From assembly GCA_000299095.1 (NCBI GenBank), contig CP003809.1, positions 62,001 to 126,000 on the forward strand: 64,000 bases of DNA, given 5' to 3'. This document shows, piece by piece, positions 1 through 64,000 of this stretch. The notes beneath the pieces were generated by a model. It was not told where the DNA came from and searched no databases. It saw only the letters and a list, made by a program, of their open reading frames with translations. Numbering within the stretch: position 1 is the first letter of the stretch; each line of letters starts with the position of its first letter. Both the position numbers and the translations under genes were made by a program. This DNA comes from an alpha proteobacterium HIMB5 (GTDB lineage: Bacteria; Pseudomonadota; Alphaproteobacteria; Pelagibacterales; Pelagibacteraceae).

Positions 1-1
1 C

Positions 2-834
<833 letters not shown>

Positions 835-848
<14 letters not shown>

Positions 849-1785
849 TTATAGATTAAAAAAAATTAAAGGAGACGCATCCTTTAGAAAATTCTACAGA
901 AAATCTTTTAATAAAAAAAATTCAATAATTGTATACGCCGATAAAGAGAAAGAAAAAAATTTACTTGTTTACGACAGTATAAATAAAATTTTGAATAAGA
1001 ATAATGTTAAAGCGCCAAAGTTAATAAAAGAAAGATATAATTTAAACTATATTGAAATTGAAGATTTAGGTAGAAAAACAATGTTTAATTTTTTGAAAAA
1101 AAAGCCTAAAGATTTTGAATATTTTAAACAGGCAATAGATTTGTTATCTAAGGTCCAAAATATTAAAGATAAAAAAATTAAAAACTTCAAAGATGAAATT
1201 TACTCAGTGCCAGAGTATAGTAAAAAAATTTTATTCGAAGAAAGTGAATTATTTTGTAAATGGTATATTCCATCCATATTTAACAAAAACAAAAAAGAAG
1301 TTTTCAATAAAAAATTGAAAATTGAGATAAAAAAATTAATTACTAAATTAAAATTGAAAAATAACACGTTTGTTCATAGAGATTTTCATGTTTCTAATAT
1401 AATGATGAATAAAAATAAAATTTCATTAATTGATAATCAAGATGCGTTGATTGGTAATAAGGCCTATGATTTAGCATCAATTATTGATGATGTTAGACTC
1501 AAAACATCTTTGAAAACAAAAAATAAAATTTTTGATTATTATTTATATAAGAATAAAAAAATAAATTATTTAGACTTAAAAAATGATTTTGAAATATTAT
1601 CTGTCTTGAGAAATTTGAAAATAATAGGAATATTTAAAAGATTGGCTGTTAGAGATAAAAAATTCAATTATCTTAAAATGATCCCATATACTTGGAAATT
1701 AATTGAACTAAGAATTAAGAATAATAATAATTTAAAAAAACTAAATGAATTATTAAGTGATTATTTTCCAAAACAAATAAAATGA
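835..1785 (+). CDS. amgK: N-acetylmuramate/N-acetylglucosamine anomeric kinase (AmgK-like)
   Basis: A 316-residue kinase of the aminoglycoside-phosphotransferase fold. AmgK phosphorylates MurNAc (or GlcNAc) at the anomeric position in peptidoglycan recycling. The catalytic loop FVHRDFHVSNIM is near residues 180-191 and the metal-binding segment SLIDNQDALIGNKAYDLAS follows directly; the family form is HRDYHxxNLM then DFQDA. The amgK assignment rests on that motif plus the neighbouring murU, whose start overlaps this stop by 4 bases. The protein is very lysine-rich, as expected from local base composition. A different sugar or amino-alcohol kinase cannot be excluded. Confidence 0.85.
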
Positions 1786-2471
1786 AAATAGAAACTGCAT
1801 TAATTCTTTGCGCTGGATATGGTAAACGAGTAAAACCTTTAACAGATGTTACCCCCAAACCACTTTTAAAAATAAAGGATCTAACATTACTCCAAAGATG
1901 CATAAATTTAATAGAAAGCTTAGATATAAATCGTATTTATTTAAATACATTTTATCTTCAAGACCAGATAAAAAATTTTATAAAAAATAATAATTTTAAA
2001 GCTAAGATTTCTATTGTGGAGGATGGAGAGCAAATTCTTGACACTGGAGGAGGCATTCTAAATTTGATTAATTCATCATCATCTGAGGATTTTTTTGTTT
2101 TTAATCCAGATACTGTTTGGGAATCTGATTATTCTACTGAACTAAAAGAAATGGAAAATTTATATTTTAAAAAAAACTTAAAGAATATTTTGATGTTGGT
2201 AAATGAAGAGTTGAGTTTTGATAAAAATTTAAATGGAGATTTTGATTTAAATAAAAATTTAATATCTAAGAGGGAAATGAATAAATTTATTTATACAGGA
2301 TGTCAAATTTTAAGCAGAGATTTATTTAAAAATTTGAATGTAGAAAATTTTTCAATAAGAAATATTTGGAATGATTTAATTAAAAAAAAACAGCTATTTG
2401 GATATGAGAGTAAAAAAAAATTTTTTCACGTAACTAATCTAGATGTTTTTAAAAAACTACAAGATCTTTAG
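1782..2471 (+). CDS. murU: N-acetylmuramate alpha-1-phosphate uridylyltransferase (MurU-like)
   Basis: A 229-residue sugar-1-phosphate nucleotidyltransferase. MurU makes UDP-MurNAc from MurNAc-1-phosphate, feeding recycled wall sugar back to MurC without the GlmU/MurA route. The N-terminal signature LILCAGYGKRVKPLTDVTPK (residues 7-26) binds the nucleotide and PKPLLKI continues it. DTGGGIL and FVFNPDTVW are the expected sugar and metal sites. It is short, as MurU is, lacking the extra domains of GlmU. Its end overlaps the opposing gpmA by 23 bases. Confidence 0.87.
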   Translation: MKIETALILCAGYGKRVKPLTDVTPKPLLKIKDLTLLQRCINLIESLDINRIYLNTFYLQDQIKNFIKNNNFKAKISIVEDGEQILDTGGGILNLINSSSSEDFFVFNPDTVWESDYSTELKEMENLYFKKNLKNILMLVNEELSFDKNLNGDFDLNKNLISKREMNKFIYTGCQILSRDLFKNLNVENFSIRNIWNDLIKKKQLFGYESKKKFFHVTNLDVFKKLQDL

Positions 2472-3162
2472 CACGATCGTTATCTAAATATCTACATTCA
2501 GAAATGTTTTCATTAACATCAAATTTGATGTAAAGAGGGTTTCCCGTAGGGATTTCTAATTTTGAAATCTGATTTTCATCTAGTTTAAATAAAAATTTAC
2601 ACAAAGCTCTGATAGAATTTCCATGGGCAGAAATTAATATGTTATTTTTTTTAACTAATTGTTTTATATGCTTATCATAAATCTTTATTACTCGATTATA
2701 GGTATCCTCTAAGGACTCTGTGTCGGGAATTAAATTATTAGGAATATCTTTATAAACTTCTAAATTGCAAGGATGATTTGGATTATCTCGATCAAGTTTA
2801 TCTGGTCTTAAGTTCCAAGATCGTCGGAATTCATGAACTTTTTTTTCTCCAAGTATTTCCTTCATTTCATCTTTATTTAATCCTGTTAATGCACCATAAT
2901 GCCTTTCATTTAACTCCCAGAATTCTCGAACTTGTTTGTTATCATTCAAAATTTTTTTTATAATCGATAGAGTTCGTTTTGCACGCAGTTGAAAAGAAGT
3001 AAAATAATAATCAATTTTAAGGTTATTTTTTAATAATAAATTACCAGCTTTTTTTGCCTCTTCTTCACCATTTTTCGTAATGTCAACATCTACCCAGCCA
3101 GTAAATCTATTTTCAAGATTCCAAACACTTTGACCGTGTCTAACCAATATAATTGAACTCAT
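2449..3162 (-). CDS. gpmA: 2,3-bisphosphoglycerate-dependent phosphoglycerate mutase
   Basis: A 237-residue histidine-phosphatase-fold mutase interconverting 3- and 2-phosphoglycerate in glycolysis and gluconeogenesis. The phosphohistidine motif LVRHGQSVWN lies near residues 6-15 and is followed by NRFTGWVDVDIT. ELNERHYGALTGLNK supplies the catalytic Glu, and LISAHGNSIRALCKF supplies the second His. These motifs place it in the cofactor-dependent GpmA group, not among general phosphatases. It is convergent with murU, the coding ends overlapping by 23 bases, with no hairpin seen between them. Confidence 0.95.
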   Translation of the reverse strand: MSSIILVRHGQSVWNLENRFTGWVDVDITKNGEEEAKKAGNLLLKNNLKIDYYFTSFQLRAKRTLSIIKKILNDNKQVREFWELNERHYGALTGLNKDEMKEILGEKKVHEFRRSWNLRPDKLDRDNPNHPCNLEVYKDIPNNLIPDTESLEDTYNRVIKIYDKHIKQLVKKNNILISAHGNSIRALCKFLFKLDENQISKLEIPTGNPLYIKFDVNENISECRYLDNDRAKDLVVF

Positions 3163-3206
3163 AAGTTTAAATTATTTTATTTTTTGTTAAAAAATAGTTT
3201 CTATAG

Positions 3207-3602
3207 ATGATTCATTTTTTTTCAAATCATAAAATTATTTTTAAATTAACAAACTTAATGCTGTTAATTGTATATTTGTATCCAGGAAGTTTGGCGGGGT
3301 TTTTTATATATAATGATTTTACAAAACAACCTCAATTGACCACTGATTTTTTTAACATTTCCTCTAATCATTTTTATGTATTTACAATTGTATCTGTCTT
3401 AGGTGTTTTAACTTATTTTCAATTAAAAAAATTATATTACTTATTTGGATTTTTAATACTTTATTCAATAATATTAGAGCTATTACATATATTAATTCCT
3501 AATCGAACATTTCAATATGAAGATTTATTTGGAAATTTATATGGCGTGTTAATTGTTATGATTTTTTGGAATATCTACAAATTTTATGAAAAGAATAAAT
3601 AA
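3207..3602 (+). CDS. VanZ-like small membrane protein
   Basis: A 131-residue protein with about four hydrophobic segments (roughly residues 12-32, 52-70, 74-94 and 107-124). The stretch ILELLHILIPNRTFQYEDLFGN resembles the VanZ-family signature, in which a helix with Glu and a polar RxxxxxDlxaN loop precede the last membrane helix. Function is unknown; VanZ proteins are only loosely linked to envelope properties. Its stop overlaps the start of the following lipoprotein gene, suggesting joint transcription. Confidence 0.65.
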   Translation: MIHFFSNHKIIFKLTNLMLLIVYLYPGSLAGFFIYNDFTKQPQLTTDFFNISSNHFYVFTIVSVLGVLTYFQLKKLYYLFGFLILYSIILELLHILIPNRTFQYEDLFGNLYGVLIVMIFWNIYKFYEKNK

Positions 3603-4185
3603 AATTTTTTTAATATTATCATTATTAAGCTTTTCTGCTTGCTCATCTATTCCATCTAATACTGCAGACGGATGTTCAATATTTAGTGAAAGATATTTAT
3701 GGTATAAATTTGCAAAAAAAACTGAAAAAAAATGGGGAACTCCAATTTATATTCAATTAGCAATTATTAGAATGGAGTCTGATTTTGATTGGCTTGCAAG
3801 ACCTGAAAGGCAAAAGATATTTAAAGTAATACCTTATAAAAGACCCTCAAGTTCATTAGGATATTCTCAAGCTGTAAAGGGTACTTGGAAACAGTATAAA
3901 GAGGAAACTGGCAATAAATTAGCTTCTAGAATTTTATTTAAAGATAGTGTTGATTTTATTGGTTGGTATACAACTAAATCATCTCAAATTTTAAAAATTT
4001 CTAAAAAAGATGCATTTAAACAATACCTCGCTTATCATGAAGGGTGGGGGAATTATAAATATTATAAAAAAAATAAAAAAGTAATTGGACTTGCAAAAAA
4101 AGTTGAGAAACAATCAAAAATTTATCGTAAACAACTTGTTAAATGTTCAAATAAATTAAATAAAAATAAATATATTATTTTTTAG
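3586..4185 (+). CDS. Lipoprotein with lysozyme-like (SLT-type) domain
   Basis: A 199-residue protein with a signal peptide and probable lipobox ending FSAC, Cys19 being the likely lipidated residue. The region from about residue 48 resembles soluble lytic transglycosylase-like lipoproteins. IQLAIIRMESDFDW places a candidate catalytic Glu at residue 64, SSSLGYSQAVKGTWKQYK resembles the GxxQ motif, and YLAYHEGWGNY the distal YxGxxxY region. It may cleave peptidoglycan glycan strands in the periplasm, which would supply the anhydro-sugars that amgK-murU salvage; that link is inference. It overlaps the convergent RND gene by 11 bases. Confidence 0.72.
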   Translation: MKRINKIFLILSLLSFSACSSIPSNTADGCSIFSERYLWYKFAKKTEKKWGTPIYIQLAIIRMESDFDWLARPERQKIFKVIPYKRPSSSLGYSQAVKGTWKQYKEETGNKLASRILFKDSVDFIGWYTTKSSQILKISKKDAFKQYLAYHEGWGNYKYYKKNKKVIGLAKKVEKQSKIYRKQLVKCSNKLNKNKYIIF

Positions 4186-7100
4186 ATAATTGATTTTTTA
4201 ATTCTAAATCAACAGCATCTATCCTTTTGGTGTTTTTAGCTAAAGTTAAATACATTGTTGGTGTCACATAAAGTGTAAAGAATGTAGAGATAATCATCCC
4301 ACCAAGTATTGTTGAACCCACAGCTAATCTTGAGCCTTCTCCCGCACCAGGACCTATATTTCCAATAACTAAAGGAATCATTGCAATCATAGTACTTAAT
4401 GATGTCATTATAATAGGTCTAAATCTTATACTACACGCTTCTTTAACAGCTGCCTCAATATTTTTTCCTGTTGTTCGAATTTGATTTGCATAATCCACAA
4501 TCAAAATACTATTTTTTGTAGAAATACCGATCAAGATAATGAGGGCAATTTGAGAAAAGATATTTATTGAACTATTTAGGAATAATATAAAAATCAAACC
4601 TCCAAATATTGCTAACGGAACTGTCAATACAATAATAAATGGATGGATGAATGAATTAAAAGTTGCAGCCATTACTAAATATGCTGTTAAAAGTGCCAGA
4701 GCAAAAATTAAAAATAATTCATTACTTGTCTCTTTAACTTCTTCAGACTTACCTTTCCATGTAATTTGATTTTGAGGAGCAACTTCAGACATTACATTTT
4801 CTAAATAACTTATAGCTTCAGTTAATGTATAATTTTCGCTTATATTAGCTGATATTGTTACAGCTCTTTGCCTATTATATCTTGCCAATTCTTTTGCTGC
4901 ACCTTCTTGTTTAAAGTTTACTAGGTTAGCTAAAGATATTAACTTTCCATTAGTTTCTGATCTGACAAAAATTTTTGATATACCATCTTTATCTCTTCTG
5001 TCTGTCAAATATTGTTGAATAATTATTGGATATTCTTTTCCAAGTCTATTAAAGGTAGTTACTCTTTTCCCTCCATATAGAGTTTCTAAAGTCTTCCCAA
5101 TTGATTGAGTCGATACACCCAGATCTTTTGCTTTATTTTTATTAATTAAAAGTTTTACCTCTGGTTTGTTTCTGTTGTAATCTGATTCTATTCTTGAAAG
5201 ATTTTTGTTTGCTCTTAGTTTTCTAATTACTTGACTTTGAATATTCTCTAGCTCTTCATAAGTTGATCCGTAAATTACCATTTGTAATGGTTTATTATAA
5301 TTAGATACTCTTATAGATTGCGGAGAGATTGGAAAAGCTACAGCTTGAGGAACAGTTACAATTTTACCTATGGCTTGTCTCATCACTGTTTGAGAGTCGT
5401 TCTTTCTATTTTTCCAATCATCCAATAAAGCAATAATTATAAAACTGTTGTATGAATTAGCTGAACTTCCAAATCCAGGCACCCTCATAATAAATCTAGA
5501 GTAAGGACTGTCTTCAGCTTGAAGTAAAGGTATTAATCTTTTTTCGACTTCTTGAGCTTTCTCTTGAGTATATTCAAAAGAACTTCCTTCATCTGTAAAC
5601 CCTATTACTAAATAAGCACCCCTATCTTCAAGCGGGAGCAATTCTTTTTTAGTAAATGCAAAAAGGCCAACAGATATAAGTACAATGAATATTATAAATA
5701 TCGAAATTGTTTTAGATCTATTCAGTAATACATTAAGTGTTTCTTTATAAAAATTTGAGAAAGATTTAAAAAAGTCCTCAAATTTTTTGAGTAACAAATT
5801 TTTATCAGATCTCTTATTTAAAAATTTACTAGCCAACATTGGAGATAATGTTAATGCAACAAAAGAAGAAACAACTATTGAAAAAGATAAAGCAATTGCA
5901 GTTTCTCTAAAAAGTGATCCTGAAATTCCATCAATAAATATTAAAGGTAAAAACACAGCAATTAGTATTAAAGTTGTTGCTATGATCGCAAAAGAAATTT
6001 GTTTTGATCCCTTATAAGCAGCAACTAAGGGTGTTTCACCATTCTCAATTCTTCTATAAATAGCATCTGTCATTATAACAGAGTCATCTGTTATTATTCC
6101 AATAGCTAGTATAAAGCTTAAAAGTACAAATATATTAATTGATAAGCCAAAAATATATAAACCTAAAAATGAGGCAACTAAACTTACAGGCAATGCAATT
6201 GCAGGAACAATAACAGCCTTTAAATTTCCTAAAAAAAGATAAATAATTATTACCACTAATATAAAAGCGATGACTAAAGTTTTATAAACCTCTTCAATGG
6301 CAGCCTCTACATAATTAGCTCGATTAAATGCAATTTCTAAATTTAGATCACTAGGAAGAGATTTTTTTACTTCTTTAATTTTATCTTTTATTTCATCAGA
6401 CAACTCAACAGTGGACGCTCCACTTCTAGCATAAATTCCAATACCAACTGTTTTAAGATTTAATTGATCTTTTGTTTGAGCTTTAAATAATGTTTTTTCT
6501 GATACAGGTCCAAATTCAACATTAGCAATATCTGATAATAAAACTGTATTATTCAATGTTTTCTTAATTGGTAATTGTTTTATTGTTTCTATATCGTTAT
6601 ATGATTTATCTAAATTTAAAGTTAAATCTATGTTGGCTGCTTCCAGCGTGCCTGCAGGTAGTCTAATATTTTCACTCTTTAAAGCATTCTCAAATTCTTG
6701 AACAGTTAAATTATTTGCAGCTAGTTTTATTGGATCAATCCAAATTCTTATACTCAGTTCTCTTAAACCACCAACTCTTATTCTTCCTACATTTTTTACA
6801 CTGGAAAAAGTATCTACTAGGTAACGTTCAGCATAATCTCCTAATTCTAAATCACTCCATGTTTTTGAAGATAGTGCAAGCCACATAGTTGTAGTAAACC
6901 CTGCTGCTCTTTTTAATATTTGGGGAGGATCAGCTTCACTTGGCAGATTATCAATCACACGTGCAACCCTTTCCCTAATATCATTAGCTGCATTATCTAA
7001 GTCAATGCTTGTATCAAACTCGACATTTATTGTGCTTCTCCCATTTTCTGATTTAGAATCTATATTTTTTATTCCCTCTGCTCCTCCTATTACATCTTCA

Positions 7101-7303
7101 ATTACTTGAGTAACTTCTTGGTCAACTATGTCTGAAGCAGCTGATTTATAGTCAACTTGTATTTGAACTACTGGTGGCTGTATACCATCAGGAAGTTCTC
7201 TGACAGGAAGTTTCCAAAAAACGAATAATCCAAAAATTATTAGAATTAAGGACATCACCCAAGATACGGTTGGTCTTTTTATGCTTAATTCTGTGATATA
7301 CAT
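4175..7303 (-). CDS. RND-family efflux permease (AcrB/MexF-like)
   Basis: A 1042-residue inner-membrane proton-driven exporter of the hydrophobe/amphiphile efflux type. The N-terminus MYITELSIKRPTVSW leads into transmembrane helix 1, and two large periplasmic loops follow. SINIFVLLSFILAIGIITDDSVIMTD in helix 4 carries the paired Asp (here DD) used for proton relay. The second half repeats the layout with FSQIALIILIGISTKNSILI. Length is normal for the family. The adaptor gene abuts it, ending one base before this start, but no outer-membrane TolC-type gene is nearby. Substrate cannot be told from sequence. Confidence 0.93.
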   Translation of the reverse strand: MYITELSIKRPTVSWVMSLILIIFGLFVFWKLPVRELPDGIQPPVVQIQVDYKSAASDIVDQEVTQVIEDVIGGAEGIKNIDSKSENGRSTINVEFDTSIDLDNAANDIRERVARVIDNLPSEADPPQILKRAAGFTTTMWLALSSKTWSDLELGDYAERYLVDTFSSVKNVGRIRVGGLRELSIRIWIDPIKLAANNLTVQEFENALKSENIRLPAGTLEAANIDLTLNLDKSYNDIETIKQLPIKKTLNNTVLLSDIANVEFGPVSEKTLFKAQTKDQLNLKTVGIGIYARSGASTVELSDEIKDKIKEVKKSLPSDLNLEIAFNRANYVEAAIEEVYKTLVIAFILVVIIIYLFLGNLKAVIVPAIALPVSLVASFLGLYIFGLSINIFVLLSFILAIGIITDDSVIMTDAIYRRIENGETPLVAAYKGSKQISFAIIATTLILIAVFLPLIFIDGISGSLFRETAIALSFSIVVSSFVALTLSPMLASKFLNKRSDKNLLLKKFEDFFKSFSNFYKETLNVLLNRSKTISIFIIFIVLISVGLFAFTKKELLPLEDRGAYLVIGFTDEGSSFEYTQEKAQEVEKRLIPLLQAEDSPYSRFIMRVPGFGSSANSYNSFIIIALLDDWKNRKNDSQTVMRQAIGKIVTVPQAVAFPISPQSIRVSNYNKPLQMVIYGSTYEELENIQSQVIRKLRANKNLSRIESDYNRNKPEVKLLINKNKAKDLGVSTQSIGKTLETLYGGKRVTTFNRLGKEYPIIIQQYLTDRRDKDGISKIFVRSETNGKLISLANLVNFKQEGAAKELARYNRQRAVTISANISENYTLTEAISYLENVMSEVAPQNQITWKGKSEEVKETSNELFLIFALALLTAYLVMAATFNSFIHPFIIVLTVPLAIFGGLIFILFLNSSINIFSQIALIILIGISTKNSILIVDYANQIRTTGKNIEAAVKEACSIRFRPIIMTSLSTMIAMIPLVIGNIGPGAGEGSRLAVGSTILGGMIISTFFTLYVTPTMYLTLAKNTKRIDAVDLELKNQLSKK

Positions 7304-8173
7304 TTATTTTTTGATGGGTTTTATTTTACTTTTGGGCCTAACTTTTTTAAGACCTTCAGCAGCCACAACATCACCAATTTTTAATCCAGATAAAATTTCA
7401 ACATTTCCTTTTTTTCTAACACCTATTTTAACCTCTGTTTTATCTGCAATATTTTCTTTTGAAATTTTATATACATATGCCTTCTCACCTTCCATTATTA
7501 TACTGGTATCTGGAACACTTAGAGTATCTCGAGAATTTACTTTTATGTTAACTTCTAACAATGAACCTGACATTAACTCTAAATTATTATTTTCAATTTT
7601 TACTCTAGATAGTAAACTTCTTGTGTCAGCATTTATTCTACTTGATACAAAATCAATCTCTCCTTCAAAAACCTTATCTTTATAACTTGAGACCTTTGCT
7701 TCTATGGGCAATCCTTTTTTTATCAAAGCAGAATAATTCTCTGGAATTTTAATATCAGAGTAAATAATTGAGTTATCGTCTAAAGTAATTATGATTGTAC
7801 TATCAGACATCAATATATCTTCAGTTAAACCTGTGTACCCCAAAACTCCATCAAATGGAGCAACAATATCTTTGTCATTAAGAGCTACAATTGTCTCACC
7901 TTTTTTAATAAAATTATTAAGTTTCAATTCATCTCGAAGATCATTTTTTTTTATTCTATATGTTTTTGTTTTGTTTGAAACTGCTGTACCAAAAGTATCT
8001 ATGCTTTCATGGAATTGTTTATTCACAACTTCTGTAACAATAATTCCGGGTGGTGGTCTTTTACTGAATTTTTTTTTAAAATGATTTCCAATCATTGTTC
8101 TTCCAATAATCACAATCGCAATTATTAAAAAAAATGTGATTATTATTGTAAAAATTTTAGTAGATTTTTTCAT
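7304..8173 (-). CDS. RND efflux periplasmic adaptor (membrane fusion protein)
   Basis: A 289-residue adaptor linking the inner-membrane RND pump to an outer-membrane channel. One N-terminal membrane anchor (about residues 8-26) is followed by a biotinyl-lipoyl-like half motif, KKGETIVALNDKDIVAPFDGVLG. A beta-barrel region and a C-terminal membrane-proximal domain then follow, ending GLKIGDVVAAEGLKKVRPK. The alpha-helical hairpin seems absent or very short, giving a compact protein compared with AcrA (about 400). Its stop directly adjoins the permease start, so the two form one unit. Confidence 0.9.
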   Translation of the reverse strand: MKKSTKIFTIIITFFLIIAIVIIGRTMIGNHFKKKFSKRPPPGIIVTEVVNKQFHESIDTFGTAVSNKTKTYRIKKNDLRDELKLNNFIKKGETIVALNDKDIVAPFDGVLGYTGLTEDILMSDSTIIITLDDNSIIYSDIKIPENYSALIKKGLPIEAKVSSYKDKVFEGEIDFVSSRINADTRSLLSRVKIENNNLELMSGSLLEVNIKVNSRDTLSVPDTSIIMEGEKAYVYKISKENIADKTEVKIGVRKKGNVEILSGLKIGDVVAAEGLKKVRPKSKIKPIKK

Positions 8174-8991
8174 TATAATTTTCCGTATTCTGCCCAGGAT
8201 CCATCGTATATTTTTGGCAAATATTTATCATTAATTAAATGATATGCAAAAGCCAAAACACACGCTGTTACACCAGATCCGCAAGAAAATACAGTATCAT
8301 TTTCATTTATAATTTCTAAAGTTGACTTAAATAATTTTTTAAGCTCATTTTTATCTTTAAAAGTTCCTTTTTTATTCAAAACCTCTGAAAAAGGTAAACA
8401 CTTCGAATTTAGTATAGATCCGCTTCTTAAACCTTCTCGCGGTTCTTTAACTTTGCCTTCAAATCTATCTTTACTTCTAGCATCAACAACTAAATATTTT
8501 TTTTTTGAAATATTTTCGTCAATTTGAACTTTGTTTTTGACAAGCTCTTTGTGTTCATTTGAATGATAATTTGATTGAGTTAATTGTTGTTTTTCTGAAT
8601 TGGTAATTTTATTTTCTGAAATCCACTTTTTTAATCCACCATCTAAAACACTCACTAAATTTATGTCATGTCCATAATAAACAAAATTATACCAACACCT
8701 ACACGAACTAATGACATCAGAGTTATCATAAATAATAATTTCATCATTATTATTTATTCCCATATTTGAAACTATTTTTTCCCAATCTTTTTTATTAACA
8801 AGCATGTGTGGTAAATCAGTATCTGTTCTAGAATTTTTATCTAAGTCAAAAAAAATAGCTCCTGGAATATGTTTAATGTCATACTCCTTTTGACCATCAC
8901 GATTTACATTTGGCATATGCCAAGAACAATCTATAATTTTTACTCTGTTTAAATTTTCAGAAAGATAGGTTGTAGTAACTAATGGCATCAA
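8173..8991 (-). CDS. sseA: Sulfurtransferase, two rhodanese domains (SseA-like)
   Basis: A 272-residue tandem-rhodanese protein of the 3-mercaptopyruvate/thiosulfate sulfurtransferase family. The inactive N-terminal domain contains DCSWHMPNVNRDGQKEY and HIPGAIFFDLD. The C-terminal domain carries the persulfide-forming Cys in FSCGSGVTACVLAFA (about residues 239-253). The CGSGVTA loop is the form seen in mercaptopyruvate sulfurtransferases. Its start overlaps msrA by 4 bases and its end touches the adaptor start, so it sits in a run of four tightly packed minus-strand genes. The preferred sulfur donor is not provable here. Confidence 0.88.
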   Translation of the reverse strand: MMPLVTTTYLSENLNRVKIIDCSWHMPNVNRDGQKEYDIKHIPGAIFFDLDKNSRTDTDLPHMLVNKKDWEKIVSNMGINNNDEIIIYDNSDVISSCRCWYNFVYYGHDINLVSVLDGGLKKWISENKITNSEKQQLTQSNYHSNEHKELVKNKVQIDENISKKKYLVVDARSKDRFEGKVKEPREGLRSGSILNSKCLPFSEVLNKKGTFKDKNELKKLFKSTLEIINENDTVFSCGSGVTACVLAFAYHLINDKYLPKIYDGSWAEYGKL

Positions 8992-9431
8992 TTTTTTTCT
9001 AAGTAATTTTGATGATATTCCTCTGCTTTACAATAATTCTTAATTTCTGAGATTTTAGTTACTACTTTTCCATTGAGTTGTTTATCAATTTGATTCAAAA
9101 CTTCTTTTGCAATTTTTTTTTGTTCTTCATTATGGTAGAAAATTTCACTTCTATATTGAGTTCCAAAGTCAGGGCCTTGTGAATTTAAAGTTGTAGGATC
9201 ATGTATCTTAAAAAAGGTTTCAATTATTTCATTGTATGAAATGATAGATGGATCATATTCTAATTTTACTACTTCAGCATGACCTGAATTACCTGAACAA
9301 ACTTCTTTATAAGTTGTAGTAGAATTATGTCCTCCACAATATCCAACTTCAGTTTTTAGGATCCCATTAATTTGACCAAACTTTTTTTCAGGTCCCCAAA
9401 AACACCCGAGCGCTAAAACTGCTATTTCCAT
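8988..9431 (-). CDS. msrA: Peptide methionine-S-sulfoxide reductase MsrA
   Basis: A 147-residue enzyme that repairs the S-form of oxidised methionine. The catalytic motif LGCFWGPEKKF is at residues 8-18 with Cys10, followed by GVKT-like GILKTEVGYCGG. HAEVVKLEYDP and QGPDFGTQYRSEIF are also diagnostic. The C-terminus has KNYCKAEEYHQNYLEKN, giving a resolving-Cys candidate. It is short because the family's variable N-terminal extension is missing. It is the first gene of a minus-strand series with the sulfurtransferase, and both concern sulfur/redox chemistry. Confidence 0.95.
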   Translation of the reverse strand: MEIAVLALGCFWGPEKKFGQINGILKTEVGYCGGHNSTTTYKEVCSGNSGHAEVVKLEYDPSIISYNEIIETFFKIHDPTTLNSQGPDFGTQYRSEIFYHNEEQKKIAKEVLNQIDKQLNGKVVTKISEIKNYCKAEEYHQNYLEKN

Positions 9432-9466
9432 TGATAAAACCTTAATTTAAATTACAAGTTATTATT

Positions 9467-10351
9467 ATGCTTACTAAAAATCAATTAGGATTTTTGTATA
9501 TGTTTATGTCCATATGTGCTTTTTCGGTTATGGACATAATAGTCAAATGGTCCGAACACTATCCTTTAGGACAAGTTTTATTTTTTAGAGGTTTTTTTGG
9601 AATTATTTTTTATTTTTTTGTAATTCCAAGAGAAAGATTAAGTAATTTTTATTACACAAAAAGGGCAGGTTTACATTTTTTAAGATGTTTTTCTGGATTG
9701 ATTGCTTTAGTAGCAATTTTTATAGCTCTAAGAAGTTTGCCATTAGCAACTGTTGTTAGTATTTCTTTTGCTGCTCCAATATTTACAACAATATTTTCTA
9801 TTTTTTTATTAAGTGAAAAGGTAGGCATTTATAGGTGGTTAGCTGTAATTGTAGGTTTTGTTGGTATTTTAATTATTACTGAACCCGGAATAACTTCACT
9901 AAATATTTATTACATCTTTCCAATAATTTTTTGTATTGGATTATCCTATGTTGCGATTACTATCAGAAAACTTTCAACTTCTGAACCTGTATGGCTAATT
10001 TCATTATTCTTTTCAATTTCGATTACATTATTAAGTTTACTTTCAATTCCTTATGGTTGGGTTATGCCTACAATTAAAGATTTTTTAATTCTAGCTATGA
10101 TAGGTATTTTTGGAGGTGTAGCGAATTTATGGCTCAGCCAATCATATAAATATTCAGAGGTTTCTCTTGTTACACCTCTTAAATATTTAGCTTTGGTTTT
10201 TGCAATAATTTTTGGATATTTAATATGGGATGAGGTTCCAACAATTAAAAGTTTATTTGGAGCAGCATTAGTTATTTTCTCCACACTAATTATATTCAGG
10301 AGAGAGATTTATAAAAAGAATGTCATTTCTTCCAAAACATTAAATGACTAA
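9467..10351 (+). CDS. DMT-superfamily (EamA) membrane transporter
   Basis: A 294-residue protein with about ten predicted membrane helices arranged as two EamA repeats (residues about 10-140 and 150-280). Hallmarks are SVMDIIVKWSEHYPLGQVLF with a FFRG motif, ALRSLPLATVVSISFAAPIF, and in the second half SQSYKYSEVSLVTPLKYLAL. The family exports or imports small metabolites; the substrate is unknown. The start is divergent from msrA with 35 bases between. The end overlaps the following glycosylase gene by 8 bases. Confidence 0.88.
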   Translation: MLTKNQLGFLYMFMSICAFSVMDIIVKWSEHYPLGQVLFFRGFFGIIFYFFVIPRERLSNFYYTKRAGLHFLRCFSGLIALVAIFIALRSLPLATVVSISFAAPIFTTIFSIFLLSEKVGIYRWLAVIVGFVGILIITEPGITSLNIYYIFPIIFCIGLSYVAITIRKLSTSEPVWLISLFFSISITLLSLLSIPYGWVMPTIKDFLILAMIGIFGGVANLWLSQSYKYSEVSLVTPLKYLALVFAIIFGYLIWDEVPTIKSLFGAALVIFSTLIIFRREIYKKNVISSKTLND

Positions 10352-10979
10352 AAAACCTCAATATTGGTCAACTGCAAAAAAATATCTATCAAATAAAGAT
10401 AAGATTATGGAGAAGTTAATTAAATCTTATAAATCTCCATCAGAAGTAATACTAACATCAAGAAAAGATATTTTTTTCTCTCTTTGCAAAAGTATCATTG
10501 GCCAGCAGATTAGTGTTGCTGCCGCTAACTCAGTCTTTTTAAGATTTAAAAAAGTGTGTAATGGAAAAATCAAACCCTTAATAGTTTCAAAGTTAACAAC
10601 TGCAAAATTACGGAAATGTGGTTTAAGTAGACAAAAAATTTTAGGAATAAAAAGTCTATCAAAACAAATGATAGAAAAATCTTTTAACCCAAAGTTAATA
10701 GAAAAAATGAATGATGAAGAAGCAATAGAATATCTATCTAAATTAAGACAAATTGGAAAATGGTCTGCTGAAATGATTTTATTGTTTACTTATAATAGGC
10801 CAAATATTTGGCCTATCCAAGATATTGGTTTGTTAAGAGCAATTTCTAAGAATTATAAAAAAGATTATTTGCCCCCAGAAAAGTTTGTCAATCTTCTAAA
10901 AAAAAGGTTTTCGCCATATTGTTCAGTTGCTACTTGGTACTTGTGGAGAAGCATTGATCCTGAACCAATACAATATTAA
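10344..10979 (+). CDS. DNA-3-methyladenine glycosylase II (AlkA-type, HhH-GPD)
   Basis: A 211-residue base-excision-repair glycosylase of the HhH-GPD superfamily. ICKSIIGQQIS-type residues appear as SLCKSIIGQQISVAAANSV near 48-66. The helix-hairpin-helix segment is LSKLRQIGKWSAEMILLF. The catalytic Asp is in NIWPIQDIGLLRAIS. No iron-sulfur Cys cluster is present, which separates it from endonuclease III/MutY. It lacks the N-terminal domain of E. coli AlkA, matching the short bacterial form. Its stop shares a TTAA with the opposing DUF1330 gene. Confidence 0.88.
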   Translation: MTKKPQYWSTAKKYLSNKDKIMEKLIKSYKSPSEVILTSRKDIFFSLCKSIIGQQISVAAANSVFLRFKKVCNGKIKPLIVSKLTTAKLRKCGLSRQKILGIKSLSKQMIEKSFNPKLIEKMNDEEAIEYLSKLRQIGKWSAEMILLFTYNRPNIWPIQDIGLLRAISKNYKKDYLPPEKFVNLLKKRFSPYCSVATWYLWRSIDPEPIQY

Positions 10980-11263
10980 GCACCCTCAATTATTTGATGA
11001 TTTCTAACAACACTATTACCAAGAATAGTATGAGCTGATTGATATTCATCTGAATAAAAAAAATTTTTGGCAATTTCAAAAGTTTCAAATTCAATTACAA
11101 CTGTTCGAATAAATTCTTTGCCTTCAGTTGTAATCTTATTACCTCCTCTAACTAAAAAATTTCCTCTATATTTATCAACAGCTTCTTTTGCTTTAACCGC
11201 ATAATCTTTTAAAATTTCATTGTCCTTTATTTCTTCATATACACAAACAACATAGCCTTTCAT
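10976..11263 (-). CDS. DUF1330-family small protein
   Basis: A 95-residue protein, MKGYVVCVYEEI..., with the alpha-beta ferredoxin-like barrel pattern of DUF1330: GGNKITTEG, RTVVIEFETFEIAKNFFYSDEYQSA and a C-terminal RNHQIIEG. Function is unknown. A longer frame starts at 11284, but I chose 11263. A strong GGAGG lies just upstream of this ATG, within the codons of the longer version, and conserved sequence begins here. It faces the AlkA-like gene tail to tail with a 4-base overlap. The start is only 14 bases past the end of the upstream GT17 gene. Confidence 0.82.
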   Translation of the reverse strand: MKGYVVCVYEEIKDNEILKDYAVKAKEAVDKYRGNFLVRGGNKITTEGKEFIRTVVIEFETFEIAKNFFYSDEYQSAHTILGNSVVRNHQIIEGA

Positions 11264-11266
11264 TTT

Positions 11267-11272
11267 TCCTCC
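11267..11272 (-). promoter_or_regulatory. Shine-Dalgarno site that fixes the DUF1330 start
   Basis: On the minus strand GGAGGA is followed by AAA and then ATG at 11263. The same GGAGGAAAAATG arrangement precedes the purine permease at 14080, so this spacing is used elsewhere in the window. It argues against the ATG at 11284, which has no such site. Confidence 0.7.
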
Positions 11273-11276
11273 ACAT

Positions 11277-12173
11277 TTAATCAATCCAATTTTTGTATTT
11301 TTCCAAATTTTTTTGAATAAAAATTGGTAATTTATTTATTTCATATATATCAAGTTTTCTTCTTTTATCGTCTCCATATTTTTTAGAAGTTTTATCACCA
11401 AACATGTCATAAATAGTTTCATTAGTTTTCATCAATTCTTTAATTTTTGTTTTTCCAAGTTCTTCAACCTCATAATCCCTATGGTGCAAGTATGATTTTA
11501 ATTTCAATTCTAAATCCTCTGCATTCTTTAAATTTGAAAAATGCCAACCACCATGATTAATGAATTTTTTATTGATATATTTCTTATCAGAAAAAAAAGT
11601 ATCAACTCTATAAAAAGAATATTTCTTATTTTTTATATTTCTCAACCATTGTGGTGATTTAAGATTTTTCTTTAAACATCCTTTAGTTCCAAACCACTGA
11701 AAATTAGGTAGATATCTGTTAAGTTTATAATAAAATATATCTTGTACAAACATTAAAATTTCATTTTTTGTTTCTTTTAATTTTGTTTTTTCCAAATTTG
11801 GAATCTCATCAACATCAGAGATTAATATTAAATCATTGTCATTTGCCATTTTTAAACCTTGTGAAATTAGATCTCTCTGACTATTTTCTCTTAACAGAGC
11901 ATTGTTTATTTCTTTAGCTGATATAGTTCCAGTACTATCATCTTTTAAGATTTCCTGAATTCCACTTGGTTGGTTATCTTGAATAATATAAATAATTTTG
12001 TCTCTAAATTTTGTATATTTTTTTATATCAAATCTTAATTTTCGTTCTTTACCGTTATGAAAGAATTTACTTTCAACTATAACAAAATAATCAATATATT
12101 CATTTAAGATGTTTAATCTTAAATCTAGAATTACATCTTCATCATAGAACATGAAACAATCGTATATTTTCAT
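11277..12173 (-). CDS. Glycosyltransferase family 17 protein
   Basis: A 298-residue protein resembling GT17 (beta-1,4-N-acetylglucosaminyltransferase-like). The N-terminus MKIYDCFMFYDEDVILDLRL and VIVESKFFHNGKERKLRF match the family start. LILISDVDEIPNLEKTK supplies the DxD metal/nucleotide-sugar motif (about residues 118-134). NHGGWHFSNLKNAEDLELKL is the C-terminal conserved block. There is no signal peptide or membrane segment, so it likely works in the cytoplasm on a surface polysaccharide or lipid-linked sugar; acceptor unknown. It is divergent from the phosphoribosyltransferase across only 26 bases. Confidence 0.82.
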   Translation of the reverse strand: MKIYDCFMFYDEDVILDLRLNILNEYIDYFVIVESKFFHNGKERKLRFDIKKYTKFRDKIIYIIQDNQPSGIQEILKDDSTGTISAKEINNALLRENSQRDLISQGLKMANDNDLILISDVDEIPNLEKTKLKETKNEILMFVQDIFYYKLNRYLPNFQWFGTKGCLKKNLKSPQWLRNIKNKKYSFYRVDTFFSDKKYINKKFINHGGWHFSNLKNAEDLELKLKSYLHHRDYEVEELGKTKIKELMKTNETIYDMFGDKTSKKYGDDKRRKLDIYEINKLPIFIQKNLEKYKNWID

Positions 12174-12199
12174 AATTTTTTTTTAAATTATTTATTTAT

Positions 12200-12742
12200 A
12201 TGATAAACATTTTTATGGCAGATAAATTAATTATTTCATTTGAAGAGTATAATAAAATTGTTGAGAAATTAGCTACTCAAATACATCAAAATTATAAACC
12301 CACCGTTTTGGTTGGTATAATGCGTGGAGCAGCCCCAATAATAGATATTTTATCTAGGATTTTAAAACTGCCTATAGCTTATATTGTGATTCAAAGTTAT
12401 TCCGGTAAAGGAATGGAAGACAAACAAGGTGAATTAATGTTTGCAAGAGAAATAAGTTCACTGGCAAAAGACAACGATTTTAATCGAGTTCTACTTATCG
12501 ATGATCTTTCAGATACAGGCTTGACGTTGAACAAAAGTATTGAATGGTTAAAAAATTATGGTCCTACTAAGAATTTTATTCAAGAAGTAAAAACAGCTTG
12601 TTTATGGAAAAAAAAATCCTCAAGTTTTGAGCCAGATTTTTGTCCTGTTAAGTTAGAAAATGATCCTTGGATAGTTCAACCAACAGAACATTATGAGGAA
12701 TTAACAATTGAAGATATTATTAAAAGAAATAATCAGGGCTAG
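12200..12742 (+). CDS. Purine phosphoribosyltransferase-family protein
   Basis: A 180-residue type I phosphoribosyltransferase. The PRPP-binding motif is RVLLIDDLSDTGLTL (about residues 100-114), preceded by TVLVGIMRGAAPIIDILSR. This is the pattern of hypoxanthine/xanthine-guanine salvage enzymes transferring ribose-5-phosphate from PRPP to a purine base. The substrate is inferred partly from the facing purine permease. A second in-frame ATG at 12215 begins MADKLIISF and is an equally good start; neither has a strong ribosome site. Transcription ends at the hairpin immediately following. Confidence 0.83.
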   Translation: MINIFMADKLIISFEEYNKIVEKLATQIHQNYKPTVLVGIMRGAAPIIDILSRILKLPIAYIVIQSYSGKGMEDKQGELMFAREISSLAKDNDFNRVLLIDDLSDTGLTLNKSIEWLKNYGPTKNFIQEVKTACLWKKKSSSFEPDFCPVKLENDPWIVQPTEHYEELTIEDIIKRNNQG

Positions 12743-12761
12743 TAAATTCCACTAGCCCTGA
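12733..12761. terminator. Bidirectional hairpin between phosphoribosyltransferase and purine permease
   Basis: An 11-bp perfect inverted repeat (TCAGGGCTAGT / ACTAGCCCTGA) with a 7-base loop overlaps the stop codon of the + strand gene and lies 9 bases past the end of the minus gene. Flanking T runs are weak on either strand, but the GC-rich stem stands out in AT-rich DNA. Its tail-to-tail position suggests termination or 3'-end protection for both genes. Confidence 0.75.
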
Positions 12762-12769
12762 AAAAAATT

Positions 12770-14080
12770 TTAGCCAACGATAAAGCTTATCAAACTTAGA
12801 ATTGCAATTACCCAAATTGCTGGAGAAGTTGAAGAAAACTTCCCAGTGAATAATTTAATTAATGCATAAGATACAAAAGCTAGAGCTATACCATTACTAA
12901 TACTATAAGTTAAAGGCATTGCTATCATCGCAAGAATTGCTGGTGCAGATTCTGCAATATCATTCCATTCTATATCTGTAATGTTTCTCACAAATAGAAC
13001 TGAAACAAACAATAAAGCAGCACCATCAATTTGTTTTGGTAGACTTGTTGCCAAAGGAGCAAAAAATATACATGCTAAAAATAGCAAACCAATAACAAGT
13101 GAAGTCATACCAGTTTTTCCACCAGCCTTTACGCCAGCACCTGATTCAACATAACTAGTTACTGTAGTAGTACCCATCATTGCTCCAGCAACAGTACCTA
13201 CACTGTCAGATAACATTGCTTTATTAATATCTTGGACTTTTCCTTGTTTATCAACTTTACCTGCTACATTTGCTACAGAAGTTAAAGTTCCAGCTGTATC
13301 AAAAAAATCAATAAATAATAAAGTGAAGATAACTGTCGACATACCAGCAGTCATTGCAGCTGATAAATCAAACTCAAACAAATATGTCATTGGTGGAGGT
13401 GAACTTACTAGACCATTAAATTTAGCAAGACCTGATGCCCATGCAATGATACTAAAAGCTAATATCCCAATTATGATATTTCCTTTTACATTCATTTTCT
13501 CCAAAACAATTATGGCTATAAATGTTGCACAACCAAGAAGAACTATCGGGTCGCCCAAGTTTCCAAGTTTTACTAAAGTTACAGGATCATCAACTACAAC
13601 TTCCATTATTTGTAACCCAATGATAGCTAAAAATAATCCAATTCCAGCGCCTATTCCTAGTTTTAAACTTCTTGGTATAGAATTGATTAACCATGCTCTT
13701 ATTGGTGTAAGCGAAATGATTAAGAATAATATTCCAGCTACTAATACAGCACCTAATGCTTCTTGAGGAGTGTATCCCATTCCAGCACATACTCCAAAAG
13801 CAACAAAAGCATTTATTCCCATTCCTGGCGCCAAACCAATTGGCCAAGTTTTTCCATAGAATGCCATAATGAAACAAGCAAGAGCAGTAGCTAAAATAGT
13901 TGCAGTATAAACTGCACCAAAATCAAAAAATCCTTTTTCTGGTCCCGCAAATTCACCTGACAAGATAAACGGATTTAAAAACATAATATATGCCATTGTT
14001 AAGAATGTGGTAGTTCCTGCAATTACTTCTGTTTTAAAATCAGTTTTGTGTTTTTTATAATTAAAATAATTATTAAGCAT
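12770..14080 (-). CDS. Adenine/guanine/hypoxanthine permease (AzgA-type NCS2)
   Basis: A 436-residue membrane transporter with about 12-14 helices. Family signatures are TTFLTMAYIMFLNPFILSG near residues 24-42, PIGLAPGMGINAFVAFGVC near 76-94, and TSYVESGAGVKAGGKTGMTS in the middle (about 305-324). These match the AzgA branch of purine-base symporters rather than the uracil/xanthine branch. It faces the phosphoribosyltransferase, so uptake plus salvage of free purines is the likely joint role. A strong AGGAGG precedes the ATG, and an 8-bp inverted repeat lies in the leader. Confidence 0.92.
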   Translation of the reverse strand: MLNNYFNYKKHKTDFKTEVIAGTTTFLTMAYIMFLNPFILSGEFAGPEKGFFDFGAVYTATILATALACFIMAFYGKTWPIGLAPGMGINAFVAFGVCAGMGYTPQEALGAVLVAGILFLIISLTPIRAWLINSIPRSLKLGIGAGIGLFLAIIGLQIMEVVVDDPVTLVKLGNLGDPIVLLGCATFIAIIVLEKMNVKGNIIIGILAFSIIAWASGLAKFNGLVSSPPPMTYLFEFDLSAAMTAGMSTVIFTLLFIDFFDTAGTLTSVANVAGKVDKQGKVQDINKAMLSDSVGTVAGAMMGTTTVTSYVESGAGVKAGGKTGMTSLVIGLLFLACIFFAPLATSLPKQIDGAALLFVSVLFVRNITDIEWNDIAESAPAILAMIAMPLTYSISNGIALAFVSYALIKLFTGKFSSTSPAIWVIAILSLISFIVG

Positions 14081-14097
14081 TTTTCCTCCTAAAATTC

Positions 14098-14129
14098 ATA
14101 AGTAAGCGATTCTTTATTAAATTACTTAT
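14098..14129 (-). promoter_or_regulatory. Inverted repeat in the purine permease leader
   Basis: ATAAGTAA and TTACTTAT form an 8-bp inverted repeat separated by 16 bases, starting 18 bases upstream of the permease ATG. It could be an RNA hairpin before the ribosome site or an operator for a dimeric regulator. The sequence does not fit the conserved core of the purine riboswitch. Both arms are AT-rich, so chance is possible. Confidence 0.35.
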
Positions 14130-14204
14130 AAAAACTAAAATTTATTCACATAATTCAACTCACAAGTTTATATTAAGCATAAATTTTAATGATATTTATA
14201 TGTT

Positions 14205-14501
14205 ATGACCAAGTTTATTTTATTTTTCTTTATTTTTAATTTTTTAATTGGATGTCAAACAGTTAAAGAAAAAACAGATGAAATTGTAAAAAAAGAAAAT
14301 GAAAAGCTAAGTACATTTATTGGCAAGCCTGTTTCAAACTTGAAATCAGAATTAGGTATTTCAGATGAAGATTTCTTAAATGAAAGTGGAAATAAAGTAA
14401 TGATTTATAAAACTAGAAAATATGGGATTCCTTGTGAACGAAAATTTGAGATTGGTGAAAATGAAATTGTAATTGGTTTTATTTCGAAAGGATGTTTTTG
14501 A
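14205..14501 (+). CDS. Small predicted lipoprotein
   Basis: A 98-residue protein with a signal peptide and lipobox LIGC (Cys at about residue 17), followed by a short charged helix (KEKTDEIVKKENEKL). The compact remainder contains FIGKPVSNLKSELGISDEDF, KVMIYKTRKYGIPCERKF and a final Cys. The two mature Cys residues could form a disulfide. The fold hint (G-x-P-x-x-L then a beta-rich part) resembles small outer-membrane lipoproteins of the SmpA/BamE type, but I do not claim that identity. It is the only gene in this unit and ends in a strong hairpin. Confidence 0.75.
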   Translation: MTKFILFFFIFNFLIGCQTVKEKTDEIVKKENEKLSTFIGKPVSNLKSELGISDEDFLNESGNKVMIYKTRKYGIPCERKFEIGENEIVIGFISKGCF

Positions 14502-14505
14502 TCAA

Positions 14506-14532
14506 ACTTGCGGAGATAAAATCTCCGCAAGT
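14506..14532. terminator. Hairpin between the small lipoprotein and hsp20
   Basis: A perfect 12-bp inverted repeat (ACTTGCGGAGAT / ATCTCCGCAAGT) with a 3-base loop lies in the 39-base gap between two convergent genes. It starts 4 bases past the lipoprotein stop and ends 8 bases before the hsp20 stop. A T-rich run is not immediate on either side, but position and stem strength favour a shared terminator. Confidence 0.8.
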
Positions 14533-14540
14533 AAGGTTAT

Positions 14541-14987
14541 TTACTTTATTTCTATAAGTTTTTTCTTCTTATGTTCAGGTACAATTCTTTCACAAGAAAT
14601 TGTCAAAAGACCATCTTTAAGCTCTGCACCATTTACCTTTACATCATCAGCAATTGTAAATGATCTTGCAAATTGTCTTTGAGATATTCCTTTATGAATA
14701 ATCTCCCCATCCACATTTTTATCTTCAGATTTATTAACTTGTTTTGTTCTTACAGTTAATAAATTATCCTCAAACTCAACTTCCACATCATTTTTGTTAA
14801 AACCAGCTAAAGCAACCTCAATAGCATAGTTGTCTTTTCCAGTTCTTCTGATGTTATAAGGCGGATAGTTTGATTGCATTGTCAAACTTCCATTACCTAA
14901 CATATTTTCAAATTGATCAAACATATCATCAAATCCAATTGAAAATGGTCTTAGTGAGTTAAATATAGATAGATCCTTACTTGTCAT
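14541..14987 (-). CDS. ibpA: Small heat-shock protein Hsp20 (IbpA-like)
   Basis: A 148-residue alpha-crystallin-type holdase that binds unfolding proteins under heat stress. The N-terminus FNSLRPFSIGFDDMFDQFEN and YPPYNIRRTGKDNYAIEVALA begin the domain. EVEFEDNLLTVRTK, HKGISQRQFARSFTIAD and the C-terminal GLLTISCERIVPEHKK complete it. The IPX-type tail motif is near the end (IVPEH). The order and length match class A Hsp20 of alphaproteobacteria. The leader carries a heat-shock promoter match and a ROSE-like thermometer, both listed separately. Confidence 0.95.
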   Translation of the reverse strand: MTSKDLSIFNSLRPFSIGFDDMFDQFENMLGNGSLTMQSNYPPYNIRRTGKDNYAIEVALAGFNKNDVEVEFEDNLLTVRTKQVNKSEDKNVDGEIIHKGISQRQFARSFTIADDVKVNGAELKDGLLTISCERIVPEHKKKKLIEIK

Positions 14988-15041
14988 AGTTTCCTCCTTT
15001 TATTAAGCAAGTTATTTGGTAAGCCCCATTAGGCGACTTAC
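14985..15041 (-). promoter_or_regulatory. ROSE-like RNA thermometer in the hsp20 leader
   Basis: The minus-strand leader has two elements. First is a 23-base GC-rich hairpin at 15041-15019 (GTAAG...CTTAC arms). Second is CTTGCT at 15011-15006, which can pair with the Shine-Dalgarno AGGAGG at 14998-14993 across a 7-base loop. The pairing register gives U-A, C-G, G opposite G, U-A, U-G, C-G. A U(U/C)GCU motif pairing with AGGA through a G-G mismatch is the defining feature of ROSE thermometers, known upstream of hsp20 genes in rhizobia. Spacing from SD to ATG is 5 bases. Function is inferred, not shown. Confidence 0.65.
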
Positions 15042-15047
15042 TAAACT

Positions 15048-15075
15048 TATGTAGGTACGAAACTTTATATTTCAA
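15048..15075 (-). promoter_or_regulatory. Sigma-32 (RpoH)-type promoter of hsp20
   Basis: On the minus strand TTGAAA (15075-15070) is followed after exactly 14 bases by CCTACATA (15055-15048). This resembles the RpoH consensus CTTGAA-(N11-15)-CCCCATnT. Transcription would start near 15042, just before the leader hairpin, giving a leader of about 55 bases. The groES promoter shows the same spacing. Confidence 0.65.
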
Positions 15076-15082
15076 TAGTGTA

Positions 15083-17158
15083 TTATATTTTATTCGAAAT
15101 TTTTAAGGCAAAAGCATAGTCAACTGCAATTTCTTCTATTGCTCCATCTCTACCAGATTTACCGCCATGACCAGCGTTCATTTCTGTTTTTAAAAGTAAT
15201 AAATTATTGTCAGTTTTATAGTCTCTTAATTTTGCAGTAAATTTTGCAGGTTCATCGAACAATACCCTATTATCACTCAAGCTTGTTGTAATTAAAATAT
15301 TTGGGTAATCCATTTTTTTTATATTGTTATAGGGTGCGTAAGAATAAATATAATCAAAATGTTCTTTTATATCTTTAGCATTACCAAATTCATCAAATTC
15401 ACCAATTGTAAGTGGTAATGAATGATCTAGATTTGTAGTTAATGAGTCCACAAAAGGAACAGCCATTATTATTCCTAAAAATAATTCAGGAGCACTATTA
15501 ACAACTGCTCCCATTAATAAACCACCAGCAGAACCACCCATTCCAATTATTTTTTTTTTAGAAGTATATTTATTATCAATCAAATATTTTGCAGCATAGA
15601 TGTAATCTTCAAAAGTATTTTTTTTATTTAAAAGTTTACCTTCTTTCCACCACTTCATACCTTTTTCCATACCCCCTCTAATATGTGCAGTAGCCCAAAT
15701 AATGTCTCTGTTAATTAAACTTAGTCTGGTAGATGAAAATATTGGATTCATAGAACTTCCATAAGATCCATATCCATATAATAACAAATTAGCTGAACCA
15801 TCTAATTTTGTATTTTTGTGTCTTGTAATTGTTAAAGGAACTAATCTCCCATCATGAGACTTATATTCTATTCTTTCCACTACATAATCACTAGGATTAT
15901 GACCTGATGGAATTTCCTGTTCCTTAACAAGAGCTTTTTCTTTAGTTTGAAGGTTATATCTATAAACTCTCGAAGGTGTTTTTGGTGAAGAATAACTTAG
16001 ATAAACTGTATCTGTATTTTTATCTCTTTGCATTAAAGACACCCCAGGAAAGGTCACCGTTTCATCCGAAAAAACAAGTTCTTCTTCTAACCCTGTTTTA
16101 ATATTTTTAACAAAGATTTTATCTAATGCATTTGAGGTTTCTGATCTTAAAATCCAATTATTTAAAAAAGTACACCCGCCAACTAAAACCTCTTCTTTAG
16201 GTGGAATAAAATCTGACCATTTCTGGTTTTCTAGACTGTTTGAAATTTCAACTTTAAAATCTTCTGCATTCTCGTTGGTATGGTTATAGAATTTATTATC
16301 CCAAGAGTTTACAGAATATAAAACTCCTTTTTTTCTTTTTTTGATGAGTTTAGGTTTTGGTTTTTCTTCATCTGATTTAAAATAATATTGTTCAGATGTG
16401 TTATGGTCTGATGTAGAAATAAAAAAATATTTCTCATCCGAGCTTAAGCTAATACTTACAGTAAAAGCATCACTTTTTTCGTTGAAAATTAATTCATCTT
16501 CTTCAACTTTAGTTCCAAGTTTATGTCGATATATTGTTCTTGCTCGATGGTTATCATCTAGTTTTGAGTAAAAAATATAATTGTCGTCTAAGCTGAAAGT
16601 TATACTTCCAGAAGTATCTTTTATTTCTGGTGATATCGCTTCTTTACTTTTTATATCTCGTATAAATATTGAGTAATATTCTGATCCTTTTGTATCTAAT
16701 GAATAACCTAGATATTGATCATTAAAGCTCACTTCTAAATCGCCAACACCGAAGTATTCAACACCTAACTTTTCTTTCTCTTGATCACCATTCCAAATTT
16801 CCTCAACGGTTGAAGAATTAATTTTTTTTCTTAATTTTATGGAGTAATTTCCTTTTGTGGTAGTTTTTGTCCAATACTCATATGTATGATCTTTGTATGG
16901 AAGAGACTCGTCATCTAATTTAATTCGTCCTTTAATTTCATCAAATAAAGTTTTTTGTAAATCTTTTGTATCTTTAAGATGATGGTCTGCATAAATGTTT
17001 TCATTTTCTAGGTATTCTTTAACTTCTGGATTAAGTTTATTTTTATCTTTTAAAACTTCTAAAATATTTTCTTGATGTATCCAGCTATAATTATCTTCCC
17101 ATGTAACATTATGACATGATTTAAGTTCTGGTTTTTTTTTAAGATGTGGTATTTTCAT
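15083..17158 (-). CDS. ptrB: Oligopeptidase B, S9 family serine peptidase
   Basis: A 691-residue prolyl-oligopeptidase-type enzyme, length typical for PtrB, that trims peptides after basic residues. An N-terminal seven-bladed propeller (about residues 70-400) gates a C-terminal alpha/beta hydrolase. The nucleophile is in IGMGGSAGGLLMGAVVN (about residue 530). The catalytic His is in MNAGHGGKSGRDGA, and DNRVLFDEPAKFTAKLR lies between them with the Asp. ATAHIRGGMEKGMKWWKEGK is the conserved PtrB block. No signal peptide is present, so it is cytoplasmic. Its start is close to the divergent J-domain gene. Confidence 0.93.
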   Translation of the reverse strand: MKIPHLKKKPELKSCHNVTWEDNYSWIHQENILEVLKDKNKLNPEVKEYLENENIYADHHLKDTKDLQKTLFDEIKGRIKLDDESLPYKDHTYEYWTKTTTKGNYSIKLRKKINSSTVEEIWNGDQEKEKLGVEYFGVGDLEVSFNDQYLGYSLDTKGSEYYSIFIRDIKSKEAISPEIKDTSGSITFSLDDNYIFYSKLDDNHRARTIYRHKLGTKVEEDELIFNEKSDAFTVSISLSSDEKYFFISTSDHNTSEQYYFKSDEEKPKPKLIKKRKKGVLYSVNSWDNKFYNHTNENAEDFKVEISNSLENQKWSDFIPPKEEVLVGGCTFLNNWILRSETSNALDKIFVKNIKTGLEEELVFSDETVTFPGVSLMQRDKNTDTVYLSYSSPKTPSRVYRYNLQTKEKALVKEQEIPSGHNPSDYVVERIEYKSHDGRLVPLTITRHKNTKLDGSANLLLYGYGSYGSSMNPIFSSTRLSLINRDIIWATAHIRGGMEKGMKWWKEGKLLNKKNTFEDYIYAAKYLIDNKYTSKKKIIGMGGSAGGLLMGAVVNSAPELFLGIIMAVPFVDSLTTNLDHSLPLTIGEFDEFGNAKDIKEHFDYIYSYAPYNNIKKMDYPNILITTSLSDNRVLFDEPAKFTAKLRDYKTDNNLLLLKTEMNAGHGGKSGRDGAIEEIAVDYAFALKISNKI

Positions 17159-17173
17159 TTTGAGACGAAATAC

Positions 17174-17677
17174 ATGAATATAATAATTTATACAGTAGTA
17201 ATTTTGACGTTGTTCTACTTTATTCTTAAATTTTTAACCAATATTTCACCAAAAAAAATATCTAAAAGTCTTAGGATCCTAATAATTTTTGGATCAGTGA
17301 TTTTAGCTATTTTATTTGCTATAGGTGGAAAGTTTTTACTGTCTTTACCCTTAACATTAATTAGCTTGGGTCTAATGAAGTTAAAGGGTTTATCTTTATT
17401 CCAATTATTTTCATTATTCAGGCTTATTCAAACTTTAAGAAGTTCTGGTAGATTTAATTTTAGCCAATCAAGTACAACAAATAATACAACAATGACAGTT
17501 TCTGAAGCTTACAAAATTCTTAACTTAGATATGAAAAAAAAAATTACTAAAGAAGATGTAAATAAAGCTTATGTAAACATACAAAAGAAAATACATCCTG
17601 ATGTTTCTCCAGAAACTGCAAGACTATCAGCTATAGTAAATGAAGCAAAAGAGGTTGTATTAAGAAATATTTCTTAA
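17174..17677 (+). CDS. Membrane protein with C-terminal J-domain (Pam18/TIM14-like)
   Basis: About 167 residues from the ATG at 17174. A longer frame begins at 17144, but it would overlap the start of the divergent ptrB, so I prefer 17174. Two or three hydrophobic segments fill the first 90 residues (IIIYTVVILTLFYFILKFL, then ILIIFGSVILAILFAIGGKF). The last 60 residues form a degenerate J-domain, MTVSEAYKILNL..., with an intact HPD in KKIHPDVSPETARLSAIVNEA. A J-domain behind membrane anchors is the layout of mitochondrial Pam18 and its alphaproteobacterial relatives; it likely recruits DnaK to the membrane. Partner unknown. Confidence 0.8.
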   Translation: MNIIIYTVVILTLFYFILKFLTNISPKKISKSLRILIIFGSVILAILFAIGGKFLLSLPLTLISLGLMKLKGLSLFQLFSLFRLIQTLRSSGRFNFSQSSTTNNTTMTVSEAYKILNLDMKKKITKEDVNKAYVNIQKKIHPDVSPETARLSAIVNEAKEVVLRNIS

Positions 17678-18639
17678 TTTGTTAATGATAAAAACTTTTT
17701 AAAAATTTTATCTGAATTAATCTTATCTTTTCCTAGAGTATTGTGTGATACAGTTTCTTCTCCATCAGGAATAACAGGGTGCATTTTTGAGCTATAGTCA
17801 CCATACATTAATGGAGTATCAGCCATCAGAGTAATAGTGTTTACTTCTAAAGCAGCCGAGAAATGTCCAAATCCTGTATCGTTACAAATAGAAACTTTAC
17901 AACTTTTAATTATAGGCAATATTTCTTTAATTGAAAATTTATCTAAAGGTGTGAAGTAATTCTTAAAATCAGAATTTAGGAATTCTTGTAAAATTTTTTG
18001 TTCTTCATCACTTGAACCAGTTGCTAAATAAAAGTGATAATTTTTTATATCTGCAATTTTTTCAATAAATTTTAAAAATGTTGAAGCAGGTATTCTTTTA
18101 GTTGGTCCAGAACCACCAATTGCCAAGAGAACATTAGTTTTAGTTTTATCAATATTTATTTTCTTTAATATTTCATTTTCAAAACTTTTAGAAATTTCAA
18201 TACGAGCATCATTTTTTACTTCAATTTCCAACTCTTTATTAAGAAATTGTTTAGCAGTATCTATCATATGTTGATTTTTTTTATCAAAAAGTTTGTATTG
18301 ATATATTTGTTTAATTCCTGCAAGAGTTGAAATTAATCTGTATCTTAATGAAGAATTGAAAATAAATATTTTTTCAAAATTACGCTTTTTTAAATCTTTA
18401 ATTAAATTAAAGGATCCAATGATTCCACTGTGTTCATCATTTTTTATTTTATTATTTTTTTTTAATATAATTATTTCATCTATATATTTTGTATCCTTCA
18501 AAAATTCAGTGGCTCTCGAACTTTCTTGAACTAAAATACTTACTGGAGAATTAAATTTTTTTGAAATAGCTTCAATATATGGGAGGAAAATTACTAGATC
18601 ACCCATACCCATTCTGTTCTGAACTGCTAATATTTTCAT
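17674..18639 (-). CDS. Glycosyltransferase family 9 (heptosyltransferase-like)
   Basis: A 321-residue GT-B glycosyltransferase of the ADP-heptose:LPS transferase group. The N-terminus has NRMGMGDLVIFLPYIEAISK (the GDxxxxxP signature), the middle NVLLAIGGSGPTKRIP, and the C-terminal domain CKVSICNDTGFGHFSAALEV, the conserved NDTGxxHxAA motif. It probably adds a sugar to LPS core. It is isolated from the lipid A genes at 40-45 kb. It shares a TTAA stop with the J-domain gene. Confidence 0.88.
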   Translation of the reverse strand: MKILAVQNRMGMGDLVIFLPYIEAISKKFNSPVSILVQESSRATEFLKDTKYIDEIIILKKNNKIKNDEHSGIIGSFNLIKDLKKRNFEKIFIFNSSLRYRLISTLAGIKQIYQYKLFDKKNQHMIDTAKQFLNKELEIEVKNDARIEISKSFENEILKKINIDKTKTNVLLAIGGSGPTKRIPASTFLKFIEKIADIKNYHFYLATGSSDEEQKILQEFLNSDFKNYFTPLDKFSIKEILPIIKSCKVSICNDTGFGHFSAALEVNTITLMADTPLMYGDYSSKMHPVIPDGEETVSHNTLGKDKINSDKIFKKFLSLTN

Positions 18640-18688
18640 ATTCTAAAATACTCTTTACTAATTTATTTGATTTATATAAATTTTTTAT

Positions 18689-19576
18689 ATGAATAAATTA
18701 ATTAGTGGTATTTATGCGGCAACAATATCTGTTTTTAATGATGATTTAAGCTTAAATATTGAAAAAACTATAAAACACTCAGAAAAAATAATTGATGAGG
18801 GATGTCATGGAGTTGTAATGTTTGGTAGCACTGGTCAAGCTCAATATATTTCAGTCTCTGAGAAAATAAGTCTAATTAATCAATTATCAAAAAGCAAATA
18901 TAGCGACAAATTCATAATTGGAACAGGATTAAACTCATTAATTGAAATAATCAACTTCATGAAAACTTCTTGCTCTTTAAATTTTGATAAATTTTTAATA
19001 ATGCCACCTGCATTTTATTCTTATGATGAATTAGGGGTAAAAAAGTTTTACAAAAGATTAATTGAGTCTGTACCGACTTCGAAAATAATTCTTTATAATT
19101 TTGAAGCACTTTGTGGATTTAAATTTAATGAAAATTTAGTTATGGAACTAAAAAAAGAATTTCCAGATCAAATAGTTGGTATCAAAGATAGTACAGGCAA
19201 TTTATTTAAAAAAATTAAAATTGATAATTTTTCTTATTTTTCAGGGACAGAGCTTAATTTATTAGAAGGTCTTAAATTTGGTTATGCAGGAATGATTACA
19301 GCAAATGCAAACGTTTCAGCTTCTCTATCTAGAAAAGTTTATGAGGATTTCCTTTCAAAAAAAGAACAAACAGTTAATGAAAAATTACATGATATAAGAA
19401 AATTATTTGATAAATATAATACAATCAAAGGCCTTCATGCTTATCTCAGTCAATCCGATAAATTATTAGAAAATATTCTACCTCCATTATCTTTACTTAA
19501 GGAAGAAGATAAAAGAGATTTAATTCAAAATTTGAAAAAACTAGATTTTCAATTAACTTTAAAATCAGTCGCATAA
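18689..19576 (+). CDS. DapA/N-acetylneuraminate-lyase family aldolase
   Basis: A 295-residue TIM-barrel class I aldolase. The Schiff-base Lys is in QIVGIKDSTGNLF (about residue 160), the catalytic Tyr in KIILYNFEALCG (about residue 133), and PPAFYSYDELG carries the second Tyr region. The substrate loop reads FGSTGQAQYIS, whereas DapA normally has GTTGE; GSTGE is found in sialic acid lyases and relatives. It is therefore probably not the lysine-pathway DapA, and the true substrate is open. It lies 2 bases before cfa. Confidence 0.85.
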   Translation: MNKLISGIYAATISVFNDDLSLNIEKTIKHSEKIIDEGCHGVVMFGSTGQAQYISVSEKISLINQLSKSKYSDKFIIGTGLNSLIEIINFMKTSCSLNFDKFLIMPPAFYSYDELGVKKFYKRLIESVPTSKIILYNFEALCGFKFNENLVMELKKEFPDQIVGIKDSTGNLFKKIKIDNFSYFSGTELNLLEGLKFGYAGMITANANVSASLSRKVYEDFLSKKEQTVNEKLHDIRKLFDKYNTIKGLHAYLSQSDKLLENILPPLSLLKEEDKRDLIQNLKKLDFQLTLKSVA

Positions 19577-19577
19577 A

Positions 19578-20768
19578 ATGTTGCTTGCAAGATTTCTTAA
19601 TCAAATTTTTAAAAAAGATGGATTTATATTAATCGATGCTGATAAAAAGAAGTATATTATTGGTGAACCTAAAAAAAGAGAACCAATTACAATTAAGTTA
19701 TTAGATAAAAAATTACATTACAAATTATTAATTAACCCAGACTTATATTTTGGTGAAGCTTATACAGACGGAAGTCTTCAAATTGAAAATGCAGATATAA
19801 CTGAATTTTTAGATATTGCTTTGATGAATATTGGTAGAAATGAATTTAATTACATCAGTTATTTAATGAATAGATTGAGAGGATCATATCGTTATTTAAC
19901 AAATTTTAATTTTATAAAAAAATCAAAAATGAATGTCTCACATCATTATGATATTTCTGATGATTTATATGATTTATTTTTAGACCCTAAAAGACAATAC
20001 TCTTGTGCATATTTTAAAAACGAAAATGATGATTTAGAAACTGCTCAAAATAATAAAATTCAACATATAATTAAAAAATTAAATATTAAAAGGGATCAAA
20101 AAGTTTTAGATATTGGTTGTGGTTGGGGAGGTTTAGCTCTCGAAATTGCAAGAAAAACTGATTGTGAAGTTACTGGCATAACATTATCTGAAAACCAACT
20201 CAAATACGCTAGTCAAAAAGCAAAAGAATTAAATCTTGATAATCAAGTAAAATTTAAATTAATCGATTATAGAGAATTAAATGAGAAGTTTGATAGAATT
20301 GTAAGTGTAGGAATGTTCGAACATGTTGGAAGAAAATTTTATAAAAAATTTTTTAAACAAGTTGAAAGACTATTAAAAGATGATGGAGTTTCTTTAATTC
20401 ACACAATTGGATCTGTAATGCCACCTAGAGATCCTCATCCTTGGATTACAAAATATATATTCCCAGGAGGATATACGCCTAGTTTAAGTGAGGTTACAAA
20501 ACCTGTTGAAAAAGCAGGTTTAGTAGTTTCTGATATTGAGGTGTTGAAACTTCACTATTCTTATACTCTAAAAAATTGGAAATTGAATTGTTTAAAAAAC
20601 AAAGAGAAGATTATTAAAATGTTTGATGAAAAGTTTTTTAGAATGTGGGAGTTTTATCTCGCAGGTTGTGAAATGGCATTTAAATGGGGTGACCAGGTTG
20701 TTTATCAATTTCAATTAACAAAAAATTATACTTCAACTCCGGCCACAAGAGACTATATTTACCAATAA
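19578..20768 (+). CDS. cfa: Cyclopropane-fatty-acyl-phospholipid synthase
   Basis: A 396-residue SAM-dependent methyltransferase that adds methylene across double bonds of membrane lipid chains. An N-terminal lipid-binding domain (about residues 1-110, with FGEAYTDGSLQIEN) precedes the methyltransferase domain. The latter has MNVSHHYDISDDLYDLFLDP, the SAM motif VLDIGCGWGGLALEIA, GITLSENQLKYASQKA, and SVGMFEHVGRKFYKKFF. IFPGGYTPSLSEV is also a hallmark. Length matches E. coli Cfa (382). The gene starts 2 bases after the aldolase stop. Confidence 0.95.
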   Translation: MLLARFLNQIFKKDGFILIDADKKKYIIGEPKKREPITIKLLDKKLHYKLLINPDLYFGEAYTDGSLQIENADITEFLDIALMNIGRNEFNYISYLMNRLRGSYRYLTNFNFIKKSKMNVSHHYDISDDLYDLFLDPKRQYSCAYFKNENDDLETAQNNKIQHIIKKLNIKRDQKVLDIGCGWGGLALEIARKTDCEVTGITLSENQLKYASQKAKELNLDNQVKFKLIDYRELNEKFDRIVSVGMFEHVGRKFYKKFFKQVERLLKDDGVSLIHTIGSVMPPRDPHPWITKYIFPGGYTPSLSEVTKPVEKAGLVVSDIEVLKLHYSYTLKNWKLNCLKNKEKIIKMFDEKFFRMWEFYLAGCEMAFKWGDQVVYQFQLTKNYTSTPATRDYIYQ

Positions 20769-20794
20769 ATACTTGATAAATATCAAATCTCTTT

Positions 20795-22000
20795 ATGAAA
20801 AAATCTAAAAAGAAAAATAAAAAATCACGTAAAAAGAGGAAAATCCCTAAAAGAGGAAGAAATTTCAAAAAAAAACCTCTAATAAAAAAAGTAAAGAAAA
20901 TTAAAAGAAGTAAGAAAATTTCAAAAAAGACACCCAAAAGTTTAAGAAAAAATAAATCTAAAAATTTCAAGAAAAGTTTAAGAAAAATTAAAATAAAACC
21001 AAAAGAAACTTTTGTATCAAAAATTGTTAGACTTCAATTTGCATTAAAACCAAATTTTAATTTCAATTTTTCAATCAATATTGAAAAATATATTCAATCT
21101 TTTTTTGATAAAATTGAATCAACAATTACAAATTATAAAACTTTAAGAGCTGATGAGAAAAGACGAATACAATTGGAAGAGATAAAGAGAGAAGAAGATT
21201 TAAAAAAAGAAGATGAAAAAAGAAAAAAAGAACAAGCATCATTAGAATTAAAACTTAAAAAACAAGCAATTAAAGATGAAATAAAATTAGAAAAAGAAAG
21301 AGCAAGAGATATCAAAGCATTTTTAAGGAAAGAGCAAGCTCTAATAAGAATTGAGCAGGCAGAAAAACAAAAACAATTTTTACAAAAATTAAAATTAGAT
21401 AAGCAAATTGAAAAATTTAGAATTAGAGAGATTAAGGAGCTTGAAAATCTTGAGAGAATTTCACTTAAAGAAGAGAGAGAAGATTATGCAGAACTCCAAC
21501 AAAGAATAGATAAATTAAAAGAAAAATACCGAATAATTAGAGATCAGAAAATTAGAGAAAGAGTAGAGGCTTTAGGAGTAAAATTAATTGGAGATGAAGA
21601 CAGAGAAACTTTATTACAAAAAGAAAAAGAATTTACATTAGCAAGACAAAAAGTTGAGTTTGCACTTGAAAGCTTTTATAGGAGCGCAAGTAGTTTGGTT
21701 TTTCAATTAAATAAGCGACACATTACCAGACACATGTCAATTTTACGCTGTATAGATAGAAGGTTTGAAACTGGTGAGATATTTATCAGATGGGACGAGT
21801 CTTCGGATGATGAATGGTTATTACTTATTTATATAAAAAACAATTCTCCAGATGAGGGGATAGTAATTGAAGACAAAACTAATCCAGAAAAAAATCTTTC
21901 TCACGAATACAAAAATAATGAAATTTTTAAAGCCTCCGATATGATGGTAGACTCTTTAACACAATTAATTGGTAGAATGAGATCAAAATCTGAAAATTAA
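20795..22000 (+). CDS. Unknown very basic coiled-coil protein
   Basis: A 401-residue protein I do not recognise. Three parts are visible. Residues 1-68 are almost all Lys, Arg, Ser and Pro (for example KKSKKKNKKSRKKRKIPKRG). Residues about 110-300 are a long charged coiled coil rich in Glu, Lys and Arg with no Gly or Pro breaks. Residues about 300-401 form a compact domain with FYRSASSLVFQLNKRHITRH, CIDRRFETGEIFIRWDES, WLLLIYIKNN and a helical tail. There is no signal peptide or membrane segment. The basic head could bind nucleic acid or acidic phospholipid. It lies 27 bases after cfa and 5 bases before a membrane-protein gene. Confidence 0.8.
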   Translation: MKKSKKKNKKSRKKRKIPKRGRNFKKKPLIKKVKKIKRSKKISKKTPKSLRKNKSKNFKKSLRKIKIKPKETFVSKIVRLQFALKPNFNFNFSINIEKYIQSFFDKIESTITNYKTLRADEKRRIQLEEIKREEDLKKEDEKRKKEQASLELKLKKQAIKDEIKLEKERARDIKAFLRKEQALIRIEQAEKQKQFLQKLKLDKQIEKFRIREIKELENLERISLKEEREDYAELQQRIDKLKEKYRIIRDQKIRERVEALGVKLIGDEDRETLLQKEKEFTLARQKVEFALESFYRSASSLVFQLNKRHITRHMSILRCIDRRFETGEIFIRWDESSDDEWLLLIYIKNNSPDEGIVIEDKTNPEKNLSHEYKNNEIFKASDMMVDSLTQLIGRMRSKSEN

Positions 22001-22005
22001 AATTA

Positions 22006-22299
22006 ATGTTTGCAAGTTTTATTACATTATTAATTTTATTTTTTATCATTAAATATATTTTAGCCTGGATCGATTATTTTAATAAATTAGATGATAGACT
22101 GGGCGACTCTCTTTGGAGATGGAGTTACGATTATCATGTAATTGGAGAAAGAGATATCTCTGATCTTGATGATAAAGATTTTGTAAGATTAAGAAGAAAA
22201 AGGAATAAAGTAGTTACTTATATGTACATTGTTTTCTTCATAATGTTTTTTATTTCTATGTGGTTTTTAAGTGAAGTATTGATATTTTTTTTTCAATAA
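22006..22299 (+). CDS. Small two-helix membrane protein of unknown function
   Basis: A 97-residue protein with membrane segments at about residues 3-21 and 70-94. Between them is a polar loop rich in Asp, Arg and aromatic residues (LDDRLGDSLWRWSYDYHVIG, then DISDLDDKDFVRLRRKRNK). I do not recognise a family. It begins 5 bases after the basic coiled-coil gene, so the two are likely co-transcribed and may work together. Its end overlaps the convergent DCC-family gene by 7 bases. Confidence 0.75.
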   Translation: MFASFITLLILFFIIKYILAWIDYFNKLDDRLGDSLWRWSYDYHVIGERDISDLDDKDFVRLRRKRNKVVTYMYIVFFIMFFISMWFLSEVLIFFFQ

Positions 22300-22643
22300 T
22301 TTTTTAATTGTTTTTTATTTTTTAAATACAAAAAGAAAGCAACTAATTCATAAAGTAGATTAAAAATTGGAAAAATTATTGGAAGTTTAAAAAATTTATA
22401 TAAAAATCTATACTTTGGCATTTTACTCCACAGTATTAAAAAAGCTTCAGCACCACCAATTATCTTACCACCCTCTTTTACATGCAGTCTTCTTAAAAGA
22501 TCTTTGTCAGATTTATTAGTTTCTTCTGATGCAACTTTGTTATTTGTGATATCTACCCAATCAATTTCACTACATTTTTCTTTTTTATAGAGATCAATTT
22601 CAGCTTTACAGATTTTACATGAATTATTGAAATATACCTTCAT
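22293..22643 (-). CDS. DCC-family thiol-disulfide oxidoreductase-like protein (DUF393)
   Basis: A 116-residue protein. The N-terminus MKVYFNNSCKICKAEIDLYK gives the thioredoxin-like start with a CKIC pair; the family normally has DxxCxxC, here NSCKIC. DWVDITN, LLRRLHVKEGGKIIGGAEAF and a C-terminal hydrophobic helix (FPIFNLLYELVAFFLYL) fit the DCC family. Function is poorly known; redox exchange is inferred from the Cys pair. It is a single minus-strand gene between two plus-strand units. Confidence 0.85.
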   Translation of the reverse strand: MKVYFNNSCKICKAEIDLYKKEKCSEIDWVDITNNKVASEETNKSDKDLLRRLHVKEGGKIIGGAEAFLILWSKMPKYRFLYKFFKLPIIFPIFNLLYELVAFFLYLKNKKQLKNY

Positions 22644-22729
22644 AGTTTTAAGATAATATTCTTATTAAAACTTACAAGTGAGTTAAATCTATTAGTTGAA
22701 TTATTAAAGTAATTAACTACATACCAGAT

Positions 22730-24142
22730 ATGTCTAACTTCTTCAAAAATACAGATATTTCAAAAAATATTGCTGATGAAATTGTATCAGAAACTTTGAA
22801 CTCATGTGATGATGGTGAACTTTATTTAGAAGACTCAAAAGCAGAGTCAATTTTGTTAGACGATAATAAAATAAAAAGTTCTAGTTATGCAACAGATCTA
22901 GGGTTTGGTTTTAGGGCAATTTCAGGTGAGGTAGTTGCTTATTCTCATTCTAATGAAATATCTAAAGATTCTCTAAAAAAATCTTCTGATAATTTAAAAG
23001 CCACCCTTAAATCAATTAAGGGGACCTATAATCATTCAATACCAAAAACTAACAAGAAATTTTATGAAGATATTAATCCTATAGAGCAAAAAGATTTAAA
23101 TTCAAAAATAGAAATTTTAAATAATGTTAATAACTATATAAGATCAAAAAATCCAAACGCCAAACAGGTGACAGCAAGTTTTAGTGGTGAACAAAAATCA
23201 GTAGAAATAATAAGAGCAGGAGGCGAAACTCTAAATGATGTTAGACCTTTAATTAGATTCAATGTTTCTGTGATGTTGGAGAAAAATGGAAGAAAAGAGT
23301 CTGGCGTATATGGTATTGGTGGCAGACAGTCATATGACACTTATTTAAAAGATGATAATTGGAAAAATGTTTGCGATGAGGCTTTAAGAATTGCTTCGGT
23401 AAATTTAGAAAGTAAGCCTGCACCTGCTGGAGAAATGCCTGTTGTTTTGGGACCAGGATGGCCTGCAATTCTTATTCACGAAGCAATTGGTCATGGATTA
23501 GAAGGAGATTTTAATAGAAAAAAAACATCTGCTTTTCATAATTTAATGGGAGAAAAAGTTGCAAGCGAGGGAGTTACAATTGTAGATGATGGAACAATTG
23601 ATAATAGGAGGGGCAGTTTGACAATAGATGATGAAGGAACTCCAACAGAAAAAACAGTTTTAATTGAAAATGGAATATTAAAAAATTATATGCAAGATCG
23701 TTTGAATGCTAGACTGATGAACACAAAGTCTACAGGAAGCGGTAGAAGAGAAAGTTACAAACATGTTGTTCTTCCAAGAATGAGAAATACCATGATGTTG
23801 AGTGGTAAGAATACTCAGGATGAAATGATATCTTCTGTTAAGAAAGGAATATTTGCAGTCAGTTTTGGTGGCGGTCAAGTTGATATCACCTCTGGAAAAT
23901 TTGTGTTTAACTGTACTGAAGCGTACGAAATTGTTGATGGGAAAATTGGTTCGCCAATTAAAGGTGCAACTTTGATTGGAGATGGGCCATCAATTTTAAG
24001 AAAAGTTTCAATGGTTGGTAATGATATGATGTTAGATCCAGGTATAGGAACTTGTGGAAAAGCAGGACAAGGAGTCCCTGTAGGTGTTGCTCAACCTTCA
24101 ATATTAATTGACCAAATGACTGTTGGTGGAACACAACTTTAA
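22730..24142 (+). CDS. tldD: Metalloprotease TldD
   Basis: A 470-residue catalytic subunit of the TldD-TldE protease, which processes modified peptides and unfolded polypeptides in the cytoplasm. The zinc motif HExxxH is HEAIGHGLEGD at about residue 253. GFGFRAISGEVVAYSHSNEI, SGRRESYKHVVLPRMRNT and GKFVFNCTEAYEIVDG, with GIGTCGKAGQGVPVGVAQPS near the end, are family blocks. Length matches E. coli TldD (481). The partner tldE follows after 2 bases. Confidence 0.95.
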   Translation: MSNFFKNTDISKNIADEIVSETLNSCDDGELYLEDSKAESILLDDNKIKSSSYATDLGFGFRAISGEVVAYSHSNEISKDSLKKSSDNLKATLKSIKGTYNHSIPKTNKKFYEDINPIEQKDLNSKIEILNNVNNYIRSKNPNAKQVTASFSGEQKSVEIIRAGGETLNDVRPLIRFNVSVMLEKNGRKESGVYGIGGRQSYDTYLKDDNWKNVCDEALRIASVNLESKPAPAGEMPVVLGPGWPAILIHEAIGHGLEGDFNRKKTSAFHNLMGEKVASEGVTIVDDGTIDNRRGSLTIDDEGTPTEKTVLIENGILKNYMQDRLNARLMNTKSTGSGRRESYKHVVLPRMRNTMMLSGKNTQDEMISSVKKGIFAVSFGGGQVDITSGKFVFNCTEAYEIVDGKIGSPIKGATLIGDGPSILRKVSMVGNDMMLDPGIGTCGKAGQGVPVGVAQPSILIDQMTVGGTQL

Positions 24143-24144
24143 TT

Positions 24145-25461
24145 ATGGTTAAAGATCAAAATTTCTTAGAGGACAAAGCTTCTCAATGTTTGGATTTAGC
24201 AAAAAAATTTGGTGCAACAGATTGTGAAGTTTTGGTTTCAAATTCTATCGATGAAACCGTAAGCTTTAGAAATAAAATTTTAGATGAGTCTAATCGTTCA
24301 GATAGTTTAGTCGCAAGTATTACAACTTATATAAATAAAAAAAAATCTTCTATAGCATCTTCAAATTTATTAAATGATAATCTCAAAACACTTATTGAAA
24401 GGTGTGTAGAAACTACAAAATTAACACCTGAGGATGAGTTTAATTCTTTACCGGATAAAGATCTTTATTCTAAAGATAATTTAGATTTAGAACTTTACGA
24501 TGATACAAGTTTTGAAAACGATAAAAAAATTCAATATCTTAAAGAATTAGAAGAAAAGGTTTTTGAAGAAAAAAAAGTAATAAATACAGAGTCTGGATTT
24601 TCACAGAATAAATCTAATTTTATATTGATTAATAGTGACGGATTTAGTGGTGGACATAAATCTTCTTCATTCTCTTCATCTTGTGTGGTTGTTGCTAAAG
24701 ATAATGGGGGAATGGAAAGGGATTATGAATATACAAGTAAGTGCCACTTAGATGAAATTAAGAAACCAGAAGAATTAGCAAAATTAGCAACAGATAGAAC
24801 AATAAAAAAACTAAGTCCTAAAAAAATCAGTAGTGAAAAGTTAAATCTAATTTTTGACAAAAGAATAGCAAAAGGAATATTAAGTGCATTTGCAGGAGCA
24901 ATTTCTTCATCTTCAATTGCAAGAGGTACTTCGTTTTTGAAAGATAAAATTGGTTCAGAGATTTTTTCAAAAGATATTACAATAATTGATAAGCCTGATA
25001 TCAGAAAAGGTTTAGGATCTCAGCTTTTTGATGGGGATGGTGTTCATTCAAATGAACTATGTTTAGTAGATAAAGGAATTTTAAAAAACTATTTAGTTGA
25101 TACATACAATGGCAAAAAATTAAATATCAAATCTAATGGTAGAGCAGGAGGTTCTACAAATTTATATTTTGACAGAGGAAATTTAAGTTATGACGATCTT
25201 TTGAATTCTTCATCTAAAGCTATTTATATTACTGAAACTATTGGTCATGGCACAAATTTAATTACTGGTGATTACTCTGTTGGTGCTGCAGGTTATTTAG
25301 TTGAAAATGGAATTTTAAAAGAACCAGTAAACGAAATTACAATTGCTGGTAATTTAAAAGATATGTTTAAAAATCTTACACTTGCCAATGATTTAGAGTT
25401 TGAATATGCAACAAATTCTCCAACAATGATGATAGAGGGAATGGTTGTTGCTGGCAAATGA
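24145..25461 (+). CDS. pmbA: TldE/PmbA metalloprotease partner subunit
   Basis: A 438-residue protein homologous to TldD but without the HExxxH zinc site, as expected for TldE (PmbA). Recognisable blocks are GATDCEVLVSNSIDETVSFR at the start, FDKRIAKGILSAFAGAISSS, and GLGSQLFDGDGVHSNELCL. GTNLITGDYSVGAAGYLVENG and FEYATNSPTMMIEGMVVAGK close the protein. The two subunits form the active protease. It overlaps the next flavoprotein gene by 4 bases (ATGA). Confidence 0.95.
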   Translation: MVKDQNFLEDKASQCLDLAKKFGATDCEVLVSNSIDETVSFRNKILDESNRSDSLVASITTYINKKKSSIASSNLLNDNLKTLIERCVETTKLTPEDEFNSLPDKDLYSKDNLDLELYDDTSFENDKKIQYLKELEEKVFEEKKVINTESGFSQNKSNFILINSDGFSGGHKSSSFSSSCVVVAKDNGGMERDYEYTSKCHLDEIKKPEELAKLATDRTIKKLSPKKISSEKLNLIFDKRIAKGILSAFAGAISSSSIARGTSFLKDKIGSEIFSKDITIIDKPDIRKGLGSQLFDGDGVHSNELCLVDKGILKNYLVDTYNGKKLNIKSNGRAGGSTNLYFDRGNLSYDDLLNSSSKAIYITETIGHGTNLITGDYSVGAAGYLVENGILKEPVNEITIAGNLKDMFKNLTLANDLEFEYATNSPTMMIEGMVVAGK

Positions 25462-26438
25462 TTGATTATTGTATAATTGGCTCAGGTATATCTGGCTCCA
25501 CAATTGCAAATTTATTAAAAAAAAAATATCAAGTCGCTATTTATGATAAGGCAAGAGGACCAGGGGGAAGATCTTCATTTAAAAGATTTGATAAAAAAAT
25601 TGGTTATGATCATGGAGTGCAATACATTTCTCCAAAAACAGTCAAATTTAAAAAATTTATTTATAAATTAATCAAATTAAGAATTTTAAAAAAATGGGGT
25701 GGAAACCACCTTTTTTTAAATAATAAAATAAAAGAAAATAAGAAACATCAAAAGATAATAGGAACTAATGGTAATAATGATATCAGCAAGTATTTAATTA
25801 AAGATATTAATTGTAATTTTGAGAGAGAACTAAAAAAAATAAAAAGAAAAAATTTATATTGGGAGTTAGAATTTGTAAGTAACAAAAAAATAAATTGTAA
25901 AAATTTAATTTTAACTTGTCCTCACCCTCAGACAAAAAAATTAACTATTAAATATTTAAAAGACAAAAGTATTCTTAAAAATAAAATAAAAATGAATGCA
26001 AATATAACCGTAATGTTTACATTAAAAAAAAATATTAAAAAAATTAGCAGTTATTTTTTTGATGATCCTATTTTAGGTTGGGCTGCATTAGAGAACAGTA
26101 AAAATAGATTTAAAAGCAGATTTAATCATTGGACCCTACAAAGTACAAGTAATTGGGCAAATAAAAAAATAAATAAAAATAAAAAGATGAAATTAATAAA
26201 TTCAAATATTTTAATAAATAGATTTTTTGAATTAACAAATACTAAGAAAGAAAAGTTAAATAATATTTTAAATCATGGATGGAAATATTCATACAATCCC
26301 AAACCACTTAAAATAAAAAGCTATTGGGATAAAAAAATAAAACTAGGGATATGTGGAGATTGGTTTGTTGGTTCTAGATTAGAGTCAGGCTGGATTAGTG
26401 CTAATGATCTTTACAATAAAATAAAAAAATCTAATTAA
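25458..26438 (+). CDS. Renalase-like FAD-dependent oxidoreductase
   Basis: A 326-residue flavoprotein. The N-terminal dinucleotide fold reads YCIIGSGISGSTIANLLKK (residues 3-21), then YDKARGPGGRSSFKRFD, which resembles the renalase/amine-oxidase GRGxGGR pattern. YDHGVQYISPKT follows as in that group. The C-terminus KLGICGDWFVGSRLESGWIS matches the final FAD-binding block. The substrate is unknown. It overlaps tldE by 4 bases, so it is probably expressed with the protease. Confidence 0.85.
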   Translation: MIDYCIIGSGISGSTIANLLKKKYQVAIYDKARGPGGRSSFKRFDKKIGYDHGVQYISPKTVKFKKFIYKLIKLRILKKWGGNHLFLNNKIKENKKHQKIIGTNGNNDISKYLIKDINCNFERELKKIKRKNLYWELEFVSNKKINCKNLILTCPHPQTKKLTIKYLKDKSILKNKIKMNANITVMFTLKKNIKKISSYFFDDPILGWAALENSKNRFKSRFNHWTLQSTSNWANKKINKNKKMKLINSNILINRFFELTNTKKEKLNNILNHGWKYSYNPKPLKIKSYWDKKIKLGICGDWFVGSRLESGWISANDLYNKIKKSN

Positions 26439-27111
26439 ATTCTTTTACTCTATATTCCCATTCACCCATTCTTGAATAAGTTACTTTTCTAATGATAGAG
26501 TTTTCTTTATCGTACCAGATGTCAAAATCTAATCTTTTATCTTCTGGTATATTCATGTCTTTTGATTGAAGTTTAAAATGCTCAACTTCATAAGATTTGC
26601 CGTAAAGTATTATTGTCTCCTTACCAAGGAATGTCACAACTTGTTCTTTAATACTTCCTGATATTGGGCTGATTTGAGAGCTTGCTTGAAGTATTTTATG
26701 ACTCCACCAATTTCCAATAACATTATCATCACTAGCTAAACCAGTATAAGAGGAACCATTCACTTTAAATTTATTACTTTGGTTATCATATTTTAGATCG
26801 ACAAATTTATTTTTTTTATTTTGTCTAGTTTTAGATTCGTAAGAGATAAGTTGTTCTTTATTATATTTTTCCTCACCATAACCTTCTACTTCAAAAACTG
26901 TTGCACCAAATAGCTTTACAGTAAATTTAATTTGATTTGTTACAGTGGTATTATTTCCATCTCTTTTAAAAAAATAAAAATTATATCCAATCACCTCACC
27001 ATTTCTTAAAATTTCCATTTCAATGTTATTAAAGTTCTTATAGTGGCCCATATGAGAAAATGAATTACTTGAGATTAAAAAAAACAATAAAATGAAGGTT
27101 ATTTTTTTCAT
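26431..27111 (-). CDS. Secreted protein of unknown function (DUF6134-like)
   Basis: A 226-residue protein with a clear signal peptide (MKKITFILLFFLISSNSFSH). The mature part is beta-rich: GEVIGYNFYFFKRDGNNTTV, LFGATVFEVEGYGEEKYNKE, WWSHKILQASSQISPISG and a final DIWYDKENSIIRKVTYSRMG. This pattern resembles periplasmic lipid-handling or DUF6134 proteins, with the phrase about converting a quantity through FDIWYDKE near the end. The identity is tentative. It converges on the renalase-like gene with an 8-base overlap. Confidence 0.7.
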   Translation of the reverse strand: MKKITFILLFFLISSNSFSHMGHYKNFNNIEMEILRNGEVIGYNFYFFKRDGNNTTVTNQIKFTVKLFGATVFEVEGYGEEKYNKEQLISYESKTRQNKKNKFVDLKYDNQSNKFKVNGSSYTGLASDDNVIGNWWSHKILQASSQISPISGSIKEQVVTFLGKETIILYGKSYEVEHFKLQSKDMNIPEDKRLDFDIWYDKENSIIRKVTYSRMGEWEYRVKEFN

Positions 27112-27159
27112 GATAAGATTAAGCTTTAATAAAAAAAAAATTTAAAGTATCAAGCAAAA

Positions 27160-27807
27160 ATGTTTTTATCTATTAAAAAAATTCCAGTAGTTGGTTGGAG
27201 TTCGAAAGAAACATTTAATTTTAAACCTAAAATTTCAACATTTTCATATTTATGTTTTGGTTTGATGTTATTTGGTTTTGGGGAAGCTTTGTTAGTAGTT
27301 TCAACGACAGGAAATTCACCTTGGACAGTTTTGGCAGAAGGTGCATCAATTATTACAGACCTTTCTATTGGAGTAGCTACATTTTTTATTAGTGTTGGGG
27401 TTCTATCATTATGGTTTTTTTTAAAACAAAAACCTGGTCTAGGCACAATTATGAACATAATCATTATTGCTATAATGTTAGATATAACAATTCATTTAGT
27501 AGGTTCTCCAAATAATCTTATTTCTCAATATTTTATGGCAATCTTAGGTGTATTTTTAGTAGGTCTTGGAAGTGGTTTTTATCTAACTGCAAATTTAGGT
27601 CCAGGTCCAAGAGATGGTTTAATGACAGGATTAACCAAAAAAACAAATCTTCCTATTGCTTTAGTCAGAGGTTGCATTGAAATTACAGCTGTTGGAGTAG
27701 GTTGGTATTTAGGTGGAACAGTAGGAGTTGGAACTCTGATTTATGCTTTTGGAATTGGACCTTGTGTTGCTTTAGGATTATTTATTGTAGACAAAATTTT
27801 TAATTAA
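27160..27807 (+). CDS. YczE/YyaS/YitT-family membrane protein
   Basis: A 215-residue protein with five or six membrane helices. LMLFGFGEALLVVSTTGNSPWTVLAEGAS and GVGSGFYLTANLGPGPRDGLM-type residues are the two repeated GxSPW / GxGPRD signatures of this integral membrane family. Transport function has been suggested but substrate is not known. It stands alone between two minus-strand genes and shares a TTAA double stop with typA. Confidence 0.85.
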   Translation: MFLSIKKIPVVGWSSKETFNFKPKISTFSYLCFGLMLFGFGEALLVVSTTGNSPWTVLAEGASIITDLSIGVATFFISVGVLSLWFFLKQKPGLGTIMNIIIIAIMLDITIHLVGSPNNLISQYFMAILGVFLVGLGSGFYLTANLGPGPRDGLMTGLTKKTNLPIALVRGCIEITAVGVGWYLGGTVGVGTLIYAFGIGPCVALGLFIVDKIFN

Positions 27808-29627
27808 GCTGCTGAAGCTTTTTCACTTCTTTTTCTTTCATGAGGATCCAGAATAGCTTTTCTTAACCTACAAGACTCAGGTGTAATTTCCAATGCTTCA
27901 TCACTGTTCAGCATACTTAGCTGTTCTGCAATTGACATTTTTCTAACAGGAGTAAGAACAACATTTTCATCTGTGCCTTGAGTTCTCATGTTAGTTAATT
28001 TTTTTCCTTTCATGACATTTATTATCATATCACCAGGTTTAGGTTGCATACCAACAATCATGCCAGTATAGACAGGATCGTTGTGTGTTACAAACATCTC
28101 ACCTCTAGCCTGTAAGTTAAAAATTGCAAAAGCAACTGCTTTACCTTGCTCCATGGAAATTAACGCTCCATTTTTTCTACCTTCCATGTCTCCTTCATAT
28201 GGACCATATTCATGAAAAATTCTGTTAATTACACCATTACCTTTTGTAAGAGTTAAAAATCTACTTGTGTATCCCATCAACCCTCTTGTTGGTGCATGAA
28301 AAATTAATCTTTTCTTATCTTTACCTGTGTCCTTAAGTTCGATTAACTTACCTTTTCTTCTATTCATAGAGTCAATTACTTTTGAAGAATGTTCTTCATC
28401 TAAATCCATAGTAATCTCTTCTATTGGTTCTAATCTATTTCCATTTTCATCTTTTTTATAAAGTACCTTTGGTGGACTTACAGTCATCTCAAAACCTTCT
28501 CTTCTCATTTGAGTAAGTAAAATCTCTAACATTAACTCTCCTCTACCACTTACAATAAAAGAGTCATTTCCATCATTTTCTTCAAATGTGATTCCAACAT
28601 TATTTTGTGCTTCTTGAATTAATCTGTCTCTGATTTGTGTACTTGTTAATTTTGAGCCTTCAGTTCCTGCTAATGGAGATGTGTTAACAGTTATAGTTAT
28701 AGACATTGTTGGTGGATCTATAGGTGTTGCAGCAATAGGTTCATTTACCTCTAAATCACAAATCGTATCAGCTACATTTGTTTTTTCTAAACCTGCAACT
28801 ACAACGATATCTCCTGCTTCACCAACTTCTATTGGTACTTTTTTGGTTCCTTCGTATCTAAAAATTTTAGTTAATCTGCCTTCATCAACTTTTTCACCCT
28901 TTAGATTTAAAGCTTTAATAGCTTGGTTAGCTTTTGCCGTTCCTTGGGCAATTCTACCAACTAAACTTCTACCTAAAAAACTATCTGCATAAAGAAGAGT
29001 AGATAACATTGCAAATGGTTTTGTTTTATCTAACTTTGCAGGCTCAACATGTTCCACTATCATATCTAAAAGTGGTTTTAAATTTTCTCTTGGTCCATCA
29101 ACTTCTTTTGATGCCCAACCAGATCTACCACTCGCGTATAGTACTGGAAAATCTAATTGTTCTTCATTTGCATCTAAGCTGACAAATAAATCAAATGTTT
29201 CATCTAAAACTTCATTTGCCCTTTGATCAGGCTTATCAAGTTTATTAATTACCACTATTGGCTTTAAACCTTGTTTCAAAGCTTTTGATAGTACAAATTT
29301 TGTTTGAGGCATTACACCTTCAGCTGAGTCTATTAAAAGCAATGCTCCATCAGCCATACTTAATACTCTTTCAACTTCAGCAGCAAAGTCTCTGTGACCT
29401 GGCGTATCGATTATGTTAATTCTAGATTCTTTCCAATTAATAGAAGCTGGTTTTGCAAGAATAGTAATTCCTCTTTCTTTCTCTAATTCACCAGAGTCCA
29501 TTAATCTTTCATCAACAACCTCATTATCTCTGAATGATCCACTTTGTTTCATCAAATTATCAATTAAAGTTGTCTTTCCATGGTCAACATGGGCGATAAT
29601 TGTGATGTTTCTAATATTATTACTCAT
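27804..29627 (-). CDS. typA: Translational GTPase TypA/BipA
   Basis: A 607-residue ribosome-associated GTPase that helps 50S assembly and stress adaptation. The GTP-binding motifs are AHVDHGKTTLIDNLMKQSG (G1, residues 12-30), DTPGHRDF (G3, about 75-82) and NKLDKPDQR (G4, about 128-136). Later domains include GRGELMLEILLTQMRREGFE and the BipA-specific C-terminal MQPKPGDMIINVMKGKKLTN block. Length matches E. coli BipA. It is monocistronic as far as can be seen. Confidence 0.97.
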   Translation of the reverse strand: MSNNIRNITIIAHVDHGKTTLIDNLMKQSGSFRDNEVVDERLMDSGELEKERGITILAKPASINWKESRINIIDTPGHRDFAAEVERVLSMADGALLLIDSAEGVMPQTKFVLSKALKQGLKPIVVINKLDKPDQRANEVLDETFDLFVSLDANEEQLDFPVLYASGRSGWASKEVDGPRENLKPLLDMIVEHVEPAKLDKTKPFAMLSTLLYADSFLGRSLVGRIAQGTAKANQAIKALNLKGEKVDEGRLTKIFRYEGTKKVPIEVGEAGDIVVVAGLEKTNVADTICDLEVNEPIAATPIDPPTMSITITVNTSPLAGTEGSKLTSTQIRDRLIQEAQNNVGITFEENDGNDSFIVSGRGELMLEILLTQMRREGFEMTVSPPKVLYKKDENGNRLEPIEEITMDLDEEHSSKVIDSMNRRKGKLIELKDTGKDKKRLIFHAPTRGLMGYTSRFLTLTKGNGVINRIFHEYGPYEGDMEGRKNGALISMEQGKAVAFAIFNLQARGEMFVTHNDPVYTGMIVGMQPKPGDMIINVMKGKKLTNMRTQGTDENVVLTPVRKMSIAEQLSMLNSDEALEITPESCRLRKAILDPHERKRSEKASAA

Positions 29628-29704
29628 AAAGTGTCGCCCTTATACTGATTTAAATTGATTTTAAAACATTAAAAAAGTGCATAACTGGCTTGATTAATTG
29701 ATAC

Positions 29705-29830
29705 TTATTTAGATTTGTTAGACTTTTTTGACTTTTCTCTTTTAAATTTCCTCTTTTCTTTAAGTGTAAATTTTGGTTTTTTTTTCACACTTGAGTCTTT
29801 GAATGATTTTCCACTGTATCTTTTAGACAT
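29705..29830 (-). CDS. Small basic protein, 41 residues
   Basis: A short frame reads ATG at 29830 to TAA at 29705, about half Lys/Arg plus many Ser (MSKRYSGKSFKDSSVKKK...). It begins 14 bases past the stretch of A/T closing the groEL hairpin, with a weak AGGT upstream. Codon content is not compositionally absurd for coding, and Ser codons are varied. I do not recognise a family; RNA or ribosome binding is only a guess from charge. It could be expressed by read-through from groEL. Confidence 0.5.
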   Translation of the reverse strand: MSKRYSGKSFKDSSVKKKPKFTLKEKRKFKREKSKKSNKSK

Positions 29831-29846
29831 AATTTTTTACCTAAAA

Positions 29847-29874
29847 AAAAGGCCATCATTAATGATGGCCTTTT
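29847..29874 (-). terminator. Intrinsic terminator after groEL
   Basis: A 28-base perfect palindrome, AAAAGGCCATCATT followed by AATGATGGCCTTTT, is followed on the minus strand by further T residues. It lies 26 bases past the groEL stop. Stem with GGCC core plus T run is the standard rho-independent form. Confidence 0.9.
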
Positions 29875-29899
29875 AAATTTTTTATAGAGTGTAGGGGAC

Positions 29900-31576
<1,677 letters not shown>

Positions 31577-31586
31577 TTATAATTAA

Positions 31587-31877
31587 TTACTTGCTTGAAA
31601 TACCCATAATGTCTGACTCTTTCATTATGCTGTACTCTTTACCGTCGATTTTAACTTCAGTGCCTGACCACTTACCAAAAAGTACTTTGTCACCAACTTT
31701 AACGTCCATTGGTATAGTTTTTCCGTCTTCAGTCTTTGCACCACCACCAACAGCTACAACTTTACCTTCTTGAGGTTTTTCTTGCGCTGAATCTGGTATA
31801 ATAATTCCACCAGCAGTTTTCTCACTACTGTCTAAAACTTCTATTAAAACTCTGTCGTGTAACGGTTTGAATTTCAT
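31587..31877 (-). CDS. groES: Co-chaperonin GroES (10 kDa)
   Basis: A 96-residue lid of the GroEL chamber. [23 protein letters not shown] and [21 protein letters not shown] contain the mobile loop region, and [20 protein letters not shown] is the conserved C-terminal part. It is the first gene of the groES-groEL operon. A Shine-Dalgarno AAAGGAG precedes the ATG by a short spacer. The promoter region carries an RpoH-like box and a long inverted repeat. Confidence 0.98.
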
Positions 31878-31896
31878 AAACTCTCCTTTAAATAAA

Positions 31897-31951
31897 TATG
31901 GAGCTCATATAGATATTTGGTCATGTATTTCAAGATCTATGCAGCTCCATA
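31897..31951. promoter_or_regulatory. Long inverted repeat spanning the groES promoter
   Basis: Outer arms TATGGAGCT (31897-31905) and AGCTCCATA (31943-31951) are perfect 9-bp complements. Inner arms ATAGAT (31909-31914) and ATCTAT (31935-31940) extend the symmetry, with a 3/2-base internal mismatch and a 20-base centre. The -10 element is inside the left half and the -35 in the centre, so a protein bound to both arms would cover the promoter. It is not the CIRCE sequence. Confidence 0.55.
31906..31933 (-). promoter_or_regulatory. Sigma-32 (RpoH)-type promoter of groES-groEL
   Basis: On the minus strand CTTGAAA has its TTGAAA at 31933-31928, then 14 bases, then TCTATATG at 31913-31906. The -35 is identical to the hsp20 promoter's and spacing is the same. 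Start of transcription would be near 31900, leaving a leader of about 23 bases. Confidence 0.6.
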
Positions 31952-32002
31952 ATTATCAAAAAACTTAGAAAAAAAGGCTTTTTAAGGTTATATCTAATCA
32001 GG

Positions 32003-32821
32003 ATGACTAAAAATTTAGATGCAGATGGGTTAAAGTCTATAGTTAGTGACTACGATATACTCTACATAGATTTATGGGGTGTTGTGCATAATGGTATTAA
32101 GCTTCATGAAGGAGCTATTGGAGTTTTATCTAAGTTAAGTGAAATTAAAAAAAATTATGTTTTGCTAACTAATGCCCCAAGACCTAACGAAACAGTAAAA
32201 AAATTCTTAGAAAAATTGGGAATGAAGTCTGAACAAATCAATCACGTTTATACATCAGGTCAAGCAGCTCTAAATTATTTAAAGAAAAATCTTAATGATA
32301 AAGATTTTTTTCACATAGGACCCCCAAGAGACTTTGATTTATTTTTAAGCTTTAAAAATAATAAGAAAGAAAATTTAGATGAAAGTGAATATATATTATG
32401 TACAGGTTTATATGATGATAAATCTGATGATTTAAATTTTTATAAAGATTTGTTAGAAAGATATATTCACAAAAAAATGATATGTACAAATCCAGATTTA
32501 ATTGTAGATCGTGGAAATAAAAGAGAACTATGCGCAGGATCAGTAGCAATGGTTTTTGAAAAAATGGGGGGCAAAGTTATATATTTTGGCAAACCTTATC
32601 CAGAAGTTTACAATCAAGCAATTAATAATAAAGATAAAAAAATATTATGTATTGGTGATAATCTTAATACAGATATTAAAGGTGCAAATTTACAAAATTT
32701 TGACTCTTTAATTATTTCAGATGGAATTCATAAAACAGAAATAGAAAATAGTGGTATTGAAAAAGTTTCAAAGATGTATGAATCTATTCCAAACTATATC
32801 CAATCAAAACTGACATGGTAA
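32003..32821 (+). CDS. HAD-superfamily phosphatase (NagD-like, TIGR01459 type)
   Basis: A 272-residue HAD hydrolase of the class IIA group. YIDLWGVVHNGIKLHEGAIG holds the DxWG form of the DxD nucleophile motif near residue 21, LLTNAPRPNE is motif II, and CIGDNLNTDIKGANLQNFDS is motif III/IV. The D-x-W-G-V-x-H variant marks the alphaproteobacterial TIGR01459 family, usually next to ribF as here. Substrate unknown. It lies 6 bases before the ribF ATG. Confidence 0.88.
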   Translation: MTKNLDADGLKSIVSDYDILYIDLWGVVHNGIKLHEGAIGVLSKLSEIKKNYVLLTNAPRPNETVKKFLEKLGMKSEQINHVYTSGQAALNYLKKNLNDKDFFHIGPPRDFDLFLSFKNNKKENLDESEYILCTGLYDDKSDDLNFYKDLLERYIHKKMICTNPDLIVDRGNKRELCAGSVAMVFEKMGGKVIYFGKPYPEVYNQAINNKDKKILCIGDNLNTDIKGANLQNFDSLIISDGIHKTEIENSGIEKVSKMYESIPNYIQSKLTW

Positions 32822-32827
32822 GAATTG

Positions 32828-33745
32828 ATGAAAATTTTTAATAATTTTGATATTCCAAAAAATATTAAAGGCTCAATTCTCCTAATTGGTAATTTTGATG
32901 GTGTTCATTTAGGACACAAAAAACTTTTTAAAGAAGCTCAGAAGTACAAAAAAAAATATAAACTCAAAATTGGAGTATTAACTTTTGAACCAATGCCAAA
33001 AATGTTTTTTAATAAAAAATTGAAAAATTTTAGAATTTCATCCTTAAAACAAAAAAATGAATTAATGAAAAATTTAAAAATTGATTTTTTAATAAATAAA
33101 AAATTCGATAAAAATTTTTCATCTACTAATTCAATTAATTTTATCAAAAATATAATCTCAAAAAAATTGAAAACAAAATTCATATTTGTAAGTGATAATT
33201 TTAGATTTGGCAAAAATAGGGAAGGAGATGTTAAACAACTAAAAAGCTTTGAAAGTGATTTGAATTATAAATTAGTTAAACCTAAGCCAGTTAAATTAAA
33301 TAATAAAATTGTTTCCTCTACTCTTATAAGAAAATCTTTAGAAAATGGAAAATTGGATTTTGCAAATAAACTTTTGGATAGAAAGTGGTTTGTTGATGGT
33401 AAAGTTGAAAAAGGAAGACAATTAGGTAGGAAGATTGGGTTTCCTACATGTAATATTGGCATTAAAGATTTTTTAATTCCAATGCTAGGCGTTTACGCTG
33501 TGAATGTATTTATGAAAGGAAAAATCTACAAAGGTATAGCTAACATAGGTTATAGACCTACTTTTAATCAAAAAAAATTATTGTTAGAGGTTCATTTATT
33601 TAATTTTTCTGGAAATCTTTATAATAAGTATTTAAGAGTAAATTTTTTAAAATTTATACGAAAAGAAAAAAAATTTACTAATATTGAAAAATTAAAACAA
33701 CAAATAAAAATTGATCTAGCTAAAGCAAAGAAAAAATATGTCTAA
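32828..33745 (+). CDS. ribF: Bifunctional riboflavin kinase / FAD synthetase
   Basis: A 305-residue enzyme that makes FMN and then FAD. The N-terminal nucleotidyltransferase half has LIGNFDGVHLGHKKLFKEA (about residues 18-36) and FVSDNFRFGKNREGDV. The C-terminal kinase half has GRQLGRKIGFPTCNIG and YKGIANIGYRPTF. A TTG lies one codon upstream of the ATG at 32828; I chose the ATG. It overlaps ileS by 8 bases. Confidence 0.94.
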   Translation: MKIFNNFDIPKNIKGSILLIGNFDGVHLGHKKLFKEAQKYKKKYKLKIGVLTFEPMPKMFFNKKLKNFRISSLKQKNELMKNLKIDFLINKKFDKNFSSTNSINFIKNIISKKLKTKFIFVSDNFRFGKNREGDVKQLKSFESDLNYKLVKPKPVKLNNKIVSSTLIRKSLENGKLDFANKLLDRKWFVDGKVEKGRQLGRKIGFPTCNIGIKDFLIPMLGVYAVNVFMKGKIYKGIANIGYRPTFNQKKLLLEVHLFNFSGNLYNKYLRVNFLKFIRKEKKFTNIEKLKQQIKIDLAKAKKKYV

Positions 33746-36473
33746 AGCACAAATTAATCTTCCAAAAACGGCATTTTCAATGAAGGCCAATCTTCCAACG
33801 AGAGAACCTCAAATGCTGGATTATTGGAAAGAGATTAATCTTTACAACGAATTACGTAAGGCAAGTAAAGGAAAAGAAAAATTTATTCTTCATGATGGTC
33901 CGCCATATGCAAATGGTAATATTCATATGGGAACTGCACTAAACAAAATTTTAAAAGATATAATTGTTAAATTTCATCAAATGGATGGTAAAGACTCTAT
34001 CTATGTACCAGGATGGGATTGTCATGGTTTGCCAATAGAATGGAAGATAGAAGAACAATATAAAAAAAATAAAAAAAATAAGAATGACGTTCCAATTGTA
34101 GAATTTAGAAAAGAATGCAGAGAATTTGCAGAAAAATGGATAGACATCCACAAAGGTCAATTTAAGAGATTAGGTGTAATTGGAGATTGGGAAAATTACT
34201 ATTCTACAATGAGCTTTAGTGCTGAAGCTCAAATTGTAAGAGAACTTGGTAAATTTTTAAAAGAAGGAAGTTTATATAGAGGTTTTAAACCAGTATTATG
34301 GTCAACAGTAGAAAAAACTGCTTTAGCTGATGCTGAAGTTGAATATCAAGATCATAAATCAGATACAATTTATACTGCGTTTAAAGTTAAAAGTTCCAAA
34401 ATAAAAGAACTTGTTGATTCTGATATTATAATTTGGACAACAACCCCTTGGACAATACCTGCAAACAAGGCTTTGGCTTTTAATCAAGCATTGGATTATG
34501 TTTTGATAGAAATTTTAGACGAAAATGATTTCAAGGGTAAAAAGATAGTTATAGCAAAAGATTTACAAGAATCAGTTGTTAAAGAATGTAGTTTAGAAAA
34601 ATTTAATTTAATAAAAACTTTCTCAGGAAAAGAATTTGAGGGTACAGTTTGTTTTCATCCATTCTTTGAAATGGGTTATGATTACGATATCCCAATGTTG
34701 GAAGCTAGATTTGTTACAACAGATCAAGGAACTGGAATAGTTCATTGTGCTCCAAGTCACGGACCAGATGATTTTAATTTGTGTTTAAATAATGGAATTA
34801 AAGCAATAGAGACTGTTGATGGTGATGGAAAATATACATCAAATGTTAAGGAATTTGAGGGATTACATATCTTTAAATCAAATTCAATAGTAATAGAAAA
34901 ACTTAAAAATTATAAAAGACTTTTATCTAATGGAGAACTTGTTCATTCCTATCCTCATTCGTGGAGATCAAAAGCACCGTTAGTGCATCGCGCAACTCCA
35001 CAATGGTTTATATCAATGGAAAGTCATAAACTGCGAGATAAGGCACTAAAAGCAATTGATGAAACAGAATTTTTTCCAAAGAAAGGAAAAGAGAGATTAA
35101 AATCAATGATTGAAACCAGACCAGATTGGTGTGTTTCAAGACAAAGAGTTTGGGGCGTTCCTCTTCCAATATTTGTTCACAAAAAAACAAAAGAAATTTT
35201 AGTTGATGATGAAGTAATAGAAAATATTGCAAGTATTTATGAAAAAGAGGGATCAGATTGTTGGTTCTCAGACGATCCTCAAAGATTTTTAGGCAACAAA
35301 TTTAAAGCAAGTGATTATGAAAAACTTAGTGATATTGTTGAAGTGTGGTTTGACAGTGGTTCGACACACTCTTTTGTTTTAGAAAAAAGAGATGATTTAA
35401 AATGGCCCGCATCAATGTATTTAGAGGGTTCTGATCAACATAGAGGATGGTTTCACTCATCTTTGCTTGAGTCTTGTGGAACAAGAGGAAGAGCGCCTTT
35501 CGAGTCAATATTATCTCATGGATTTGTTGTTGATGGAAAAGGACTTAAAATGTCTAAATCATTAGGTAATGTTATTGCTCCTGAAGATATATTAAAAAAA
35601 TATGGGGCTGATATTCTTAGAATTTGGGTTGCATCCTCAAATTATGCTGAAGATTTAAGAATAGATTATACAATCTTAGATCAACACGCAGATTCTTACA
35701 GAAAAATCAGAAATACATTTAGATACTTATTAGGAAATATAAATGATGATTTCAATGAGGTAGATCTCGATAAGCTAAATTTAAATGAATTGCCTGAGTT
35801 AGAGAGATATATGCTTAATAAATTATACAAACTTGATAAAAAATTTAATGGTTATTTTCTCAAATATGATTTTCACAATTTGTATAAAGAATTATTAAAT
35901 TTTTGCACAGTTGATTTATCGGCTTTTTATTTTGATATAAGAAAAGATACACTTTACTGTGAGACAAGAGATTCGGAAATAAGAAAAAGTTGTATTAAAA
36001 CACTTAATATAATTCTTGATAATTTAATCAGATGGTTTGCTCCTATTTTATCTTTTACCACTGAAGAAATTTTTAAACTAATTCATAAAAGTAAAAAAAG
36101 TATACACTTAGAATTTTTTAAAAAAATTCCACCTAAATTTAGTGATGAAAAATTAAATAATAAATGGATTGAATTAAAGAAAATAAGAGAAGTTTGTAAT
36201 TCTAGTATTGAAGAAAAAAGAGCTTCAAAAGAAATTGGGTCAAGTCTTGAAGCAGATTTAAAAATAGAAATTAATGAGAAAAGTTATAATGATTTTAAAG
36301 ATATAGACTTTGCTGAATTATGTATAACATCATCAGCAGAAGTTATTAAAGGTTCCGTAGACGAAATTAAAGTTACAACATCTAAAGCAAAAGGTAGTAA
36401 ATGCCCTGTTTGTTGGAAACTTAAAATAAACAAATGTGAAAGAAGTCAGTGCGGATTGATTGATGACAAATAA
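33738..36473 (+). CDS. ileS: Isoleucyl-tRNA synthetase
   Basis: A 911-residue class I synthetase. The HIGH motif is NGNIHMGTALNKI in PPYANGNIHMG (about residues 57-67) and KMSKS is GLKMSKSLGNVIAPED (about 610). The editing domain has TTPWTIPANKALAF. The C-terminus has a zinc-finger-like CPVC...CERSQC arrangement, as in bacterial IleRS with the FPG/IleRS zinc domain. The end overlaps lspA by 14 bases; the ileS-lspA pairing is classical. Confidence 0.98.
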   Translation: MSKAQINLPKTAFSMKANLPTREPQMLDYWKEINLYNELRKASKGKEKFILHDGPPYANGNIHMGTALNKILKDIIVKFHQMDGKDSIYVPGWDCHGLPIEWKIEEQYKKNKKNKNDVPIVEFRKECREFAEKWIDIHKGQFKRLGVIGDWENYYSTMSFSAEAQIVRELGKFLKEGSLYRGFKPVLWSTVEKTALADAEVEYQDHKSDTIYTAFKVKSSKIKELVDSDIIIWTTTPWTIPANKALAFNQALDYVLIEILDENDFKGKKIVIAKDLQESVVKECSLEKFNLIKTFSGKEFEGTVCFHPFFEMGYDYDIPMLEARFVTTDQGTGIVHCAPSHGPDDFNLCLNNGIKAIETVDGDGKYTSNVKEFEGLHIFKSNSIVIEKLKNYKRLLSNGELVHSYPHSWRSKAPLVHRATPQWFISMESHKLRDKALKAIDETEFFPKKGKERLKSMIETRPDWCVSRQRVWGVPLPIFVHKKTKEILVDDEVIENIASIYEKEGSDCWFSDDPQRFLGNKFKASDYEKLSDIVEVWFDSGSTHSFVLEKRDDLKWPASMYLEGSDQHRGWFHSSLLESCGTRGRAPFESILSHGFVVDGKGLKMSKSLGNVIAPEDILKKYGADILRIWVASSNYAEDLRIDYTILDQHADSYRKIRNTFRYLLGNINDDFNEVDLDKLNLNELPELERYMLNKLYKLDKKFNGYFLKYDFHNLYKELLNFCTVDLSAFYFDIRKDTLYCETRDSEIRKSCIKTLNIILDNLIRWFAPILSFTTEEIFKLIHKSKKSIHLEFFKKIPPKFSDEKLNNKWIELKKIREVCNSSIEEKRASKEIGSSLEADLKIEINEKSYNDFKDIDFAELCITSSAEVIKGSVDEIKVTTSKAKGSKCPVCWKLKINKCERSQCGLIDDK

Positions 36474-36951
36474 AAAAAGATTTTTAGTTTTTTCTTTAAT
36501 AGTCCTAAGTATCTGTCTTTTTGATCAAATTACAAAGAAACTTATTATTGAATATTTTGATATAAATAACTCTATAATTTTTATTACTAGTTTTTTAAAT
36601 TTTGATTTAATTTGGAATGATGGTATTGCATTTGGATTACTAGGTTTTGATAATCCAGGTTTTTACAATTTAGTTACATTTATAATTGGTTTAGTTATTT
36701 TAGTTGTTTTTTATTTTATAACCATATCCGAAAATCATATTTCATATTTTTATTCTATGGTTGCTGGTGGTGCATTAGGAAATTTTATAGATAGGATAAG
36801 ATTTTCAGCTGTTCCAGATTTTATTGATTTTCATATTGGCGATTTCCATTGGTTTGTTTTTAATATTGCAGATATATTCATATCACTTGGAGTTTTTTGC
36901 CTTATAATTGCTGAAATTTTCTATAAAAAGATAAAAGATGAAAAAATTTAA
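36460..36951 (+). CDS. lspA: Lipoprotein signal peptidase II
   Basis: A 163-residue inner-membrane aspartic peptidase that removes lipoprotein signal peptides. Four hydrophobic helices are visible. The catalytic Asp residues lie in GGALGNFIDRIRFSAVPDFID (about residue 112) and NIADIFISLGVF (about 140), and FDQITKK is the N-terminal block. Predicted clients in this window include the lipoproteins at 3586, 14205 and 36938. It overlaps both neighbours. Confidence 0.95.
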   Translation: MMTNKKRFLVFSLIVLSICLFDQITKKLIIEYFDINNSIIFITSFLNFDLIWNDGIAFGLLGFDNPGFYNLVTFIIGLVILVVFYFITISENHISYFYSMVAGGALGNFIDRIRFSAVPDFIDFHIGDFHWFVFNIADIFISLGVFCLIIAEIFYKKIKDEKI

Positions 36952-37258
36952 TATCTTATTAATTTTATTTGTATTTTTGTTTGCATCTTGCCAATCAATT
37001 AAGGATGGTTTGAGTGGAAGAAAAAATGAAAATAGTGATGAGTTCTTAGTTCAAAAAAAAAATCCCTTGGTCACACCACCCAATTATATGGAGTTACCTC
37101 CACCATCAGAGGAATTAGATGAAAGCGACTCTGATAAAATTGAAAATGAAATAAATATCAAAAGTATCTTAGATGTTGAAAATTTAGAAACAAATACTCA
37201 ATCAAATAATTCTGGGTCAGCAGAGGATTTTGTATTAAAACAAATTCAAAATAAATAA
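36938..37258 (+). CDS. BamF-like lipoprotein (DUF3035)
   Basis: A 106-residue predicted lipoprotein with lipobox FASC (Cys at about residue 18). The conserved block DEFLVQKKNPLVTPPNYMEL (residues about 34-53), with PPPSEE after it, is the DUF3035 signature: D-E-F, then PLxxPPxxxLPPP. In Caulobacter such a protein, BamF, belongs to the outer-membrane beta-barrel assembly complex. The rest is acidic and low complexity. Position after lspA is the usual alphaproteobacterial context. Its stop overlaps the pgi start by one base. Confidence 0.78.
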   Translation: MKKFNILLILFVFLFASCQSIKDGLSGRKNENSDEFLVQKKNPLVTPPNYMELPPPSEELDESDSDKIENEINIKSILDVENLETNTQSNNSGSAEDFVLKQIQNK

Positions 37259-38424
37259 TGATCTCTAGCGGAATAGAGTTTAAAAATTTTAGAGAAAAAA
37301 ATTCTAATTCAAAAATAAAAAAAATTTGGACAAGTTTAGTTTATGAATTTTCTCAAGAAAATAATGATTTATTACTTAGTTTATCAAAAAAATACAAATA
37401 CTCATTTAAATTTTCAAATTTAGTTAAATTCAAAAAATTAAATTTATTTCACATTATTGGTATGGGAGGATCTTCTCTTGGCTCTCAGGCCATATATAAT
37501 TTTTTATCAGATAAAGTAAAAAAAAAATTTTTATTTACAAATAATATTACACCGAACAAAAATCTTAAAATAAAAGAAAAAAAATTAATTATAATTATAT
37601 CAAAGTCTGGTAATACACTTGAAACTCTCTCAAATTTTAATTCTCAGAAAATAAAAAAAAATTGCCTTTTCATAACTGAAAATAGACAAAGTTATTTAAG
37701 AACTTTGGCATATAAATTGCAAAGTGAAGTAATAGATCATAGCAATTTTATTGGTGGCAGGTATTCAGTTTTGTCAGAGACGGGTATGGTACCAGCTTAT
37801 TTGATGGGTTTAGACCCGAATAAATTTAAGCAATTTGATAATTTAATTAAAAATAAAAAGTTCATTAATTGCCTGATTAATAATACTATGTCGTTATTAA
37901 AGCTCCACAATCAAAACAAAAAAAATTCTATAATTTTAAATTATGATGAAAGTTCTAATGATTTATTTTATTGGTACCAACAACTTGTAGCCGAAAGTTT
38001 GGGTAAAAACTCAAAAGGTATTTTGCCGATAGTCTCGTCGGTCCCTAAAGACAATCATAGTGTAATGCAACTTTATTTAGACGGTTTTAAAAATAATTTT
38101 TTTACCTTTTTTTATGTTAAAGAAACCAGCACTCAAAAAATTGATGATAACTCAGTTTTAAATTCACATAATTATTTAAAAAATAAAAGTATGAGTGATG
38201 TATTGTTTGCACAATTTAGAGCTACACAGAAAGTTTTTATTAAAAAGAATATCCCATTTAGAACCTTTATAATAAAAAAGAGAGATGAGAAAACACTAGG
38301 TGAGCTATTCACTTTTTTTATTTTAGAAACAATTTTGCTTGCAAAAGCAATGAAGATAAATCCATTTGATCAACCCGCTGTAGAGTTAATTAAAAAAGAA
38401 ACTTTAAAGATATTAAAAAATTAA
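37258..38424 (+). CDS. pgi: Glucose-6-phosphate isomerase, short form
   Basis: A 388-residue sugar isomerase linking glucose-6- and fructose-6-phosphate. HIIGMGGSSLGSQAIYNFL is the first SIS-type phosphate site, IISKSGNTLETLSNF the second, and GGRYSVLSETGMVPAYLMGL the third block. The catalytic Glu region is QLVAESLGKNSKGILPIVS, and the active His is in VPKDNHSVMQLYLDG. E. coli Pgi is about 550 residues, so this is a compact version lacking peripheral insertions. It shares a TTAA double stop with rsmD. Confidence 0.9.
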   Translation: MISSGIEFKNFREKNSNSKIKKIWTSLVYEFSQENNDLLLSLSKKYKYSFKFSNLVKFKKLNLFHIIGMGGSSLGSQAIYNFLSDKVKKKFLFTNNITPNKNLKIKEKKLIIIISKSGNTLETLSNFNSQKIKKNCLFITENRQSYLRTLAYKLQSEVIDHSNFIGGRYSVLSETGMVPAYLMGLDPNKFKQFDNLIKNKKFINCLINNTMSLLKLHNQNKKNSIILNYDESSNDLFYWYQQLVAESLGKNSKGILPIVSSVPKDNHSVMQLYLDGFKNNFFTFFYVKETSTQKIDDNSVLNSHNYLKNKSMSDVLFAQFRATQKVFIKKNIPFRTFIIKKRDEKTLGELFTFFILETILLAKAMKINPFDQPAVELIKKETLKILKN

Positions 38425-38984
38425 TTCCCAAAGGTTATTTTGGAAATTCCATAAGATCTTTGTTCAATAATATTTAAATAACTTGTTAGCACCACATCAT
38501 CTTTTTTATGTCTATGAAGAATAATTATTCCATCTTTATTTAATAATTCTTTATTTTTAATATTTTCAATTAAATTATTAATTTCTTTTTCTTTAAAAGG
38601 AGGATCTAAAAAAATTAAATCAAACTTCAACTCTTCTTTGTTTAGTTTATCAATATAATCAAAACAGTTAGCATTTATTATCTCAGTTTCATTTTGACAT
38701 TGTAAATTAATAATATTTTTAGACAGAATTTCGTAAGCTGGTGAATAATTTTCAACAAATGTTACTTTTTCAGCACCCCTTGAAATAATTTCTAATCCAA
38801 ATGATCCTGAGCCAGCGAATAAATCTAATACGTTTGCATTTTTAATTGATATATTGAGTTTATTAGAGTGCTCTAATAAATTAAATATAGACTCCTTTAC
38901 TAAATCTCTCAAAGGTCTGGTTAAATTATCTTTTGGTAGAAGAATTTTTTTTCCTTTGAGTTTTCCTGAAATTACTCTCATCAA
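38421..38984 (-). CDS. rsmD: 16S rRNA (guanine-966-N2)-methyltransferase
   Basis: A 187-residue methyltransferase acting on the small ribosomal subunit. VISGKLKGKKILLPK is the N-terminal signature, VLDLFAGSGSFGLEIISRGA the SAM-binding motif (about residues 50-69), and DLIFLDPPF the catalytic DPPF motif (about 122-130). Length matches RsmD. It overlaps purD by 4 bases (ATGA), which suggests a two-gene unit with purD first. Confidence 0.95.
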   Translation of the reverse strand: MMRVISGKLKGKKILLPKDNLTRPLRDLVKESIFNLLEHSNKLNISIKNANVLDLFAGSGSFGLEIISRGAEKVTFVENYSPAYEILSKNIINLQCQNETEIINANCFDYIDKLNKEELKFDLIFLDPPFKEKEINNLIENIKNKELLNKDGIIILHRHKKDDVVLTSYLNIIEQRSYGISKITFGN

Positions 38985-40240
38985 TCAATAACTTTATGAC
39001 CAATATCTTTTCTGTAAAAACCATTCTCCCAATTTAATTCTTTTAATATATTCAAAGACAACTCTCTGGCATCATTAAATTTTTGAGATCTAGTAACAAT
39101 ATTCAAAACTCTTCCACCATTAGATACAATTGAATTATTTAATAATTTTGTTCCAGCATGAAACAAAAATTGATTTTTACTCAAATTTATATCGTCTAAA
39201 TTAATAGAAATATCATTTTTATATTTTTCGGGATAACCTATAGAACATAAAACTATACATAACGATTTATCGTCATACCATTCAATTTCTATTTCGTTTA
39301 ATTTTTTTTCATTACATTTTTTAATGATTGAAAAAAAATCACTCTTAAGTTTTGGCATTAACGTTTGACATTCTGGATCACCCATTCTGACATTATACTC
39401 AATCAAGTAGGGTTCATTTTTTATAATCATTAAGCCAGCATATAAAAACCCTTTATATTCTGAGTTAAGATCTTTTATTCCTCTTAGAGTGGGTTCAATT
39501 ATTTTCTCAAGAATTTTTTTGTTCAATTCTTCATTTTCTAATCGTGAAGGTGAATATGCTCCCATACCACCAGTATTTTTTCCTTTATCACCCTCTTCAA
39601 CTCTTTTATGATCTTGGGCTGTGCCAAACATCTTATAATTTTTACCATCACACACAACAAAGAAACTCATCTCTTCGCCTTGTAAAAATTCCTCAATTAA
39701 CAATTGATTTGCTTCTCCAAACTTTCCACTAAATATCTCATTTACAGCAATTGAGGCATCTTGAAAGTTTTCAGAAATATAAACTCCTTTACCAGCGGCA
39801 AGACCATCTGCTTTGATCACAATTGGAAATTTACAATCATTGAGAAATTTTAGGGACTCAGCTATACTTGGGAAAACTCCAAATTTAGCAGTTGGTATAT
39901 TATATTTTTCACATAAATTTTTAGTAAAAATTTTTGATCCCTCTAATTTTGAAGCAATTTTATTTGGACCAAATACTTTGATATTAAACTTTTCTAAATA
40001 ATCTACAATCCCATCGACAAGAGGTTTCTCTGGACCTACAACAATATAATTTATTTTTTCTTTTATTATGAAATTTTTAAGTTCTTCAAAGTTGTTTAAA
40101 TTGATGTTTACATTCTTAGCAATTTGATCTGTTCCAGCATTACCTGGAAAGCAGTAGATTTGACTAATTTCTTTAGATTTTTTTAAAGATTGGCATAAAG
40201 CATGCTCTCTACCACCACTTCCTATTACACCAACTTTCAT
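38981..40240 (-). CDS. purD: Phosphoribosylamine-glycine ligase
   Basis: A 419-residue ATP-grasp ligase for step two of purine synthesis. The N-terminus MKVGVIGSGGREHALCQSLK is the PurD signature, with PLVDGIVDYLEK, VIKADGLAAGKGVYI (ATP-grasp), LIEEFLQGEEMSFFV and YNVRMGDPECQTLMPKLKSD following. Length matches the family. It is divergent from the small DUF2093 gene across about 20 bases, so regulatory sequence must be minimal. Confidence 0.97.
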   Translation of the reverse strand: MKVGVIGSGGREHALCQSLKKSKEISQIYCFPGNAGTDQIAKNVNINLNNFEELKNFIIKEKINYIVVGPEKPLVDGIVDYLEKFNIKVFGPNKIASKLEGSKIFTKNLCEKYNIPTAKFGVFPSIAESLKFLNDCKFPIVIKADGLAAGKGVYISENFQDASIAVNEIFSGKFGEANQLLIEEFLQGEEMSFFVVCDGKNYKMFGTAQDHKRVEEGDKGKNTGGMGAYSPSRLENEELNKKILEKIIEPTLRGIKDLNSEYKGFLYAGLMIIKNEPYLIEYNVRMGDPECQTLMPKLKSDFFSIIKKCNEKKLNEIEIEWYDDKSLCIVLCSIGYPEKYKNDISINLDDINLSKNQFLFHAGTKLLNNSIVSNGGRVLNIVTRSQKFNDARELSLNILKELNWENGFYRKDIGHKVID

Positions 40241-40261
40241 ATAAGAATATATAAACTAAAA

Positions 40262-40450
40262 ATGTTTAAAAAATTAGCAAAAATAAAGTATTTACCCAAT
40301 AATTTTGAAGTTATTCAAGATGGTGATCATGTAATTTGTGCAATTTCAGGAAAAAAAATTTCTTTAGAAAATTTAACTTATTGGAATGTTGATGAACAAG
40401 AACCTTATTTTTCTTACAAAGAAGCTGCTATCAAAAGAGAAAAAAAATAA
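40262..40450 (+). CDS. DUF2093-family small protein
   Basis: A 62-residue cytoplasmic protein. VICAISGKKISLENLTYWNV then DEQEPYFSYKEA matches the alphaproteobacterial DUF2093 pattern (VxCAVTGxxIxLDxLxYWSVxxQExY). A longer frame reaches 40202 inside purD, but the ATG at 40262 gives the family's usual length and avoids overlap. The function is unknown. It stops one base before the end of the LpxL-like gene on the other strand. Confidence 0.85.
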   Translation: MFKKLAKIKYLPNNFEVIQDGDHVICAISGKKISLENLTYWNVDEQEPYFSYKEAAIKREKK

Positions 40451-40451
40451 T

Positions 40452-41312
40452 CTATTTCCATCGATTGTGTGACCATATCCACTGATGAGGGTTTCTCATT
40501 ATCATTTTTTCTAATATTTTATTTAATTTTAGAGTTATACTTTCAACTGTTTCTTGATTGTTAAATGTTAAAGGGCTCATAATTTCTAAATTAAAATTTT
40601 CAACATTATTTCTTTCAATAAATATTGGAACTATTTTACAATTGAATTTTTTTATAAATTGAGCTGGTATTGTAGTAGTTAATGCATCTTTATCAAACAA
40701 TGTAGACCTAATTCCTTCTGAAACTCTTTGATCTATCATTAGGGCTATTGATGTTCCAGATTTAAAGTGTTTAAGAATTTCTTTTGTTCCAGAGATACCT
40801 TTTTTTATTTGTTTTTCACAAATAAATTTTTTTCTTATATTTTCCATAGTTGGATTAAGAAAATAATTATTTAGTGGCCTATAAATTGCCGCAAGTTTTA
40901 TTCCTGATTTTTCTATATGCATTGCCATCAGTTCGAAATTATCAAAATGACCTGATATGAATATTACAGGCTTATTAGAATTTTTAACATCATCTAATAT
41001 TTTCTGCCCTTTAATATTTAAATATTTTTCTGAATTTAAATTTCTAAAATTTTTAATGAAGATATATTCTGCTAAAATTTTCCCATAACTTTGCCACATC
41101 TTCTTTGAAATATTTTTTTTTAAATTTTCTTCTGAATTTGGAAAAGCCAAAGAAATATTTGAGTAAATAGTTTTTTTTGATCTAAAAAGTGGTCCAAGTT
41201 TTATAAATAAATATGATGCTAAAATTCTTGAAAATTTTAATCCAATGAATTTAAAAATTAAAAATAAAAATGTTATAAATATAAATTCCAAAAAATACTT
41301 AATATGTTTCAT
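40452..41312 (-). CDS. LpxL/HtrB-like lipid A acyltransferase
   Basis: A 286-residue lysophospholipid/lipid A acyltransferase. One N-terminal membrane helix (about residues 8-27) is followed by the HxxxxD/E motif in FISGHFDNFELMAMH (His at about residue 125, with DNFE in place of the usual NWE). AAIYRPLNNYFLNPTMENIR, SIALMIDQRVSEG and HQWIWSHNRWK are family blocks; the last is the typical LpxL C-terminus. It adds a secondary acyl chain to Kdo-lipid A. It lies downstream of lpxK by 1 base. Confidence 0.87.
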   Translation of the reverse strand: MKHIKYFLEFIFITFLFLIFKFIGLKFSRILASYLFIKLGPLFRSKKTIYSNISLAFPNSEENLKKNISKKMWQSYGKILAEYIFIKNFRNLNSEKYLNIKGQKILDDVKNSNKPVIFISGHFDNFELMAMHIEKSGIKLAAIYRPLNNYFLNPTMENIRKKFICEKQIKKGISGTKEILKHFKSGTSIALMIDQRVSEGIRSTLFDKDALTTTIPAQFIKKFNCKIVPIFIERNNVENFNLEIMSPLTFNNQETVESITLKLNKILEKMIMRNPHQWIWSHNRWK

Positions 41313-41313
41313 A

Positions 41314-42246
41314 TTAATTCAATAAAAAATTAATTAACTCTTTTTTATTTTCAATTTCTAAATCTATATCTAGAAAAGAAATCTCTTTATTAAGTGATTG
41401 TGATAATTTCATATAATCTTTTTCAGTAGTTAATATTTTCAAATTTTCATTTTTCGCTAAATCTAAAATTTTATTAATTTCTTTTGATGTATATTCGAAA
41501 TGATCTGAAAATATAATTTCTTTTTTTATTTTGAAGCCATTTTCTACTAATAAGTTTTTAAAATCTTTTGGTTCACCTATACCAGAAAAAATTAAATATT
41601 CTGAGTTCAAATCATATTTGTTAATATCTAAAATTTTATAGCTAGTTTGAAAAATTTTGATATTTGAGTTTATTCTTAATATTTTTTCTGTAAGTTCTTT
41701 ATTATAATCTTTTTTACCATTCAAAAATATTGCATCAAAACGTTTCAAACTTGAAATTTTTTCTCTAAGTGGCCCTGCAGGAATAATCTGTCCATTTCCT
41801 ATCCAATTGTCAGATTTAAAACAAACAAGTTTTTTGTCATAATCAATCTGAGAATCTTGCAATCCATCATCAAATATAAGAATTGCATATTTTTTTTTAA
41901 TACTTTCAAGGACAGCATCCTTTCTTGTATTTGCAATAATAGTTTTTGTTTTTTTCTGCAAAAGAAGTTGTTCATCTTTTTGATTATCATAAAATTTTTT
42001 GGCAGTAGCGATATTTAAATTTTTTTCTTTTAAAATTTCATAAATTTTTATGCATAAAGGGGTTTTACCAGTGCCTCCTAAGTAAATATTTCCAACGCAG
42101 ATTGTTTTAATCTCAGGGAATTTTTTCTTTTTTAGAGTTATGAAAAAAAAATTTCTTATAATTACAGGAAGAGTAAGTGGAAGTAGAAAATAAGATAAAA
42201 GATTTGGTTTTTTAAAGTCCCAAAAAGAAGGTTTTTTTAAATTCAT
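41314..42246 (-). CDS. lpxK: Tetraacyldisaccharide 4'-kinase
   Basis: A 310-residue P-loop kinase that phosphorylates the lipid A disaccharide at the 4' position. The Walker A is IYLGGTGKTPLCIKIYEIL (about residues 53-71). LIFDDGLQDSQIDYDKKLVC is the DDGxQ block with the catalytic Asp, and IPAGPLREKISSLKR is conserved. FSGIGEPKDFKNLL and LTTEKDYMKL are in the C-terminal half. The N-terminus is a hydrophobic anchor. It overlaps the waaA end by 4 bases. Confidence 0.94.
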   Translation of the reverse strand: MNLKKPSFWDFKKPNLLSYFLLPLTLPVIIRNFFFITLKKKKFPEIKTICVGNIYLGGTGKTPLCIKIYEILKEKNLNIATAKKFYDNQKDEQLLLQKKTKTIIANTRKDAVLESIKKKYAILIFDDGLQDSQIDYDKKLVCFKSDNWIGNGQIIPAGPLREKISSLKRFDAIFLNGKKDYNKELTEKILRINSNIKIFQTSYKILDINKYDLNSEYLIFSGIGEPKDFKNLLVENGFKIKKEIIFSDHFEYTSKEINKILDLAKNENLKILTTEKDYMKLSQSLNKEISFLDIDLEIENKKELINFLLN

Positions 42247-43492
42247 ATATTATTTAAAATTATCTGAATTTCATTCATGTTTTGTTTTAAAATTCTTTGA
42301 CCAATAACATTAACTTTATTTTTTATATTTTTTTTATTTTTTTTTGAAGATAGGAGTTTTTCAAGTAATTTTTTTGTTTGATCTAAATTCTTTATTTTTT
42401 TTGAAATTTTTTGACTATTAAGAAAACTATAAATTTCTCTAAAATTTGAAACATGAGGCCCATGCAATATATTGCAATTATATCTTACAGCTTCTAGAGG
42501 ATTTTGTCCTCCATGTTCAATTAGTGATCCACCAAGAAACACATTGTTTACAATTGAGTAAAAAGATTTAGTTTTTCCAAAGGAATTTACTAAATAAATA
42601 TCTGTATCATGTTTGATTAAAGTTTTTGGTTCATGCAAATGAACTTTTAAACCCAGTTCATTTAGCTCTTTTTTTATTTTTTTTTCTCTATCAATGTGTC
42701 TTGGAATTATTATTGTAATTAAATTTTTAATTTTTTTTTTAGTTGATAATGTAAATTTCCAATAAATATTTCTTCAGTATTGTGAGTACTTGATGCGCAC
42801 CATGTAATTCTCTTTTTAAAAAAGTTTATTACATTTTTCTCTAATATTACTTTTTCATTCTCTGATTGTGCATATTTAAGATTACCAAAATATTTAATGT
42901 TTTTGGCACCAAGTTTTTTTAAATAGGAAACTGTTTTTTTATTAGATGACAAACAAACAGTAAGGTTGCTAAAAATTGATTTAGAAAAGTTTTCAAATTT
43001 CATCCATCTTTTAAATGAATTTTCAGTTATCCTTCCATTGATAAGTATTGTGGGTATTCTATTTAATTTTAGATTAAAAATCATATTAGGCCAAATTTCC
43101 GAATCTATAAAAAAGGTGGCTGATGGTTTCCAATAGTTTATAAATTTCTTTACAATTTCATTGTTATCTATTGGAAAAAATTGATGAGCTACTTTCTTGA
43201 ATTTAAAGTTTGAAATTATTTTTGATGAACTTAATGTATTAGATGTAATCAAAATTTGAGATATTTTTTTTGATTTTTCTAATTTTTCTAATAATGGTAC
43301 AATGCTCTGTAATTCACCAACACTTGCACCATGAAACCAAATTAATCTACCTTTTTTTCTTTTAACTGAATTAAATCCAAATTTTTCCTTAACTCTAAGA
43401 ATATTTTCTTTTTTTTTAAATATTCTGATTAAAATTATTATTGGGGAAAATATTAAAATTATATTTATTAATAATCTATAAATAAACAACAT
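42243..43492 (-). CDS. waaA: Kdo transferase WaaA, interrupted by a frame change at a run of ten A
   Basis: The product adds Kdo to lipid IVA. Frame one runs from ATG 43492 to TAA 42719 (257 residues): an N-terminal helix, then RLIWFHGASVGELQSIVPLL with the catalytic Glu, then WCASSTHNTEE. Frame two, the -1 frame, continues from the A run (42740-42731) as IKNLITIIIPRHIDREKK to the stop at 42243. It carries VFLGGSLIEHGGQNPLEAV, the Kdo-transferase C-terminal signature. Merged length is about 416 residues, normal for WaaA. Each half lacks essential motifs of the other. The cause may be a one-base deletion, a consensus error, or slippage on the A run. It sits between msbA and lpxK. Confidence 0.85.
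42731..42740 (-). promoter_or_regulatory. A10 tract at the waaA frame break (possible slippery site)
   Basis: The minus strand reads CTA then AAA AAA AAA then TTA in frame one. A shift of -1 within the run gives ATT AAA AAT TTA, exactly the frame that continues WaaA. Polymerase slippage adding one A, ribosomal -1 slippage, or one missing base in the sequence would all restore the protein. Confidence 0.6.
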
Positions 43493-45228
43493 TATGCTTT
43501 TCGAATTTGTTTCTCATAGAAGTTTTTATAAATATTTGAATTTTTTAAAAGATCTTCGTGTTTACCTTCACCGACAACTTGACCGTTATCAATTACATAA
43601 ATTTTATCTGAATTTAAAATAGTTGATAATCGATGTGCAATTACCACAGTTGTTTTTCCCTCAGTTAAGAAACTAATTGCTTTTTGAATTTTATTTTCTG
43701 TTTCTGCATCTAATGATGAAGTTGCTTCATCCAACAAAATTATTGGACTTTTTTTTAATATTGCTCTCGCAATTGATAATCTTTGCTTTTCTCCTCCTGA
43801 CAGTCTAATCCCATTTTCTCCAATTATTGTGTCGTATTTATTTGGTAACTTCTCAATAAATTCATCAGCAAATGAGAATTTTGCTGCTTCCTCAACTTCT
43901 TGTGCTGTTGCATCAAGTTTGGCGTAAGCAATATTGTTTCTAATTGTATCATCAAATAGTGTAGTTTCTTGACTGACCATCGAAATCTTTTCTCTCAAAG
44001 AATTTATTTTAGACTTATAAATTGAACTTTGATCAATAAGAATATCTCCCTTATTAACGTTATAAAATCTTGGTATTAAGTTTAGAATTGTTGATTTACC
44101 AGCACCACTATGACCTACTAATGAAGTCATTTTCTTACCTGGAATTTTAATACTGACTTCATTTAGTGTATTTTTTTCATTACCATAATTAAAGGATACA
44201 TTTTTAAATTCTATTTCGCCGTTATTAAGATCTAATTCTTTTGCATCAGAAATGTCTTGAATTTCATTCTTATCATCAATAATTGGTATTACTCTTCTAG
44301 CGCCTGAAAGGCCCTGCTGAATTGTGATGTTAAGAGTTGCTAATGATCTAACCGGTTGATATGCGAGCATCATCGCTGCCAAAAAAGAAAAAAAATTACT
44401 TACTTCGAGCTCATTGCTCATAACTAATTTTGCTGAAACATAAATTAAGATTGCAATCATAATACCAGTTAAAGCTTCCATAATTGGTGACGCTCTTACA
44501 AATACAATATTTATTTTTCTCGAAGTTTCTTTCAAATTATTTATATATTCAATAGCTCTTTTTTCTTCAAAGTTTTCTTTTTGGAAAATTTTCATTAACT
44601 TATGATTTTTAAATATTTCCATTAAATAAGTATTCAATACTCCTGCCTTTTGCATCTGTTCTGTAGTAACTTTTCCCATTCTTTTACCTAAAGATCTCGC
44701 CGCGGCACTTGCTAAAGGTATCATTATTAAAGCAATTAATGATAGTTTCCAATTTTGATAAAACATTACACTCAGCAAACCAATTAATGTTAGGCTATCT
44801 TTAAATAGATTGAGAATTGCAGTACTTACAAGATTAGTAATCATATTAACATCATTAATTATGTTCGTGATGAATTTTCCGGAATGTTTATTATCAACAA
44901 GTTGAGTATCAGCTTTGATCAATGATTTGAACATATCTGCTTGTATATCTCTCCTTATCTCTTCAGATACATTAATCATTATAACTTTTGCTAAATATAA
45001 AGAAGATCCTTTGACAGCAAATGCAATTACTATTAACACAGGAATTATAACCATCATTCCTTTTGTTTGTTCTATAAAGAGTTCTTTTATTGCTGGATCT
45101 AACAAATAAGCAACAGAGGAAGTGCTACCTGCTAAAAGCAAGGTAAAAAAAACAGAAAGTAAAATTTTATTTAGATATTTTTTTGTATAGTTATTGTACA
45201 GACGCTTTAAGATTTCAATATTTGTCAT
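43492..45228 (-). CDS. msbA: Lipid A exporter MsbA-type ABC transporter
   Basis: A 578-residue half-transporter: six membrane helices (about residues 1-310) fused to an ATPase. Walker A is SLVGHSGAGKSTILNLIPRF, the signature LSGGEKQRLSIARAILKK, and Walker B IILLDEATSSLDAET. The H-loop is IAHRLSTILNSD. It flips lipid A-core across the inner membrane. Its neighbours waaA, lpxK and lpxL support this role over a drug exporter. The start codon of waaA overlaps its stop by one base. Confidence 0.93.
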   Translation of the reverse strand: MTNIEILKRLYNNYTKKYLNKILLSVFFTLLLAGSTSSVAYLLDPAIKELFIEQTKGMMVIIPVLIVIAFAVKGSSLYLAKVIMINVSEEIRRDIQADMFKSLIKADTQLVDNKHSGKFITNIINDVNMITNLVSTAILNLFKDSLTLIGLLSVMFYQNWKLSLIALIMIPLASAAARSLGKRMGKVTTEQMQKAGVLNTYLMEIFKNHKLMKIFQKENFEEKRAIEYINNLKETSRKINIVFVRASPIMEALTGIMIAILIYVSAKLVMSNELEVSNFFSFLAAMMLAYQPVRSLATLNITIQQGLSGARRVIPIIDDKNEIQDISDAKELDLNNGEIEFKNVSFNYGNEKNTLNEVSIKIPGKKMTSLVGHSGAGKSTILNLIPRFYNVNKGDILIDQSSIYKSKINSLREKISMVSQETTLFDDTIRNNIAYAKLDATAQEVEEAAKFSFADEFIEKLPNKYDTIIGENGIRLSGGEKQRLSIARAILKKSPIILLDEATSSLDAETENKIQKAISFLTEGKTTVVIAHRLSTILNSDKIYVIDNGQVVGEGKHEDLLKNSNIYKNFYEKQIRKA

Positions 45229-45231
45229 AAG

Positions 45232-46095
45232 TTAAATTTTTCCAAAAATTAAACTTACAAAAACTAAAAATCCTAGAGTGTTATTAGATTTAAAAACTTT
45301 TAAACAATTTACAGTATCTTTAGTTTTTAGTTGATTGATTTGTAAAATATATAGGTGAGAAAAAATTATTATTAAAAATATAAAGTAAATATTATTTAAA
45401 TCCATACTAATACCAATAAATAACAATGATATAAAAAAAATTGTATACGATAAAAATAAAAATATTTTAGGATTATTCTTAAATTTAATTGAAGTTGATT
45501 TTAATCCTATAATTTCATCGTCTTTTATATCTTGAAACCCGTATATAGTGTCGTAACCTAGTGTCCAAAATATGGCTCCAATGTAAAATACGATAGGAGT
45601 TATAGAAATTTCACTATAAATTGATGTCCAACCTAATACTAATCCATAATTAAATGTAACGCCTAAAAATAATTGAGGCCAATATGTAAATCTTTTCATC
45701 AAAGGATAGGTAAAAGCCAGAGGCATTGAACCCAAAGCCAAAATTATTGTGAACATATTAAAGTTAATTAAAACCAAAAATGCTAAGACACAAAGTATAG
45801 CTGAATATATAAAACCAACTTTAACTGACACTTCTCCTGATGCTATTGGTCTATTTTTTGTTCTAGTAACTTTTTTATCAAAATCTTTATCAGCTATATC
45901 GTTTATGATACACCCTGCAGATCTCATTAAAACTGCACCAAGAAAAAATAAAACTAAATAAAAAAAATATTTATTTAAATTTTGCTCAAAATCATAAGCA
46001 ACTGTTAATCCCCAAGCACATGGCCAAAATAACAGCATATATCCTATTGGTCTTTTTAAACGCGTTAATTCTAGAAAAAGGTTTAATTGTTTCAT
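45232..46095 (-). CDS. ubiA: 4-hydroxybenzoate polyprenyltransferase
   Basis: A 287-residue membrane prenyltransferase of ubiquinone synthesis with about eight to nine helices. The first Asp motif is CIINDIADKDFDKKVTRTKN (about residues 62-81), followed by RPIASG, and the second is TIYGFQDIKDDEIIGLKSTS (about 184-203). RPIGYMLLFWPCAWGL is the UbiA N-terminal block, separating it from CtaB-type heme O synthases. It ends 3 bases after the msbA start region. Confidence 0.95.
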   Translation of the reverse strand: MKQLNLFLELTRLKRPIGYMLLFWPCAWGLTVAYDFEQNLNKYFFYLVLFFLGAVLMRSAGCIINDIADKDFDKKVTRTKNRPIASGEVSVKVGFIYSAILCVLAFLVLINFNMFTIILALGSMPLAFTYPLMKRFTYWPQLFLGVTFNYGLVLGWTSIYSEISITPIVFYIGAIFWTLGYDTIYGFQDIKDDEIIGLKSTSIKFKNNPKIFLFLSYTIFFISLLFIGISMDLNNIYFIFLIIIFSHLYILQINQLKTKDTVNCLKVFKSNNTLGFLVFVSLIFGKI

Positions 46096-46147
46096 GATAT
46101 TTTAGTTGTAAATAGCAAAGGCTAGATTCATAATCAAACTGATTCGT

Positions 46148-46552
46148 ATGAATATAGATTATACAGTTACTGCCTTAATGTTTCCTGCTATTCCTTTACT
46201 AATGAGTGTTTATAGCAATAGATTTCACTCCTTAAGTATATTGATTAGGCAACTTCATGATGAGCATGTTTATGAAAAACACATACCTCACGAATGGAAA
46301 AAACAATTCATCAATTTAAGTCGCAGAATTACACTATTAAGATGGACTATACTTTTTGCAGCCTTTGGATTTTTATTTAATATGCTAACTGTGTTTGGTC
46401 TCTACCTTGATAGATTATTTTTAGCTAGAATAATTTTTGGATCATGTTGTTTGTCTATGATTATCTCAATACTTTTTTTTATTAGAGAAATTCATATTTC
46501 AACAAATGCACTGAGATTGCATATGGCAGATATGGATGTGGAAGTTGATTAA
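46148..46552 (+). CDS. DUF2721-family membrane protein
   Basis: A 134-residue protein with three hydrophobic segments (about residues 7-22, 66-88 and 96-113). The pattern PAIPLLMSVYSNRFHSLSIL, followed by IRQLHDEH and INLSRRITLLRWTILFA, matches DUF2721. Function unknown. It is a lone plus-strand gene between minus-strand genes and shares a TTAA stop with the quinone oxidoreductase. Confidence 0.85.
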   Translation: MNIDYTVTALMFPAIPLLMSVYSNRFHSLSILIRQLHDEHVYEKHIPHEWKKQFINLSRRITLLRWTILFAAFGFLFNMLTVFGLYLDRLFLARIIFGSCCLSMIISILFFIREIHISTNALRLHMADMDVEVD

Positions 46553-47520
46553 GGAATAATTACTGCTGGACCAGTTAAAATTCTAGATTCTAAATCCTTG
46601 TGAGCTTGTGTAATATCTTCTAAAGAATATTTTTTCGAAATTTTAGTTTTTACTTTTCCACTAGTTACCATTTCAAAAACTTTATTTGCTGCCTCATCAA
46701 GTTCTTCTCTAGTAGTTGTATATTGCATGATACTTGGTCTCGTTAAATACAAACCTTTTGGCTGAATTGATTTTGCAACATTTACAGGATCTAAAGGACC
46801 AGATGCATTACCAAATGAAACCATCATTCCTCTTAACTTCAGACATTCAATAGAACCATCAAACGTTGATTTACCAACACCATCATAAACAACTGACAAA
46901 CCTTTTCCGTTTGTGATTTCTTTAACCTTTTCGGCAAAGTTATCTTTGTTGTAGTTAATTACATGATCATAGCCATTATTTTTTGCTATCTCAATTTTTT
47001 CATCTGAACCAACAGTTCCAATAACATTACATCCTAAACTTTTAGCCCATTGACCAAAAATTTGACCAACACCACCTGCTGCTGCATGAAATAAAACTGT
47101 TTCTCCTGATTGTGCAGGATAAGTTTTATGTAATAAATAAAATGTTGTAATTCCTTTTGTCATTAAAGTTGCAGCTGTTTCTAAATCAACACCATTTGGA
47201 ACTTTAACTAAATTTTTTGTTGGATAATTTCTATGACTTGCATATGCTCCAAGTGGTGCTGCACAATAAGCTACTTTATCACCAACTTTAAAGTCTTTTA
47301 CATCAGAACCAACTTTTGTAATTTCTCCAGCAGCTTCTAATCCTATTCCCGAAGGTAGGGGAACAGGATACAAACCTGATCGATGATATGTATCAATATA
47401 ATTTAAACCTATTGTATGATTTTGAATTGTTACTTCATCATTTTTAGGTTCATCTAAATTTAGATCTTTTACTTCTAAAACTTCTGGTCCACCCGGTTTT
47501 GATATTACTACTGATTTCAT
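46549..47520 (-). CDS. NADPH:quinone oxidoreductase (zinc-independent MDR family)
   Basis: A 323-residue medium-chain reductase of the Qor type. GLNYIDTYHRSGLYPVPLPS (about residues 39-58) is the quinone-reductase block; it has no zinc-binding Cys set. VLFHAAAGGVGQIFGQWAKS (about 141-160) is the NADPH-binding AxxGxxG motif. The end GPAVIIP is typical. It probably reduces quinones or reactive carbonyls. It is the last of a three-gene unit CDGSH-pirin-quinone reductase, with 2-base gaps. Confidence 0.93.
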   Translation of the reverse strand: MKSVVISKPGGPEVLEVKDLNLDEPKNDEVTIQNHTIGLNYIDTYHRSGLYPVPLPSGIGLEAAGEITKVGSDVKDFKVGDKVAYCAAPLGAYASHRNYPTKNLVKVPNGVDLETAATLMTKGITTFYLLHKTYPAQSGETVLFHAAAGGVGQIFGQWAKSLGCNVIGTVGSDEKIEIAKNNGYDHVINYNKDNFAEKVKEITNGKGLSVVYDGVGKSTFDGSIECLKLRGMMVSFGNASGPLDPVNVAKSIQPKGLYLTRPSIMQYTTTREELDEAANKVFEMVTSGKVKTKISKKYSLEDITQAHKDLESRILTGPAVIIP

Positions 47521-47522
47521 AT

Positions 47523-48359
47523 TTATTTTACAAAAGTACCATTATGATAATCTTGAACAGCTTGCAAGATCTCTGCTTTAGTATTCATTACAAAAGGGCC
47601 ACCTCTTGCTATTTCTTCATTTATTGGTTTTCCAGAAATAACTAGGAATTTAGCATCTGATTTTGCTTTCACTTTAAGCTCTTCACCCTTTGTAAGAAGA
47701 ATTAAAGTGCTGTCTTTAACGTTATCGTGATTTCCTTCTCCAATTTCAATTTCTCCGTTTACTAGGTAAATAAAAGTATTGTGAGTTGAAGGAATATTAA
47801 ATTTGAATTCTTTATCTTTTTTTAATTCAACATCAAAATAAACAGGCTCAACGTTATGACCTTTTACAGGACCTTCAGCGTTTTCAAATTTTCCTGCTAT
47901 TACCTTTACTTGTTTTTCGTCATCTTTGTGAACACTCATTTTATCTGCATCAATATAAATGTATTCGGGTTTGCTCATTTTTAATTTAGCTGGCATGTTA
48001 ATCCATAGTTGAAAACCATGAAGTTTACCTTCTTTCATTGCGGGCATTTCAGAATGAATTATTCCACTTCCAGTTTTCATCCACTGAACATCACCTGCAG
48101 TCATTCTTCCTTCACCACCAGTACTGTCTTTGTGTTCAAAATCTCCAGCAAGCATATAAGTTACAGTTTCAATACCTCTATGAGGGTGGGGTGGAAAACC
48201 AGCAATATAGTCTTCGCTATTTTCTGAACCAAATTCATCTAACATTAAAAATGGATCAAAGTAGTTTGGTTCAACACCAATACTTCTTTTCAGTTTAACT
48301 CCAGCACCATCAGAAGCTGGAATTGGATCGATAATTTTACTTACTTCAATTGTTTTCAT
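47523..48359 (-). CDS. Pirin-family protein
   Basis: A 278-residue double-cupin protein. The metal site lies in GFPPHPHRGIETVTYMLAGD (His-rich, about residues 53-72) and KTGSGIIHSEMP (His and Glu, about 101-112). ARGGPFVMNTKAEILQAVQDY is the pirin C-terminal block. Some bacterial pirins have quercetinase activity, others act in redox regulation; the role here is open. It sits between CDGSH and quinone oxidoreductase genes with 2-base gaps, pointing to one transcript. Confidence 0.93.
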   Translation of the reverse strand: MKTIEVSKIIDPIPASDGAGVKLKRSIGVEPNYFDPFLMLDEFGSENSEDYIAGFPPHPHRGIETVTYMLAGDFEHKDSTGGEGRMTAGDVQWMKTGSGIIHSEMPAMKEGKLHGFQLWINMPAKLKMSKPEYIYIDADKMSVHKDDEKQVKVIAGKFENAEGPVKGHNVEPVYFDVELKKDKEFKFNIPSTHNTFIYLVNGEIEIGEGNHDNVKDSTLILLTKGEELKVKAKSDAKFLVISGKPINEEIARGGPFVMNTKAEILQAVQDYHNGTFVK

Positions 48360-48361
48360 AT

Positions 48362-48601
48362 TTATTTTTTATTATGTGAACCATCACAAAATGGCTGGTT
48401 ATCAGTTTGTTTGCAAGCACAAAAAAATAATTTTTTACTTTCCTCAGCTTTGTAAGCTATTGGATTAAATTCAGACCCTTTATGTGAACCATCACAAAAC
48501 GGTTGTTTTGAACTTTTACCACAACTACACCAAAAATAAGATTTTCCTTGTTCAACTTCAACGGCTATAGCACCATCACCTGCTCTTTGTCCTTTATTCA
48601 T
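48362..48601 (-). CDS. Double CDGSH iron-sulfur protein
   Basis: A 79-residue protein with two CDGSH [2Fe-2S] motifs. The first is CSCGKSSKQPFCDGSHKG (residues about 27-44) and the second CACKQTDNQPFCDGSHNK (about 61-78). Each has the three Cys and one His ligands of mitoNEET-type clusters, which are redox- and pH-labile. No membrane anchor is present. It is the first gene of the unit divergent from the HxlR regulator, so it may be a redox sensor or electron carrier. Confidence 0.93.
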   Translation of the reverse strand: MNKGQRAGDGAIAVEVEQGKSYFWCSCGKSSKQPFCDGSHKGSEFNPIAYKAEESKKLFFCACKQTDNQPFCDGSHNKK

Positions 48602-48668
48602 AATATCTCCTATAGTTTGGAAGTGTATTTAATATTTTTAGAATAATTAGCAAGTACTCAATATAATC

Positions 48669-48695
48669 ATACTAGTATATAAAATCATACTTGAA
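48669..48695. promoter_or_regulatory. Candidate HxlR operator in the divergent promoter region
   Basis: Between the divergent genes lies a perfect 10-bp palindrome ATACTAGTAT (48669-48678). TCATACTAG and TCATACTTG repeat directly 18 bases apart (from 48667 and 48685). HxlR regulators bind near their own genes at such repeats. The stretch is AT-rich, so this remains a candidate. Confidence 0.4.
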
Positions 48696-48724
48696 TTAAA
48701 TAGTTTACATTTTAAATTATTGTA

Positions 48725-49084
48725 ATGAATAAAATTGCTGAATGTCCCGCAGAAAGAGCAACTTATTTTTTTGGCGGTAAATGGAAAATAAGAATATTGT
48801 TTATTTTGTTTAATGAAAAAAAAGTAAGATTTGGAATTTTAAAAAAAACTCTTTCTAGCATTACACAACAAATGCTATCAAAACAATTAAAGGAACTAGA
48901 ATTAGATGGACTTGTAAACAGAGAGGTCAAACAAGTAATGCCTCCTAAAGTAGAATATTCATTAACTTCATTTGGAACCTCATTGATACCTATCTTAAAA
49001 TCATTATCTAATTGGAATGATAAAAATTCAAAACAAATAAATTTAAAATTGAATAAAAATTTTGATGAAAGTAGAATTAGATAA
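48725..49084 (+). CDS. HxlR-family transcriptional regulator
   Basis: A 119-residue winged-helix regulator. FGGKWKIRILFILFNEKKVR (about residues 16-35), TQQMLSKQLKELELDGLVNRE and VEYSLTSFGTSLIPIL are the family blocks. It has a single Cys (residue 7, in AECPAERA), at the position of the redox-sensing Cys in YodB-type HxlR proteins. It is transcribed away from the CDGSH-pirin-quinone oxidoreductase genes and probably represses them and itself under non-stress conditions; that is inference. Its end overlaps the dehalogenase by 8 bases. Confidence 0.9.
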   Translation: MNKIAECPAERATYFFGGKWKIRILFILFNEKKVRFGILKKTLSSITQQMLSKQLKELELDGLVNREVKQVMPPKVEYSLTSFGTSLIPILKSLSNWNDKNSKQINLKLNKNFDESRIR

Positions 49085-49739
49085 GATCAACTAATTCTTT
49101 TAAATTTTTGATTTCATTCTCAGGCTTGTAATCAAGGTTATCAAAAACATTATTATTTCTATTTACCCAAATTGAATTAAAACCATAATTACCACCACCT
49201 GATACATCCCAAGTATTTGCACTTAAAAAAGCAACTTCATTGTTTTTAATTTTATATTTTTTAATTGGTAAATCGTAAACTTTTGAATCTGGTTTATAAA
49301 TTCCAACTTCCTCAATTGAAAAAACATCATCAAATAAATTTTCTAAATTATTACCTTTTACAAGCTCATTAAGTAGAGAAGGAGTTCCATTTGAAAGTAT
49401 AGAAAGTTTATAGTCTTTCTCTTTTAAAGATTTTAAAATTTCTGGTACTTCTGGATAAGGAGATAGAATTTTATAAAGATCTAATAATTCATTTCTCATT
49501 GAATTGTCTATATTAAAAACTTTCATAGACTTATCCAAACTATCCTCTGTAACTTGCCAAAAATCTTTGTGTCTTTTCATTAAGCTTCTAAGCCATGTAT
49601 ATTCTAATTGTGTTGTTCTCCAATAATTTGCAAATGCTTCCCACTTATCACCAATTTTATCTTTGCATTTTTCAGCTGCAGAATTCACATCAAACAACGT
49701 TCCGTAAGCATCAAAAATTATTGCTTTAATATTTTTCAT
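49077..49739 (-). CDS. Type II haloacid dehalogenase (HAD family)
   Basis: A 220-residue L-2-haloacid dehalogenase-like protein. The nucleophile is Asp10 in IIFDAYGTLFDVNSA, motif II is LSILSNGTPSLLNELV, the Lys is in SIEEVGIYKPDSKVYDL, and FLSANTWDVSGGGNYGFNSI is the type II block with the Asn-Trp-Asp element. These features separate it from generic HAD phosphatases. The natural substrate in seawater is not known; halogenated acids are family knowledge only. It is convergent with the HxlR gene. Confidence 0.87.
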   Translation of the reverse strand: MKNIKAIIFDAYGTLFDVNSAAEKCKDKIGDKWEAFANYWRTTQLEYTWLRSLMKRHKDFWQVTEDSLDKSMKVFNIDNSMRNELLDLYKILSPYPEVPEILKSLKEKDYKLSILSNGTPSLLNELVKGNNLENLFDDVFSIEEVGIYKPDSKVYDLPIKKYKIKNNEVAFLSANTWDVSGGGNYGFNSIWVNRNNNVFDNLDYKPENEIKNLKELVDLI

Positions 49740-49756
49740 AATTAAACTTAACTTTA

Positions 49757-50458
49757 ATGAGTAATATTAGATTATTTTTTAAAGAAAGTTTATCACTTAA
49801 TTTAGTTTCAAAGCTTGATAAATCACAATCTCATTACATTTCAAAAGTAATGAGGATAAAAGAGAATGAAAATTTTTCTTTATTTAATAGCAGTGGCGAA
49901 TGGAAAGCTAAAATTCTAAACATAACAAAAAGCATTGTTGAGTTTGAGATTACAAATCAAATAAGACAAAAAGAAAATCAAAGAGAATTATGGTTAGCTT
50001 TTTCACCGATTAAATCTAATTACTTTAATTTCATGATACAAAAAGCAACTGAACTTGGAATAACAAAATTTGTTCCAATTATTTTTGAAAGAACTGTAGT
50101 TCGAAAACTTAATAAAGAAAGACTGGAAAAAGTCATTATTGAAGCTACCGAACAATCAAACAGAATTAATATTCCAACATTAGAAGATGCAACTAATTTA
50201 GAAGATTTTTTAAAATCAAGTGAGATGAATTTGATTTTAACAGATCTAAGCAGTGACAACAAAAAAGTAGATCTAGAAAAATTAACTAACAAACCTGTAT
50301 GTATAGTTGTTGGGCCAGAGGGAGATTTTTCAGAGAATGAAAGAGGCAAGATTCTTTCTTTTAAAGATGTTCAAGCGATTAAAATAAATGAGAATATTTT
50401 AAGGTCTGAGACTGCAGTAATATCAGCTATTTCGATCATAAATTACGCCATTAATTGA
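49757..50458 (+). CDS. rsmE: 16S rRNA (uracil-1498-N3)-methyltransferase
   Basis: A 233-residue SPOUT-fold methyltransferase. The N-terminal PUA-like part has SQSHYISKVMRIKENENFSLF. The knotted SAM-binding region has KATELGITKFVPIIFERTVV, CIVVGPEGDFSENERGKI (about residues 183-200) and LRSETAVISAISIINYAIN at the end. Length and motifs match RsmE. It precedes the cox operon with a 61-base gap; whether it shares its transcript is not clear. Confidence 0.95.
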   Translation: MSNIRLFFKESLSLNLVSKLDKSQSHYISKVMRIKENENFSLFNSSGEWKAKILNITKSIVEFEITNQIRQKENQRELWLAFSPIKSNYFNFMIQKATELGITKFVPIIFERTVVRKLNKERLEKVIIEATEQSNRINIPTLEDATNLEDFLKSSEMNLILTDLSSDNKKVDLEKLTNKPVCIVVGPEGDFSENERGKILSFKDVQAIKINENILRSETAVISAISIINYAIN

Positions 50459-50519
50459 TAAATTGTCGCGAAAACAAATGTGTAATTTTTAGAAAGAGGC
50501 TTTATATACCTACATATAA

Positions 50520-52972
<2,453 letters not shown>

Positions 52973-52992
52973 ATTTTTGAAAATGAAATTTG

Positions 52993-53904
52993 ATGTCTAA
53001 CTTAGGTACAAAGAAGAGAAACTTATCACAAGAAGATTTATTTAACTTCTCTGAGTTATTTAAATTAATGAAACCAAGAGTAATGTCTCTTGTAATCTTT
53101 ACTTGTGCAGTTGGCTTACTTACAGCACCTATTGGAATATCTACTAAAGATGCAATCATCGGAATATTACTTGTCTCTATAGGAGCAGGAGCGGCTGGCG
53201 CATTGAACATGTGGTACGAGTCAGACCTTGATGCACTGATGACAAGAACTTGTCTTAGACCAATTCCTACAGGGAAAGTAAATAGAAATCAGGCTTTAAT
53301 TTTTGGAATAACTTTATCCTTTATATCAGTAATCGCTTTAGATTTTTTTTCTAACAGATTATCAGCAAGTTTACTTTTGTTTACTATTCTGTTTTATGTT
53401 TTTGTTTATACAATTTGGCTTAAGAGAAAAACACCTCAGAATATTGTCATTGGTGGTGCTGCTGGAGCACTTCCACCTGTAATTGGATGGACAATAGCAA
53501 CAAACTCGCTTTCTCTAGAACCACTAACATTTTTTTTAATAATATTTTTTTGGACTCCATCACATTTTTGGGCTTTAAGCCTTTATAAATCAGATGATTA
53601 TAAAAAAGCCAAAATTCCAATGTTGCCATTAACAGATGGAATAGAAAGCACAAAAATAAATATATTTGTTTATTCTTTATTAATGGTTCCTGTAATTATT
53701 TTTCCATTTATAATTAATTTTGTAGGACTTACTTTCTTAATACCTTCATTAATTTTGACATTTTATTATAACTATTTATGTTACGAGTTATTCAAAACTA
53801 AGAAAAACAAGTTTGATGCAAAAAAAGCTAAATCTATATTTGGATACTCAATCTTATATTTATTTTTAGTATTTGTATTATTTTTAATAGATAAAATTGT
53901 ATGA
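52993..53904 (+). CDS. ctaB: Protoheme IX farnesyltransferase (heme O synthase)
   Basis: A 303-residue membrane prenyltransferase that turns heme b into heme o, the precursor of heme a for the oxidase. The Asp motif is NMWYESDLDALMTRTCLRPI (about residues 75-94), with PTGKVNRNQALIFG following. TPSHFWALSLYKSDDYKKAK is the second conserved block. A TTG one codon upstream was rejected in favour of the ATG at 52993. The stop overlaps the coxF-like start by 4 bases. Confidence 0.95.
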   Translation: MSNLGTKKRNLSQEDLFNFSELFKLMKPRVMSLVIFTCAVGLLTAPIGISTKDAIIGILLVSIGAGAAGALNMWYESDLDALMTRTCLRPIPTGKVNRNQALIFGITLSFISVIALDFFSNRLSASLLLFTILFYVFVYTIWLKRKTPQNIVIGGAAGALPPVIGWTIATNSLSLEPLTFFLIIFFWTPSHFWALSLYKSDDYKKAKIPMLPLTDGIESTKINIFVYSLLMVPVIIFPFIINFVGLTFLIPSLILTFYYNYLCYELFKTKKNKFDAKKAKSIFGYSILYLFLVFVLFLIDKIV

Positions 53905-54026
53905 TCGAACCAGATAAAAAAACTAAAAGAAAAAATGTCATTACAGCATTAGTTATAATTGCTTTTATGATATTTTTGTTTTTATTTACTCTGTACAATA
54001 CTGGAGTTTTTAATAGAGCTATATAA
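53901..54026 (+). CDS. CoxF-like small single-helix protein
   Basis: A 41-residue protein reading MIEPDKKTKRKNVITALVII..., with a basic N-terminus and one membrane helix (about residues 13-31). Its position between ctaB and ctaG and the sequence KRKNVITALVIIAFMIFLFL resemble the small CoxF assembly protein of alphaproteobacterial cox operons. It overlaps both neighbours, 4 bases with ctaB and 1 with ctaG, strong evidence that it is translated. It is easily missed because of its length. Confidence 0.82.
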   Translation: MIEPDKKTKRKNVITALVIIAFMIFLFLFTLYNTGVFNRAI

Positions 54027-54559
54027 TGACAAGTAAAAAGAATTTAACACCAATTTTATTAGCAGGAGTTTTTGTTTTGATGCTAGGATTGTCCTATGCA
54101 GCTGTTCCACTATATGACCTTTTCTGCAGGGTAACAGGTTTTGGTGGAACTACTCAAGTTTCTAAAGAAGCTCCAAAAATAGTATTAGATAAAGTTGTCA
54201 GCGTCAGATTTGATACAAATGTAAATAACTTGCCATGGGACTTTAAAGCTAAGTCAAATGTAATGGATGTCAAAGTAGGGCAAGTAAATAAAATTGAATT
54301 TGAAGTAGAAAATTACGGAGATGAAACTACCTATGGTGTAGCTAGCTTTAATGTATCTCCATCAAGTTTTGGAAAATATTACAGTAAATTAGGATGTTTT
54401 TGTTTTGAAAAGCAGGAACTAAAACCTGGAGAAAAAGCAACATATGTGATGACCTTTTATCTAGATCCAGAGCTTGTAAATGATCCATCCACAAGCAAGC
54501 TTGAAGATGTAACTATGTCATATACTTTTTTCTCGACAGATTATTATAAACAGTCATAA
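54026..54559 (+). CDS. ctaG: Cytochrome c oxidase assembly protein CtaG/Cox11
   Basis: A 177-residue copper chaperone for the CuB site of subunit I. One N-terminal membrane anchor (about residues 8-27) ends in AAVPLYDLFCRVTGFGGTTQ, whose Cys is conserved. The periplasmic domain has the copper-binding CFCFEKQELKPGEKATYVMT (about residues 125-144) and FYLDPEL. Length matches Cox11. It begins on the last base of the coxF-like stop. Confidence 0.96.
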   Translation: MTSKKNLTPILLAGVFVLMLGLSYAAVPLYDLFCRVTGFGGTTQVSKEAPKIVLDKVVSVRFDTNVNNLPWDFKAKSNVMDVKVGQVNKIEFEVENYGDETTYGVASFNVSPSSFGKYYSKLGCFCFEKQELKPGEKATYVMTFYLDPELVNDPSTSKLEDVTMSYTFFSTDYYKQS

Positions 54560-54569
54560 ATACAGAAAT

Positions 54570-55358
54570 ATGTCAGCAGAAAAAAAACATGATTACCACT
54601 TAGTTGACCCAAGTCCTTGGCCAATTTATGTTTCATTTTCGTGTTTAGTATTAGCATTAGGAACAGTTTATTATCTTCATAATGAAGTATCGTGGGGAAT
54701 GTATTTGGGTTTTGCTCTATTAATTTATGGGGCTTATATGTGGTTCAGAGATGTGGTTATAGAAGCGGAGCATCAAGGACATCATACTCCTGTAGTTCAA
54801 ATACATCATAGATATGGGATGACTTTATTTATTGCTTCTGAGGTAATGTTTTTTGTTGCATGGTTCTGGGCATACTTTGACATAAGTTTATTTCCAAATG
54901 AGTTTGTGGGAAATGTTTGGCCACCTAAAGATATTGAAACTTTTGATCCGTGGGATATTCCATTGATTAATACGTTGGTACTTCTTTTATCTGGTACGAC
55001 CGTAACTTGGTCTCACCATGCTTTATTAGAAGGAGATAGAAAAGGATTTATTCAAGGGTTGTGGTTAACTGTAATCCTAGGTTTCTGTTTTACTTTATTA
55101 CAAGCTTACGAATATCATCATGCGACTTTTACTTTTTCAGATCACATTTATGGATCGGTATTTTATATGGCCACTGGATTTCATGGCTTCCATGTAATTG
55201 TGGGAACAATATTTCTAGCAGTATGTTTGTGGAGAGGAAAATTAGGTCATTTTAACAAAGATCATCATTTTGGTTTTGAGGCAGCTGCATGGTATTGGCA
55301 TTTTGTTGATGTCGTTTGGTTATTCTTATTTGCTGCTATTTATATTTGGGGCAGTTAA
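54570..55358 (+). CDS. coxC: Cytochrome c oxidase subunit III
   Basis: A 262-residue subunit with seven helices. YHLVDPSPWPIYVSFSCLVL is the N-terminal block, GMTLFIASEVMFFVAWFWAY the conserved second region, and HFVDVVWLFLFAAIYIWGS the C-terminus. TFTFSDHIYGSVFYMATGFH has the conserved E/H lipids contact. It stabilises proton uptake in subunit I. A longer start of surf1 overlapping its 3' end was judged unlikely. Confidence 0.97.
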   Translation: MSAEKKHDYHLVDPSPWPIYVSFSCLVLALGTVYYLHNEVSWGMYLGFALLIYGAYMWFRDVVIEAEHQGHHTPVVQIHHRYGMTLFIASEVMFFVAWFWAYFDISLFPNEFVGNVWPPKDIETFDPWDIPLINTLVLLLSGTTVTWSHHALLEGDRKGFIQGLWLTVILGFCFTLLQAYEYHHATFTFSDHIYGSVFYMATGFHGFHVIVGTIFLAVCLWRGKLGHFNKDHHFGFEAAAWYWHFVDVVWLFLFAAIYIWGS

Positions 55359-55369
55359 TAGTTTCTAAA

Positions 55370-56023
55370 TTGAAGTCCAAGTTATTATTTTCGATATTTG
55401 TTTATTTTTTTATCCTTGTTTTTATAGGTCTTGGTTCGTGGCAACTAGTTAGATTAAATTGGAAATTAGATTTAATTTCAAAAATAGAACAATCACTTAA
55501 AAAAGATCCAGTTAATATCAACCAAGTTGATAGAAAAAATTTTGTTAGAATAATTGCATCTGGAAAGATTGATTATGATAAGCAAATTTATTTATACAAT
55601 TTAAACGATGAAGGAAAACCAGGTTTTGAGGTAATTAACCCAATTATAGTAGAAAATGAAAATTATTTAATTAATAGAGGCTGGATACCATTTGAAATGA
55701 AGGATAAAGATGAATTGTATTCTTTTGAACAATCTAATTTTACAGGAACTCTAAGATTACAACCAAGAGCCAATATTTTTAAACCTGAAAATGATATTAA
55801 TAATAATTATTGGTTCACTTTAAATAGAGAAGATATTTTTAAATATACTGGTAAGGAATTTTCAGAATATTTAATTTATCTAGGAGGGAATTACGAAATA
55901 CCTAAACCAAAAAAAATTACTGCCAATATTTCAAATAATCATAAAAAATATGCATTAACTTGGTTTTCTTTAGCGATTTCAATATTTTTGATATATCTGT
56001 ATTTTAGAAAAAAAAATTATTAG
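55370..56023 (+). CDS. SURF1-family cytochrome oxidase biogenesis protein
   Basis: About 217 residues from a TTG at 55370. No ATG precedes the conserved start, and a longer TTG frame from 55316 would overlap coxC by 43 bases. An N-terminal helix (LLFSIFVYFFILVFIGLGSW) leads to QLVRLNWKLDLI, the SURF1 G-x-W-Q-x-x-R-x-x-W-K motif. LINRGWIPFEMKDKDE is the second hallmark. The last 20 residues before the tail form a second membrane helix. It assists heme a insertion. Its stop directly precedes thrC. Confidence 0.85.
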   Translation: MKSKLLFSIFVYFFILVFIGLGSWQLVRLNWKLDLISKIEQSLKKDPVNINQVDRKNFVRIIASGKIDYDKQIYLYNLNDEGKPGFEVINPIIVENENYLINRGWIPFEMKDKDELYSFEQSNFTGTLRLQPRANIFKPENDINNNYWFTLNREDIFKYTGKEFSEYLIYLGGNYEIPKPKKITANISNNHKKYALTWFSLAISIFLIYLYFRKKNY

Positions 56024-57406
56024 ATGAAATACATAAGCACTAGAGATAAATCAAAAGAGTTTGAATTTAAGGATGTTTTCTTAAAAGGATTAGCCGATGA
56101 TGGGGGGCTATTTATTCCAAAAAACCTTAAAAAATTTACTGAAAAAGAGTTAAATGAATTTTCAAATTTAAATTACATTGAATTAGCTAATAAAATTATT
56201 GCACCATTTGTAGATGATTTTGTTTCTGGAAAAGATCTAGAAGATTTGATCTCTAAATCATATTCAACTTTTAGAGAAAAAAATGTCGTTAAATTGATTA
56301 ATGTTGGCGATAGAAAGGTTTTGGAATTATTCCATGGTCCTACTTTAGCATTTAAAGATGTCGCAATGCAGCTTCTTGGAAATTTTTATGAATATTATTT
56401 GTCAAAAGAGGACGATAAAATAAATATTGTAGTTGCTACTTCTGGCGACACAGGTGCTGCTGCCATAGAAGCGATTAGAGGAAAGAAAAATATTAATATA
56501 TTCGTACTACACCCTCATAATCGTGTTTCTCCAGTTCAAAGAAAATTAATGACAACTGCTAAGGATAAAAATGTACATAATATTGCAATCAATGGAAATT
56601 TTGATGATTGTCAAAATTTAGTAAAATCAATGTTTGCAGATCATAATTATGCAAAATCAATCAGGATGTCAGGTGTTAATTCCATTAATTGGGCAAGAAT
56701 TATCGCACAATCTGTATATTATTTTTATTCCTTTTATTTGGTAAAAAATGATAAAGGACCTATTAACTTTTCAGTACCCACAGGAAATTTTGGTGATGTT
56801 TATGCAGGCTATCTTGCAAAAAAAATGGGATTACAAATTGGTAAATTGATTGTAGCAACAAACCAAAATGATATTTTGCACAGAGCGATAAGTTCGGGGC
56901 AATATTATTCAGAAAAGGTACAAGAAACTAACTCACCTAGTATGGATATTCAAATTGCAAGTAACTTTGAAAGATTGATTTTTGACTTAAATAATGAAGA
57001 CGATCATGAAACAAGTTCAGTTATGCAAAAAATTAAAAGTGAAAAGAAATACGATTTAGACCAATCTAAACTAGATAAAATAAGAAAAGACTTTTCATCC
57101 TCAAGTGCAGATGAAAAAAAAGTAATTTCATTAATAAAAAAAGTTTATGAAAGTCATAAAGAGATTCTAGACCCTCACACTGCGATAGGTTATGGAGGTT
57201 TTGATGATGTAGAACTTGAAGGAACAAATATTGTTTTATCTACAGCTCATCCTTGTAAATTTCCAGATGCTATATTTAATGCAATAAACATTAAACCAGA
57301 TTTACCAGATGAGCTTAAGTATATTTCAAATGAAAAAGAAAATTTTGATTTACTTGATAATGATATTAATATAGTTAAGCAGCACATTAAGGAGAAAATT
57401 CAATGA
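56024..57406 (+). CDS. thrC: Threonine synthase
   Basis: A 460-residue PLP enzyme making threonine from phosphohomoserine. STRDKSKEFEFKDVFLKGLADDGGLF is split by the motif LADDGGLFIP near the start. LFHGPTLAFKDVAMQLLGNF carries the PLP Lys (about residue 109), and VVATSGDTGAAAIEAIRGKK the phosphate site. FSVPTGNFGDVYAGYLAKKM is conserved later. The start follows the surf1 stop at once, and the next gene overlaps by 4 bases. Its substrate would come from thrB at 58.3-59.3 kb. Confidence 0.96.
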   Translation: MKYISTRDKSKEFEFKDVFLKGLADDGGLFIPKNLKKFTEKELNEFSNLNYIELANKIIAPFVDDFVSGKDLEDLISKSYSTFREKNVVKLINVGDRKVLELFHGPTLAFKDVAMQLLGNFYEYYLSKEDDKINIVVATSGDTGAAAIEAIRGKKNINIFVLHPHNRVSPVQRKLMTTAKDKNVHNIAINGNFDDCQNLVKSMFADHNYAKSIRMSGVNSINWARIIAQSVYYFYSFYLVKNDKGPINFSVPTGNFGDVYAGYLAKKMGLQIGKLIVATNQNDILHRAISSGQYYSEKVQETNSPSMDIQIASNFERLIFDLNNEDDHETSSVMQKIKSEKKYDLDQSKLDKIRKDFSSSSADEKKVISLIKKVYESHKEILDPHTAIGYGGFDDVELEGTNIVLSTAHPCKFPDAIFNAINIKPDLPDELKYISNEKENFDLLDNDINIVKQHIKEKIQ

Positions 57407-57888
57407 AATTAAAAGAAAATGAAAATTTACCTAGTGAAGAAATATTTGTTTTAGAGGGTGGAGAGCCAATAAAAAAGAGTATTGAAGAGTATACAAAAGG
57501 AAAAAAAGTAATCATTTTTGGCTTACCTGGTGCATACACTTCAGTTTGTTCTGCAAAACATCTTCCTGGATACGTAAAAAATATCGATGCTTTTAAAAGC
57601 AAAGGTATTGACCATGTAATTTGCATGTCGGTAAATGATCCTTTTGTTATGAGTGCTTGGGGCAAAGAGCATAATGTAGGAGATAAGATTGTTATGGCAG
57701 GCGATCCTTTTTTAAGTTTTACTAAGTCAATCGGTGCTGATGTTGATAAAAGTGCAAGAGGATTAGGAATACGATCGAATAGATATACTATGCTTGTTGA
57801 AAACGGGAAAGTTACAAAACTTCAAGAAGAAGAGGACACTGGAGCTTGTGAAATTTCCGCAGCAGAAAACTTTTTAAATTTAGTCTAG
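57403..57888 (+). CDS. Peroxiredoxin, Prx5 type
   Basis: A 161-residue thiol peroxidase. The peroxidatic Cys is in FGLPGAYTSVCSAKHLPGYV (about residue 49), matching the Prx5 PGAFTPTCSxxHLPGY form. VICMSVNDPFVMSAWGKEHN and the C-terminal TGACEISAAENFL follow. It reduces hydrogen and organic peroxides, probably with glutaredoxin or thioredoxin. It overlaps thrC by 4 bases (ATGA) and converges on rnhA with a 9-base overlap. Confidence 0.94.
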   Translation: MKLKENENLPSEEIFVLEGGEPIKKSIEEYTKGKKVIIFGLPGAYTSVCSAKHLPGYVKNIDAFKSKGIDHVICMSVNDPFVMSAWGKEHNVGDKIVMAGDPFLSFTKSIGADVDKSARGLGIRSNRYTMLVENGKVTKLQEEEDTGACEISAAENFLNLV

Positions 57889-58308
57889 TTTTTCTGCAGC
57901 TTTTTTAGCTAATAAATCGACTTTTTCATTAAATTCATCACCAGCATGGGCTTTTACCCATTTCCATTGGATATTGAGAGAATTATTTAGAATATCTAAT
58001 TGTGTCCATAAATCTTTATTTTTAACATCTTCTTTTTTTGATGTTTTCCAATCATTAGTTTTCCAATTATTAATCCATTCGGTAATACCTTGTTTCACAT
58101 ATTTAGAGTCTGTGTAAATCTCAATATCTAACTCATCTTTAATTTTATTTAATGCAGAAATTGGAGCAAGTAATTCCATTCTATTATTTGTGGTATTTTT
58201 TTCATTACCACTAATTTCAGTTATCTCATCGTTTTTAATTATTATTGCTGCCCAACCACCATTGCCTGGATTATTTAAACAAGAACCATCTGTATATATT
58301 TTAATCAT
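57880..58308 (-). CDS. rnhA: Ribonuclease HI
   Basis: A 142-residue endonuclease cutting RNA in RNA-DNA hybrids. The acidic residues appear in MIKIYTDGSCLNNPGNGGWA (Asp7), NRMELLAPISALNKI (Glu) and IEIYTDSKYVKQGITEWINN (Asp), and WKWVKAHAGDEFNEKVDLLA supplies the final His/Asp block. Length fits RnhA. It is the last gene of the minus-strand run starting with the carotenoid genes, and its start touches the thrB stop. Confidence 0.97.
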   Translation of the reverse strand: MIKIYTDGSCLNNPGNGGWAAIIIKNDEITEISGNEKNTTNNRMELLAPISALNKIKDELDIEIYTDSKYVKQGITEWINNWKTNDWKTSKKEDVKNKDLWTQLDILNNSLNIQWKWVKAHAGDEFNEKVDLLAKKAAEKLD

Positions 58309-59276
58309 TAATGAATATATTCTTTGAATGAATTTATTTGGTTGTGTATCATTAATTTTTGATAGTACTCTTTTGGATCTTTAATTTTAATTAATGCTGT
58401 CTTAGGTGTGTTGATGTAATCATAGGCTCTAGTTAGTAGATATCTTATCGCAGCTCCTTTACAAAGAATGTTTAATTTATTCTTCTCGTAAATTGATATT
58501 TTTCTTATTTTTTCATAACCTTTTATTAGGTTATTTACTTTTTGCTTATTAAGAATGAACTTTGATTTATTTTTATCAAAACATAATGCGTTTATACAAA
58601 TTGCAAGTTCATATGCGTAATAATCGTTTGCAGAAAAATAAAAATCAATAAAGCCTGAAAATTTGTTATTTTTAAAAAATATATTATCTACAAATAAATC
58701 TGCGTGAATTATTCCACTAGGTAATTTTTTAGGCCAATTTTTTTTAATTTCTTTTAAATTATTAAAAAGAAATTCTTTGTAACTTAAAATTAACTTAGAT
58801 TTTTTAAAATTTATACTATTGAGCAAAGGGTGTAATTTATTAATTCCCATTGAATTAGCTCTTTTAATTTTAAAGTTCTTAGTTGCTTTATGCATTTTTG
58901 CTATATTTTTTCCTACCTCAAAGCAATTTTTATAAGTTAGATTATTTTTGTCTTTACCTGATAGAAAAGAGACAATGCATGCTCTTTTATTTTTAATTTT
59001 AAACAAGTATTTCCCATAATTATCCTTTAAAGGTTTTGGGCAAATTATTTTTCTTAAGCTTAGTAAATCCATTAACTTCATGAAAAAAGGTAGATCTGAG
59101 TTATTCACTCTTTTTTCAAAAATTGTAAGAATAAATTTCCCTTTGTCAGTTCTGAGAAGATAATTTGAATTCTCAATACCTTTTTTAATTCCTTGAAACT
59201 TTATTTTTTTTCCTAATTTGAATTTTTTATTAATTAGAACGATATCTTTATCACTGATTTTTGTATAAACTGCCAT
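58308..59276 (-). CDS. thrB: Homoserine kinase type II (aminoglycoside-phosphotransferase fold)
   Basis: A 322-residue kinase of the APH fold that makes phosphohomoserine, the ThrC substrate. FQGIKKGIENSNYLLRTDKG (about residues 28-47) and FILTIFEKRV give the N-terminal lobe. The catalytic loop is LPSGIIHADLFVDNIFFKNN (about 187-206) and SGFIDFYFSANDYYAYELAI follows with the metal Asp. This type II enzyme is usual in alphaproteobacteria and is often beside ispH and rnhA, as here. Confidence 0.93.
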   Translation of the reverse strand: MAVYTKISDKDIVLINKKFKLGKKIKFQGIKKGIENSNYLLRTDKGKFILTIFEKRVNNSDLPFFMKLMDLLSLRKIICPKPLKDNYGKYLFKIKNKRACIVSFLSGKDKNNLTYKNCFEVGKNIAKMHKATKNFKIKRANSMGINKLHPLLNSINFKKSKLILSYKEFLFNNLKEIKKNWPKKLPSGIIHADLFVDNIFFKNNKFSGFIDFYFSANDYYAYELAICINALCFDKNKSKFILNKQKVNNLIKGYEKIRKISIYEKNKLNILCKGAAIRYLLTRAYDYINTPKTALIKIKDPKEYYQKLMIHNQINSFKEYIH

Positions 59277-60221
59277 TTAGTTAAGTTTGTTTGGAACTTT
59301 GAATATTACATTTTCTTTAATTATTTCAATTTCTTCTGTGACAACTGAAAATTTTTGTTTTAATTGATTAATAAAATCATCAACCAATATGTCTGGCGCA
59401 GATGCACCTGAAGATATTCCAATAGTAGAACATTTATTAATATCATCATAAGGCACTTTACTTTCGGAGTGAACAAGATAAGCTTTTTCACACCCTGAAT
59501 TTTTAGCAACTTCAACAAGTCTTACAGAGTTAGATGAATTTCTACTTCCTATAACAAAAAACATATCACATTTTTTTGCAATATTTTTAACTGCCATTTG
59601 TCTATTAGTTGTTGCATAACATATGTCATCTTTTGAAGGTTCTTTGATATCAGGATATCTTTTTTTTAATATTTTTATAATATCTTTAGTATCATCGACT
59701 GAGAGAGTTGTTTGAGTGACATAAGCTAACTTTCTTCCATCTTCTAAATCATAATTTTGAGCCTCTTCTTTATCCTGTATTAAATCGATTGATCCCACAG
59801 GGAGCTGTCCCATAGTACCAATTACTTCTGGATGATTTTTATGACCAATAAGTATTATATGAAATCCAGCTTTATTAAGGTTTTCAGCTTCTCTATGTAC
59901 TTTTGAAACAAGTGGGCAAGTAGCATCAATGTAATTTATATTATAATTATCTGCTTGAGCTGGGACACTTTTTGGAACTCCATGTGCAGAAAATATTACT
60001 GGTCTAGATTTATCTTCAATTTCGTCTAGTTCCTCTACAAAGATAGCTCCTTTTTTTCTTAAGTCATCAACTACGTATTTGTTGTGAACTATTTCATGTC
60101 TCACGTAAACTGGACTACCAAATTTTTTTAAAGATTTTTCTACAATTTCAATAGCTCTTTCAACTCCAGCACAAAATCCTCTTGGTGCAGATAATAAAAT
60201 TTTAATTTGTTTTTCTTTCAT
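59277..60221 (-). CDS. ispH: 4-hydroxy-3-methylbut-2-enyl diphosphate reductase
   Basis: A 314-residue iron-sulfur enzyme, the last step of the MEP isoprenoid pathway, giving IPP and DMAPP. Cluster Cys residues are in SAPRGFCAGVERAIEIVEKS, YIDATCPLVSKVHREAENL and DDICYATTNRQMAVKNIAKK. VRHEIVHNKYVVDDLRKKGA and IGHKNHPEVIGTMGQL supply the His residues. The start overlaps blh by 20 bases, tying isoprenoid precursor supply to the carotenoid genes upstream. Confidence 0.97.
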   Translation of the reverse strand: MKEKQIKILLSAPRGFCAGVERAIEIVEKSLKKFGSPVYVRHEIVHNKYVVDDLRKKGAIFVEELDEIEDKSRPVIFSAHGVPKSVPAQADNYNINYIDATCPLVSKVHREAENLNKAGFHIILIGHKNHPEVIGTMGQLPVGSIDLIQDKEEAQNYDLEDGRKLAYVTQTTLSVDDTKDIIKILKKRYPDIKEPSKDDICYATTNRQMAVKNIAKKCDMFFVIGSRNSSNSVRLVEVAKNSGCEKAYLVHSESKVPYDDINKCSTIGISSGASAPDILVDDFINQLKQKFSVVTEEIEIIKENVIFKVPNKLN

Positions 60222-61146
60222 TTTTTTCTAAAAAATATTCGAGCAATATATGCGGAAAGGTTAAAGACGCCAAACCAATAAATATTAGTTTAAAAATAAC
60301 ATTATCTAGTGAATACTGATTAATTAACCAATAGAAAGCCAAACCAAAAAAAAGAATAGTTATAATAGTCAAAGGTAAACATTTTTTCCAAAATAAATTT
60401 AATCCTTTTTTTATGTTAGTTGAGTCTAATTCATTAGCTAATGAAATGATATGTCTTATTGAATGAAGGAAACAAAAGTAGACAGTAAAAGCAGTTAAAG
60501 GTTCGAAATAAAAATTAAGAAGTAAAATTGAAAAATAATCTAAAATAATTGAAGTTCTATTAAAATTATAGTTTTTAATAAAAAAATAAACACTTGATAA
60601 ACTACTTGTAACTATACCAATAACGATAATTCTATATTGCTCAATAATCTCCAGTAAAGAAAAAAAAACTTCATTTTCAATAAAAAGAAATTTAAAAATA
60701 TTTATTGTTTCATTGAAATGGAAGTGAAGAGGAGCAAGTATAATGAGTATTCCTTTGATAAAATATAATAATTGTATAAATGAATTCTCTTTAGTTATGA
60801 GGAATTGTGTATCCTCTTTACCAAAATGATAAGAAGCAATTAATAAAAAAATCAAAAATGTTGTTAAAGGAAAAATTAACCATAATACAATTATTGCTAT
60901 TCCAATAGATATATATGACGGATAAAAAAATATAAATTTATCAATTTTAAATTTTTTAAATAATTTTTTCCCTTTATAATTATCTAATGCCCCATGTGAA
61001 ATGCCTAATGTTAGGATAAAGGATAAACAAATAATAGGGGATATGTTTTTTACTTGTAGGTAGAAGCATACAAAAGTTAATAAATTAATTATTAAAAAAA
61101 ATAATAAAGAATGATTTAGATTAATTTTACTAATTTTATTATTCAT
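60202..61146 (-). CDS. blh: Brp/Blh-family beta-carotene 15,15'-dioxygenase
   Basis: A 314-residue integral membrane protein with about seven to nine helices. The conserved ILTLGISHGALDNYKGKKLF (about residues 41-60) is the Brp/Blh signature with an iron-ligand His. LLIASYHFGKEDTQFL and YFCFLHSIRHIISLANEL add further His motifs, and LASLTFPHILLEYFLEKNE the last. It cleaves beta-carotene to two retinals, the rhodopsin chromophore. A rhodopsin gene is not in the window. Confidence 0.94.
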   Translation of the reverse strand: MNNKISKINLNHSLLFFLIINLLTFVCFYLQVKNISPIICLSFILTLGISHGALDNYKGKKLFKKFKIDKFIFFYPSYISIGIAIIVLWLIFPLTTFLIFLLIASYHFGKEDTQFLITKENSFIQLLYFIKGILIILAPLHFHFNETINIFKFLFIENEVFFSLLEIIEQYRIIVIGIVTSSLSSVYFFIKNYNFNRTSIILDYFSILLLNFYFEPLTAFTVYFCFLHSIRHIISLANELDSTNIKKGLNLFWKKCLPLTIITILFFGLAFYWLINQYSLDNVIFKLIFIGLASLTFPHILLEYFLEKNERKTN

Positions 61147-61147
61147 T

Positions 61148-62215
61148 TTATTTAAATAAAGCTTTAATAAATATTATTTTCGGCATTTTTAAAATAACAG
61201 ATATATCCTCTAGAAGATTACTCTTGTTTGATAAAAAATTTATTACTTTTTTCGATTCTACTTCAAACATATTAAAAAATATCTCTGGCATTAATTTTGG
61301 ATTATCTTTTAATACACGAATAAAAATTTCATCTAAGAAATGATATTTCTTTCCAATAGTATATTTTTTTTTATTTTTTATTTTTTCAAGATTTTCTCGA
61401 ATATATTTTGAATGTTCTTGAATATTTAGAAAAGTATATCCTGTGCTTAATCTAGTCATGCCGCCAGCAGTTCCTATATTGATTTCATTATTTTTAGTAG
61501 AATTTATTTGTTTAAATAAAGGAATAGCACCTTTCTCTTTAAATATGATTTTGTAGTCTTTAATTTTCAATTTTTTTTCTAGATATTCTTTAATTTGATT
61601 TTCGTAATCCATTATGTTTTCATTATTTAAACTAGATAACCATGTAGTTTCTATTAGGGCTTTATTTTTGGAAAAAGGCAAAGTGTAGTAGAAGTGAACA
61701 CTATTGCGCTGATCACAATCAAAATCCATGAGATTAAAAATTTTATCATCAAAAGTATCTTTAGGTGTTTCTATTTCAACACCAAAAAAATGTTGCCACA
61801 ATCTATCTTTGAATTCACCTTTATTAGGCACGCTATTAAATACTAAACTTCGTTCGGTATTAATTTCATTTATATCTTTAAAGAATGAAATATTTGAGTT
61901 TGATTTTAAATTAGAAACTATTTTCTTGTAAAAAATTCCACTATTTACAGTTTGATAGGGGGTATCATCACATTTTAGATGATGCATTTTTCCTTTAATG
62001 TTTACTGTAAAATTGGACCAATTTTTTATTACACAGTCATCAAAATTATGATTGATAGTTTTCCAAAATGACCAAGTTTTGTCTCTATCGTAAATTTGCC
62101 TAGGCTCTACAATTGCTAGTGTTTTTTTCTCAAGTTTTTGATTTTGATTTAATTCATAGGCTAATGATAAACCTGCACAACCAGCACCTTTTATTACGTA
62201 ATCAAATTCTTTCAT
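61148..62215 (-). CDS. crtY: Lycopene beta-cyclase
   Basis: A 355-residue flavin-dependent cyclase making beta-carotene from lycopene. The N-terminus MKEFDYVIKGAGCAGLSLAY has the dinucleotide-binding GxGxxG (here GAGCAG). YDRDKTWSFWKTINHNFDDC is the CrtY block, and INIGTAGGMTRLSTGYTFLN the catalytic/FAD region of bacterial CrtY. It is the bacterial CrtY type, not the CrtL plant type. It overlaps crtB by 14 bases. Confidence 0.94.
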   Translation of the reverse strand: MKEFDYVIKGAGCAGLSLAYELNQNQKLEKKTLAIVEPRQIYDRDKTWSFWKTINHNFDDCVIKNWSNFTVNIKGKMHHLKCDDTPYQTVNSGIFYKKIVSNLKSNSNISFFKDINEINTERSLVFNSVPNKGEFKDRLWQHFFGVEIETPKDTFDDKIFNLMDFDCDQRNSVHFYYTLPFSKNKALIETTWLSSLNNENIMDYENQIKEYLEKKLKIKDYKIIFKEKGAIPLFKQINSTKNNEINIGTAGGMTRLSTGYTFLNIQEHSKYIRENLEKIKNKKKYTIGKKYHFLDEIFIRVLKDNPKLMPEIFFNMFEVESKKVINFLSNKSNLLEDISVILKMPKIIFIKALFK

Positions 62216-63044
62216 TAATATTTATCTCTTCTTCAATTAAATCATGATTATGATCAATTATATCATTATTAAATGTTGTTAATTTAATCAGATCAAAAAT
62301 AGAAAGGAGTGTTTCTAGAATTTTTTCATAATTATTAACGAAAATTTTTCCTGAATTTTTATATTCCTCAAAGGTTTTAATCTTTATTATTTTGTGGCCT
62401 ATTTTTCGATAAATACGTCTTGCAACAATTATTGAAAACCTAAGAGAAAATGGAATTTTTTTCATTGCGTAGAAAGAATTATCATAAAATTTATCAGCAA
62501 AAAAAATTGTTGATTTAATTGTTTCTAAATTAGCATTAATATAACTTCTATTGTTAATTTCATCTTCTATTACATCTCTTGATATATTTGTTAACTGCAT
62601 GGCTATACCTAAGTTAATTGCTGATCTTAAAGAATTTTTATCCTCTACTTTAAGAATTTTTGCCATCATTAATCCCACAGTTCCAGCAACTCTATAAGAA
62701 TAGATTAACAATTCTTTTTTTGAATTTAATTTAACTTCTTCTTTAATATCTGAATGAATTCCATCAAAAAGATCTTCAACTATTTTTGGAGAAATGTTAA
62801 ATTTTTCAATTAAACCCCACATATTTTTAATTATGGAATTGTTTTGATCTTTTTTATTAAAAGCTTCCTTGAATTCATAAAAAATTTTATTTTTTAATTC
62901 TAAAGAATTTTGATCATCTGCAATATTGTCAGCCGTTCTGCAAAAATCATATAATTTTGAGCAATCTAAATAAGTGTTTTTTGGTAAAAAGAAACCTGCC
63001 CAATTAAATGATTTGGCATAAATAGATAAATAATTTTTATTCAT
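62202..63044 (-). CDS. crtB: Phytoene synthase
   Basis: A 280-residue head-to-head prenyl condensing enzyme joining two geranylgeranyl diphosphates. The first Asp-rich motif is LYDFCRTADNIADDQNS (about residues 31-47) and the second AMQLTNISRDVIEDEINNRS (about 154-173). SKKELLIYSYRVAGTVGLMM is conserved between. Its start touches the crtI stop. The geranylgeranyl synthase gene (crtE) is not visible here. Confidence 0.95.
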   Translation of the reverse strand: MNKNYLSIYAKSFNWAGFFLPKNTYLDCSKLYDFCRTADNIADDQNSLELKNKIFYEFKEAFNKKDQNNSIIKNMWGLIEKFNISPKIVEDLFDGIHSDIKEEVKLNSKKELLIYSYRVAGTVGLMMAKILKVEDKNSLRSAINLGIAMQLTNISRDVIEDEINNRSYINANLETIKSTIFFADKFYDNSFYAMKKIPFSLRFSIIVARRIYRKIGHKIIKIKTFEEYKNSGKIFVNNYEKILETLLSIFDLIKLTTFNNDIIDHNHDLIEEEININERI

Positions 63045-64000
63045 TATAAAATTTTATCAAGAACTTTAGCAGATGATAATACACCAGGGACGCCTGCTCC
63101 AGGATGCGTTCCAGCACCCACAAAATATAATCCATTAAAAATTTCAGATTTATTATGAAATCTGAAGTAGGCTGATTGAGTAAATTTTGGCTGAATTGAA
63201 AAACCTGAACCGTATTTTGTATTTAGTTCTTTTTCAAAATAATCAGGTGTTAAATAAAAATCTTCAACAATGTTGTTTTTTAAATTAGGCATTAATTGTT
63301 TTTCCATTTTTTCAATTACCAAATTTTTCATTTTTTCACCTTCAATATTCCAATCAATATTTGATTGATTATTTGGAACTGGCACTAATACGTAAAAACA
63401 ATCATGTCCCTCTGGAGCCATAGATTTATCTGTTGCTGTAGGTCTATGTAAGTAATAGCTAATGTCATTATTTAACTTCTTTCGATTAAATATATCATCA
63501 AGATGTTCTTTGTATTTATTTCCAAATTTAATCGTATGATGTTCAACATTGTCATATATTTTTTTTGTTCCAAAATAATAAACAAATAGACCCATAGAAT
63601 ATTCCATCCTGTTTTTTTTCCATTTAAAAAAATTTGTAAAATTTTTTTTATTCAAAAGTTTCTCATAAACTGCAGGTGGATCAGCATTACAAATTACATT
63701 TTGACAATCAATATTTGTTCCATCATCTAAAATTACACCTTGGATATTTTTTCCCTGAGATTTTATCTCACTTACTTCATGACCTTTAATAATTTTTATT
63801 CCAACCTCATTCATTAGTTTTTCAAAACCTTTAATGATATTTCCAGTACCCCCAATAGAATAATGAATTCCCCATTTTTTTTCTAAGTAGAGTATCAGTC
63901 CATATATAGAAGTTGTTGTAAATGGATTACCGCCAACCAAAAGAGGGTGCATACTTAGCATTCGTCTTAACTTTTCATTTTTGATATATGACGAGACTAG
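63044..64000 (-). CDS. crtI: Phytoene desaturase, C-terminal part (N-terminus outside window)
   Basis: The frame is open through the right edge at 64000; 318 codons plus a stop are seen. It continues into LRRMLSMHPLLVGGNPFTTT and IYGLILYLEKKWGIHYSIGG, the CrtI middle blocks. The C-terminus has GLYFVGAGTHPGAGVPGVLS, the diagnostic FAD-binding tail (GAGTHPGAGxPG). The enzyme makes lycopene from phytoene. The internal ATG at 63961 is not its start, since conserved sequence continues upstream of it. The remaining N-terminal FAD-binding fold lies outside the window. Confidence 0.96.
   Translation of the reverse strand, partial: LVSSYIKNEKLRRMLSMHPLLVGGNPFTTTSIYGLILYLEKKWGIHYSIGGTGNIIKGFEKLMNEVGIKIIKGHEVSEIKSQGKNIQGVILDDGTNIDCQNVICNADPPAVYEKLLNKKNFTNFFKWKKNRMEYSMGLFVYYFGTKKIYDNVEHHTIKFGNKYKEHLDDIFNRKKLNNDISYYLHRPTATDKSMAPEGHDCFYVLVPVPNNQSNIDWNIEGEKMKNLVIEKMEKQLMPNLKNNIVEDFYLTPDYFEKELNTKYGSGFSIQPKFTQSAYFRFHNKSEIFNGLYFVGAGTHPGAGVPGVLSSAKVLDKIL

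Follow-up and report, generated by a model that had tools for sequence, protein, structure and literature searches.

Does the hsp20 mRNA of a SAR11 bacterium carry its own temperature sensor? SAR11 bacteria, which rank with the most numerous cells on Earth, possess few regulators. We addressed this question in a Pelagibacter-like (SAR11) bacterium whose 1.34-Mb genome forms a single contig; the stretch analysed, referred to as the window, is 64,000 nt long. An earlier note on the window had proposed a ROSE-like RNA thermometer in front of hsp20, and comparison with relatives supported this proposal through conservation, covariation and association with hsp20 across families. We put the probability that the hsp20 5′ leader contains a short ROSE-type RNA thermometer at roughly 0.85. 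Judged from sequence comparison, the structure of this mRNA very probably holds expression of the gene back until warming.

Layout of the hsp20 leader

The presumed regulated gene, hsp20 (14541–14987, minus strand), encodes a small heat-shock protein of 148 amino acids (Pfam HSP20 PF00011, E = 2.9e-17). The protein was 91–97% identical to the 80 records kept, all of them from Pelagibacteraceae or Candidatus Pelagibacter. Its leader occupies 15041–14985 on the minus strand and ends with the ATG start codon (14987–14985).

The leader begins with hairpin 1 (15041–15019), which is indicated by both folding and covariation and consists of a 7-bp stem with one bulged G (15034), a CC/GG cap and a 4-nt loop. 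Read on the minus strand, its letters are GTAAGTC, the bulged G, CC, the loop TAAT, GG and GGCTTAC; by hand count, 12 of the 23 bases are G or C. In hairpin 2, the anti-Shine–Dalgarno strand CTTGCTT (15011–15005), which holds the ROSE motif UUGCU, faces the Shine–Dalgarno sequence AAGGAGG (14999–14993). Both strands were recognised by their conservation in leaders, and the second also from the predicted fold. The inner pairs are T15005–A14999, T15006–A14998 and C15007–G14997, followed by G15008 opposite G14996, and the outer pairs are T15009–A14995, T15010–G14994 and C15011–G14993. The coordinates and the CTTGCT/AGGAGG pairing given in the earlier note, including the G opposite G, are present in the sequence as it described them. 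A fourU thermometer has four consecutive U residues opposite the Shine–Dalgarno sequence; the SAR11 strand reads CUUGCUU, and this class was rejected.

Conservation and covariation among relatives

Taken alone, the motif in the window sequence is not above chance. TTGCT followed after 3–10 nt by AGGAG had one occurrence in the window, where 0.72 would be expected, and was present at least once in 54 of 100 shuffles. Across the genome, counted at any position relative to genes, the looser pattern TYGCT-N3–10-GGAG was found 77 times, compared with 19 for the reversed pattern. The fold of the leader was not unusual either (z-score −0.95).

Rfam gave a mixed picture. A gathering-level search of the window returned no family. 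In a search of 401 bases, ROSE_3 (RF02523) covered hairpin 1 through the start codon exactly, with a score of 19.4 bits (E = 0.11). Three unrelated families scored 16.9–19.0 bits in the same 401 bases, and one of them, SCARNA7, had a better E-value than ROSE_3. In the whole-genome search with ROSE_3, the hsp20 leader was not reported, and the sole match lay elsewhere (11.4 bits). When the loci of 19 relatives (62 kb, E ≤ 10) were searched, 12 matches were obtained over all Rfam families; four were to ROSE_3, every one on an hsp20 leader (22.3–28.3 bits). The search with ROSE covariance models that the earlier note had suggested thus placed ROSE_3 on the leader, but with a score far under the gathering cut-off of 43, so that the leader does not belong to the family by score.

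We then aligned the leaders of relatives. From 110 loci, L029 and L030 were removed as members of another family (f2), whose different leader was kept out of the genus alignment; L075, whose contig starts 3 nt upstream of hsp20, and eight duplicates were also dropped, which left 99 distinct genus-level leaders. CTTGCT followed by GGAG was present in all 99, with the end of GGAG 5–8 nt from the ATG, and G15008 within the motif was invariant. GCC with its unpaired, bulged G in hairpin 1 was likewise found in 99/99. In this hairpin, 95.4% of cells were paired, and six of the nine pairs showed changes on both sides. Over the whole structure, 49 cells had changed on both sides of a pair compared with 18.6 in shuffles, and a control in which the partners were slid gave 4–19 such cells. 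Thirty of the 49 fell at a single pair and may derive from few events. By number of pairs the signal was weaker: seven pairs had changes on both sides, a value equalled by 36 of 500 shuffles. RNAalifold, applied to the same alignment, returned hairpin 1 only. Hairpin 2 is nearly invariant and therefore adds next to nothing to the covariation signal; its support is conservation. The earlier note had stated that absence of covariation in relatives, or loss of the CTTGCT/AGGAGG pairing while the gene stays regulated, would speak against a ROSE-like element; hairpin 1 covaries, and the motif and GGAG are kept throughout.

The register of hairpin 2 may differ slightly from that drawn for the window. 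The base 3′ of GGAG was G in 79 leaders, with T and A in 12 and 8 others, and neither GGAG nor the C that precedes TTGCT ever varied; this pattern appears to fit a register with a bulged G a little better than one with G opposite G, which ViennaRNA favours for the window. The original ROSE structure paper reportedly describes a syn G–G pair. In either register, an invariant G15008 lies within the pairing as an opposed or a bulged G. The other features expected of a ROSE element were also found: U(U/C)GCU is predicted to pair imperfectly with the Shine–Dalgarno sequence in the 3′-most hairpin (99/99 leaders), the stable upstream hairpin is maintained by pairing rather than by its letters, as seen in the covariation of hairpin 1 and in its arms in other genera and families, and the gene whose 5′ leader holds the element encodes a small heat-shock protein, as identified by Pfam HSP20.

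Distribution beyond the genus

A covariance model, R1, was built from the leader alignment. In the source genome it gave one strong site, with 76.8 bits. A second match (L113; 19.5 bits, E = 1.64) overlapped both the last part of an ORF and the beginning of the following one, had no hsp20 gene, and was dismissed as chance level. Among 297 genomes of the order, 221 contained an R1 site at E ≤ 0.1. We checked 20 of the 76 genomes without a match: 19 had no hsp20 match, and one had fragments alone. Because these 19 genomes lacked a match to the gene as well as to the RNA, hsp20 and its thermometer may have been lost jointly, assembly gaps being the alternative. Completeness of the checked RNA-less Pelagibacterales genomes (e.g. 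G172 and G190) was 86–100%. One R1 match (G075, E = 0.066), from a genome in which no hsp20 match was obtained, is presumably spurious.

Over 385 alphaproteobacterial genomes, R1 gave 18 matches, five in the same family and 13 outside it. Nine of these 13 were immediately upstream of hsp20 genes with 37–56% identity. At the out-of-family loci the stem letters were mostly different, and GCC-loop-GG together with U(U/C)GCU-GGAG was recognisable in most. Once relatives are included, the conserved structure predicted from the alignments is beyond chance, as the motif was found in 99/99 leaders, covarying cells numbered 49 against 18.6 in shuffles, and nine of the 13 out-of-family matches preceded hsp20.

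The remaining four out-of-family matches were not before hsp20. Three (L152, L156 and L157), with no hsp20 in the locus and no recognisable heat-shock ORF downstream, were taken as chance. The fourth, L154:1501–1573 in the class-level genome G692, scored 30.6 bits and carries ATTGCTTTAACAAAAGGATAT before an ATG; by eye, the translation of the ORF directly downstream reads as an RpoH-type sigma factor. Within the order, the sister family f2 (L029, L030 and L175–L182) has a longer hsp20 leader, apparently with three hairpins by eye, whose last block is like TTTAATCGCTTAAGGAGGATTAAA and contains UCGCU. This leader is perhaps another ROSE-like layout; no ROSE match was obtained in the f2 loci L029 and L030.

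Promoter and predicted occlusion of the ribosome-binding site

Just upstream of the leader lies a sigma-32-like promoter (15075–15049, minus strand), with a −35 box TTGAAA (15075–15070) and a −10 box CCTACAT (15055–15049) separated by 14 nt. These boxes are close to the sigma-32 consensus CTTGAA-N13–18-CNCCATAT printed in PMC3669281. The promoter is also seen in relatives. Across 106 genus-level loci (L078 was left out, its leader being too short), TTGAA was present between −110 and −60 in 106/106 leaders compared with 277/2120 shuffled sequences, and TTGAA with a loosely defined −10 box 15–19 nt further on in 102/106 compared with 154/2120. The source genome contains rpoH (TIGR02392, 359.6 bits, above the cut-off). 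We infer that transcription starts near 15042, at the foot of hairpin 1. Since a sigma-32-like promoter lies just upstream and rpoH is in the genome, regulation of hsp20 is probably double, through the RNA element and through the promoter.

We also calculated the cost of opening GGAG in 98 genus-level leaders, leaving out L147, L160, L161 and repeated sequences. At 20°C the mean cost was 1.69 kcal/mol in real leaders compared with 3.25 kcal/mol in shuffled ones, i.e. the site was less hidden, and only 4% of the leaders exceeded their own shuffle mean. The mean in real leaders dropped little by 37°C, to 1.52 kcal/mol. In the energy model, then, the predicted temperature response of the leader is weak.

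These calculations bear on the alternative that the region is static, with hairpin 1 stabilising the transcript, the sigma-32 promoter doing all of the heat regulation, and CTTGCT lying opposite AGGAGG without sensing temperature. Weak predicted occlusion would agree with such a region, as would the confinement of nearly all covariation to hairpin 1 and the presence of a promoter of the right type. A static region does not, however, account well for the persistence of hairpin 1 and of U(U/C)GCU before GGAG in front of hsp20 in several other families despite turnover of the stem letters. The element is also retained where the promoter looks different: in four loci of one family (L149, L150, L155 and L158), the boxes, examined by eye, resemble TTGACA/TATATT rather than sigma-32. 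We consider a static region improbable and favour the ROSE-type thermometer. Upstream of some of these four loci we also noticed a TTGACAT...TGTCA-like repeat.

Comparison with known thermometers and a proposed mechanism

The closest known counterparts of the SAR11 leader are the short ROSE-like elements of Pseudomonas ibpA. In PMC3669281, these are described as having a sigma-32 promoter, a 61–62 nt UTR, two hairpins and U(U/C)GCU, and as having been tested experimentally; variants lacking G39, the counterpart of G15008, were repressed (in one species the deletion was combined with U38C). The same source refers to a list with over 40 predicted ROSE elements. Both systems share a small heat-shock gene, a sigma-32-like promoter, a leader of about 60 nt, a stable hairpin 1, a short hairpin 2 in which U(U/C)GCU faces the Shine–Dalgarno sequence, and an AUG predicted to be unpaired. 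The SAR11 version differs in being AT-rich, and its temperature response is a predicted one. Its bulged G at the GCC cap and its conserved coding-side complement may be further differences. The earlier note had regarded about 55 bases with two hairpins as a minimal form. This view did not hold: two hairpins in about 60 nt are not a new minimal form, because the Pseudomonas ibpA thermometers already have that size and layout (PMC3669281).

With Rfam ROSE_3, the leader shares the two-hairpin order, a G left unpaired ahead of CC in hairpin 1, an ACUxGCU strand and an AUGAC start; it is several bases shorter, and its score is under the cut-off. The classical long ROSE elements of rhizobial hspA and E. 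coli ibpA, as described in PMC3669281, are alike in the motif, the class of target gene and a last hairpin containing the Shine–Dalgarno sequence, but they have three to four hairpins whereas the SAR11 leader has two. PMC11342760, which defines the class by U(U/C)GCU with a bulged G, reports ROSE-like elements before ABC transporter genes. As in SAR11, UUGCU with a bulged G faces the Shine–Dalgarno sequence in these elements; there, the P2 hairpin alone suffices, and the genes and lineages differ from those of SAR11. The terms hsp, chaperone and heat are absent from the main text of the 2009 P. ubique structured-RNA survey (PMC2704228), and ROSE figures there only as the opening letters of an author's name. 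Likewise, no SAR11 thermometer was described in the literature passages retrieved on Pelagibacter and RNA thermometers. What is possibly new here is a partner in the coding sequence; the ROSE-type switch itself is already known elsewhere.

We propose that transcription from the sigma-32-like promoter would produce a leader about 55 nt long with hairpin 1 at its 5′ end. By analogy with Pseudomonas, hairpin 1 would be stable, stay folded and insulate the downstream segment. In the cold, CUUGCUU would pair imperfectly with AAGGAGG in hairpin 2, its G either bulged or facing a G, and this would keep the 30S subunit from the paired Shine–Dalgarno sequence. Warming would melt the weak hairpin 2, and Hsp20 would then be made. 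The covariance model and about 100 aligned leaders provide a basis for testing how the thermometer is tuned in warm- and cold-water lineages, and the same leaders provide a basis for asking whether codons belong to the sensor.

Codons 2–4 as a possible second partner of the anti-Shine–Dalgarno strand

Codons 2–4 of hsp20, ACA AGT AAG (14984–14976), showed no synonymous change in 103/103, 103/103 and 101/101 genes, respectively (104 distinct coding sequences, with one incomplete sequence dropped). They were the only such sites among 122 amino-acid-conserved sites. Lysine 4 was AAG in all 101 genes that have it, and two further genes have a different residue. At the ten further lysine sites conserved in hsp20, AAA predominates. 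In neighbouring genes, too, lysine near the start is most often encoded by AAA, and in codons 2–6 of 63 window ORFs (65 mechanical ORFs minus two that overlap larger ones) AAA and AAG numbered 53 and 5. Within these codons, AAGTAAG (14982–14976) could form 7 bp with CUUGCUU, one of them a G–U, and its candidacy as an alternative partner of 15011–15005 comes from predicted folding and recoding. Such a 7-bp complement within the first 30 nt was found in only two of the 63 ORFs, one of which was hsp20.

A second reading extends the ROSE thermometer rather than denying it. Codons 2–4 could act as an anti-anti-Shine–Dalgarno, so that CUUGCUU would have two possible partners, AAGGAGG in the closed state and AAGUAAG in the open one, where the Shine–Dalgarno sequence would lie in a 22-nt loop. 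Synonymous sites would be under selection, and the balance between the two states would set a low switching temperature for a cold-ocean cell. By drawing CUUGCUU away from AAGGAGG, the codons would then loosen the lock. If true, a codon-encoded competitor moves the heat-shock switch to temperatures that suit a cold-water organism. The invariance of the codons, the use of AAG against the general preference for AAA, and the rarity of such a complement near the start all favour this arrangement.

Folding calculations give it further, model-based support. With the RNA cut after codon 3, ViennaRNA drew hairpin 2 with G opposite G at 4–42°C. With more coding sequence included, hairpin 2 had the lowest energy at 5°C, and the CUUGCUU–AAGUAAG stem did so at 15, 25 and 37°C. 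Folding across temperatures, as the earlier note had suggested, thus upheld hairpin 2 in the short RNA but displaced it at 15–37°C in the longer one. Across 105 leaders (L025 was skipped, as its codon 4 breaks the alternative stem), the mean cost of the alternative stem fell from 1.13 kcal/mol at 5°C to 0.40 kcal/mol at 37°C, while that of hairpin 2 was flat at 1.60–1.68 kcal/mol. The alternative stem would therefore gain weight with temperature, although these energy differences are within model error.

Recoding gave a divided result. Among 40 of 96 eligible leaders, the single-codon changes AAG to AAA and ACA to ACT lowered predicted GGAG opening in 34/40 and 38/40, respectively, as expected of a competing partner. 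For AGT to AGC, the native codon was more open in only 7/40 leaders; as AGC would open GGAG more, codons 2–4 are not simply tuned for opening. They look balanced rather than maximal in this respect, or may have another role. In 25 leaders, moreover, the modelled temperature response of native sequences was no larger than that of recoded variants (30/15°C ratio, mean rank 0.20), and pairing of TCN serine codons with GGAG may explain part of the recoding effect in this sample.

Comparative evidence was likewise two-sided. All 31 further genus-level loci, which come partly from the same organisms, begin with ATGACAAGTAAGGA, and this start was kept in 9/9 loci from two other genera. The block was missing in four other genera of the family (six loci in all), though L171 has AGTAAG one codon earlier. 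Both strands of CUUGCUU–AAGUAAG are invariant, which makes covariation impossible there. Codon invariance alone is not unique to hsp20, because the neighbouring prolyl oligopeptidase gene has invariant codons too: in 59 sequences, five of 33 conserved sites within the first 60 codons were invariant, three of them consecutive (13–15). A third gene used as a control had two invariant codons. The control in the neighbouring gene led us to lower our estimate slightly, and we offer the pairing of CUUGCUU with codons 2–4 as a tentative extension, itself rather doubtful, of the ROSE-type thermometer.

Alternatively, codons 2–4 may be conserved for some other reason, such as an internal Shine–Dalgarno-like AAGGA (AAG GAT), a site for a protein or small RNA, or chance. 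AAG GAY forms AAGGA in 101 of 103 genes, and the run of invariant codons in a neighbouring gene also agrees with an explanation of this kind. An internal AAGGA, however, requires neither ACA nor AGT to be invariant, and the conserved block stops where the predicted pairing partner stops. We judge such other roles possible but on the unlikely side. The ROSE-type thermometer formed by CUUGCUU and AAGGAGG is the reading that we prefer for the leader itself.

Other features of the locus

Two further features were noted near hsp20. Between this gene and a 98-aa ORF (14205–14501), a perfect 12-bp inverted repeat, ACTTGCGGAGAT, with the loop TTT, spans 14506–14532; by eye, it looks like a terminator common to the two convergent genes. 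Upstream of hsp20 and past the prolyl oligopeptidase gene, a 177-aa ORF (17144–17674) on the strand opposite to hsp20 carries a C-terminal DnaJ domain (Pfam E = 2.6e-6; 27.9 bits, cut-off 27.8).
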